Of a stretch of DNA of 34,977 bases, positions 1 through 34,977 are shown piece after piece; within the stretch, counting starts at the first letter, position 1; each line of letters opens with the position of its first letter. This DNA comes from a virus, in IMG/VR virus record IMGVR_UViG_3300008963_000013, positions 1-34,977 of that record. One strand, given 5' to 3'. Made by a program: the position numbers and the translations under genes. The notes beneath the pieces were generated by a model. It did not search any database. It was not told the origin of the DNA and saw only the letters and a program-made list of their open reading frames with translations.

Positions 1-426
1 GCAGAAGTAATAGAAGTGCCACAAACTTACAAAGGAAATGTTCGCAAAGGAGATTTAATTGTAGTGCATCACAATACGTTTAGAGTAGGTCGCTCTCAAA
101 TGGGGGAAATGAATAATGGTATAAAGCATATTTTTGATGACTTATACTTTACTGACAATCCTTATATGATTATTAGGGGTAAAGAAATGATTGCTGTCGA
201 CCCTTATATATTTTTAGAAAGAGTAGGTAATCATAATGAGTATTCAAGTGAACATTTGCACAATAATTTAGGTAGGGTAGTGGTTAATTCAGACAAACAA
301 CAAAACGAATTAGGTCTTAGAAAAGGAGATTTAATAGCCTACGAAGATTTTAGAAACTACTACTTTAATGTGTTAGATAAAGAGTTGATTAAGTTAGACG
401 TTACAGATATTTGTGCTAAACTATGA
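1..426 (+). CDS. GroES-like (cpn10-fold) protein, 5' end cut by window
   Basis: The frame is already open at base 1, so the gene probably starts upstream; an internal GTG at 16 is the first possible start seen. The C-terminal part (about residues 85-136 counted from that GTG) reads like the second half of a GroES subunit: GRVVV, a variable stretch, LRKGDLIAYEDF, then a beta hairpin and a final LDVTDICAKL, matching the GroES pattern V-GD-V-(Y/F)--YGG...ESDILA. The part before it (KGDLIVVHHNTFR, later YMIIRGKEMIAVDPYIFL) looks like a second, more diverged cpn10 half with the HHN variant that I recall from marine phage GroES-like proteins. Such proteins may assist folding of phage structural proteins. 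The stop overlaps the terL start (ATGA). The fold call is inferred from motifs. Confidence 0.55.
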   Translation, partial: AEVIEVPQTYKGNVRKGDLIVVHHNTFRVGRSQMGEMNNGIKHIFDDLYFTDNPYMIIRGKEMIAVDPYIFLERVGNHNEYSSEHLHNNLGRVVVNSDKQQNELGLRKGDLIAYEDFRNYYFNVLDKELIKLDVTDICAKL

Positions 427-3047
427 TAGGGTTAAGTAAAGACATAGAAAGTGCTATTGATACTATAATTCAAGGATTAGAGTACAAAATCGACTTGTCT
501 GAAATTGAGCCAGAAAAAATGAAAAACTTAATGCGTAGTAAAGTGGATAGCTTTAAGTACGCTAAAGTTATGATTAACAAATGGGATAACTCTAACAATC
601 AACCTAACCACGAAAAATTAAGACACTACATACAACGATTAGTTTTAGCAGGAGATGTAGCCCTTAATACACTTCGTGATTACTTTAAAATGGAGATTGA
701 TTATGGAGAAATACCAGAAGAAAAGCATTATCTAGCATCTCAAGGCAAGGTATTTTTGTTAGAAGCAGTAAATGAGATTGATGCAAGTCTTATCGAGTTA
801 AGATTACAATTAGATTCTGAAAACTACCAACTAGAAGATAAAGAGTTTAAAATTGGGTTTCCTGAAAAATTTGCAAACCAAGAGTTTTATCCTGAAAAAA
901 ATTACAATAAATCGTGGTACGATACAGAAAACAAGGCTATAATTATTTGTCCTAAAGGTACGATAGGAGATATTATATCTTTAGACGGTTTAAGAATAGC
1001 ATTACCTAAAGTACCCGAAGATAAAAGTGAAATACTTTTTTCAGATAAACGACAAAGGCATCAGTTTTGGGAAAGAACACCAATGCCTAAAAATTTAAAT
1101 CAAGAAAATCAAGACTCTTATTATGAGTATATAATGCAAGAGTTTAAACGTAGGCGTGAAGGCGTTTGGTTTATGAATAATGGTGAGCCTGTATATTTAA
1201 CAGGAAGTCATTATTTTGCTTTGCAATGGTGTAAAATGGCAGATGACGGTGGGTATATGAACTTTAGATATGCTCAACTTAATATGTTTTACCATACAGA
1301 AGCCTGCGTGTTAGATAAACGATGCTTAGGTCAGATATTTGTAAAGTCTAGGCGTACAGGTTTTACTTACGAGAAAGTGTTTAGAATGCTTAATGAAGCT
1401 ACATCTACTAAAAACGCAAACTTTGGTATTACATCTAAGTCAGATAACGATGCTAAAAAAGCATATATAAAACTAACCTATGCATTAAGAAACTTACCGT
1501 TCTTTTTTATTCCTGTTGTTAAGGGAAAAATAGATAGTCCTAAAATAATAGAGTTTGCTAAGCCATCAGACGGAACAAAAGCAGCTAAGAAAAAGAAAGA
1601 TACAAATACAGATGATTACTTAAATACTATTATAGATTATCAACCTACAAAAGACGATAGTTATGACGGTCAAAAGATGTATAGATACTTAGGCGATGAA
1701 GCGTCAAAATGGAAAAAACCGCACAACTACCTAAATCATTGGGGTCAAATAGCACCTACTTTTGATGAAGGTGGTAAAATTGTAGGTAAAGCATTTATAG
1801 GTTCAACGGTAGCTGCTCACGAAAAAGGTGGTAACGAGTTTATAGAAATATTAAACGGTTCTAAAATAAGTAAAAGAGATAAAACAACAGAGCGAACACC
1901 AACAGGCTTATATTCTTATTTTTTACCTGCACACGAAAATATGACTGAATTTACGGACAAATATGGCAAATGTCATAAAACCGTACCTGATGGTGGTTTC
2001 TTTCAAAACGTACAAGGCGTAATGAAAAAAATTGGCTCTGTACAATACTTAGAAGCAGTTAGAAAGCAAAAGCGTAAGCAAAACGAAGTAGCATATAACG
2101 AAGAGTTAAGAGCATATCCTATGAAGCTAAAAGATGCTTTAAGGGATGAATCAGAATCTTGTTTGTTTAGCTTAGAGAGAATACAAGAGCAGTTACAATA
2201 TTGTGAAGATACAGATTTCGCTAATATAATAAAGCAAGGTAATTTTTCTTGGGAAAATGGAATACCTGACACTAATGTTGTTTGGACTGAAAGCGAAAAG
2301 GGAAGGTTTAAGGTAACTTGGCTACCACCCGAAAATATGCAAAACCAATATGAAACTAGAATAGGTTATGGTGGTTATAGTAAAGCGCCATTAAATGCAG
2401 ATGCAGGTGCGTTTGGTTGTGATAGCTACGATATATCAGGAACAGTAGATTCTGTTACTAAATATGGAGAAAGCAGTTCAGATTCTAAACGTGGTTCAAA
2501 AGGTGCATTGCATGGTATAACTAGATTTTCAATAGGAGATGTACCTAGTAATCATTTCTTTTTAGAGTATATAGCACGACCTAAAACCGCAGAACAATTC
2601 TTTGAAGATGTATTAATGGCTTGTGTGTTTTATGGTATGCCAATACTTATAGAAAATAACAAACCTAGATTATTATATCACTTTAAGAATAGGGGTTATA
2701 GAAACTACTCTATTACTAGATTTGATAAACCTACAAGTAAATTATCTCCTACTGAATTAGAATTAGGTGGTGTACCTAACTCTAGTTTAGATATGAAGCT
2801 AATGCACTCATCAGCTATTGAAAGCTACATAAATCAACACGTAGGTTACAACTTAGAAACAAATGATTACGGAGATATGTATTTTAAAGATACACTTCGA
2901 GATTGGATGAAGTTTGATATTAACAAAAGAACAAAGTTTGATGCTACAATAAGTAGTGGTTTAGCTTTAATGGCGGTAAACAGAAATAAGTATTCTGTAA
3001 AAAAAGAAGCAAAGAAAATAAAAATGAATATTAAAAGAAAGCGATGA
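423..3047 (+). CDS. terL: Terminase large subunit (packaging ATPase/nuclease)
   Basis: This protein of 874 residues should cut concatemeric DNA and drive it into the prohead. Family-typical segments are visible in order: an N-terminal helical region; the block GVWFMNNGEPVYLTGSHYF seen in Bacteroidota phage terminases; a Walker A-like loop FVKSRRTGFT (residues about 306-315) that lacks the usual GK[ST]; a Walker B YLGDEASKW with D425/E426; a coupling segment IGSTVAAHEKGG; and an RNase H-type nuclease start GCDSYD (D667, D670). The length is above that of many TerL proteins (often 450-750 residues) because of a long N-terminal extension. It starts inside the stop of the GroES-like gene and ends in an ATGA overlap with the portal gene, so translation is probably coupled. 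Confidence 0.9.
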   Translation: MIGLSKDIESAIDTIIQGLEYKIDLSEIEPEKMKNLMRSKVDSFKYAKVMINKWDNSNNQPNHEKLRHYIQRLVLAGDVALNTLRDYFKMEIDYGEIPEEKHYLASQGKVFLLEAVNEIDASLIELRLQLDSENYQLEDKEFKIGFPEKFANQEFYPEKNYNKSWYDTENKAIIICPKGTIGDIISLDGLRIALPKVPEDKSEILFSDKRQRHQFWERTPMPKNLNQENQDSYYEYIMQEFKRRREGVWFMNNGEPVYLTGSHYFALQWCKMADDGGYMNFRYAQLNMFYHTEACVLDKRCLGQIFVKSRRTGFTYEKVFRMLNEATSTKNANFGITSKSDNDAKKAYIKLTYALRNLPFFFIPVVKGKIDSPKIIEFAKPSDGTKAAKKKKDTNTDDYLNTIIDYQPTKDDSYDGQKMYRYLGDEASKWKKPHNYLNHWGQIAPTFDEGGKIVGKAFIGSTVAAHEKGGNEFIEILNGSKISKRDKTTERTPTGLYSYFLPAHENMTEFTDKYGKCHKTVPDGGFFQNVQGVMKKIGSVQYLEAVRKQKRKQNEVAYNEELRAYPMKLKDALRDESESCLFSLERIQEQLQYCEDTDFANIIKQGNFSWENGIPDTNVVWTESEKGRFKVTWLPPENMQNQYETRIGYGGYSKAPLNADAGAFGCDSYDISGTVDSVTKYGESSSDSKRGSKGALHGITRFSIGDVPSNHFFLEYIARPKTAEQFFEDVLMACVFYGMPILIENNKPRLLYHFKNRGYRNYSITRFDKPTSKLSPTELELGGVPNSSLDMKLMHSSAIESYINQHVGYNLETNDYGDMYFKDTLRDWMKFDINKRTKFDATISSGLALMAVNRNKYSVKKEAKKIKMNIKRKR

Positions 3048-5464
3048 AAGGAAGAAAAAGCACGTTAGCCATAGATAGAGTTTCGTTTCCTAAGCAAACA
3101 GATGACTACTCAATACAAAAGCAAGAAGAATACGGACTGCAAGTAGCTAGAGCTATACAAGGAGAGTGGTTTAAGCGTGAAGGCACAGGTTATTCTAATT
3201 TCTACGATAATAGGACTGAATTTAGATTAAGACGTTCTTATGCTCGTGGAGAAAACTCAACTACTCATATTAAAAAACAAGTAGGCGATGATGGAGATAT
3301 TTCTTACATCAACTTAGATGATACCCCTATACCTATTGTTGCTAAATTTGCAGACTTAGTAGCTAATGGTATGTCTCAACGAGATTACCAAATCAAAGCA
3401 TTTTCAATAGATAGAGAAAGCACAGAAAAACGCATTAAGTTTCGTGAAGATGTAAAAAAAGATATGGCTACTAAAGAGTTTTCTATGAATGCTAAGCAAT
3501 TAGGCATAGATACTTTTTCAGTAGACCCAAGAGAAATACCAGAAGATGATAACGAGTTAGATATATATACTGAAATAAAGTACAAACCTGCTATTGAGAT
3601 TGCAGAAGAAGCAGCCATTACAACTATATCAGAAGAAAACGAGTACAACGAAACTACAAGACGTAGAGTAGAGAAAGATTTAGTTGATTTAGGTATTGGT
3701 GCAGCTAAAAACATATATTCACATTCTGACGGAGTTATATTAGATTATGTAGACCCTGAAAACCTTATTTGGAGTTATACAGAAGACCCTTACTTTAAAG
3801 ATGTTTATTATGTAGGTGAGTTTAAAAATGAACTTATATCTAATGTAATTAAAGAACATCCTTACTTAACTGACGAAGAAAGACAAAGAATACAAGAAGC
3901 AGCTACAAGCTGGGCTGAATATCATGGACTAGAAGGATGGGATGACTTTGATGATAATTTAGATGGTAAAATAGCTATATTAAATTTCTCTTACAAAACA
4001 GTTAGAAAGAAAATATACAAAGAAAAATCTAACAAAACAGGCGGTAGAAAAGTATTAAAAAAAGATAAAGATTTTGAAGTTAAAGGCAAGGGTGATAGAG
4101 ATTTTGAAAAGATAACTAAGTATGAAGAAATTTGGTTTGAAGGTGCTTATGTTTTAGGCACAAACATTATGTTACGTTGGGAATTAGCAGAAAATCAAGT
4201 AAGACCAAAGTCAAATAATAACAGAGTATTAAACAACTATGTTATTTGTGCTCCTAATATGTATAAAAATAATATTGATTCTATTGTCAAAAGAATGATA
4301 CCTTTTGCTGACAAAATAAAGATGATAGATTATAAAATACAACAGACATTACAGTTAATGGTGCCAGACGGTCAATTTATAGACGTAGACGGTTTAGCTG
4401 AAATAGACTTAGGAGATGGCGGTAGTTACTCCCCACAAGAAGCCTTTGATATGTATATGAAAACAGGTAGTATCTTTGGTAGAAGTCAAACCTATGGCGG
4501 AGACTTTAATCACGGAAAAGTACCTATTCAGGAAATTACTACATCAGGGTTTAACAACAAACTTGCAGCTTTAGAGAAACAGTATATGTTTAATATACAA
4601 CAGATACGTGATATAACAGGAGTAAACGAAGCAGTAGATGCAAGTACACCAGACAAAGATGCCTTAGTAGGTATTCAAAAAATGGCTGCATACAACTCAA
4701 ACGTAGCTACTAGACATATACTAGAAGGGAGTAAATACATTACGAGAAAGTTATTTCAATCACTATCATACAGAATATCTGATATATTAGAGTACAGCGA
4801 AACAAAACAAGACTTAATTAATAAAATAGGAAGTAGAAATGTTAGAAGTTTAGAGTTTGTAGAAAATTTACATTTACATGATTTTGCTATACACGTAGAC
4901 TTAACTATGGATGATGAAGAAAAAGCACAATTAGAAAAAGATATAGCTATCGAAATACAAAATGGAACATTAGGAACAGAAGATAAGATTGATATAATGG
5001 CTATTAAAAATCTAAAATATGCTAATGAAATCCTTAAAATACGCAAGAAAAGAAGAGAGCAAAAGCTACAAGAACAAAAGATGCAAGAAATTGAAGCACA
5101 AAAACAAGCTAATATTCAATCTGCACAAGCAGCTTCACAGTCTAAACTACAAGAGCAAAAAATGAAAGTAGATGGCGAAGCAGGTTTAGAAGGGATTAAG
5201 CACAAAAACGCTATGGATAAAATGCGAGAAGAATATGCCTTAAAAGACAAGCACGAAGAAGTTAAGGCTTCATTCCAAATCCCAATAAAGCAAGACGAGA
5301 AAGAAGAGCGTATGCAACGTGAGTTAATGAAAGAGCAAAAGAAAGATGAAAGAGTTAAGAAAGAAGCTACTGCACAATCAAGGCTTATAGAGCAAAGACA
5401 AAAAGATACGGGTGCGATAGATTTTAGTCAAGACGATGAGTTAGCGGACTTTGAAATTGAGTAA
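3044..5464 (+). CDS. Portal protein
   Basis: The 806-residue product follows terL directly with a 4-base overlap and fits the size and place of a Bacteroidota podovirus portal. A segment near residue 525-545 (ITGVNEAVDASTPDKDALVG followed by a long helix with KMAAYNSN) is characteristic of the portal stem/wing region in crAss-like and related phages. The C-terminal 150 residues are a long K/E/Q-rich, strongly charged helix with repeated LQEQKM motifs, predicted to be coiled coil; it could form the portal barrel or contact internal proteins. The portal forms the dodecameric ring at one vertex through which DNA enters and leaves. Assignment rests on motif, size and position after TerL. Confidence 0.82.
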   Translation: MKGRKSTLAIDRVSFPKQTDDYSIQKQEEYGLQVARAIQGEWFKREGTGYSNFYDNRTEFRLRRSYARGENSTTHIKKQVGDDGDISYINLDDTPIPIVAKFADLVANGMSQRDYQIKAFSIDRESTEKRIKFREDVKKDMATKEFSMNAKQLGIDTFSVDPREIPEDDNELDIYTEIKYKPAIEIAEEAAITTISEENEYNETTRRRVEKDLVDLGIGAAKNIYSHSDGVILDYVDPENLIWSYTEDPYFKDVYYVGEFKNELISNVIKEHPYLTDEERQRIQEAATSWAEYHGLEGWDDFDDNLDGKIAILNFSYKTVRKKIYKEKSNKTGGRKVLKKDKDFEVKGKGDRDFEKITKYEEIWFEGAYVLGTNIMLRWELAENQVRPKSNNNRVLNNYVICAPNMYKNNIDSIVKRMIPFADKIKMIDYKIQQTLQLMVPDGQFIDVDGLAEIDLGDGGSYSPQEAFDMYMKTGSIFGRSQTYGGDFNHGKVPIQEITTSGFNNKLAALEKQYMFNIQQIRDITGVNEAVDASTPDKDALVGIQKMAAYNSNVATRHILEGSKYITRKLFQSLSYRISDILEYSETKQDLINKIGSRNVRSLEFVENLHLHDFAIHVDLTMDDEEKAQLEKDIAIEIQNGTLGTEDKIDIMAIKNLKYANEILKIRKKRREQKLQEQKMQEIEAQKQANIQSAQAASQSKLQEQKMKVDGEAGLEGIKHKNAMDKMREEYALKDKHEEVKASFQIPIKQDEKEERMQRELMKEQKKDERVKKEATAQSRLIEQRQKDTGAIDFSQDDELADFEIE

Positions 5465-5484
5465 AAAAAATATAATTATCTTTG
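5456..5484 (+). promoter_or_regulatory. Bacteroidota-type promoter for scaffold/capsid genes
   Basis: A TATCTTTG box at 5477-5484 matches the Bacteroidota -7 consensus TAnnTTTG. A TTG lies at 5456-5458, 18 bases upstream, as a possible -33 element, inside the end of the portal gene. The scaffold start codon is 25 bases downstream of the box. A promoter here would let capsid and scaffold be made in excess over terminase and portal. Confidence 0.55.
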
Positions 5485-5508
5485 TAATATCAATAAAATA
5501 AAATATAT

Positions 5509-6669
5509 ATGAATACTGAATCAAATACAGAAGAAGTGAAAAGTCCTTTAGGTAAATTAAAAATGGTTGATGATGCAGCTAAGCCTAAATTTCAAGCAGT
5601 TACTCCAAAGGATGAAAAGCAAGAAGAACAACAAATAGAAGATAAATCACAAACACAACAAGAAGATGAAAAAGTCGTACAGCAAAAGCAAAAAGAGCAG
5701 TTGCAAAAGCAAGATGAAAAAGGGAATGAAGAAAGGAATGAAGCGCAAATAAATGACGATGTAGTATTAAACTACTTAAAAAATGAAAAGGGATTAGATA
5801 TTAATAATTTTGAATCGTTAACTAAAACGGAGCAAAAAGAATTAGATATTCCTGATGATGTTAAAAGTTATTTAGACTACAAAAAAGAAACCAACAGAAG
5901 TTATTCTGATTATTTAGAATTACAAAAAGATTGGAAGAGCGAAAGTGAAGAAGTTGTGTTAAGTAGGTATTTAAAAGAAAAAAATCCTTACTTCGACCAA
6001 GAAGATATTAACGATGAGTTGTCTGACTTTAAGTATGATGAAGAAGTAGATGATGAAGGCGAGATAAGAAAAAAGAAAAGAAATAAGAAAAAGTTATTAA
6101 GTGAAGCAATTAGTTATTTAGAGTCTCAAAAAGAAAAGTATAAAGCACCAGTTGAAGGGTCTTCTACAGATGCTACTATTCCTAATGAGTACAAAGAAGC
6201 TAAAGCTAAACTTGATGAGTTTACAAAGTCTCAACAAGAGCAACAAACTTTGGTAGAGCAAAAAACGCAAGAATTTGTTAATAAAACAAAGGAATTAATT
6301 ACTGACGATTTTGAAGGTTTCAAATATCCAATCGGTGATAATGAGTTTATTTTTAAGGCTGATAAAGATGCATCTAGTATTAGAGAGTCGCAGTCTGACA
6401 TTAACAATTTTATTGCAAAGTTTACAGACAAGGAAGGTAATTTAGTAGATTTAGAAGGGTATCATAAAGCCTTAAATGCAGCTATGAATGTCGACAAGTT
6501 AGCTGTTCATTTTTACGAACAAGGTAAAGCTGATGCTGTTAAATCCGATGCTAAAGATTCAAAGAATATAAACTTTAGTGGTAGAAAAGCACCTGATATG
6601 TCTAAAGCTAAAAAAGGTTTGAAAGCTGTGGAGAGCAAAACAAGAACATTTGGTTTTAAACAGAGATAA
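5509..6669 (+). CDS. Putative scaffold / capsid assembly protein
   Basis: The 386-residue product lies between portal and capsid genes, where tailed phages usually encode their scaffold. It is highly charged and low in hydrophobic residues: residues 30-85 are almost entirely E, K, Q and D, the middle contains predicted helices and coiled coil (around 200-260, rich in Q, E and K), and the C-terminus is basic (KAKKGLKAV...TRTFGFKQR). A basic C-terminal tail is what scaffold proteins commonly use to contact the capsid protein. No protease motif was seen. The gene has its own upstream promoter box and ends 13 bases before the capsid start. The function is inferred from place and composition. Confidence 0.6.
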   Translation: MNTESNTEEVKSPLGKLKMVDDAAKPKFQAVTPKDEKQEEQQIEDKSQTQQEDEKVVQQKQKEQLQKQDEKGNEERNEAQINDDVVLNYLKNEKGLDINNFESLTKTEQKELDIPDDVKSYLDYKKETNRSYSDYLELQKDWKSESEEVVLSRYLKEKNPYFDQEDINDELSDFKYDEEVDDEGEIRKKKRNKKKLLSEAISYLESQKEKYKAPVEGSSTDATIPNEYKEAKAKLDEFTKSQQEQQTLVEQKTQEFVNKTKELITDDFEGFKYPIGDNEFIFKADKDASSIRESQSDINNFIAKFTDKEGNLVDLEGYHKALNAAMNVDKLAVHFYEQGKADAVKSDAKDSKNINFSGRKAPDMSKAKKGLKAVESKTRTFGFKQR

Positions 6670-6682
6670 AAAATAAAAAATT

Positions 6683-8008
6683 ATGGCATTACGTTCAACA
6701 GGGATAAAATTAACCCCATCGCCAACTCAAGAAGTTTTGGCAAGCAACTACTTAGATGTAGTAAATTATGAAAATCAATTTTTACCTGATACAGTTAACG
6801 AAGAGTTTTCTCGTTATGGTAGTCAGTCTATTAAAGGGTTTTTAGAGCAAACAGCAAGTGAAGTACCGTGTACATCGCAACTTATTAAATGGTCGGAAGA
6901 AGGTCGTTTAAGACGTGCGGGTGTAGGTGCTGCTCGTACAGCTAATGTATTTACTTTAGAAGACCACAATTTTAGAGTAGGTGAAACTGTTATTTTTAAT
7001 GATGGTTCAGCAGAAAATGTAGGCTATGTTACAGTAGTAACAGATGCAGATACGTTTACAGCAGTATCTAACTTATCAGGGGGTTTTACTATTGGTACTA
7101 CAGGCATTAATTGTTTTGTGTACGGTAGTGAATTTGGTAAAGGCACTAACGGTATGAGCGAAAGCTTAGAAGCGCAACCAGACATCTACGAGAACAGTCC
7201 TATTATCATAAAAGATAAAGATTCTGTTAATGGTACAGATGCTACACAAATTGGTTGGATTCAAGATGTAGAATCAGGTGGTTACTACTGGTACTTAAAA
7301 TCTAGGTCTCAAACTCGTATGCGTTTTGACAACGTGCTTGAAACTTCTATGATTGAAGGTAAACTTGTAGAAGCAGGTTCTGATGCTGCTAGTGCAGGTA
7401 AAAAAGGTACAGAAGGTTTCTTCGAGTCTTTAGACGAAGCTAACGTATTTGATGGTATAGTAGATGCTATGGAAGATTTTGATAGCATTTTAAAGCGTTT
7501 AGATGCTCAAGGTGCTATTTCAGAAAATATGATTTTCAATAATAGAGACCAGTCTTTAGCTATTGATGATTTATTAGCTGCTCAAAACTCTTACGGAGAA
7601 AACGGTACATCTTATGGTGTATTTGGTAACAGCGAGCAAATGGCATTGAATTTAGGATTCAGAGGATTTATTCGTGGAGATTACGAATTTTACAAAACTT
7701 CTTGGAAATACTTAAACGACATTACTTCTCGTGGTGGTTTTACAGGAACAGGAAAAGTAAACGGTGTTATTACCCCAGCAGGTACAATTAATGTTTACGA
7801 TGAAGTTATGGGTGAAAATGCAACATTACCTTTCTTACACGTTAAATATTTATCTTCTCCAACAGAAGATAGACGTTACAGAACGTGGATGGTAGGTGGT
7901 GCAGTAGGTGCATCAAATTCAGACTTAGATGCTAATGACCTTCACTTCTTGAGTGAGCGTGCATTATGTACTTTAGGTAGAAACAACTTTGTTAAAATGG
8001 TAGCATAG
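6683..8008 (+). CDS. Major capsid protein (probable HK97 fold)
   Basis: The 441-residue product sits after the scaffold-like gene, has its own strong terminator and has few charged low-complexity parts, as expected for the main shell protein. The N-terminal part (about 1-75) contains the amphipathic helix region typical of an HK97 N-arm. Residues about 80-160 form a small beta-rich insertion (HNFRVGETVIFNDG ... VTVVTDADTFTAV), likely a surface or insertion domain. The C-terminal half carries long helices (DEANVFDGIVDAMEDFDSILKRL) and ends in a beta-rich P-domain-like part. The start ATG follows an A-rich leader without a Shine-Dalgarno sequence. The call rests on position, length and the conserved module order. 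Confidence 0.8.
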   Translation: MALRSTGIKLTPSPTQEVLASNYLDVVNYENQFLPDTVNEEFSRYGSQSIKGFLEQTASEVPCTSQLIKWSEEGRLRRAGVGAARTANVFTLEDHNFRVGETVIFNDGSAENVGYVTVVTDADTFTAVSNLSGGFTIGTTGINCFVYGSEFGKGTNGMSESLEAQPDIYENSPIIIKDKDSVNGTDATQIGWIQDVESGGYYWYLKSRSQTRMRFDNVLETSMIEGKLVEAGSDAASAGKKGTEGFFESLDEANVFDGIVDAMEDFDSILKRLDAQGAISENMIFNNRDQSLAIDDLLAAQNSYGENGTSYGVFGNSEQMALNLGFRGFIRGDYEFYKTSWKYLNDITSRGGFTGTGKVNGVITPAGTINVYDEVMGENATLPFLHVKYLSSPTEDRRYRTWMVGGAVGASNSDLDANDLHFLSERALCTLGRNNFVKMVA

Positions 8009-8032
8009 TAGTTTGTGTATTGTTTAATACTA

Positions 8033-8064
8033 GGGCAATCGTTAATTCGGTTGCCCTTTTTTTT
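8033..8064 (+). terminator. Strong intrinsic terminator after capsid gene
   Basis: GGGCAATCG at 8033-8041 pairs with CGGTTGCCC at 8048-8056 (9 bp including one T-G pair, 6-base loop) and is followed by eight T residues at 8057-8064. It ends the capsid transcript 25 bases after the stop codon. Confidence 0.85.
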
Positions 8065-8078
8065 ATTTTGTATCTTTG
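8051..8078 (+). promoter_or_regulatory. Promoter for ring/tail genes, directly behind terminator
   Basis: TATCTTTG at 8071-8078 is a perfect TAnnTTTG -7 box. TTG at 8051-8053, inside the terminator stem, may serve as the -33 element. The stretch TTTTGTATCTTTGTAT is shared with the promoter at 14601. The next gene's ATG at 8095 lies 17 bases downstream of the box, so the leader would be very short. Confidence 0.65.
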
Positions 8079-8094
8079 TATAAATGCTATTTTT

Positions 8095-8793
8095 ATGATT
8101 AACAGAGTAAGAAACACTACCTTAACCCTTATGAATAAGGAAAACAGGGGTTTTGTAAGTCCTTCTGAATTTAATAGATTAGTTGGTTTAGCACAACTTG
8201 CTATTTTTGAAGAAAACTTTTATCATTATAATCGTTGGATTAATATGCAGAACAATAGAATGAGTAATTCTGAATATTCTGACATACCTAAAAACATAGA
8301 AGAAAAAATAGATGTATTTGCAGAGCGAGATGCTTATACTTATAACGATACTACAGGAGCATTTGAGCCAATAGGCTTAGATGTATATAGAGTACAACAA
8401 GTGTTTTTTAATAATAAAATAGCGGAAAAAGCACCTAAATCTATAATCAACTTACTGCAAGACGAAAACTACGCATCTCCTACATTAAAATACCCTATGT
8501 ATGTAGATTATGGTGGTAATTTAATCTTATATCCTGAATCAATAGAAGATAATGTAGAAGTCTTTTACATTAGACGACCTAAAGCACCTAAGTGGACTTT
8601 TTCAACAGTACAAGGAAACCCTATATACAACCCGAGTGCTCCTGACTTTCAAGATTTAGAATTGCACCCAAGCGATGAAGTAGCGGTTACTATAAAGGTT
8701 TTATCTTATTTAGGTTTAAGCATTAGAGATGCAGATGTACTACAAGTATCTAAGCAAGAAGAAATAGATAAAAACAATAAAGAAAGACAATAA
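8095..8793 (+). CDS. Head-tail connector / ring protein 1-like
   Basis: The reading frame is open from 8020, but bases 8033-8064 are a terminator and 8071-8078 a promoter box, so ATG 8095 is taken as the start (232 residues; INRVRNTTLTLMNKENRGFVSPSEFNRL...). The N-terminus 'NKENRGFVSPSEFNRLVGLAQ' resembles the first ring protein of crAss-like and related Bacteroidota podoviruses, which sits below the portal. A tiny ORF (ATG CTA TTT TTA TGA, 8085-8099) overlaps the start codon as ATGA. The gene ends at the start of the next one with a 1-base overlap (TAATG). No enzyme motif is visible. Function comes from module position and the N-terminal pattern. Confidence 0.65.
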   Translation: MINRVRNTTLTLMNKENRGFVSPSEFNRLVGLAQLAIFEENFYHYNRWINMQNNRMSNSEYSDIPKNIEEKIDVFAERDAYTYNDTTGAFEPIGLDVYRVQQVFFNNKIAEKAPKSIINLLQDENYASPTLKYPMYVDYGGNLILYPESIEDNVEVFYIRRPKAPKWTFSTVQGNPIYNPSAPDFQDLELHPSDEVAVTIKVLSYLGLSIRDADVLQVSKQEEIDKNNKERQ

Positions 8794-9671
8794 TGGCAGG
8801 TTTAGATAGCACAGCAGAACAATATTATTCATCAAGCGACAATTATGGTAATTATCAATACATATCTTTAGATAAAGTTATTGACACATTCAATTTAAGG
8901 TACGTAGGCGATGATAAATTAATTAATAATGTAAGGCGTTATGATATTATAGGTCATGCTAAAAAAGGACTACAAGAGCTAAATTACGATGCATTAAAAG
9001 AGATTAAAAAACTAGAGTTAGAAGTAGGAGATGATTTAAGGTTTACTTTGCCACAAGATTACGTTAACTATGTTAGAATATCTACGGTAGACAGCAAAGG
9101 TAATTTTAGACCTATGATTGAATCTACAAGAACAGGAATTGTTAAAGCTTACTTACAAGACAATGAGTACAAAATATTATTTGATGAAGACGGAAATGCA
9201 TTAGAAGGTTCATCTATTACAGAAGATAACTCACAAAACATAAGCGTACAAGATGCTAATTACAGAGCACGTGGCTACGAAGAAGATAATATGAATAGGC
9301 GTAGAAACCAATACAACATAGACACTTCCTTAGCTAACGTAAATGGTACGTTTGTTATATCTAAGCAAGATGGTTACATTAGGTTTAGTTCAGATTTACC
9401 TAGTAGAGTAGTTGTTTTAGAATATGTAAGCGATGGTTTAGAGAGTGCAGATGTTTCTGAAATGAAGATACATAAATTAGCTGAAATAGCTTTATATATG
9501 TACATAAGACATCAATTATTAGCTAATAAAATAAATATACCAGAATATATTGTTCGTAGAGCAGAAAAAGACTACAATAGAGAATATCAAAAAGCCAAGC
9601 TAAGGTTGTCTAATTACAAATTACATCAATTAGTGCAACGAATGAAAGGTAGAAATAATTGGATAAAATAA
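8793..9671 (+). CDS. Head-tail connector / ring protein 2-like
   Basis: The 292-residue product starts in the stop codon of the preceding ring gene. The segment YISLDKVIDTFNLRYVGDDKLINNVRRYDIIGHAKKG, followed by a helix ELNYDALKEIKKLELEVGDDLRFTLPQDYVNYVRIS, recalls the second connector/ring proteins of crAss-like and similar phages of Bacteroidota. A short acidic and polar middle part (about 145-170) is probably a loop, and the C-terminal 60 residues form basic helices. It would form part of the collar between portal and tail muzzle. It ends 3 bases before the next gene. The assignment is by pattern and gene order only. Confidence 0.62.
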   Translation: MAGLDSTAEQYYSSSDNYGNYQYISLDKVIDTFNLRYVGDDKLINNVRRYDIIGHAKKGLQELNYDALKEIKKLELEVGDDLRFTLPQDYVNYVRISTVDSKGNFRPMIESTRTGIVKAYLQDNEYKILFDEDGNALEGSSITEDNSQNISVQDANYRARGYEEDNMNRRRNQYNIDTSLANVNGTFVISKQDGYIRFSSDLPSRVVVLEYVSDGLESADVSEMKIHKLAEIALYMYIRHQLLANKINIPEYIVRRAEKDYNREYQKAKLRLSNYKLHQLVQRMKGRNNWIK

Positions 9672-9674
9672 CCT

Positions 9675-12600
9675 ATGACTAAGATAACAAACAATTTTAT
9701 ATTAGGAAATATTAATAGAGATGCGGATGAGCGTTTAATACCTAATGGCTCTGTACGTAAGCTAGAAAATGCAATAATAGTTTCGTCAGAAGGAGATGAT
9801 AAAGGTTCTATTGAAAATCCATTAGCAAATAAATTGCTTTCAGATTTAAGTTTAGTAAAGTCTAAGAATCCATTAGACATTGTAGATAATTCTAATTTAT
9901 CTGTAACTAATCCTGTTGTGTTAAAAGCAGTAGCAAATCAAGCTAAAAACAAAATATACTACTTTATAAAATCTAATGAGTACGACTTAATTTTAGAGTA
10001 CAATGTAGATACAGAAAAAACAGAAATCGTTTTACAAACAACACAAGGAAGCGGTTTGCTTAACTTTGATAAACCTATTCTTAATGCAGATATAATTATA
10101 AAATCATCTGTTTCAGAAGATAAAAACTACTTTAATGAGTCAGATGCAGGAAGCGTAGTAAGTGTTAATTTACCACAAGAGTCAATAGTTGCAGAAAATG
10201 CACAAGTTCAATTTGCGGTAGGACAATCTTTAACAGAAGGTGCTACAATAAGATTGTTTTTTAAGTTAGAAGATTTTAATAACAACGAATACTTTAGAGA
10301 ATTTAAGCATACATTTAAAAGCACATCAGAAATATCGGCAAAAGAGCGATTTGAGAGCGCATTAAATGCGTTTTTATTATCAGACAACGATTTACTAGAA
10401 ATAGAACCGAACACAGGAAAACTAATAGTCTTTGGTGGCAACTCTATATTTCAAGAGAGTTTAAATACAGTTAATGTAGAATTTCCTGTTATTAGATACT
10501 CTACTGCATCAGGATTTCAATACAATGGGTTTAAAGTTGTTTCGTGTGCTTTTAGTTATAAGCTAAATAACGAAGATGATTCAGACTTAATAGCATTTAG
10601 TGGAGATGATAACCCACCTAGAATAATTAATGTAGAGAGATGCAAGAATTACTTGTTAGACGAAATATTATCTACGGATTTAAACTTAATTAAACGACCA
10701 CCAATTAAAGCACCTATAATAGAGCCTTATATATCAGACGATGCAGACAATGAATTAGAAGATAAATTTATATCTTTTGCTTATAGGTTTGTTTATAAAG
10801 ATGGTTATTTTTCAGCTAAATCATCATCTAGTGAATATGCTTTTTTACCTACTGAATTTAATGTAGATTTTGACACCTACGAAAACTTAGGTATGTCTAA
10901 CGTATATAATGCAGTAGTTATTAATTACGAAACAGGAGATGAAAATGTAGAAGCAGTTGAGTTATTGTTTAGAGAGTCTAATTCTCAAAATTGGAAAATA
11001 ATTGAAACAATAAATAAAGACGAAAATAATCTTTCTAATAATTCTACAGAATCTTTTAACTTCACAAACAACAAAATATACCGAGTATTACCAAACAGAG
11101 AATACAATCGTGTATTTGATAACGTACCTTTGAAAAGTGTAGCACAATGTTACGCTAATAATAAATTGTTTTTTGGTAATTATAATGAGCAAAGAAATTT
11201 AGTAGATGCTAACGGAGATAAATGTAAGATAGATTTTAGTGTAGATGTAGAATCAATACCTATAAGTGATGTGGTTATACCTACAAGCGGTGGAACGTCT
11301 TTAGCACCTAGAGAAATTGTTTTTGACTTATCTAATGTAGACTTTCAAGAAAATAATACTTTAGTAATAGATTTTTCATTTTTTGATGATTCTTACAATA
11401 TTAGTTATCAGTCAAGTTTAGTGTACGTTTTACCTGACACAATAAATAGTGCTTCTGACTTAGTTCAAGATTCTGGTTTTCAATCCGCCTTGCAATCGTT
11501 TAAAAATAAAATGGCACTTGAAGTTGATAGACCGCCTAATACATCTGGTTTCAGTCAAAACTTTGGTGCAGGCTCATTTTCACTTACATTGCAATCTCCT
11601 ACAGAAATAGGAATAGAATATCCTAGAATATTTTATAGCGATTCAGGAAATACCACAACTATTGTATCTACCTTAAAAAACTCTAACACTTCTGCATCTG
11701 CGTCATCATCAACAGGCAGTTCGTCTATGAAATCTAATCGTACTTATGAAGTAGTGCAATTATACTTAGACGAAGAAGGAAGAAGGACAACAGGTTTAGA
11801 TTCTTTAAACAATACTACATTTGTAGACATTAGCAAATCAGCAAGCAAAAACGTAATTAAGGTTACAATACCTAGTACACAAAAACCACCTGCTTGGGCT
11901 AAATATTACAAGTTTGCTATAAAGAAAACTAGAGATTGGGAAACCTTATACTCAAACATATTTTATGTTGATGGAAACTATCGTTGGATAAAGCTAGAAG
12001 GTAGTGATGTTAATAAAGTTAATGTAGGAGATGATGTAGTGTTTAAACGAGATGCAGATGATAGATTAGAGTCTGTAATTAAGGTTAAGATTTTAGATAA
12101 ACAAACCTTTGGAGAAAACTTTTTAGATGCTAATGTAGATGAAAATGGAGATGAAATTATAGAAGAGCGTGGTACTTATATAAAAATAAAGCCACGTGGT
12201 TTATTCTTTGATTATGCAGACGATGAGTTTGTTTCTTATTCGGCTATAAACAGAACAGAACAAGGATTTCCGTCTTTAGTTATTGACTTAGAAAATCCAT
12301 CTATTTTTGCAAACCTAGACGCATCTGGTAATTTTGTTAGCCATAAAGAAATAAAATCAGGAACAGTATTTGATTTTAAGGAAATTAGAAATAGACGTGG
12401 AGATACCTTAATAGATATATTTTCTAAAAGATTTGTAGCTAATCAAGATTATAACAATGTAAGAGATTTTATGAATCAAGCTGTACCTAAGCCTGAAAAC
12501 TTTATAACATCAGCAGATGTAGCAACAAACGGAACATTACCTTTAGGTGGTTTTCAATCAGAAGCAGACCCTAATGATATATTTTACTTTTGGGTAGAGC

Positions 12601-14300
12601 GTGGTAAGTTTACAACAGGTTCAACTAATTTGTTACGAGACCAAAATGGAGTACCATTAAATATACTTGGTTTTGGGTTTGAGTTAGATAATACAGAGCC
12701 TTATAGATTGATTATTCGTGGTACTAAAGCAGGTAGTTCAACAAAAAGAAGTAAGCTTAATATAGAATTTGTTTTAAGGTCTGTAGATGGCTTAATAGCC
12801 TTTGAGAAAGACGAAAAAGTAAGCGATGAAGAAATATTTTACGAAACTCCTGAAACTTACGATATAATAAACAACGAACACGAACAACAAGTACACAACT
12901 TAAACAAAGCCTTTAATTGTTTTTCACAAGGCAATGGAGTTGAGAGCGTTAGCTACAAAGACCAATTTAATGAAAACAAGTTGGTAATAGACTTTAGTCC
13001 TACAAGTGTTTCGCAAACAGAGTATAGAAAACTAAACAGATTTGCAGATATAACATTTTGTAGTTCTGATTTCAATGATAACTCTGGTATAAATGGCTTA
13101 AATGAATTTAACCTATCTACTGCTAACTTTAAAGACGACATAGAGAAGTCTTACGGAAGCATACAAAAACTATTCTCACGAGATACAAATATTATAGTAG
13201 GACAGGAAGATAAAATGTCTTATGTGCTAGTAGGTAAAACACAAATATTTAATGCAGACGGTACTACAAATGTATCTACAACAGAAAATGTTTTAGGACA
13301 ACAAGTGCCTTATGCAGGAGAGTATGGCATAAGTAAAGACCCTAGAAGTTTTGCATCTAATAAAAACTACATTTATTTCTCAGATAAGAAACGTGGTGTT
13401 GTTTGTAGGTTAGGCAGTAATGGTATATTTGAAATAAGTTCAGACGGTTTTACGTCATTCTTTAGAAACCTGTTTGCGGAAAACACAATAGATGAAATAA
13501 TAGGTTGTTACGATGAGTTTAATGATATTTATTTTATCAACGTAAAATATAATAATGACTACATAACTGTTGGCTATAAAAACAGCGTTAATCAACAAGG
13601 TGGTGGTTGGGTTACAGAGCAATTTTTTAACCCAGAAGAAATGATTACTTACGATGGTAATTTTGTGAGTTTTGATAATGGTAATTTATACTTACATAAC
13701 GACAGAGAATCTGGTATATATAATAGGTTTTACGGACAAGATGTAACAAGTAAAGTTAAGTTTATATTCAGCCAAGAGCCATACCAACGTAAGGTTTATA
13801 AAACATTAGAAACAGACGGTACAGATGCGTGGAAAGCTACCTTAGAAACTAACTTACAAAAAGGTTTAATTAACCTAAGTGATTTTAGGTATCAAGAAGG
13901 AGTGTATAGAAACTACATTAGAACAAATAACGAAACAATAGATTATAGCACATTATCGGTACAAGGCATAGGCAATATAGAATCTTTTGGTAATAATAAC
14001 GTATTGTTTTTTAATCAAATACCTGATGATGTTTCTGTAGGAGATTTATTGTTAAATGAAAACGGAGATAGCACAACAATATTAAATATAATTAACACAC
14101 CTACTACAAAATTAATAACCGTAACAGATGATGATTCGTTTACAGTAGGAGAATATGTGTTTAGTGCTAAGAATCAAAACGCAGATGGAAGTGGTATCTT
14201 AGGGTATTATATGGGAGTAGAATTAGAATTATCAACAAACGAAAAAACAGAATTATTTTCAGTATCTAGTGAAGTGTTTATGAGTAATACTAAAACTTAA
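9675..14300 (+). CDS. Large tail 'muzzle'/stabilization protein
   Basis: This 1541-residue beta-rich protein matches the muzzle (earlier 'tail stabilization') protein of crAss-like phages in place and in its ends. The N-terminus has NNFILGNINRDADERLIPNGSVRKLENAIIVSSEG, where the DADERLIPNG pattern is the family hallmark, and the C-terminus ends with GVELELSTNEKTELFSVSSEVF. The protein forms the outer nozzle of the short tail and holds back the packaged DNA. A Ser/Thr-rich linker (about residues 670-690, SASASSSTGSSS) suggests separate domains. Its stop codon abuts the stop of the convergent gene 14301-14522 within the palindrome TTAATTAA. Confidence 0.72.
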   Translation: MTKITNNFILGNINRDADERLIPNGSVRKLENAIIVSSEGDDKGSIENPLANKLLSDLSLVKSKNPLDIVDNSNLSVTNPVVLKAVANQAKNKIYYFIKSNEYDLILEYNVDTEKTEIVLQTTQGSGLLNFDKPILNADIIIKSSVSEDKNYFNESDAGSVVSVNLPQESIVAENAQVQFAVGQSLTEGATIRLFFKLEDFNNNEYFREFKHTFKSTSEISAKERFESALNAFLLSDNDLLEIEPNTGKLIVFGGNSIFQESLNTVNVEFPVIRYSTASGFQYNGFKVVSCAFSYKLNNEDDSDLIAFSGDDNPPRIINVERCKNYLLDEILSTDLNLIKRPPIKAPIIEPYISDDADNELEDKFISFAYRFVYKDGYFSAKSSSSEYAFLPTEFNVDFDTYENLGMSNVYNAVVINYETGDENVEAVELLFRESNSQNWKIIETINKDENNLSNNSTESFNFTNNKIYRVLPNREYNRVFDNVPLKSVAQCYANNKLFFGNYNEQRNLVDANGDKCKIDFSVDVESIPISDVVIPTSGGTSLAPREIVFDLSNVDFQENNTLVIDFSFFDDSYNISYQSSLVYVLPDTINSASDLVQDSGFQSALQSFKNKMALEVDRPPNTSGFSQNFGAGSFSLTLQSPTEIGIEYPRIFYSDSGNTTTIVSTLKNSNTSASASSSTGSSSMKSNRTYEVVQLYLDEEGRRTTGLDSLNNTTFVDISKSASKNVIKVTIPSTQKPPAWAKYYKFAIKKTRDWETLYSNIFYVDGNYRWIKLEGSDVNKVNVGDDVVFKRDADDRLESVIKVKILDKQTFGENFLDANVDENGDEIIEERGTYIKIKPRGLFFDYADDEFVSYSAINRTEQGFPSLVIDLENPSIFANLDASGNFVSHKEIKSGTVFDFKEIRNRRGDTLIDIFSKRFVANQDYNNVRDFMNQAVPKPENFITSADVATNGTLPLGGFQSEADPNDIFYFWVERGKFTTGSTNLLRDQNGVPLNILGFGFELDNTEPYRLIIRGTKAGSSTKRSKLNIEFVLRSVDGLIAFEKDEKVSDEEIFYETPETYDIINNEHEQQVHNLNKAFNCFSQGNGVESVSYKDQFNENKLVIDFSPTSVSQTEYRKLNRFADITFCSSDFNDNSGINGLNEFNLSTANFKDDIEKSYGSIQKLFSRDTNIIVGQEDKMSYVLVGKTQIFNADGTTNVSTTENVLGQQVPYAGEYGISKDPRSFASNKNYIYFSDKKRGVVCRLGSNGIFEISSDGFTSFFRNLFAENTIDEIIGCYDEFNDIYFINVKYNNDYITVGYKNSVNQQGGGWVTEQFFNPEEMITYDGNFVSFDNGNLYLHNDRESGIYNRFYGQDVTSKVKFIFSQEPYQRKVYKTLETDGTDAWKATLETNLQKGLINLSDFRYQEGVYRNYIRTNNETIDYSTLSVQGIGNIESFGNNNVLFFNQIPDDVSVGDLLLNENGDSTTILNIINTPTTKLITVTDDDSFTVGEYVFSAKNQNADGSGILGYYMGVELELSTNEKTELFSVSSEVFMSNTKT

Positions 14301-14522
14301 TTAATGTAGTTTTTCAATTTTTGTTGTATAATGAACAACTAAACCACCCCTTTGAAACGAATTTGTATTATATGTTTTATTACAATTTATAGAAATAGGT
14401 GGGTATTCGCAACACTCTTTTAATTCTTTTTCTATTTTGTTTTTCATTTTTTCGCTAACTACAATAAGAATACTTTCTTCTCCGTCAAAGGCTTTTGCTA
14501 TTTTGTCAACTGTTTCTAACAT
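14301..14522 (-). CDS. Small unknown protein, opposite-strand insertion in late module
   Basis: The 73-residue product is not recognised. Residues 1-38 are mixed charged helix (KIAKAFDGEESILIVVSEKMKNKIEKEL), followed by CCEYPP and a Thr/Asn-rich tail. The gene runs against the structural operon, fills the space between the muzzle stop and the next promoter, and has a -7 box 28 bases upstream. That makes it a real transcription unit, of the kind called a moron in other phages. Readthrough of the muzzle transcript would be antisense to it. The function is unknown. Confidence 0.6.
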   Translation of the reverse strand: MLETVDKIAKAFDGEESILIVVSEKMKNKIEKELKECCEYPPISINCNKTYNTNSFQRGGLVVHYTTKIEKLH

Positions 14523-14549
14523 TTTTAATTTATTTTATTTTTAATATTT

Positions 14550-14576
14550 CAAATATACATAAACTAATATCACAAA
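14550..14576 (-). promoter_or_regulatory. Leftward promoter for the 73-residue gene
   Basis: Read leftward, TATATTTG (14557-14550) fits TAnnTTTG and is preceded by TTTG (14576-14573) about 15 bases upstream. The ATG is at 14522. It is divergent from the rightward promoter at 14601. Confidence 0.5.
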
Positions 14577-14600
14577 AAAATATTTAATATTGATTTTTTG

Positions 14601-14608
14601 TATCTTTG
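14601..14608 (+). promoter_or_regulatory. Rightward promoter for internal-protein genes
   Basis: TATCTTTG is a perfect -7 box, within TTTTGTATCTTTGTAT, identical to the sequence before the ring gene at 8065-8080. The gene start is 18 bases downstream. No clear -33 TTG was seen at the expected distance. Confidence 0.55.
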
Positions 14609-14625
14609 TATTAAATGTAACATAA

Positions 14626-15321
14626 ATGGCATTAGCAGCAATAACAGCAGGAATTGGAGCAGCAACAGGATTAGCACAAGCCGTAATGGGTGCAAAGCAA
14701 CGTAGCGAAGCTCGTAGTGCATTAGAAAACTATCAAAGGCAAAGACTATCAAACGTAGCAGATGAGTTGTCTGTGTACACTAAAGGAGCAGAATTACAAA
14801 GAGAAGAATCATCAAGGTTTTCGGCATCGGCAATAGATGCGTTACAACGTGGTGGCTCAAGAAGTTTAGTTGCAGGTTTAGGTAATGTGCAACAAAACAA
14901 TATTGGTATGAATAGACAAATAGGTGCAGACTTAGAAAGACAACAAGCACGTATAGACCAAATTAGAGCACAAGACTCACAAAGAATACAACGTATGACA
15001 GAAGCACGTGAGCAACAAGATATAAACGCATTATCTTCTCAATTTAATGCAGGCAATCAACAAATGATGCAAGGCATAGGTGGTATAGCACAAGCAGGTA
15101 TTAGTGGCTTACAAATGCAACAAGAGCAAAATAATATAGACGCTTATATGCAAGATATGTATGGAAATCAAAGACCACAAGAACAAAGTGTAAGTGCATT
15201 ACAAACACAAAACGCACCTATTATGCAACCAATGCAAGGGGAAATGATGCCACAACAAACACAACAACCTTTTAATTATCGTGGTTTAGGTTTTTCTCCA
15301 ATATTAATGGGTAATAATTAA
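14626..15321 (+). CDS. Internal virion / DNA-ejection-type protein (small)
   Basis: The 231-residue product begins with a small-residue hydrophobic segment (ALAAITAGIGAATGLAQAVMGAKQ, residues 2-25), then a long polar helix rich in Q, R, E and A, a segment SAIDALQRGGSRSLVAGLGNVQ (about 68-89), and a Gln/Met-rich C-terminus. This is the composition of T7 gp14-like internal core proteins and of the comparable small protein after the tail genes in many Bacteroidota podoviruses. It is first in a three-gene unit with its own promoter, and its neighbours look like further internal proteins. Probable role: packaged in the head or tail and released into the host envelope on infection. Confidence 0.55.
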   Translation: MALAAITAGIGAATGLAQAVMGAKQRSEARSALENYQRQRLSNVADELSVYTKGAELQREESSRFSASAIDALQRGGSRSLVAGLGNVQQNNIGMNRQIGADLERQQARIDQIRAQDSQRIQRMTEAREQQDINALSSQFNAGNQQMMQGIGGIAQAGISGLQMQQEQNNIDAYMQDMYGNQRPQEQSVSALQTQNAPIMQPMQGEMMPQQTQQPFNYRGLGFSPILMGNN

Positions 15322-15327
15322 TTATAA

Positions 15328-16791
15328 ATGGCAATAGGTAGTAAAGGTTCATTCGCAACAACAAGTGCAGCAGGAATAGATGTTGCAGGCATGATGCGTT
15401 CAGCACAAAAAGAGCAATCTAGGTTAGCTAACCAAAAATTAGCTATGGATACTAAAGTTGAAGAAGAAAAGTCTAGTATATTTTCTTCAATGGAAACTCC
15501 TAGCTTTGACCCTACAGGAGAAGAAACTACAGATACGCTACTCCACAAAGGCGTAGGTATGATGAAAGATAAACTTTATGAATACCACAAGCAAATGGAG
15601 AATGGAGATTTAAGTATAAGGGAATTACGTGGCGTATCTGCATCATATAACAAAAAGCTATCTCAATTTAATGACGATGTGAAAATGGTACAACAATCTG
15701 CAAACAACTTCTTAAAAATAGTTGAGAATGGAGATTTAAGTACAGGGATGTCTAACAATTCTATATCTGTTTTAGATGGAGTAGTTCAAGGGAAAATTAA
15801 TGAAATAGAAATAGCAGGAGATGGTAGTATGGTTATAGGTGTAAATGGAGAGAAAATGACATTAGCACAATATAATCAAATAGCTAATAACCCACCTAGA
15901 AACTCTAAACTAGATGCTATTGTATCAGACTTAGGAGAAGATTTTGTAACTCGTATAGACAAAGCACCAGACCCAAGCAACTTTTTTAAAGATATTGAAA
16001 CTAGAGAATTAACCGATACTCATAAAAACGAAATTATGGATATAGCAATTTCTTTAGCTAACAATCCTAAATATCAAAACGACTTATGGGCTAAAACAAA
16101 ACAAGAACAAGATAAATATACTTTTAATGAAAATGAAGTAGCTGATTTAGAAAATGAAGTTTATAACAGAATATTAAAAGGCGTTAAGAATAGAGTTGAC
16201 ACTTATAGTAAAGAAACCTTAGACAGAAGCAACCAAAGACAAAGTGCAAAAGATGCTAAAGAAGAAGCTAAGGATAAGATACAAGTTACAGGAACAACTA
16301 ATGTAAGTACTTATGTTACTGATGAAGAGTTTAACTCTATATTAAAAGAAAACCCAAATTATTTTGAAGGCGTAACTAATAGAAAAGACTTGATGCTTAA
16401 CACAATAACTCAAGGAAAATACAAGACTCCTTATGCGCAGTTAGATGTTCCGTCTGGTATTGATAAAAAAGAAGGTGTTGATTTGTCTGATATGAATATT
16501 GATGCCTTTAACTACAACAATGAAACAGGAGAGTTATTTGTAGCAGGATATATTGAATTGCCTACAGGTACGGAATCAGAAAGACAAAGCTGGAATGAAG
16601 ATGTTCAAAAAGACGGTCAATCTGTAGCTGTAAAGAAATCAAAAGACAAGTCTTTACCTAGTATGGATGTTAAGAATAAAGTAACAGGTTTCTTAACAGG
16701 TGCAGCTAAAAACGACTTTATAGCTAGACTAGAAGCAGACGGAATACAAGTAAGACAAGAAGAAGCATTAACAACAACAGGTTTATACTAA
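15328..16791 (+). CDS. Putative internal virion protein, 487 residues
   Basis: The gene begins 6 bases after the preceding internal-protein gene and ends 4 bases before the 2142-residue gene. The product starts with a Gly/Ser/Ala-rich stretch (GSKGSFATTSAAGIDVAGMM), continues as charged helix, and holds two copies of ENGDLS (residues about 91 and 133) that are repeated at DNA level (15599 and 15724). The rest is polar, with no enzyme motif and no signal peptide. By place between a small and a giant internal protein it is probably a cargo/ejection protein, as in crAss-like phages. The function is not proven from sequence. Confidence 0.5.
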   Translation: MAIGSKGSFATTSAAGIDVAGMMRSAQKEQSRLANQKLAMDTKVEEEKSSIFSSMETPSFDPTGEETTDTLLHKGVGMMKDKLYEYHKQMENGDLSIRELRGVSASYNKKLSQFNDDVKMVQQSANNFLKIVENGDLSTGMSNNSISVLDGVVQGKINEIEIAGDGSMVIGVNGEKMTLAQYNQIANNPPRNSKLDAIVSDLGEDFVTRIDKAPDPSNFFKDIETRELTDTHKNEIMDIAISLANNPKYQNDLWAKTKQEQDKYTFNENEVADLENEVYNRILKGVKNRVDTYSKETLDRSNQRQSAKDAKEEAKDKIQVTGTTNVSTYVTDEEFNSILKENPNYFEGVTNRKDLMLNTITQGKYKTPYAQLDVPSGIDKKEGVDLSDMNIDAFNYNNETGELFVAGYIELPTGTESERQSWNEDVQKDGQSVAVKKSKDKSLPSMDVKNKVTGFLTGAAKNDFIARLEADGIQVRQEEALTTTGLY

Positions 16792-16795
16792 AAGA

Positions 16796-19700
16796 ATGAA
16801 CGATAAGTTAAAAAAATTACACGAAATTTTAGTTAAGCAAGGAATAGATAACAAATCTTATAAAGAGTTTGAGTCTAATTTTATTAACGACCCTGCCAAA
16901 CAAGAAAAACTTCATCAAATATTAGTAAAAAAAGGGATAGATAATAAAGACTTCAAATCGTTTCAAAGCAATTTCTTTACAACTAATGCTAAAAAAGAAC
17001 CTTTAAAAAAAAAAGAAGAATCTATACAAGGTGTGGAAATGGCTACTACGGAATTGGGTACGCAAACTCCACAACAAGACACTTCATTGGCTACATCTGC
17101 AAACCAAACATCTCAATCTTCGGGTATTGCAACAGTAACATTAGACCCAAGTAAAGACTCTGATTACGAAGCAAACAAAATACCATTAACTAGCCAAGCA
17201 GAAACTAACCTTAACGATTTAAGGAAAACCTACCAACTTACAAAACAAGATAAACTTTCTATAGATGCACAAATAGAAGAAGGTATGAAGTTGCCTAAAG
17301 AGTCTGATATAGAAGATTCTCTTTTATATAAAGCTACATCTGCATTAGAAACTGTTGGTAATGTTTTATCTGGTAAAAGCGTAATAGATTACTTTACAGA
17401 TGAAGAATCTAATACAGAAAAAATAAAAAACAAAACAAAAGAAGATTTTTTAAAAGAAGAAAAACAACAAGCTAAAGATTACTTAGAGCTTACAGGAGTT
17501 AAACCTGATGCCCCACAATACAGTCAAGACTTAGAAAAGATTGCTATAGAGATTAAAAAAGACAAAATGAGAACAGCTCTTATTGAATCTAAAATTACAG
17601 AGCAATTAGAAGAATTACCTAGCGAAGAGATAGAAGAAATGGCAGAAGTTATATCTTCTGATATTAACGAGCGAAAGCTACAAGGCAAAACCCCTAAAGC
17701 ATTAAATCAAAAATTAGATGCTATAGAGTCTAATATATTAGCTTTATCTAAAGAAGTAGGAGAAGAACCTACAAAAGAGCAAGCAGAAGAATATCAATCT
17801 TTACTAGAGTTACAAAGCAAAACTACTGCTGAAATATCTAAATATTATAGCTTAGAGCAAGAGTTAGATTTATATAGCAGAAAATATGATTTTTTATCTA
17901 AGGCTTTTGGCTCATTTGGTGCAAGTGCTATAAACATAGAATCATCAGGTATGGCTGCTATTGGCGGCTTCTTAAAATTTACAGAAGATTACCCTATAGA
18001 GTTAATATCTGAATTGATGTATATGAATGAAGATATTTCTGATGAGCAAAAACAGAAACTTAAAAACCTAAATTACAAATTACTTAGTGGTCGTAGTGGT
18101 TTAGAGTCAACTGCATTTATAGAAAACGCCCAAAAAGTACAAGATATAGAAAACAAAATTAGAAGCAAGATAGCTAAACCAAAAGCTATGTCTGAATCTA
18201 AAACATTTTTTGAAGGATTAGAAACTACTGTTATAGGTGCTGCTGATTCTGCTCCATTAATGATTACTTATGCTGCTACAGGTGGTACAGGCGGTGCTAT
18301 TTCTTACGCTATGTCAGGAGCAGGTAATGTACTTTTAGAAGAAATGGATGCAGTAGAGAGTAAACGTAAAGACTACTCCCCTACTATGATGCTAGGCAAT
18401 ATGCTTGCAGGTGCAGCAGTAGAGCAAATAAACTTTGTTGGAGATAAGTTTTTATTAAAAGGTGCAGGTAAAATAAGTGGCTTAAAAGGCTCTAAAAAAT
18501 ACTTTGAAACAGGTAAGCAAATAGTTAAAAATGTAGGTGCAGAATCTGGCGCAGAAGGCTTAGTTAAAACAGGAGATAATGTTAGACGCATTATGTTTGA
18601 TAACGAAGATATAAATATTTTCGATGGTGTTAAAGACCCTATGTTGGCAGGTGGCTCAATGGCTGCTATGTTTAGCTTAGCACCTATAGGTTTTAATTTA
18701 GGTAAACGCACTGTAAGAACATCTGCCGATTTTGTTAAAGAAAAAGCACAAGCACGTAAAGCTGCTAGAATAAGAAATAGATTAGCACAAGAAAATTTAA
18801 GCAAAGAAACTAAAGAGATTTTAGATGAGCAATTATTAGAAATACTAGATGAATATCAATCTACATCAGATAAACAAATAGCAGCTTTTGACAAACTAAC
18901 GGAAGATGAATTTAATGAGCTAAAAGAGTCTGAAACTAAGTTTAATGAGAACAAAAAGAAAGCTTATGCTATAAATCAAAATACAGAATTAACTAGAGAA
19001 GAAAAGAAAACAGCGTTAAATAAACTAAAAAACGAAACTAAAACATTATTAGACAGAAAAAATGCGTTGCTTGAAGAAGTTTATCAAAGAGAAGCAAGTC
19101 CAGAAAAAAGCATTGAAACAAAAAAAGACACTGAATTTACTGATGAAGAAATAGCGGAAATGGATATGGCTAAAGAAGATTTAGCTTTAGAAGATGCTGT
19201 TTTATCTGAATTAGATATAGAAGAGTACAATAGAGAAATGTACGAAATGGAGTCTAGAATGCAAGATGAAGAAAAGTCTTTTTTAAGTGGTGCGGAAGGA
19301 GAATTAGGAGATAAGTTTATTTTTTTGCATAATAATTTAGGCAGGGTTAGACCTAAAGATTTTGATGAATACGGAGACCCTAATTTAAGAAAAGACATGA
19401 AAGGCTTTAATATTAAGCACGCATCTAACAAAGCTAGACCTTTAGACACAACAGTAGAAGAGTTATCAGAAGAGTTTGGATTAGAAATAACAACTCAAGA
19501 TGTAATAGATTATATTGTAGATAGAGAGAAAAATCCAGATAAATATAAAAAACAAAAAGGATACAAGGTTGAAGACGCAAAAAAAATACCTGCTACTGCA
19601 CAAGACGCATTAGAAGTTTATAGAAACTTAAAAAACAATAAAGAATCAATAGATGCAGTAAATAACCTAAGAGGAAATGTATTAACAGACGGTCAAGCCG

Positions 19701-22700
19701 ATATTATAATTAAAAATTTAAAAGATGAATCAAAAAAAGTTGCCAAACAAGAAGCAAGTAGAGATATACAACAATCTAATAAAAGTGTTGTACAAAAACA
19801 AAAACAAGAAAAACAAAAAAGACCAATAGCAGATTCTGGTGCTATGATGGAAAAAGCACCTAAAAAACCAACAACTCTTAGAGAGTTAAAAGGAATGTCT
19901 GTTGATGAAATAGTTTCTAAATATGCAACAAAAGGCAAAGATGCTAAAGACTTTGCTACAAGTGCTAAAGCGTTTATAAACACAATTAAAGAACAATTAG
20001 GAGATAAACGATATAAACGTATAGCTAAGAAAATAGCCGATGCTACGCCTACTAAAACACCGTTACAATTAGAGCGTTTAGGGGAGTTTATAGCCAAAAT
20101 GGTTAAAGATGCAGAGTATGAAAACAAAGTAAAGTCTGCTAAAAAATCTATATCTAAAATTAAAACAATGCGTAAGGGCAAAAAAAGTCCTTACATCTCT
20201 GATACAGGAGAGTTGGCTAATGCTTTAAATATGAATGTAGAAGATTTAAGCATAGAGCAATTAGACAACTTTAATGACTTCTTAGCAGAGTTACAAAGCA
20301 GAAGCACATACAATGTAGCTAAAAACATAGAAAGAGTCAAAGAGTTTTCTGAAATAAAAAACAATCAAAAAACAAAAGAGAAAAAGCCTAAGCCTGAAAA
20401 GAAAGAAGAAACCGAAGAAGATAAAAAAGAAAAGAAAAAGCTTATAAAAGATATTAGAGTTATGGCTAAAGAAAAGTACAAAGCCGTATCTCCTATAACA
20501 TTTGATAAATACATAAAGTTAAAAGAAGCTTTAGATATGGATTTATCTTCACTATCAAAATCAGAATTAGAAACATTATTAAATGATTTAGTAAACTTCC
20601 AAAATGTAGGAGAATTTAGCCCTACGTTAGCAAGTACAATAACTAAAATAAGAACAAGGGAAAATTTTAGCGAGTTAAGAAAATACGCAGAAAATAAGAA
20701 ATTCAAAAAAAGACTTACTACTAAAGTTAATAATGCAATTAGATTTTTAACATTTCGCAAAATAGACAATAAAGAAGATTTTAAAAAGATGATGCGTGCT
20801 ACGCCAATGTCTGAGATGGATTATATTCTTGATGGTGGTAAAAAAACAAACGAATTAACAAACAGAACATTAGGTAGGTTAGCGGAAGATTATTCGTTAT
20901 TTGAAGTTAGAATGAATGAGTTAACAGACAAGGTTGACGAAGCTATATCTAACCTAGACAAAGGTAATGTAAAGTTTAGAACAAAGCTAACTAAAAAAGG
21001 AAGAAAAGAGTTATATAAAGTTCAATTATTATCTTTAGCTAAAGCATACGCATTAAACAAAAATAACATAAAAGGGACAAACCCTGTTGAAGATTACATT
21101 AAGGCAAGTAAGAAGAAAGCAGAAAGCAGCTCTCAATACAGAGAACACTTTAGCGAAGTGAATGAAGCTTACAATGAGATGATGAGTGGTAAGCAAAGTT
21201 TTGATTGGGAAGCACAAGAAGCATCATTAAGTAAACCTGCGTTAAACTTACTTAGAGTTGCAGAAGAAATGACTTCTGAAATGACTAGCGTAGTTAAAAC
21301 AGCACAAGCTTTTGAAGGCTCTGATGCAGGTATATTTCCTTACTACACACCATTAACTGTTGTAAACTTTAACGTAGATGAGATGAGTAGGATTGATGGT
21401 TTAACAGAAAGTTTTGCTAACATAGAAAACAATCCAGAATTAGTTAAGTCTAAAAGTCTTATTGAACGTGAAGAAGTTAAAGAAGGCAAGGCACTTAACT
21501 TTAACTTTAGAGATAATTTATTAAACTCAATGCGAGAAACATATAGGTCTTACTATCTTAGGTCTAGTGCAAAAGAAGTTATAGGGGCATTAGATATGTT
21601 GTCTAAGGATATGACTTTAGACGAGATACAAAGAGATATGTTTGAAGCTATGAAAGAAAAAACTAGAGATGTATTTAAAAGCTTATTTGTTAATGATTAC
21701 TTTTTAGGAAATAATTTCCAGCAAGAATTAAATAAAATTAAGTCTTTAGGTTATCAATTAAATTTAGCATCTGTACCACGAGCAGCAACCGAGTTAACAT
21801 CTAACGTATCTGGTGCCTTAGTTTACACTCCACAATCTTTAAAAGAAGGTGCGTTATTTTTAAATGAATTAAGTAACAGAAAAGATATAAACTTTGACGA
21901 TTTATTAGGTTTCTTTAAAGCTATTCAAGCAAAACAAACAGCACGTTTGCTTCAAAAAAGTTCATCTTCACAAATGGAAGTAGGTGGAGATAATACTTCA
22001 TTTACTACTAAGTATGGTAAATATACTAAGAAAATAAACGAAACCTTATTAGAATTTCCTGATAGAGCAGTAGCATTGCCTGTAATGTTAGGAGCATTTA
22101 AGCGAAACTTAGAAGCTAGCACAGGTAAAAAGTTTACGATAGATGATATGATTAAGTTTACTAAAGACTTAGAATTTAGAGAGAATAATTTTAAAGAATA
22201 TACAGACGCACGTAGAAAAGCAGATTTAACTTTATCTAGGGGTTACGCTTCATTAAATCCTTTTGAGAGTGCAATGCAAACTGTATCAAATAAAAACGAT
22301 TCAGCTTTAGATGCGTTTAATAAGTTTATGACTAGATTTCAAGTTACAGAAGCAAATAGTATGTTGTTATCGTTAGAAGGAATGGTAGGAAGAAACGATA
22401 TGACTTTTAGAGAAGCCAATGCTTTGTTTTTTGCTACAATAACTCGTATGACTACTTATAACTTACTAAGAAGTAAATTTATGAGTTTATACGGAGCATC
22501 AGCAATATATCTAGCACAATCTTTAGGATTTGATATAGGGTTAGAAGATGAATTTGAGTATGTAGAAGATGTAACAAAAGAAGATGCACAGAAAGCAGTT
22601 GTAAGTTCAATGGTTCAAATGTTTATTAGACGTAGAGCAGGAAATATAAATGCTTATTTTATTAACTCTGCAATAGAGTTTGGTAATAGAGAATATTTAG

Positions 22701-23224
22701 GCTCAATACTTAGAGATGGTAGAAAGTATGATGCTTGGGAAGATAACTTAACTTTTGGTGGTATGCGTTTTACAGGAGAAAATGCTAAAGGAAAAGTAGA
22801 TGTGTACCAATTTCTAGGTGTTAACTCTAAAATAGCTAAATCCGCAGTTAAATCTTTTGAAGATTTGAGTGTTGTAGCATCTAGGTACGGTGGAGAAACT
22901 AGAGTTAGCGACAAGCAATATGAAAATGCTTTAGAAGGATTAGGGATGAATGCTTTTGTTGTAGGCTTGGCTGCTTTTGGTGCTCCTGCATCTAAAGACT
23001 TGCTTAACTTTACTTACGACATAAAATATTCAGACCTTAGAAAAGCTAGGTATGATAAAAACAAAAGAAGACAAAATTTAAAATCAGGAAAATTAAAGTC
23101 TTTTGAAGAATTAAATAGCGAGTTAGAAACAAATATAGAAGATAATATATTAAAAGGCAAAAGACCTAATGTAAACTCTAGCTTATATAAAGGTAAAAGA
23201 CCTAAAATAGATATGTTTAAATAG
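16796..23224 (+). CDS. Giant internal/cargo protein, 2142 residues
   Basis: The largest gene of the window. The N-terminus has two 23-residue repeats (residues 7-29 and 38-60) of the form KLHxILVKxGIDNKxxKxFxSNF. Long E/K-rich coiled coils follow. Glycine/alanine-rich hydrophobic stretches at about 476-515 and 616-635 could insert in membrane. The region around 1700-1900 (EFPDRAVALPVMLGAFKRN, then LTLSRGYASLNPFESAMQTV and a helix FNKFMTRFQVTEANSM) resembles the large polyvalent protein-associated regions found in phage internal proteins. No DxDxD-type RNA polymerase motif and no obvious lysozyme motif was seen. Likely ejected with the genome and taking part in DNA entry. It ends overlapping the convergent gene 23217-23522 by 8 bases. 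Confidence 0.6.
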   Translation: MNDKLKKLHEILVKQGIDNKSYKEFESNFINDPAKQEKLHQILVKKGIDNKDFKSFQSNFFTTNAKKEPLKKKEESIQGVEMATTELGTQTPQQDTSLATSANQTSQSSGIATVTLDPSKDSDYEANKIPLTSQAETNLNDLRKTYQLTKQDKLSIDAQIEEGMKLPKESDIEDSLLYKATSALETVGNVLSGKSVIDYFTDEESNTEKIKNKTKEDFLKEEKQQAKDYLELTGVKPDAPQYSQDLEKIAIEIKKDKMRTALIESKITEQLEELPSEEIEEMAEVISSDINERKLQGKTPKALNQKLDAIESNILALSKEVGEEPTKEQAEEYQSLLELQSKTTAEISKYYSLEQELDLYSRKYDFLSKAFGSFGASAINIESSGMAAIGGFLKFTEDYPIELISELMYMNEDISDEQKQKLKNLNYKLLSGRSGLESTAFIENAQKVQDIENKIRSKIAKPKAMSESKTFFEGLETTVIGAADSAPLMITYAATGGTGGAISYAMSGAGNVLLEEMDAVESKRKDYSPTMMLGNMLAGAAVEQINFVGDKFLLKGAGKISGLKGSKKYFETGKQIVKNVGAESGAEGLVKTGDNVRRIMFDNEDINIFDGVKDPMLAGGSMAAMFSLAPIGFNLGKRTVRTSADFVKEKAQARKAARIRNRLAQENLSKETKEILDEQLLEILDEYQSTSDKQIAAFDKLTEDEFNELKESETKFNENKKKAYAINQNTELTREEKKTALNKLKNETKTLLDRKNALLEEVYQREASPEKSIETKKDTEFTDEEIAEMDMAKEDLALEDAVLSELDIEEYNREMYEMESRMQDEEKSFLSGAEGELGDKFIFLHNNLGRVRPKDFDEYGDPNLRKDMKGFNIKHASNKARPLDTTVEELSEEFGLEITTQDVIDYIVDREKNPDKYKKQKGYKVEDAKKIPATAQDALEVYRNLKNNKESIDAVNNLRGNVLTDGQADIIIKNLKDESKKVAKQEASRDIQQSNKSVVQKQKQEKQKRPIADSGAMMEKAPKKPTTLRELKGMSVDEIVSKYATKGKDAKDFATSAKAFINTIKEQLGDKRYKRIAKKIADATPTKTPLQLERLGEFIAKMVKDAEYENKVKSAKKSISKIKTMRKGKKSPYISDTGELANALNMNVEDLSIEQLDNFNDFLAELQSRSTYNVAKNIERVKEFSEIKNNQKTKEKKPKPEKKEETEEDKKEKKKLIKDIRVMAKEKYKAVSPITFDKYIKLKEALDMDLSSLSKSELETLLNDLVNFQNVGEFSPTLASTITKIRTRENFSELRKYAENKKFKKRLTTKVNNAIRFLTFRKIDNKEDFKKMMRATPMSEMDYILDGGKKTNELTNRTLGRLAEDYSLFEVRMNELTDKVDEAISNLDKGNVKFRTKLTKKGRKELYKVQLLSLAKAYALNKNNIKGTNPVEDYIKASKKKAESSSQYREHFSEVNEAYNEMMSGKQSFDWEAQEASLSKPALNLLRVAEEMTSEMTSVVKTAQAFEGSDAGIFPYYTPLTVVNFNVDEMSRIDGLTESFANIENNPELVKSKSLIEREEVKEGKALNFNFRDNLLNSMRETYRSYYLRSSAKEVIGALDMLSKDMTLDEIQRDMFEAMKEKTRDVFKSLFVNDYFLGNNFQQELNKIKSLGYQLNLASVPRAATELTSNVSGALVYTPQSLKEGALFLNELSNRKDINFDDLLGFFKAIQAKQTARLLQKSSSSQMEVGGDNTSFTTKYGKYTKKINETLLEFPDRAVALPVMLGAFKRNLEASTGKKFTIDDMIKFTKDLEFRENNFKEYTDARRKADLTLSRGYASLNPFESAMQTVSNKNDSALDAFNKFMTRFQVTEANSMLLSLEGMVGRNDMTFREANALFFATITRMTTYNLLRSKFMSLYGASAIYLAQSLGFDIGLEDEFEYVEDVTKEDAQKAVVSSMVQMFIRRRAGNINAYFINSAIEFGNREYLGSILRDGRKYDAWEDNLTFGGMRFTGENAKGKVDVYQFLGVNSKIAKSAVKSFEDLSVVASRYGGETRVSDKQYENALEGLGMNAFVVGLAAFGAPASKDLLNFTYDIKYSDLRKARYDKNKRRQNLKSGKLKSFEELNSELETNIEDNILKGKRPNVNSSLYKGKRPKIDMFK

Positions 23225-23522
23225 GCCAATTAGGGTTTTTAGACGTATCTATCAAAGGGTTTAGTTTAAGGAGTGTAGAACGCTTTAAATTAAACCTTTT
23301 TTTTGATTCTAAGCATACCAAAGTATCTAAACATTCTATTGCTTTTTGCATATAAAACTTTTTATGGTTGTCTGTGCTATCTGTGCCTACTATTTTAAAT
23401 CTTCTACCTTTAAGTTTTTTCTTCATCTCTCTAATTTTACCTTTATCTGTTTTATATAACTCAAAGTAAAACTCGTTGTGGTATTTAATAGAGTGGTTTG
23501 TGTTTATTAAATTTTTAATCAT
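23217..23522 (-). CDS. Small basic protein of unknown function
   Basis: The 101-residue product is rich in lysine and has no recognised domain. Segments EFYFELYKTDKGKIREMKKKLKGRRFKIVG and HKKFYMQKAIECLDTLVCLESKKRF suggest an alpha/beta fold with a basic surface, so nucleic-acid binding is possible but not shown. It is the last leftward gene, converging on the giant internal-protein gene with an 8-base overlap. No promoter box was seen directly upstream; a GGTGCAAT repeat lies about 35-50 bases before the start. Confidence 0.55.
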   Translation of the reverse strand: MIKNLINTNHSIKYHNEFYFELYKTDKGKIREMKKKLKGRRFKIVGTDSTDNHKKFYMQKAIECLDTLVCLESKKRFNLKRSTLLKLNPLIDTSKNPNWPI

Positions 23523-23555
23523 AAATTATTTTTTATTGCTTTATATAAATTTGTG

Positions 23556-23917
23556 TTCAATAAATTGCACCAAATATTTAATTTAATAACTATTTTATCT
23601 CAATTATTAAATTGTTTTTTATTAGTTTTTTTATATTTAACAAGGGTTACTAAAGGTGCAATAAATTGAATGTATTGTTATTAGGTGTTAGGGTGCATTA
23701 CACATCGCCTATATAAATCGGGTTTTGCCAATTACTGTCTTGTCCATAAGTGTTTTTAGCTCTTAGAGAAACATCTATTATATCCAAAAAAGTTTCTGTC
23801 TTTAAAAGCCCTAACTTATTTGCATTATTATCGTTTATCTGCCAAATTGATTGTTTCATAATTAAAAAACGCACCCTAACAATGTATAAAAATAATAGCT
23901 ATTTAGGTGCAATTTAT
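23556..23917. repeat. GGTGCA / GTTAGGGTGC repeat cluster at module junction
   Basis: GGTGCAAT occurs at 23571-23564 (leftward), 23655-23662 and 23906-23913 (rightward). The copies at 23560-23571 and 23906-23917 are exact 12-base inverted repeats. GTTAGGGTGC at 23687-23696 is a perfect inverted match of GCACCCTAAC at 23871-23880, and the pair brackets the 53-residue ORF. The surrounding DNA is very AT-rich. The repeats may be protein-binding sites, recombination sites or part of a replication/termination region. Confidence 0.6.
23698..23859 (-). CDS. Small ORF (53 residues) flanked by inverted repeats
   Basis: A leftward ORF from ATG 23859 to TAA 23698 encodes 53 residues of ordinary composition (MKQSIWQINDNN ... 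ETFLDIIDVSLRAKN ... NPIYIGDV). It is more protein-like than the overlapping rightward 61-codon frame, which is rich in Cys, Phe and Ile. The GCACCCTAAC repeats lie 2 bases after its stop and about 12 bases before its start. No promoter box was found close by. The product is not recognised. Coding is likely but not certain. Confidence 0.45.
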   Translation of the reverse strand: MKQSIWQINDNNANKLGLLKTETFLDIIDVSLRAKNTYGQDSNWQNPIYIGDV

Positions 23918-24003
23918 AAGGCTATTACTTGTTAATTAATGTATTTACTATCTCAATCTTTTTGCGTACTTACACGCTACTATTCTTATACTAACCGTTA
24001 CCG

Positions 24004-24087
24004 TTATTTTTTATCTTGACACCATTCTGTTTCATAATAACTTTTAGGCTCATAGCATTCTGTAATTAAATCTTTAGTTTTTTTCAT
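24004..24087 (-). CDS. Possible 27-residue ORF
   Basis: A leftward frame reads MKKTKDLITECYEPKSYYET and ends EWCQDKK, starting only 5 bases after a TATATTTG box (24099-24092), which would make its mRNA nearly leaderless. A sequence shared with the end of the 68-residue gene at 34.6 kb follows its stop. It is too short to be sure that it is translated. Confidence 0.3.
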   Translation of the reverse strand: MKKTKDLITECYEPKSYYETEWCQDKK

Positions 24088-24091
24088 AGTT

Positions 24092-24099
24092 CAAATATA
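24092..24099 (-). promoter_or_regulatory. Leftward -7 box at end of the ATPase gene
   Basis: Read leftward this is TATATTTG, fitting TAnnTTTG, with a TTG about 22 bases upstream (24124-24122). It could drive the small leftward ORFs of the junction region (24087 down to 23217). Confidence 0.4.
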
Positions 24100-24101
24100 T
24101 A

Positions 24102-25049
24102 TTAAAAAGGGTCATCATCTTCAATATTTTTAGGATTTTTAAAAACATCTAAATTATTGTCGTATTCAAATTCATTTCGATTACTTAAATCTTCTTCTGT
24201 GTTTCCTACTTCATCGCATTCTCTTAAATGTCCTATTGTTTTATCATATTTAAAGTGAAAATCATCAAAAGAACTTCCCCTAGAAAATTGATGTATTACT
24301 TTTATAACACCTGTAAACTCATCTTCGTTAATATACAGCGGTTTTAAATTTATTACTGTTTCAGCTTTTTTCACAACAGTAGACCCTAAATGTCCTGTAG
24401 GTTTAAGAGACCCATAAGCATTGTGTATAATAACGCATACGTGCATATTATATTCATCAGTCCATCTCATTATTTTGCTAGCGATTTCTTGAGACATAAC
24501 TAAGTCGTTACTGTCTGGTATTAAATCTGCAACACCATCTATAAACACAACTTTTATTGTTTCTTTAATTTTATCAGAAGCTAATAAAGCATCTACAAAA
24601 TCTACTCTTTGTTCAGGAGTTTGATGTCTAAGTTTAAACGGATAATACCCAGTAACTTTATTATCTGCCATACGCACAACTCTATTAAATGTTTTCCACG
24701 CATGAAACTTACCTTGTTCAGTATCTATATCCACACAAGCAAACTCATTTGTTTTATAACCTTTAATTTGATTAAAATACTTAGAACTTCCTGAATTATA
24801 TATAGCTGCTAAATGAGATTTAAAAAAAGACTTATAAGTTTTAGATGGTGCAGATATACAACTAAACTCTCCTTCTGTAAATATAGGATTGTCGTATGTT
24901 TTGCCCCTATCTTCGTATTTCCCTATGCTAATAATAGGCTTAGGTCTTTCAGGTTCTTTAGTTAAGTCAATAAATGATTTTTCATATTCTTCTTCAAACC
25001 AACTAAAATCCTTTTCTTTTTCTTCACTATCAAAATTTGGATTAATCAT
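24102..25049 (-). CDS. RepA-like RecA-fold ATPase (AAA_25 type), probable helicase
   Basis: The 315-residue product has the core of a RecA/RepA-like hexameric ATPase: EFSCISAPSKTYKSFF (residues 61-76) as Walker A region, VVFIDGVADLIP (167-178) with D171 as Walker B, and CVIIHNAYGSLKPTGHLGS (205-223) as the histidine/GHLGS motif of the RepA/AAA_25 group. The Walker A loop reads APSKTYKS, keeping K73 and S74 but lacking both consensus glycines. RepA-like proteins act as replicative helicases or loaders on plasmids and phages. The gene lies downstream of the initiator-like gene and overlaps the preceding gene by 8 bases. A helicase role fits but is an inference; another ATPase role is possible. 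Confidence 0.72.
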   Translation of the reverse strand: MINPNFDSEEKEKDFSWFEEEYEKSFIDLTKEPERPKPIISIGKYEDRGKTYDNPIFTEGEFSCISAPSKTYKSFFKSHLAAIYNSGSSKYFNQIKGYKTNEFACVDIDTEQGKFHAWKTFNRVVRMADNKVTGYYPFKLRHQTPEQRVDFVDALLASDKIKETIKVVFIDGVADLIPDSNDLVMSQEIASKIMRWTDEYNMHVCVIIHNAYGSLKPTGHLGSTVVKKAETVINLKPLYINEDEFTGVIKVIHQFSRGSSFDDFHFKYDKTIGHLRECDEVGNTEEDLSNRNEFEYDNNLDVFKNPKNIEDDDPF

Positions 25050-25551
25050 TGGTTAAGTTTTTATTCATTGATGACTTCTTCATTACTAAAAAAGAAGTAA
25101 AATCTCTAACTATTTTTAGTAGTTTATCTGTTTCTTTGTTGTTTAAAAACATAGATTCAGGTATAGTTAAGCATAATTCTTTTACTTGTTCTTTAGTTAA
25201 ATTACTTATATCTACTTCTTTATTATTAGTGTCGTAGTTACTATGCTTTTGCATACTCCCTGACATAATAAGTTGCATTTCTTTTTCTTTGATATTATGT
25301 GTACTAAATATTTTAGTTAGCTTATTCATTATATCTTTTATAGATAATTCTTCTCGTTCTTCGTCATTGTATTCATGTATTTGGTTTATTAGGTTGTTAT
25401 TAATTACTTCGTATCTAACAATAAGTTGCACTAAAACATAATAGTCGTTGTATGTTAATAGCATACCTTCTTCTGTTTGGTTATAGAAGTGTATTATAGA
25501 TTTTAGGCAATCTTTATCATAGTCTGAAACAAAGAATTTGGGTTTACTCAT
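25042..25551 (-). CDS. Unknown protein between initiator-like and ATPase genes
   Basis: The 169-residue product from ATG 25551 (SKPKFFVSDYDKDCLKSIIHF...) is mostly helical and charged, with no motif I recognise. An in-frame ATG at 25596 would add 15 residues (LPSPKKSILNLKNK); the inner start is preferred because it follows an A-rich AAAGAATAAA leader. The end overlaps the RepA-like ATPase gene by 8 bases, so the two are probably co-translated. By place it may be a helicase partner or loader, but nothing in the sequence proves this. Confidence 0.6.
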   Translation of the reverse strand: MSKPKFFVSDYDKDCLKSIIHFYNQTEEGMLLTYNDYYVLVQLIVRYEVINNNLINQIHEYNDEEREELSIKDIMNKLTKIFSTHNIKEKEMQLIMSGSMQKHSNYDTNNKEVDISNLTKEQVKELCLTIPESMFLNNKETDKLLKIVRDFTSFLVMKKSSMNKNLTND

Positions 25552-25699
25552 TTTATTCTTTAAGTTCAGTATTGATTTTTTAGGAGATGGCAGCATATTG
25601 TTTTAGTTTATTTTAATAGTTTCTAATGCGTTTAATTTAATTTTACACCCAAACATATAGTTTATTGTTTAAAGTTGCTTAAAACTAACGTGAGTATGA

Positions 25700-26491
25700 T
25701 TAGAGCGAACCATTTAGCTTATTACTATTCTTTTTTTGGTATAAAGACTTGTCATTATTCCTAAATGCGTCTAAGTAAACTTCAAATCTTCCTTCGGTTA
25801 ATAGATGTTTAGGATGAGATGTAACTGTTTTGTACGCTTCTTTTTGGTTTAGTAGTCCTGCAATAGCTTGTTTTACTTCTGTAACTGTTTTACCTTCCTT
25901 AACTAATCTATTCACTTCGCTTTTTTCTTGATAGCCTAGATGATTAAAATTACTATGTTCTACTTTTAGTATTTTAATTCTACCTGCATTCCACAATTCT
26001 AAGAAATGTTGTTCATCTCTTAAACGTGGTTTGTCATCATCTAATTTAAAATCTTTTTCTGTTTTTTTATTATATATAGTATTATTATTATATATAGTAT
26101 TATTATATGTCGGATTTTTTTCCGAGCTGTTTTCGGATTTTTTTCCGATTTCATTCGGATTTTTTTCCGAGTGTTCGGATTTATATTCGTTCCATTTTTT
26201 AGCTTTTGTAGTTAGCTTGATGTAATCTTTACCGTCTAGCTTTTTAATAACTATTAATTTTAATTTTTCAAGCTCTTTATAGTAGCGATACATTGTATCT
26301 TTTTTGTCTGTAAGTAATGGCAATTCTTCTATTGCTTTGTTTTTACTTGCAAAATAATAATCTTTATTTTCTACAACTATCTTATCAGCCCAACTAGGTA
26401 ATTCATACATCCAAGAGAATAAGTATGCTTGCTTTATATTTAATCCCCACTCGTTTGCTTTTACGTTGTTTATGTTGCTATTATATCTCAT
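25700..26491 (-). CDS. Winged-helix replication initiator-like protein
   Basis: The 263-residue product has an N-terminal winged-helix-like domain (residues about 15-103: KQAYLFSWMYELPSW ... EELPLLTDKKDTMYRYYKELEKLKLI, then a beta wing). A low-complexity linker follows (about 104-145, with SEKNP, IGKKSE and NTIYNN repeats). The C-terminal domain (about 150-250, HFLELWNAGRIKI ... KLLSEVNRLV-like helices) recalls DnaD/lambda-O-type replication proteins. The DNA encoding the linker carries palindromic iterons and an AT-rich tandem repeat, just as lambda's origin lies inside gene O. The next genes leftward include the RepA-like ATPase. Role as origin-binding initiator is inferred from layout and fold pattern. 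Confidence 0.6.
   Translation of the reverse strand: MRYNSNINNVKANEWGLNIKQAYLFSWMYELPSWADKIVVENKDYYFASKNKAIEELPLLTDKKDTMYRYYKELEKLKLIVIKKLDGKDYIKLTTKAKKWNEYKSEHSEKNPNEIGKKSENSSEKNPTYNNTIYNNNTIYNKKTEKDFKLDDDKPRLRDEQHFLELWNAGRIKILKVEHSNFNHLGYQEKSEVNRLVKEGKTVTEVKQAIAGLLNQKEAYKTVTSHPKHLLTEGRFEVYLDAFRNNDKSLYQKKNSNKLNGSL
26068..26103. repeat. AT-only-type 18-bp tandem repeat (DUE-like)
   Basis: TATTATATATAGTATTAT occurs twice in exact tandem (26068-26085, 26086-26103), and a third copy begins as TATTATAT. It contains only two G residues in 36 bases, directly next to the iterons, and would melt easily. It encodes the NTIYNN repeat of the initiator-like protein. Confidence 0.8.
26110..26183. other. 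Candidate replication origin iterons inside initiator-like gene
   Basis: Three exact copies of the palindrome TCGGATTTTTTTCCGA lie at 26110-26125, 26133-26148 and 26155-26170, and a half copy TCGGATTTA at 26175-26183. Spacing is 20-23 bases, about two helical turns. Copies 1 and 3 are read as SEKNP and copy 2 in another frame as IGKKSE, so the DNA rather than the peptide is conserved. With the adjacent AT-rich repeat this matches the lambda ori plan (palindromic iterons plus unwinding element inside the initiator gene). The origin role is an inference. Confidence 0.6.
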
Positions 26492-26500
26492 GTTTATATT

Positions 26501-26860
26501 TTATAAGCTTTTTATTTTTTTAGTAACAATATCTTTATTGTATTTAGGTAGAAATTTGTTAATTAAAAATCTTTCAACTATTTTATATTCATCATCTTTG
26601 AACTCAATAAAAGAATATGTTTTATAATCTTTCTTTTCTTCTTTAAAGTGAAAATTTAATCTATTGTAGATGTCATTTGTTGAGCCAATATAAACGAGTT
26701 CATCAAGATAATTGAATAAAAAATAAACACCTTTAAAAACAACTCTATCTTTACGATGCCTTGTAAGTGATGAAACATCAATATTGTTAGCTTTGTTTAA
26801 AACTTCTAACACTTCTGGTGTTATATAGTTTGCTGATGATTGTAATTGCTCTAAACTCAT
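26501..26860 (-). CDS. GIY-YIG family nuclease
   Basis: The 119-residue product has a full small GIY-YIG domain after a 40-residue N-terminal helix region: GVYFL (44-48), LVYIGST (55-61), NRLNFHF with R67 and H71, E96 in ERFLINKFLPKYN. This is the UvrC/Slx1-like catalytic set: tyrosines, arginine, glutamate and a C-terminal asparagine. Such enzymes cut DNA at flaps or specific sites; in phages they include free-standing homing nucleases and host-DNA nucleases. It lies between a promoter with a structured leader and the initiator-like gene. No intron was seen, and the target is unknown. Confidence 0.8.
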   Translation of the reverse strand: MSLEQLQSSANYITPEVLEVLNKANNIDVSSLTRHRKDRVVFKGVYFLFNYLDELVYIGSTNDIYNRLNFHFKEEKKDYKTYSFIEFKDDEYKIVERFLINKFLPKYNKDIVTKKIKSL

Positions 26861-26875
26861 ATTATTATAACAAAA

Positions 26876-26925
26876 GATAGAACCCTATCGGGGGCGGAGT
26901 GGAATGCCAGCCAATAGGGTCTATC
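26876..26925 (-). other. GC-rich bulged hairpin in leader of GIY-YIG gene
   Basis: GATAGA at 26876-26881 and CCCTAT at 26883-26888 pair with TCTATC (26920-26925) and ATAGGG (26914-26919): 12 bp with one bulged base. The 25-base loop is far richer in G and C than the surroundings and can form a further GGC/GCC pairing. It lies between a leftward promoter box and the GIY-YIG start, so it would be in the mRNA leader, 16 bases before the ATG. Confidence 0.7.
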
Positions 26926-26964
26926 GTTAAAAAAATGTCTTAAGGTTTCCACTACTTTGAATTA

Positions 26965-26994
26965 CAAATATAAGTATTATATACGTTATACAAA
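26965..26994 (-). promoter_or_regulatory. Leftward promoter before GIY-YIG gene
   Basis: Read leftward, TTTG (26994-26991) and TATATTTG (26972-26965) are separated by 18 bases, a good match to the Bacteroidota -33/-7 pair. The predicted leader of about 100 bases contains the bulged hairpin. Confidence 0.6.
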
Positions 26995-27013
26995 AATAAG
27001 TTTTCAACAATTA

Positions 27014-27382
27014 CTACCTACTTATGTGTATCTCAGCATCAGGATATTCTTTACACGCATTAAGATAGTCTTCTACAAACGGAACAAAATGATGATACAT
27101 TCCCCACCCATTTGGACTATTAAATTGCTCAAAATATTCAGGTCTTGCTTTTAAATCAGCTAATCCTTTCTCTACTATTTCAATAATGTCTTTAGCGTAT
27201 TTCGCACCTATTTCTTCTGGTCTCCAAAGGGCTTTATAAATTCCTGCTTTATCTGCCATTTCGTTTAAATTATGCGTAATATTAGAATCATAAAGCAACT
27301 CTTGTTCTTCGTGTTCGTGCATACATGAGTAGCACATTACTGTTTTCTTTTCTACGCTATAAAGCGATACATCTAAACTCAT
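27014..27382 (-). CDS. Conserved phage protein of unknown function
   Basis: The 122-residue product has the pattern SLDVSLY ... CYSCMHEHEEQELLYDSNITHNLNEMADKAGIYKALWRPEE, a central helix AKDIIEIVEKGLADLKARPEYFEQFN, and NGWGMYHHFVPFVEDYLNACKEYPDAEIHISR. I recall this arrangement from many unrelated phages, without known function. CYSC near residue 17 and the HEHEE stretch could bind a metal. It is one of a row of small leftward genes and starts 7 bases after the stop of the next gene upstream. Confidence 0.7.
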   Translation of the reverse strand: MSLDVSLYSVEKKTVMCYSCMHEHEEQELLYDSNITHNLNEMADKAGIYKALWRPEEIGAKYAKDIIEIVEKGLADLKARPEYFEQFNSPNGWGMYHHFVPFVEDYLNACKEYPDAEIHISR

Positions 27383-27388
27383 ATCTTT

Positions 27389-27652
27389 TTATTTATTATG
27401 TTCATTATAGGTTTTTCTCACAACTGTATCAAACTTCTTGTGCATATCGTTTATAACAGTGCTACTAGCTAAATACTTAGACCTTAAAAAAGAATCATCA
27501 ATAGCTTTTTTTAGAAATGGTTCAAGATTCTCCATAGCATCGTACATATCTCTAGCATCTTTACTGTTAGCTTTCAAATCATCTAACGTATCTAAACTAC
27601 ACGATATTAACGCAAGTAGTTTGTGTTGGTTTAATATGTTCTTTTTATTCAT
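27389..27652 (-). CDS. Small helical protein, unknown
   Basis: The 87-residue product is helical and charged (LLALISCSLDTLDDLKANSKDARDMYDAMENLEPFLKKAIDD). No domain or motif is recognised. It lies 7 bases before the conserved 122-residue gene and about 40 bases after the next gene upstream in the leftward series, so co-transcription is likely. Confidence 0.6.
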   Translation of the reverse strand: MNKKNILNQHKLLALISCSLDTLDDLKANSKDARDMYDAMENLEPFLKKAIDDSFLRSKYLASSTVINDMHKKFDTVVRKTYNEHNK

Positions 27653-27694
27653 ATTGTTTTATTTATAGGTTTACTTTGTTTAAATGTTGTAAAA

Positions 27695-27973
27695 TTATAA
27701 ATCTACTTTTTCGTAGTTTATTTTAGGTGTAAATTCATATTTTTCAGACAACCAAAACTCAGCCATATCATCGTCTGTTATTAAACCTTCATTGTTTAAT
27801 CTTTTTAAGATTTGAGTTTTTTCATCTGCAATTCTAGATATAAAATCAATATGATATTTAGGCTCTCTAAAAGATACAGTTCTTTTTCCTACTTGCTTAT
27901 CAACTGTATGGTATTGATTTGATAAAATATTGTCAATTTTATCTAATCTATTTAATAAAACATTTATGTCCAT
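27695..27973 (-). CDS. Small protein, unknown
   Basis: The 92-residue product (DINVLLNRLDKIDNILSNQYHTVDKQVGKRTVSFREPKYHIDFISRIADEKTQIL) looks like a helical hairpin with a short beta part and an acidic C-terminal third. No family is recognised. It begins 6 bases after the stop of the gene upstream, in the same leftward series. Confidence 0.6.
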   Translation of the reverse strand: MDINVLLNRLDKIDNILSNQYHTVDKQVGKRTVSFREPKYHIDFISRIADEKTQILKRLNNEGLITDDDMAEFWLSEKYEFTPKINYEKVDL

Positions 27974-27979
27974 ATCCTT

Positions 27980-28390
27980 TTATTTATATTCGTCTACAAT
28001 TAAATCTAATTTATACCCTAAGTAATTTAAAGCTTCTTCGTTTATACCTAGCTTATCTTCCCAAAACCACGTATCGAAACTTTGTATCATTTCTTCTGTG
28101 TGCAAGCCTTCATCCCAAGTTGTTTCTGTATAAACTGCAACAAACTTAAAATGCTCTGTATCTACTCTAATTTCATTATCATAACCCCTATCAATAAATG
28201 AGCGTTTAACTTCGTCTAAGAAGCACAAACAAGCATCTAGTTTGTCGCTTTGTGAGTATTTACCCAAAGCTATGCTAAGCACAATAAAGTCGTTTACATC
28301 AACTTCATAAGGCTCATTAGCTATTAACTCTAGTGGTGTATTGTTTTGGTAGTCTACTAATATGTCTTGTTCTAATTCTGATATTTTCAT
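27980..28390 (-). CDS. Acidic protein of unknown function
   Basis: The 136-residue product is acidic and has mixed alpha/beta character (EVDVNDFIVLSIALG ... ACLCFLDEVKRSFID ... FKFVAVYTETTWDEGLH). No motif points to a function. It is packed 2 bases from the gene upstream and 6 from the one downstream. Acidic small early proteins of phages often bind host enzymes, but there is no direct sign of that here. Confidence 0.6.
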   Translation of the reverse strand: MKISELEQDILVDYQNNTPLELIANEPYEVDVNDFIVLSIALGKYSQSDKLDACLCFLDEVKRSFIDRGYDNEIRVDTEHFKFVAVYTETTWDEGLHTEEMIQSFDTWFWEDKLGINEEALNYLGYKLDLIVDEYK

Positions 28391-28392
28391 AA

Positions 28393-28599
28393 TTATATAC
28401 GTTTAAAATTATTTTTAGTTTTGTAAGGTAATTTGTGTTTAAGTATTGTAATATCAATAGACTTAGTAGCTTCTTTTTTCTGTATCTCATCAAAAGTCAT
28501 ATCAATATAGTTTACACCTTTGTAGGTTATTTTTACTCTATAAACTCCGTCTTTAATCTCTGTTAAATTATACTCTCTTATTTTTTTTGGTCTTCCCAT
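28393..28599 (-). CDS. Small basic protein, unknown
   Basis: The 68-residue product begins GRPKKIREYNLTEI and has a beta-hairpin-like middle (DGVYRVKITYKGVNYIDMTFDEI) and a basic C-terminus. The GRPKK start resembles an AT-hook-like basic patch, which could touch DNA. The gene overlaps the end of the DnaA-domain-IV-like gene by 22 bases. Role unknown. Confidence 0.55.
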   Translation of the reverse strand: MGRPKKIREYNLTEIKDGVYRVKITYKGVNYIDMTFDEIQKKEATKSIDITILKHKLPYKTKNNFKRI

Positions 28600-28877
28600 T
28601 TTTTTCCGTTGTATATTAATAAAAACGAATCTACATTTTGCGTAAATTCATTCTTAAATTTCATTAGTTGTTTAAATTTCTTAATTGAGTTAATTATTGT
28701 AGCGTGGCAATATCCATATTTACGTGCTATTCTGTGCATAGAATAACCTTCTTTAACGTGCATTATGTAATTAAATAAACCACGAGCAACAACGTATTCA
28801 ATATACCTTACTCGCTTATGCAAGTCATCTAAATCAAACTCAATTTCGATTTGTTCTTTTATCTCATTAACTTTCAT
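28578..28877 (-). CDS. DnaA domain IV-like DNA-binding protein
   Basis: The 99-residue product carries the DNA-binding pattern of the DnaA C-terminal domain without any ATPase part: RVRYIEYVVARGLFNYIM (23-40), then GYSMHRIARKYGYCHATIINSIKKF (44-68), where GYCHATIINSIKKF corresponds to the DnaA signature G-DHSTV-HA--K. It may bind DnaA-box-like sites in the phage or host genome, to recruit or block initiation. It overlaps the upstream gene by 11 bases and lies in the replication/recombination series. The domain call is good; the function is an inference. Confidence 0.72.
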   Translation of the reverse strand: MKVNEIKEQIEIEFDLDDLHKRVRYIEYVVARGLFNYIMHVKEGYSMHRIARKYGYCHATIINSIKKFKQLMKFKNEFTQNVDSFLLIYNGKKWEDQKK

Positions 28878-29538
28878 TGTCTAGTATTTTAGATAGATTA
28901 GGTTTAAAGTAGTTTTCTCCTTTCATTACTTTTCCGTCTGCTCGTTTAATTGGTTTGCCGTCTACATCTAGCTTGCTCATATTGCTACTATGTACTTCAT
29001 TAAAACCATCTACGATTTTATCTTGAAAACCATGACTTAATACCTTACCACACCAGATATAAAACTCATCTACAATAGCATCAAAGGTTTCAGTTAAATC
29101 ACTATCAAGTATTGCATCCATATATTCTTCATTCTCTTCTTTGCTTAACTCGTAGTTTAATGTGCTTTCTTCTTGTGGGATAAGTTGTGGCTTATCCCTA
29201 ATAGGTAAATCAAAAGACTTTCTAAAATCCCCAACCATATTAATTAGCTGAGTTAATGAAGATTTATTTACAATGGTTTTATTTTTAGACACCGTAGCAA
29301 GTTTTTTAAGTTCTGTTTTATTGAACATTTTTTTAGCTATTACTTCTCCGTTACCGTATAATCTTTGGTACTCGTTGTTATGTCTATTTAAAAAGTCTGT
29401 AATTTCAGATTTATTAAACGTGGTAAACTCTCTGCATACATAGGTAAATAAATAGTCTACTTCTTTAGGTTTTAATAGTTCGTCTTTGTTTATTAGATTA
29501 ATGTTATCTAATATTGATTTCATTCGTGTATTATCCAT
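28867..29538 (-). CDS. Unknown protein next to ERF gene
   Basis: The 223-residue product is mostly helical, with a lysine-rich segment at about 68-92 (KKMFNKTELKKLATVSKNKTI), an acidic part at about 122-150 (EESTLNYELSKEENEEYMD) and a C-terminal KADGK-type loop (DVDGKPIKRADGKVMKG). Nothing is recognised. Its ATG overlaps the ERF stop codon (TAATG), which suggests translational coupling and a possible partnership in recombination or replication. Confidence 0.6.
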   Translation of the reverse strand: MDNTRMKSILDNINLINKDELLKPKEVDYLFTYVCREFTTFNKSEITDFLNRHNNEYQRLYGNGEVIAKKMFNKTELKKLATVSKNKTIVNKSSLTQLINMVGDFRKSFDLPIRDKPQLIPQEESTLNYELSKEENEEYMDAILDSDLTETFDAIVDEFYIWCGKVLSHGFQDKIVDGFNEVHSSNMSKLDVDGKPIKRADGKVMKGENYFKPNLSKILDNES

Positions 29539-30191
29539 TATCTAATTTCGATTTTAGAAAGTTCTTCTTGGGTTAAAAATTCAGACAAATATTCTTTTTG
29601 CTTAGCGTTTATGTATCGTTGTTCAGATAGTTGCTTCAATGCTTTTTCCTTTTTATCTGTGTTTAAGACTTCAACTAAAGCATCTATATTAGATACTAAA
29701 GTTTTCTTTTTAGCTGTAGTCTTTTTAGCTTTTGTTTCTGTAGGTTTTTTGACTTGTTTTGCTTCTTCTTTTCTTTTTCTATAAGGATTATCAATGTCAT
29801 CTTTATCTGTAGCTATGTGGAAGTATTTAAGCAAAAAGTATCGTTCAGCATAAGTCAATGCACTACCTAATCCTTTTTCCCAATCATTTTGTCCGTTAGC
29901 AGCAAACAAGTTTTCATCTTTTTCTCCTGTTTCTGTATCTACCCAAGTGAACTTCATTTTAGCACGAGTAAGTATTTCACTTTTTTCTCCGTTTCTAGTA
30001 GTGTAGTCTTGTCTTACGTTATCTATGTCTAATACTTCTTGCTTTAAAAGCAATCCATAATTATTCATAAGTGGTTTAATGTGGCTTAGCACTTTATCTC
30101 CTGATACGTATTTGTAACCAAAAGATTTTTTATCGTCTGCAAGCCCTACTACTTGTTTTTGAATCTCTAATAATTTTTGATATAAGTTCAT
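29538..30191 (-). CDS. erf: ERF-family single-strand annealing protein
   Basis: The 217-residue product shows the ERF pattern: an N-terminal helix LYQKLLEIQKQV, FGYKYVSGDKVLSHIKPLMNNYGLLL (24-49), a beta region KFTWVDTETGE, and the signature GSALTYAERYFLLKYFHIATD (109-129) with the family's G-A-TYA-RY-L core, followed by a DDID linker. The C-terminus (about 140-170) is a lysine-rich tail. ERF proteins bind single strands and promote annealing, used in phage recombination and genome circularisation. The gene follows a coiled-coil protein gene and precedes an unknown gene with a 1-base overlap. The SSB-like gene is close upstream. Confidence 0.88.
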   Translation of the reverse strand: MNLYQKLLEIQKQVVGLADDKKSFGYKYVSGDKVLSHIKPLMNNYGLLLKQEVLDIDNVRQDYTTRNGEKSEILTRAKMKFTWVDTETGEKDENLFAANGQNDWEKGLGSALTYAERYFLLKYFHIATDKDDIDNPYRKRKEEAKQVKKPTETKAKKTTAKKKTLVSNIDALVEVLNTDKKEKALKQLSEQRYINAKQKEYLSEFLTQEELSKIEIR

Positions 30192-30203
30192 AATTTCTAG
30201 TTT

Positions 30204-31034
30204 TTAAATGTTATTTATTTTGTTTTTAGCCCAATTTTTAAATGAAGTAAATTTTTCTATTATTTCACTTTGTACTTCGTGTTCTTCTGCATTATCAGGA
30301 CAACTAAATTCATCAAGCCAAGAGTTTAGTTTTACTTTCAAAGGTGCTTTAGCTAGATTTTCTTTTCTTTCTTTTTCTAACCTTTCCTTTTCTTCTTTTT
30401 CTTTTTTAGCTTTAGCTTCTAATCGCTCTTTTTCTCTTAATTCTGCTTGTAGCTTTTTGTTTTCAGCTTCTATCTTAGCTAATCTTTCTTGTTCTTCTTT
30501 CTTAGCTTTAGCTTCTGCTTCTTCTTGTTTTATTTTTTCTTCATAAGACTCTTTACATTGGTTGTAAAATGATTTAAACATTTTCTCATTCATTTCACCT
30601 AAATCAACACCAACCAAATCTTCTTCTGTAGCATATTTGTTTATTTCAGATAGCCTACTTTCAGCTAATTTTTTCTTACGTTCTTTCTCTAAATTTTCTT
30701 CGTATTTTTCTATAGCTAAAAGCTTGTTCTCCATTTCTTCATTGTGAATAATATTTTTATTCTTAATAGCATCTACGAACTTACCGCCTTGCAAGAAGTA
30801 TTCTTTATTAGCTTTGTGCCATTTAGTAAGACCTTTTGTTCTATTATCTCTAATTCTAAGCCTTAATTCTCTAGCTTCTTCTGATAATTCTGGTGTAATT
30901 TCTTCCATTATAAGAGATAAATATTGCTCTTCTAAAGCTTCTCTCTCTCTAATAATAGTGTTTAAGCCTTTTGTTATTTCGTTAGCTTTTTGTTCTGATA
31001 ATCCAAATTCTGTGTGTTTTACTTGTAATTCCAT
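30204..31034 (-). CDS. Coiled-coil protein of ERF operon (DUF1351-like)
   Basis: The 276-residue product starts with a helical domain (ELQVKHTEFGLSEQKANEI ... LRIRDNRTKGLTKWHKANK) and then holds a long, nearly unbroken coiled coil (about 105-235) of E, K, A and R, with repeats such as KERLEAKAKKEKEEKERLEKE. A short C-terminal domain follows (LKVKLNSWLDEFSCPDN). Proteins of this form, in part called DUF1351, are commonly encoded beside phage annealing proteins; their job is not known. The gene is 12 bases before erf. A terminator lies upstream at the end of the SSB-like gene. Confidence 0.6.
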   Translation of the reverse strand: MELQVKHTEFGLSEQKANEITKGLNTIIREREALEEQYLSLIMEEITPELSEEARELRLRIRDNRTKGLTKWHKANKEYFLQGGKFVDAIKNKNIIHNEEMENKLLAIEKYEENLEKERKKKLAESRLSEINKYATEEDLVGVDLGEMNEKMFKSFYNQCKESYEEKIKQEEAEAKAKKEEQERLAKIEAENKKLQAELREKERLEAKAKKEKEEKERLEKERKENLAKAPLKVKLNSWLDEFSCPDNAEEHEVQSEIIEKFTSFKNWAKNKINNI

Positions 31035-31073
31035 TTGTTTATGATTTAATAGTTTCTAATGATATATGTAGCC

Positions 31074-31098
31074 AAAAAAAGGAGAATGCATCTCCTTT
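31074..31098 (-). terminator. Intrinsic terminator after SSB-like gene
   Basis: Read leftward, AAAGGAGA (31098-31091) and TCTCCTTT (31085-31078) form an 8-bp stem with a 5-base loop, followed by a run of T (31080-31074). It lies 23 bases after the SSB-like stop and before the coiled-coil gene, so it may lower transcription of the genes that follow. AGCC/GGCT outside the stem can extend it. Confidence 0.8.
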
Positions 31099-31120
31099 AA
31101 TGGCTTGTTAAAGTTAATTG

Positions 31121-31447
31121 TTAAAAAGGTAAGTCATCTTCATCATCATCTAAATCAGATGAAGCTGTTTGACCTTCTTCTTTAGCTTGCTTCTTAACTA
31201 CTGTTATTTCTCCGTCAGTCCAAAAAGTATTTCCGTTACCTACATAGAATCTAGGTTTCTTTTCTTCTCTATCTTCTTTAGATTGAGCCACGTAAGCTGA
31301 TACGTTTTGGTCGTAATCATTTCCTTCGTCAGATAAAGCAATAGTTAATTCTATTCCCTTAGCTTCTTTTCCTTTTTTCTTAGATAACACTTTGCTTAGC
31401 GTTTCTAATGTTTCTGCCTTAATGTAAAGGCTGTTTAAACTTGCCAT
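31121..31447 (-). CDS. SSB-like protein with acidic C-terminal tip
   Basis: The 108-residue product has a beta-rich body (GIELTIALSDEGNDYDQNVSAYVAQ, 31-55; FYVGNGNTFW, 67-76) and ends in an acidic tail DLDDDEDDLPF. Such a DD-D-PF tip is the hallmark by which bacterial and phage single-strand binding proteins hold partner enzymes. The body does not show an ordinary SSB OB-fold signature that I can recognise. The gene has its own -7 box and its own terminator, so it is probably expressed strongly and singly, as expected for a stoichiometric DNA-binding protein. Role inferred from tail and context. Confidence 0.6.
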   Translation of the reverse strand: MASLNSLYIKAETLETLSKVLSKKKGKEAKGIELTIALSDEGNDYDQNVSAYVAQSKEDREEKKPRFYVGNGNTFWTDGEITVVKKQAKEEGQTASSDLDDDEDDLPF

Positions 31448-31478
31448 ATTTAATTAAATTTAAGTTACTAATTTTGTT

Positions 31479-31486
31479 CAAAGATA
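31479..31486 (-). promoter_or_regulatory. Leftward -7 box for SSB-like gene
   Basis: Read leftward this is TATCTTTG, a perfect TAnnTTTG box, 31 bases before the SSB-like ATG. It is divergent from the rightward box at 31523. No clear -33 element was seen. Confidence 0.55.
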
Positions 31487-31522
31487 AAATAATTGTTGAA
31501 AACTCGTGTAGTTTTTTTTTAT

Positions 31523-31530
31523 TAATTTTG
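31523..31530 (+). promoter_or_regulatory. Rightward -7 box for the isolated plus-strand gene
   Basis: TAATTTTG fits TAnnTTTG, 28 bases before the ATG at 31559. A TTG occurs about 24 bases upstream, a little far for a -33 element. Confidence 0.45.
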
Positions 31531-31558
31531 TATTATTACTAATTTAATTCATTTTATT

Positions 31559-32332
31559 ATGCCTAGAGCAACAAAAAAAGACGATTGGGTAAAAAAAGAC
31601 AGAGTTTACCAAATCATAGGAAATGATGGTCGAGATGCATTTCCTGTAAGTTACGATTTAAGAGTTACTTCAACTCCTAAAAACCCACTAATCTATCGAG
31701 AAGGTGGCGAAAACAAGCCTATCCGTTATTGTGAAAACCAAACAACCGTATTTGAAGACGAGCAAAAAGGTCGTTCTTTATTAGGTCGTGTAGTGTTTTA
31801 CAATGGTAGAATTACCGTACCAAAAGATAACGTAGTTTTGCAAAAGTTACTCAGTATTTACCACCCTTACAAGGATAAAAAATACTATGAAATTGACCCA
31901 GAAGCAAAAGCTGAACAAGAGTTAGAACAAGAGAAAAACTACATTTTATTAGGTAGTTCTATAATCGAGTTAAAAGACTTTGAAGCTAAAGCTATTGGTC
32001 GTTCAGTTTTAGGTAACAAAGCATCTAGTATGCCTGTCTCTACCATTAAGCACAATTTAATATCTAAATCTAAAGCCGATGCCGAAACCGCTAATTTAAT
32101 TAGTGATTTGATTAGCGATGAAGATTTAAGTGTTATTGCATTAGGCTATAACGCTATTGATGCAGGTATAATTAAACTAAGCGACAAAAAAGACAAATTC
32201 TTAACTGTTAAAGACAAAAGAGAATTGTTTACTATTGGCTTTGATGAAGACCCTTACGAGAAATTAAAAAACTACTTAAAAAGTAAAGAAGGAGAACCTT
32301 TAAGAAAAAGCTTAGAAAAGCTAATTAAGTAA
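31559..32332 (+). CDS. Conserved phage protein, unknown ('PRATKKDDW' family)
   Basis: The 257-residue product begins PRATKKDDWVKKDRVYQI, has a beta-rich N-terminal domain (PLIYREGGENKPIRYCENQTTVFEDEQ, then GRVVFYNGRITVPKDNVVLQKLLSIYHPYK) and a mostly helical C-terminal half (ISDEDLSVIALGYNAIDAGIIKLSDKK ... FDEDPYEKLKNYLKSKEGE). I recall proteins of the same plan from many marine phages, without established function. It is the only rightward gene in the early region, bounded by its own promoter and a terminator, so it may follow late timing and could be structural or DNA-associated. No enzyme motif is seen. Confidence 0.68.
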   Translation: MPRATKKDDWVKKDRVYQIIGNDGRDAFPVSYDLRVTSTPKNPLIYREGGENKPIRYCENQTTVFEDEQKGRSLLGRVVFYNGRITVPKDNVVLQKLLSIYHPYKDKKYYEIDPEAKAEQELEQEKNYILLGSSIIELKDFEAKAIGRSVLGNKASSMPVSTIKHNLISKSKADAETANLISDLISDEDLSVIALGYNAIDAGIIKLSDKKDKFLTVKDKRELFTIGFDEDPYEKLKNYLKSKEGEPLRKSLEKLIK

Positions 32333-32337
32333 AAAGT

Positions 32338-32365
32338 AAAAGCCAGTTTAATCGCTGGCTTTTTT
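32338..32365. terminator. Terminator at convergent gene ends (probably bidirectional)
   Basis: AAAAGCCAG (32338-32346) pairs with CTGGCTTTT (32355-32363) with an 8-base loop, followed rightward by further T residues. Leftward the stem is followed by ACTTTTTAC, so it can also stop leftward transcripts. It overlaps the last codons of the 64-residue leftward gene. Confidence 0.75.
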
Positions 32366-32542
32366 ATTTATACTCACTTCCCAATTAGACAATTCTGTTT
32401 CTCCATCCATCACGCTTTCATAAACATCTGTAAGCTTATTGTATATTTCTTCAAAAAAGTTATTTACTATTCTTGTTTTCTCGCAACTTAACAAGTCTTG
32501 ATTTTCTAATCTTTTTTTACGTCTCAAATCTCTAATATACAT
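32348..32542 (-). CDS. Small unknown protein
   Basis: The 64-residue product is basic at the start (YIRDLRRKKRLENQDLLSCEKTRIVNNFFEEIYNKLTDVY) and acidic later, probably helical. No domain is recognised. Its start overlaps the end of the PD-(D/E)xK nuclease gene by 11 bases, and its stop lies in the loop of the terminator hairpin. Confidence 0.5.
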   Translation of the reverse strand: MYIRDLRRKKRLENQDLLSCEKTRIVNNFFEEIYNKLTDVYESVMDGETELSNWEVSINKKASD

Positions 32543-33005
32543 ATTTATCTTTTATAAGTTTAGCTGTTTCGTAACAATCATCTGCTGTTCTTGGCATATA
32601 TAAATCCACGTTTTCATAATTTAATGTGCAATGTCGTTCAAATAATTTATACCTAAGATTAAATATAGGAGTAGGAAATCCTTTTACTTCTATAATAAAC
32701 GAACCTTTTTTACCAAAATGAGATTCACTATCTACAAAATCAGGAGTATAAGATATTTCAGAAACTTTGCTAAACATTCTGTTTTTAAATATGCCCTTGC
32801 CATTTGTTGTTCTTTTATAGCTTTTAACATCCGAATCTATTGCATTAAATAAAACTATTTTTTTTGTTTCGTAATTAATAGGTAAGCCTTGTTCATGCAG
32901 ACACATAGCCATAATCTTTTCTAGTTTAGACTTGTATAATTTACCTAAAAACATTCTATCCTTTCGATTAGATGTTGTTTTTATTTTAAGATTCTTTTTA
33001 GCCAT
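32532..33005 (-). CDS. PD-(D/E)xK endonuclease (DUF1064 / T7 endonuclease I-like)
   Basis: The 157-residue product shows a small PD-(D/E)xK nuclease: a first helix with E29 (LYKSKLEKIMAMCLHEQG), then SYTPDFV with D89, FIIEVKGF with E106 and K108, then RYKLFERHC. This is the order and spacing of phage Holliday-junction-resolving or branched-DNA enzymes such as T7 endonuclease I and the DUF1064 group. It would resolve recombination or replication intermediates before packaging. It follows the flap exonuclease gene but has its own -7 box at 33019, and it overlaps a small unknown gene. The nuclease fold is well supported; the exact substrate is not. Confidence 0.75.
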   Translation of the reverse strand: MAKKNLKIKTTSNRKDRMFLGKLYKSKLEKIMAMCLHEQGLPINYETKKIVLFNAIDSDVKSYKRTTNGKGIFKNRMFSKVSEISYTPDFVDSESHFGKKGSFIIEVKGFPTPIFNLRYKLFERHCTLNYENVDLYMPRTADDCYETAKLIKDKYVY

Positions 33006-33018
33006 TACTTGTTTTTAA

Positions 33019-33026
33019 CAAAGATA
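33019..33026 (-). promoter_or_regulatory. Leftward -7 box for endonuclease gene
   Basis: Read leftward this is TATCTTTG, a perfect TAnnTTTG box, with TTG about 22 bases upstream (33051-33049). The ATG is 14 bases downstream. Confidence 0.55.
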
Positions 33027-33054
33027 ACAGAAATATGTATATGATTATCAATAT

Positions 33055-33777
33055 TTATTCAATTTCTACTTCATCAAACACTTTGCAAGGTCTTAAATCT
33101 GTTCTTAATTTAAGCATAAGGTAATTATCTCTTATGGCTTTTTTTGCTAAATAAGCACTTTTGTTTCGTTTTCTGTATTCATGCCATATAACTTTCATAT
33201 AATCTAAATCTGTCTTACAATTAGATATCATCTTGCTTGCAGTTTTTAATCCTACACCTTTTAAACACTTCATTCCGTCTGCGTTATCTCCCATTAATAA
33301 TTGTAAGTAAAAATTAAACTTAGCTTTTTTCTCGCTAATATTTTTAACTTCTAAGTATCTTCCGTAATACAAATCCATATAGGTGACAGGAAAGGTTAAG
33401 TAGTCTTTGTCATTAGCACAAACTATTACTTCTGTTAATGGGTATTCTTTTTTTACATGAAACCAAGTAGATATTAAATAATCATCTGACTCTGCTCCAA
33501 CTGCTATATAAGGATTATAGGTTTCTATAATATGTTTTTTAATTTCTACATAATTAAACGGTAATGGCTTCCCTTTTCTGTTAGATTTATAAGACTTACT
33601 TAGTATCTTTCTAAATGTGGTATTTTTAGGATGCTCAATAAATATTTTATAAAAATCACAATCAGATTTGTTTATTATTTCTTCAAATATTTCGTGTATT
33701 CTATCTTGGTAAACATTTAAGTCTTCTATGTTTTTGTATAAAAGACTGTCTGCATCAATTAGCGTTAATCTCTCCAT
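33055..33777 (-). CDS. 5'-3' exonuclease / flap endonuclease
   Basis: The 240-residue product has the acidic motifs of the T5 exonuclease / Pol I N-domain family in order: LIDADSLLY (D8, D10), the basic helical-arch-like segment SYKSNRKGKPLP (62-73), GAESDDYL (E96, D98, D99), ANDKDYL (D123, D125), GDNADG (163-168) and a helix-hairpin-helix KCLKGVGLKTASKMI (170-184). It should remove RNA primers and 5' flaps during replication. No polymerase gene is seen next to it. Its start overlaps the upstream gene by 13 bases, as part of the leftward early operon. Confidence 0.9.
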   Translation of the reverse strand: MERLTLIDADSLLYKNIEDLNVYQDRIHEIFEEIINKSDCDFYKIFIEHPKNTTFRKILSKSYKSNRKGKPLPFNYVEIKKHIIETYNPYIAVGAESDDYLISTWFHVKKEYPLTEVIVCANDKDYLTFPVTYMDLYYGRYLEVKNISEKKAKFNFYLQLLMGDNADGMKCLKGVGLKTASKMISNCKTDLDYMKVIWHEYRKRNKSAYLAKKAIRDNYLMLKLRTDLRPCKVFDEVEIE

Positions 33778-33983
33778 TTTAATAGTTCTATTGCTCTGTT
33801 AATACTTTCTTTAGATTCAATTAAATCTTGCTCTTCGTCTTTATATCCACGATTTCCTGTTTTCAAAAGCTTTTTTATAGCGTGTTGTCTAGCAGGACAA
33901 ATTACTTTAAATGCTTGTAAAACATCATAAACGTCTATTGTTGATTGTTTGCAATTTACTTTGTATTTAGTTTTATTTTTCAT
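33765..33983 (-). CDS. Small conserved phage protein, unknown
   Basis: The 72-residue product has the pattern VYDVLQAFKVICPARQHAIKKLLKTGNRGYKDEEQDLIESKESINRAIELL. I recall this 'CPA-QHAIKKLL-AG-RG-K---QDL-EA---I-RAIE' arrangement from many phages of diverse hosts, but not a function. It overlaps the flap exonuclease start by 13 bases and begins 2 bases after the regulator gene, so it is co-expressed with both. Confidence 0.68.
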   Translation of the reverse strand: MKNKTKYKVNCKQSTIDVYDVLQAFKVICPARQHAIKKLLKTGNRGYKDEEQDLIESKESINRAIELLKWRD

Positions 33984-33985
33984 TT

Positions 33986-34231
33986 TTATATAATTTTTAA
34001 AGTATAGTCAAAATAATTAATATACGCTAAAATAGCATTAAAGTCTTTACAAGTCCCGTTTTCTATTTGCTTTATTTTAGTGAGTGAAAGATGAAGCAGT
34101 TCTGCTATTTGCTTTTGCGTTTCAAATCGTTTTGCTTTACAAATTTTTACTTTTTTTGTTAGTTCACTTTTGAACTCTATGTTACTAATCCAATTGTAAT
34201 ATAGTTCATTTTCTAACTTTTTATTATTCAT
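33986..34231 (-). CDS. Xre-type helix-turn-helix regulator
   Basis: The 81-residue product carries one HTH: ETQKQIAELLHLSLTKIKQIENG (37-59), with the typical Q-A--L-(L/S)---I---E-G residues of the Cro/C1/Xre family. The first 30 residues form a helix (YYNWISNIEFKSELTKKV). It has no oligomerisation or protease domain, so it is a small Cro-like or antitoxin-like regulator. It is co-transcribed with early genes and may control the early-late switch. The target site is not known. Confidence 0.7.
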   Translation of the reverse strand: MNNKKLENELYYNWISNIEFKSELTKKVKICKAKRFETQKQIAELLHLSLTKIKQIENGTCKDFNAILAYINYFDYTLKII

Positions 34232-34290
34232 AAGTGTTTTATTATTAATTACTTAATGTTTTTTGTGTTGTTATTCGTTGTTGTATGCAA

Positions 34291-34548
34291 TTAAAATGTG
34301 CCTCGTCCATTACAAGTAAGGCAACTCTCTAATTCATCTATGTGGTCTCCTTCAACCATTCCCGTGCCATTGCAACTGTCACATTTTAACTGTTCGGCTT
34401 TGCCCATACAACACTGCATAACATTAATAGCTTTATAAAGCCTATCTACTAATTTGTTTTCATAATTACGCAATTCATCTAAGGTGTTTGCTTCAACTCT
34501 AAAATCACCGTAATCCTTTATTAATTTACTTATTTCTAATTTTTTCAT
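34291..34548 (-). CDS. Small protein with DnaJ-type zinc motifs
   Basis: The 85-residue product has a helical N-terminal half and then two CxxCxGxG motifs, CDSCNGTG (56-63) and CLTCNGRG (76-83), the paired zinc-binding repeats of the DnaJ central domain. The J domain is absent. Phage proteins of this size with two such repeats are common and may bind zinc and unfolded or partner proteins. It is the second gene of the leftward series seen here. A chaperone link is speculative. Confidence 0.7.
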   Translation of the reverse strand: MKKLEISKLIKDYGDFRVEANTLDELRNYENKLVDRLYKAINVMQCCMGKAEQLKCDSCNGTGMVEGDHIDELESCLTCNGRGTF

Positions 34549-34572
34549 ATTTACTTAATTTAGTTATTATTC

Positions 34573-34591
34573 CACGCTACTAATGTTATAC
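34573..34591 (-). repeat. Dispersed 3' element shared with 23,973-23,991
   Basis: CACGCTACTA-N3-TTATAC at 34573-34591 recurs with identical spacing at 23973-23991 (16 of 19 bases the same). Read leftward it is GTATAA-N3-TAGTAGCGTG, beginning about 10-13 bases after the stop of a small leftward ORF in both places. Confidence 0.6.
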
Positions 34592-34599
34592 AAGAAATG

Positions 34600-34806
34600 T
34601 TAGGCAACATTAACCCTACGTATTTTTAAACCAAGTCCAAACATTTTTGTAAAGGCTTGTTTAGCTCTTTTAAGTTTTTCATCATCATCTATCTCCGAGT
34701 CTTTAGGTATATTAAAAAATACATAGAAACCGTCAGTCTTTACAAACTTTGCACCCGCATTTTCCATACCTAAAATCATTCCTTTTAATGTAGTTAAGTT
34801 ACTCAT
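34600..34806 (-). CDS. Small unknown protein in cassette-like repeats
   Basis: The 68-residue product (LTTLKGMILGMENAGAKFVKTDGFYVFFNIPKDSEIDDDEKLKRAKQAFTKMFGLGLKIRRV) looks like a small alpha/beta protein; no family is recognised. Its stop codon is part of TGTTAGGCAACATTAA (34598-34613), and 3 bases before its start lies the near-perfect inverted copy TTAACGTTGCCTAACA (34809-34824). The gene is thus framed almost without spare DNA, as in integron cassettes. It has no clear promoter box of its own in the window. Confidence 0.6.
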   Translation of the reverse strand: MSNLTTLKGMILGMENAGAKFVKTDGFYVFFNIPKDSEIDDDEKLKRAKQAFTKMFGLGLKIRRVNVA

Positions 34807-34816
34807 AATTAACGTT

Positions 34817-34853
34817 GCCTAACACGTAATATAAATAATTGCTTATGTTAGGT
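34817..34853 (-). other. attC-like site upstream of the 68-residue gene
   Basis: Read leftward, ACCTAAC (34853-34847) and GTTAGGC (34823-34817) fit the integron attC core consensus RYYYAAC ... GTTRRRY, with 23 bases between, and the gene starts 10 bases later. The site is shorter than usual attC sites (about 57 bases or more) and has only a weak inner stem, so the resemblance may be partial. Confidence 0.35.
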
Positions 34854-34933
34854 CTTTTTTAAAGTTTATAATTGTTTTTGTAAATATATCACTATCAAAT
34901 AGTTTTAGCTACTTTTTCACGCAACTATTCATA

Positions 34934-34971
34934 TTACCGAAATGTTGCCAGTAATACTACGCATTCGGTAA
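34934..34971. repeat. Inverted repeat with bulged base at window end
   Basis: TTACCGAA (34934-34941) pairs with TTCGGTAA (34964-34971), and after one unpaired A the pairing goes on with TG/CA. Bases 34854-34933 before it hold no gene that I can see. An ATG at 34974 begins a frame that leaves the window after one base. Confidence 0.5.
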
Positions 34972-34977
34972 AAATGA

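Follow-up and report, generated by a model that had tools for sequence, protein, structure and literature searches.

The segment between 26.07 and 26.19 kb of an uncultivated viral contig is very probably a Bacteroidota-type phage replication origin of lambda-like plan, in which the N-terminal domain of an initiator protein would bind iterons located within its own gene; judged from sequence, this is the best explanation of the data as a whole. The contig, a whole linear IMG/VR record of 34,977 bases (hereafter the window), carries its structural genes on the plus strand until approximately 23.2 kb and early genes on the minus strand beyond. Among the latter is the gene for the replication initiator (25700-26491, minus strand; 263 aa), which encodes a winged-helix N-domain, an iteron-bearing linker and a helical C-terminal domain. 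The protein matched PHROGs families phrog_11527 (E=1e-34) and phrog_428, annotated as "replication initiation protein" (E=4e-9); nothing useful was retrieved from the PDB by sequence. Its residues 1-116 are 67% identical to gp54 of phage FCL-2, and in a tree it falls into a Bacteroidota clade beside FCL-2 and a Flavobacteriaceae bacterium (71% identity).

AlphaFold2 predicted an N-terminal winged-helix DNA-binding domain (residues 1-101; 26189-26491, minus strand) with pLDDT values of approximately 95-98 past the first ten residues. The predicted recognition helix (residues 64-76; 26264-26302, minus strand) lies within the conserved motif K63-x-D65-T66-x-Y68-R69-x-x-K72. A disordered linker follows (residues 107-158; 26018-26173, minus strand; pLDDT below 50 at residues 107-119 and 121-158), encoded by the iteron array and an AT-rich element, and then a helical C-terminal domain (residues 159-250; 25742-26017, minus strand), presumably the helicase-recruiting module.

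The array consists of three exact copies of TCGGATTTTTTTCCGA at 26110-26125, 26133-26148 and 26155-26170, spaced by 23 and 22 nt. As all three copies have the same orientation, they are iterons. In gene order (minus strand), iteron 1 (26155-26170; gene strand TCGGAAAAAAATCCGA) is read SEKNP, iteron 2 (26133-26148) presents the same DNA in a different frame and is read IGKKSE, and iteron 3 (26110-26125), which adjoins the AT-rich element, is again read SEKNP; the frame difference of the second copy had been pointed out before and holds. A degenerate half iteron with one intact arm (26175-26190, minus strand; TCGGA at 26175-26179) lies 20 nt further on. The candidate unwinding element, an AT-rich 18-bp exact tandem repeat of 2.2 copies (26067-26106), is located 3' of the array in gene orientation. 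The three exact copies, the half copy and the AT-rich tandem repeat, all placed in the linker by the preliminary description, were thus confirmed. Its term "16-bp palindromes" is correct as to the exactness of the copies but not as to perfect palindromy, since 5-bp arms flank a 6-bp A/T core: the iteron consensus is an inverted repeat, TCGGA-N6-TCCGA. No further copy of TCGGATTTTTTTCCGA was found in the window at up to two mismatches. At up to three mismatches there were four matches, compared to a mean of 0.35 in shuffled sequences, and none of 100 shuffles reached four.

Selection acts on the iteron DNA. The linker is of low complexity and disordered, and the DNA repeats might have been a by-product of a repetitive peptide; we consider the probability of this negligible. 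Among 20,000 synonymous recodings with the codon usage of the record, two sites never arose and one site arose 62 times. When the gene's own synonymous codons were permuted (20,000 trials), two sites were obtained 37 times and three never. The array uses the codons TCG, TCC and CCG, which are rare in this genome. A spacing of 22 nt, moreover, is no multiple of three. Across 271 distinct homologous genes with at least two sites each, iterons lie in frames 0, 1 and 2 in 720, 279 and 263 cases, respectively, with a spacing of 22, 23 or 35 nt and an A/T core. Iterons thus occupy all three frames, so that the same DNA motif is read SEKNP, GKKS or RKKIR among relatives. This comparison of homologues had been proposed in the preliminary description, and it revealed conserved iteron DNA encoding a peptide that changes by frame. 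The recoding and the spread of frames in relatives both back the claim of selection on DNA, and together they rule out peptide-driven repeats.

The N-domain and the iteron are tightly paired across phyla. A protein-blind scan of viral contigs for the exact 16-mer returned at least 120 stretches; 106 of those listed encode an N-domain homologue, and in nearly all of these the array abuts the homologous domain. Conversely, a scan for the N-domain that was blind to DNA, with 80 of 522 loci kept, revealed TCGGA-N6-TCCGA in the linker of 76 of the 80 genes (at least two copies in 75), and no such site in approximately 0.5 Mb of flanking DNA. When prokaryote genomes were searched for the paired-iteron pattern, again without regard to protein, 95 of 119 loci encoded the N-domain (E <= 4e-14); the other 24 were mostly GC-core repeats or chance occurrences, with a few broken relics. 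The pair was found in Pseudomonadota, Bacteroidota, Campylobacterota and Fusobacteriota, the hosts being Pseudomonas, Halomonas, Pasteurellaceae, Gilliamella, Thiothrix, Flavobacterium, Dyadobacter, Mesonia, Aquimarina, Arcobacter, Sulfurovum and Fusobacterium, as well as one possibly misassigned Parcubacteria bin. The sampling of homologues is dominated by Pseudomonas. Of 349 genomes of this genus, 32 carry the initiator and the same 32 carry paired iterons, while iterons are present in none of the 317 genomes lacking the initiator; four further genomes of the 349 contain a nuclease chimera (see below) and no iterons. Among 247 Flavobacteriaceae genomes a single relative was detected, in the centre genome of the set itself. 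The plasmid collections searched yielded only a few distant relatives and no support from plasmid replicons.

Two cultured phages carry TCGGA-N6-TCCGA sites in the initiator gene, F116 with six and FCL-2 with three. The F116 initiator is an open frame of approximately 337 codons containing the six iterons (L520:3501-4517; NC_006552.1 from 19163). The RefSeq record of F116 leaves this frame unannotated and has the short genes F116p31 and p32 marked over the same DNA.

TCGGA..TCCGA arrays encountered in Streptomyces, Verrucomicrobia, Bacteroides and Breznakibacter were rejected as unrelated GC-core repeats or chance occurrences. Those of Breznakibacter and Bacteroides are GC-core TCGGA-N6-TCCGA arrays with an exact 23-nt period, unrelated to the initiator (L280:4763-4893, L282:192-299, L232:5938-6022, L304:5806-5913). 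In Verrucomicrobia contigs (L204, L218, L221, L235, L268, L276), palindromic TCGGA..TCCGA repeats whose cores contain GC are scattered at a spacing of approximately 22 nt and apparently form a dispersed repeat family.

The proposed mechanism begins with binding of the winged-helix N-domain to the TCGGA-N6-TCCGA iterons inside its own gene, whereby D65, T66, Y68 and R69 of the recognition helix would read the CGGA arms. Such binding is indicated indirectly, by the joint occurrence of N-domain and iterons and by the co-variation of their sequences. Because the copies are about two helical turns apart, bound protomers would line up on one face of the DNA, and the array with its A/T cores could be wrapped or bent. 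The resulting strain would melt the AT-rich tandem repeat adjoining the last iteron. Recruitment of the replicative helicase, via a phage or host loader, would fall to the C-terminal domain and lead to initiation. Since a single open reading frame holds both the N-domain and its binding sites, the two may travel between genomes as one specificity cassette, with the C-terminal module being exchanged. The varied C-terminal modules of relatives, with Phg_2220_C (PF09524) in the FCL-2 homologue and DnaT (PF17948) in another, suggest such cassette travel with exchange of the helicase-recruiting part.

This anatomy resembles that of known in-gene origins. In phage lambda, the origin in gene O comprises inverted-repeat iterons of approximately 20 bp, situated midway through the coding sequence, and an adjacent AT-rich tract (PMC7466680), and the same plan is found in the origins of Stx phages, of P22 (gene 18) and of phage L (gene 18) (PMC7466680, PMC8022706). 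In the window, too, the iterons lie within the initiator's own coding sequence, the inverted repeats (5-bp arms) are about 20 nt apart (22-23 nt), and an AT-rich tract with a predicted unwinding role stands beside the array (26067-26106). The lambda-like plan put forward in the preliminary description is borne out in its in-gene position, in the AT-rich stretch 3' of the array and in the winged-helix N-domain. Lambda, P22 and L, however, each have iterons of their own, in contrast to the single iteron shared here across several bacterial phyla, and sequence similarity of the initiator to the lambda O family is marginal (phrog_678, "replication initiation O-like", E=5e-4). A second likeness is to plasmid initiators of the RepA_N type. 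The Rep protein of pSK41 binds its origin through a winged-helix N-domain, its Rep boxes are central in rep, and its C-terminal domain is separable (PMC5703833). The window protein shares with these initiators the winged-helix N-domain and the in-gene sites, and the best Foldseek matches of its N-domain, albeit weak (E=2e-3), are the N-domains of staphylococcal plasmid initiators (4PQL/4PT7). It is phage-borne, however, and belongs to a different protein family: none of the Pfam families matched, RepA_N (PF06970) included.

Replication proteins of F116, H66, phiAH14a, FCL-2, Psychrobacter pOW20-A and Mannheimia 587AP2 have been noted as homologues in PMC4936722, and they belong to the same family as the window initiator. 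In-gene origins, and this protein family as phage replication proteins (the latter from PMC4936722), are already known. The passages of PMC4936722 and PMC5217972 consulted mention neither iterons nor an origin. Within the part of the literature covered, we found neither the 16-mer iteron nor an origin in this initiator family, nor a described origin for F116 or FCL-2, and no earlier description of the cross-phylum conservation of the iteron, of its co-variation with the recognition helix or of the HNH fusions presented below.

Two other functions were considered for the array. The repeats could be operator sites by which the protein controls its own gene or operon, with replication starting elsewhere. 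A DNA-binding protein with in-gene sites could indeed act as a transcription roadblock, and a second, regulatory role is possible. As a replacement for the origin reading this is nevertheless quite unlikely: the sites are located mid-gene, approximately 320 nt past the start codon of the initiator, and they have an AT-rich neighbour in nearly all relatives (in 250 of 257, the A+T content of the 60 nt past the last iteron exceeds that of the N-domain coding sequence). Moreover, the C-terminal modules of relatives include DnaT and Phg_2220_C, and PHROGs ties the protein to replication initiation. Iteron-like arrays in plasmids also serve partition and copy control, and the protein might instead bind the array as a site of packaging, partition or incompatibility. 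The ability of F116-type phages to persist as episomes (PMC5217972) would suit such a role. We rate it as very unlikely, since hundreds of diverse phages carry the array as a unit with the AT-rich element and an initiator-type gene, and since the coverage maximum of phiC725A, taken as the packaging start, is near the terminase genes and away from the initiator (PMC5217972). The cumulative GC skew turns at approximately 23-24 kb, together with a change of coding strand, and 26.1 kb is unmarked; the skew follows the coding strand and is uninformative as to the origin.

The sequence of the recognition helix varies together with that of the iteron. In proteins that share the iteron, residues D65, T66, Y68 and R69 are invariant even where identity falls to 24%, and 252 of 256 distinct genes with the motif K63-x-D65-T66-x-Y68-R69-x-x-K72 have TCGGA-N6-TCCGA; of the other four, one is a broken gene and three are nuclease fusions (L166, L189, L338). 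Other helices go with other iterons: KPDT[VI]KRH with GGGA-N6-TCCC, KPDTLKRH with CGTGA-N6-TCACG, helices of the MKYTIEG group (Leu, Arg, Ala or Lys near position 68) with CGAC(T), and SKDRLYR with CGGTA. In a sample found by protein only and thinned to 80% identity, CGGA arms were present in 35 of 38 genes with Tyr/Trp68-Arg69 and in none of 21 without. Under strict handling of phylogeny the correlation is non-significant, with three independent well-supported pairs and none opposing. The correlation between helix and iteron is confounded by ancestry, and a natural recognition code, in which helix residues 65-69 would specify iteron bases 2-5, is therefore a strong lead and not proven. The relatives in which altered helices occur together with altered iterons (L321-L324, L400-L468; GGGA, CGTGA, CGAC and CGGTA) constitute a natural specificity-switch set.

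The N-domain also occurs fused to a nuclease. A search with the HNH part revealed 47 of 51 HNH relatives to be fused to the N-domain (HNH Pfam E ~1e-10). Counting L189, such fusions amount to approximately 48 Pseudomonas-type prophages (L166:2835-3419, L189:4001-4603, L338:1533-2129 and L469-L515); L492 and L511 appear degraded. Nearly all of the 47 fusions keep the TCGGA-type helix, and no TCGGA site was found at the locus of any of them. In 22 whole records of fusion carriers, 21 had no site and one had a single GC-core site; the L189 record contains no TCGGA site. Where readable, the gene next to the fusion is an initiator with a TCGGA-type C-terminal domain and a different N-domain (HTH_36 in L338). 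Chance sites are expected to be absent from any 50-kb record, and what is informative is thus the fusion itself, together with conservation of the helix and replacement of the initiator. Three HNH genes that lack the N-domain (L517-L519) adjoin ordinary TCGGA-type initiators with four sites; HNH alone therefore coexists with TCGGA sites, whereas the N-domain fusion does not. HNH genes of this type are a possible source of the fusions.

These N-domain::HNH chimeras are candidate origin-directed nucleases. We lean, by a small measure, towards their being weaponised ex-initiators: a phage would have swapped the N-domain and iterons of its initiator for others of different specificity, and the old N-domain, fused to HNH, would cut rival TCGGA-type origins while the phage's own is spared. 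A precedent is the Odn protein of Vibrio phage ICP1 (PMC8263062), an enzyme that cleaves the origins of PLE, a satellite of ICP1. As in the chimeras described here, an origin-binding domain of an initiator is fused to a nuclease in Odn, but that nuclease is T5orf172 (GIY-YIG), whereas the Pseudomonas chimeras carry HNH and derive their binding domain from another initiator family. The phage group and the genomic setting differ as well, the chimeras being known from sequence and residing in dozens of prophages beside a replacement initiator.

A single 16-bp signal makes it possible to predict origins in phages from four or more phyla, the cultured F116 and FCL-2 included, and the many natural pairs of helix and iteron render the evolution of origin-binding specificity directly testable. 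The recognition code, if true, would make the targets of both initiators and chimeras predictable. To our knowledge, the action of ICP1 on PLE is the one case so far in which phage-encoded targeting of rival replication origins has been demonstrated; should the HNH chimeras cut TCGGA origins, such targeting would be a general strategy.

The genes surrounding the initiator include possible replication partners. Two genes downstream, a P-loop ATPase (24102-25049, minus strand), possibly a helicase or loader, matched AAA_25 below the Pfam cut-off (E=9e-6) and had no PDB sequence match; it is a plausible replication partner of the initiator. The preliminary description had proposed a self-contained replicon of initiator, iterons and a RepA-like ATPase. 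Initiator and iterons are in place, but the case for the ATPase is weaker, and since its match is sub-threshold we infer the self-contained replicon rather than observe it. Between the initiator and the ATPase lies a gene for a 184-aa protein (25042-25596, minus strand), a possible loader with no credible family match. Directly upstream of the initiator and on the same strand is a GIY-YIG nuclease gene (26501-26860, minus strand), possibly encoding a homing-type nuclease at the origin. Further into the early region (28867-33777, minus strand) are genes for a MazG-like pyrophosphohydrolase, an Erf-type annealing protein, a possible resolvase or DUF1064 nuclease and a 5'-3' exonuclease, which would fit a recombination module located next to the origin.
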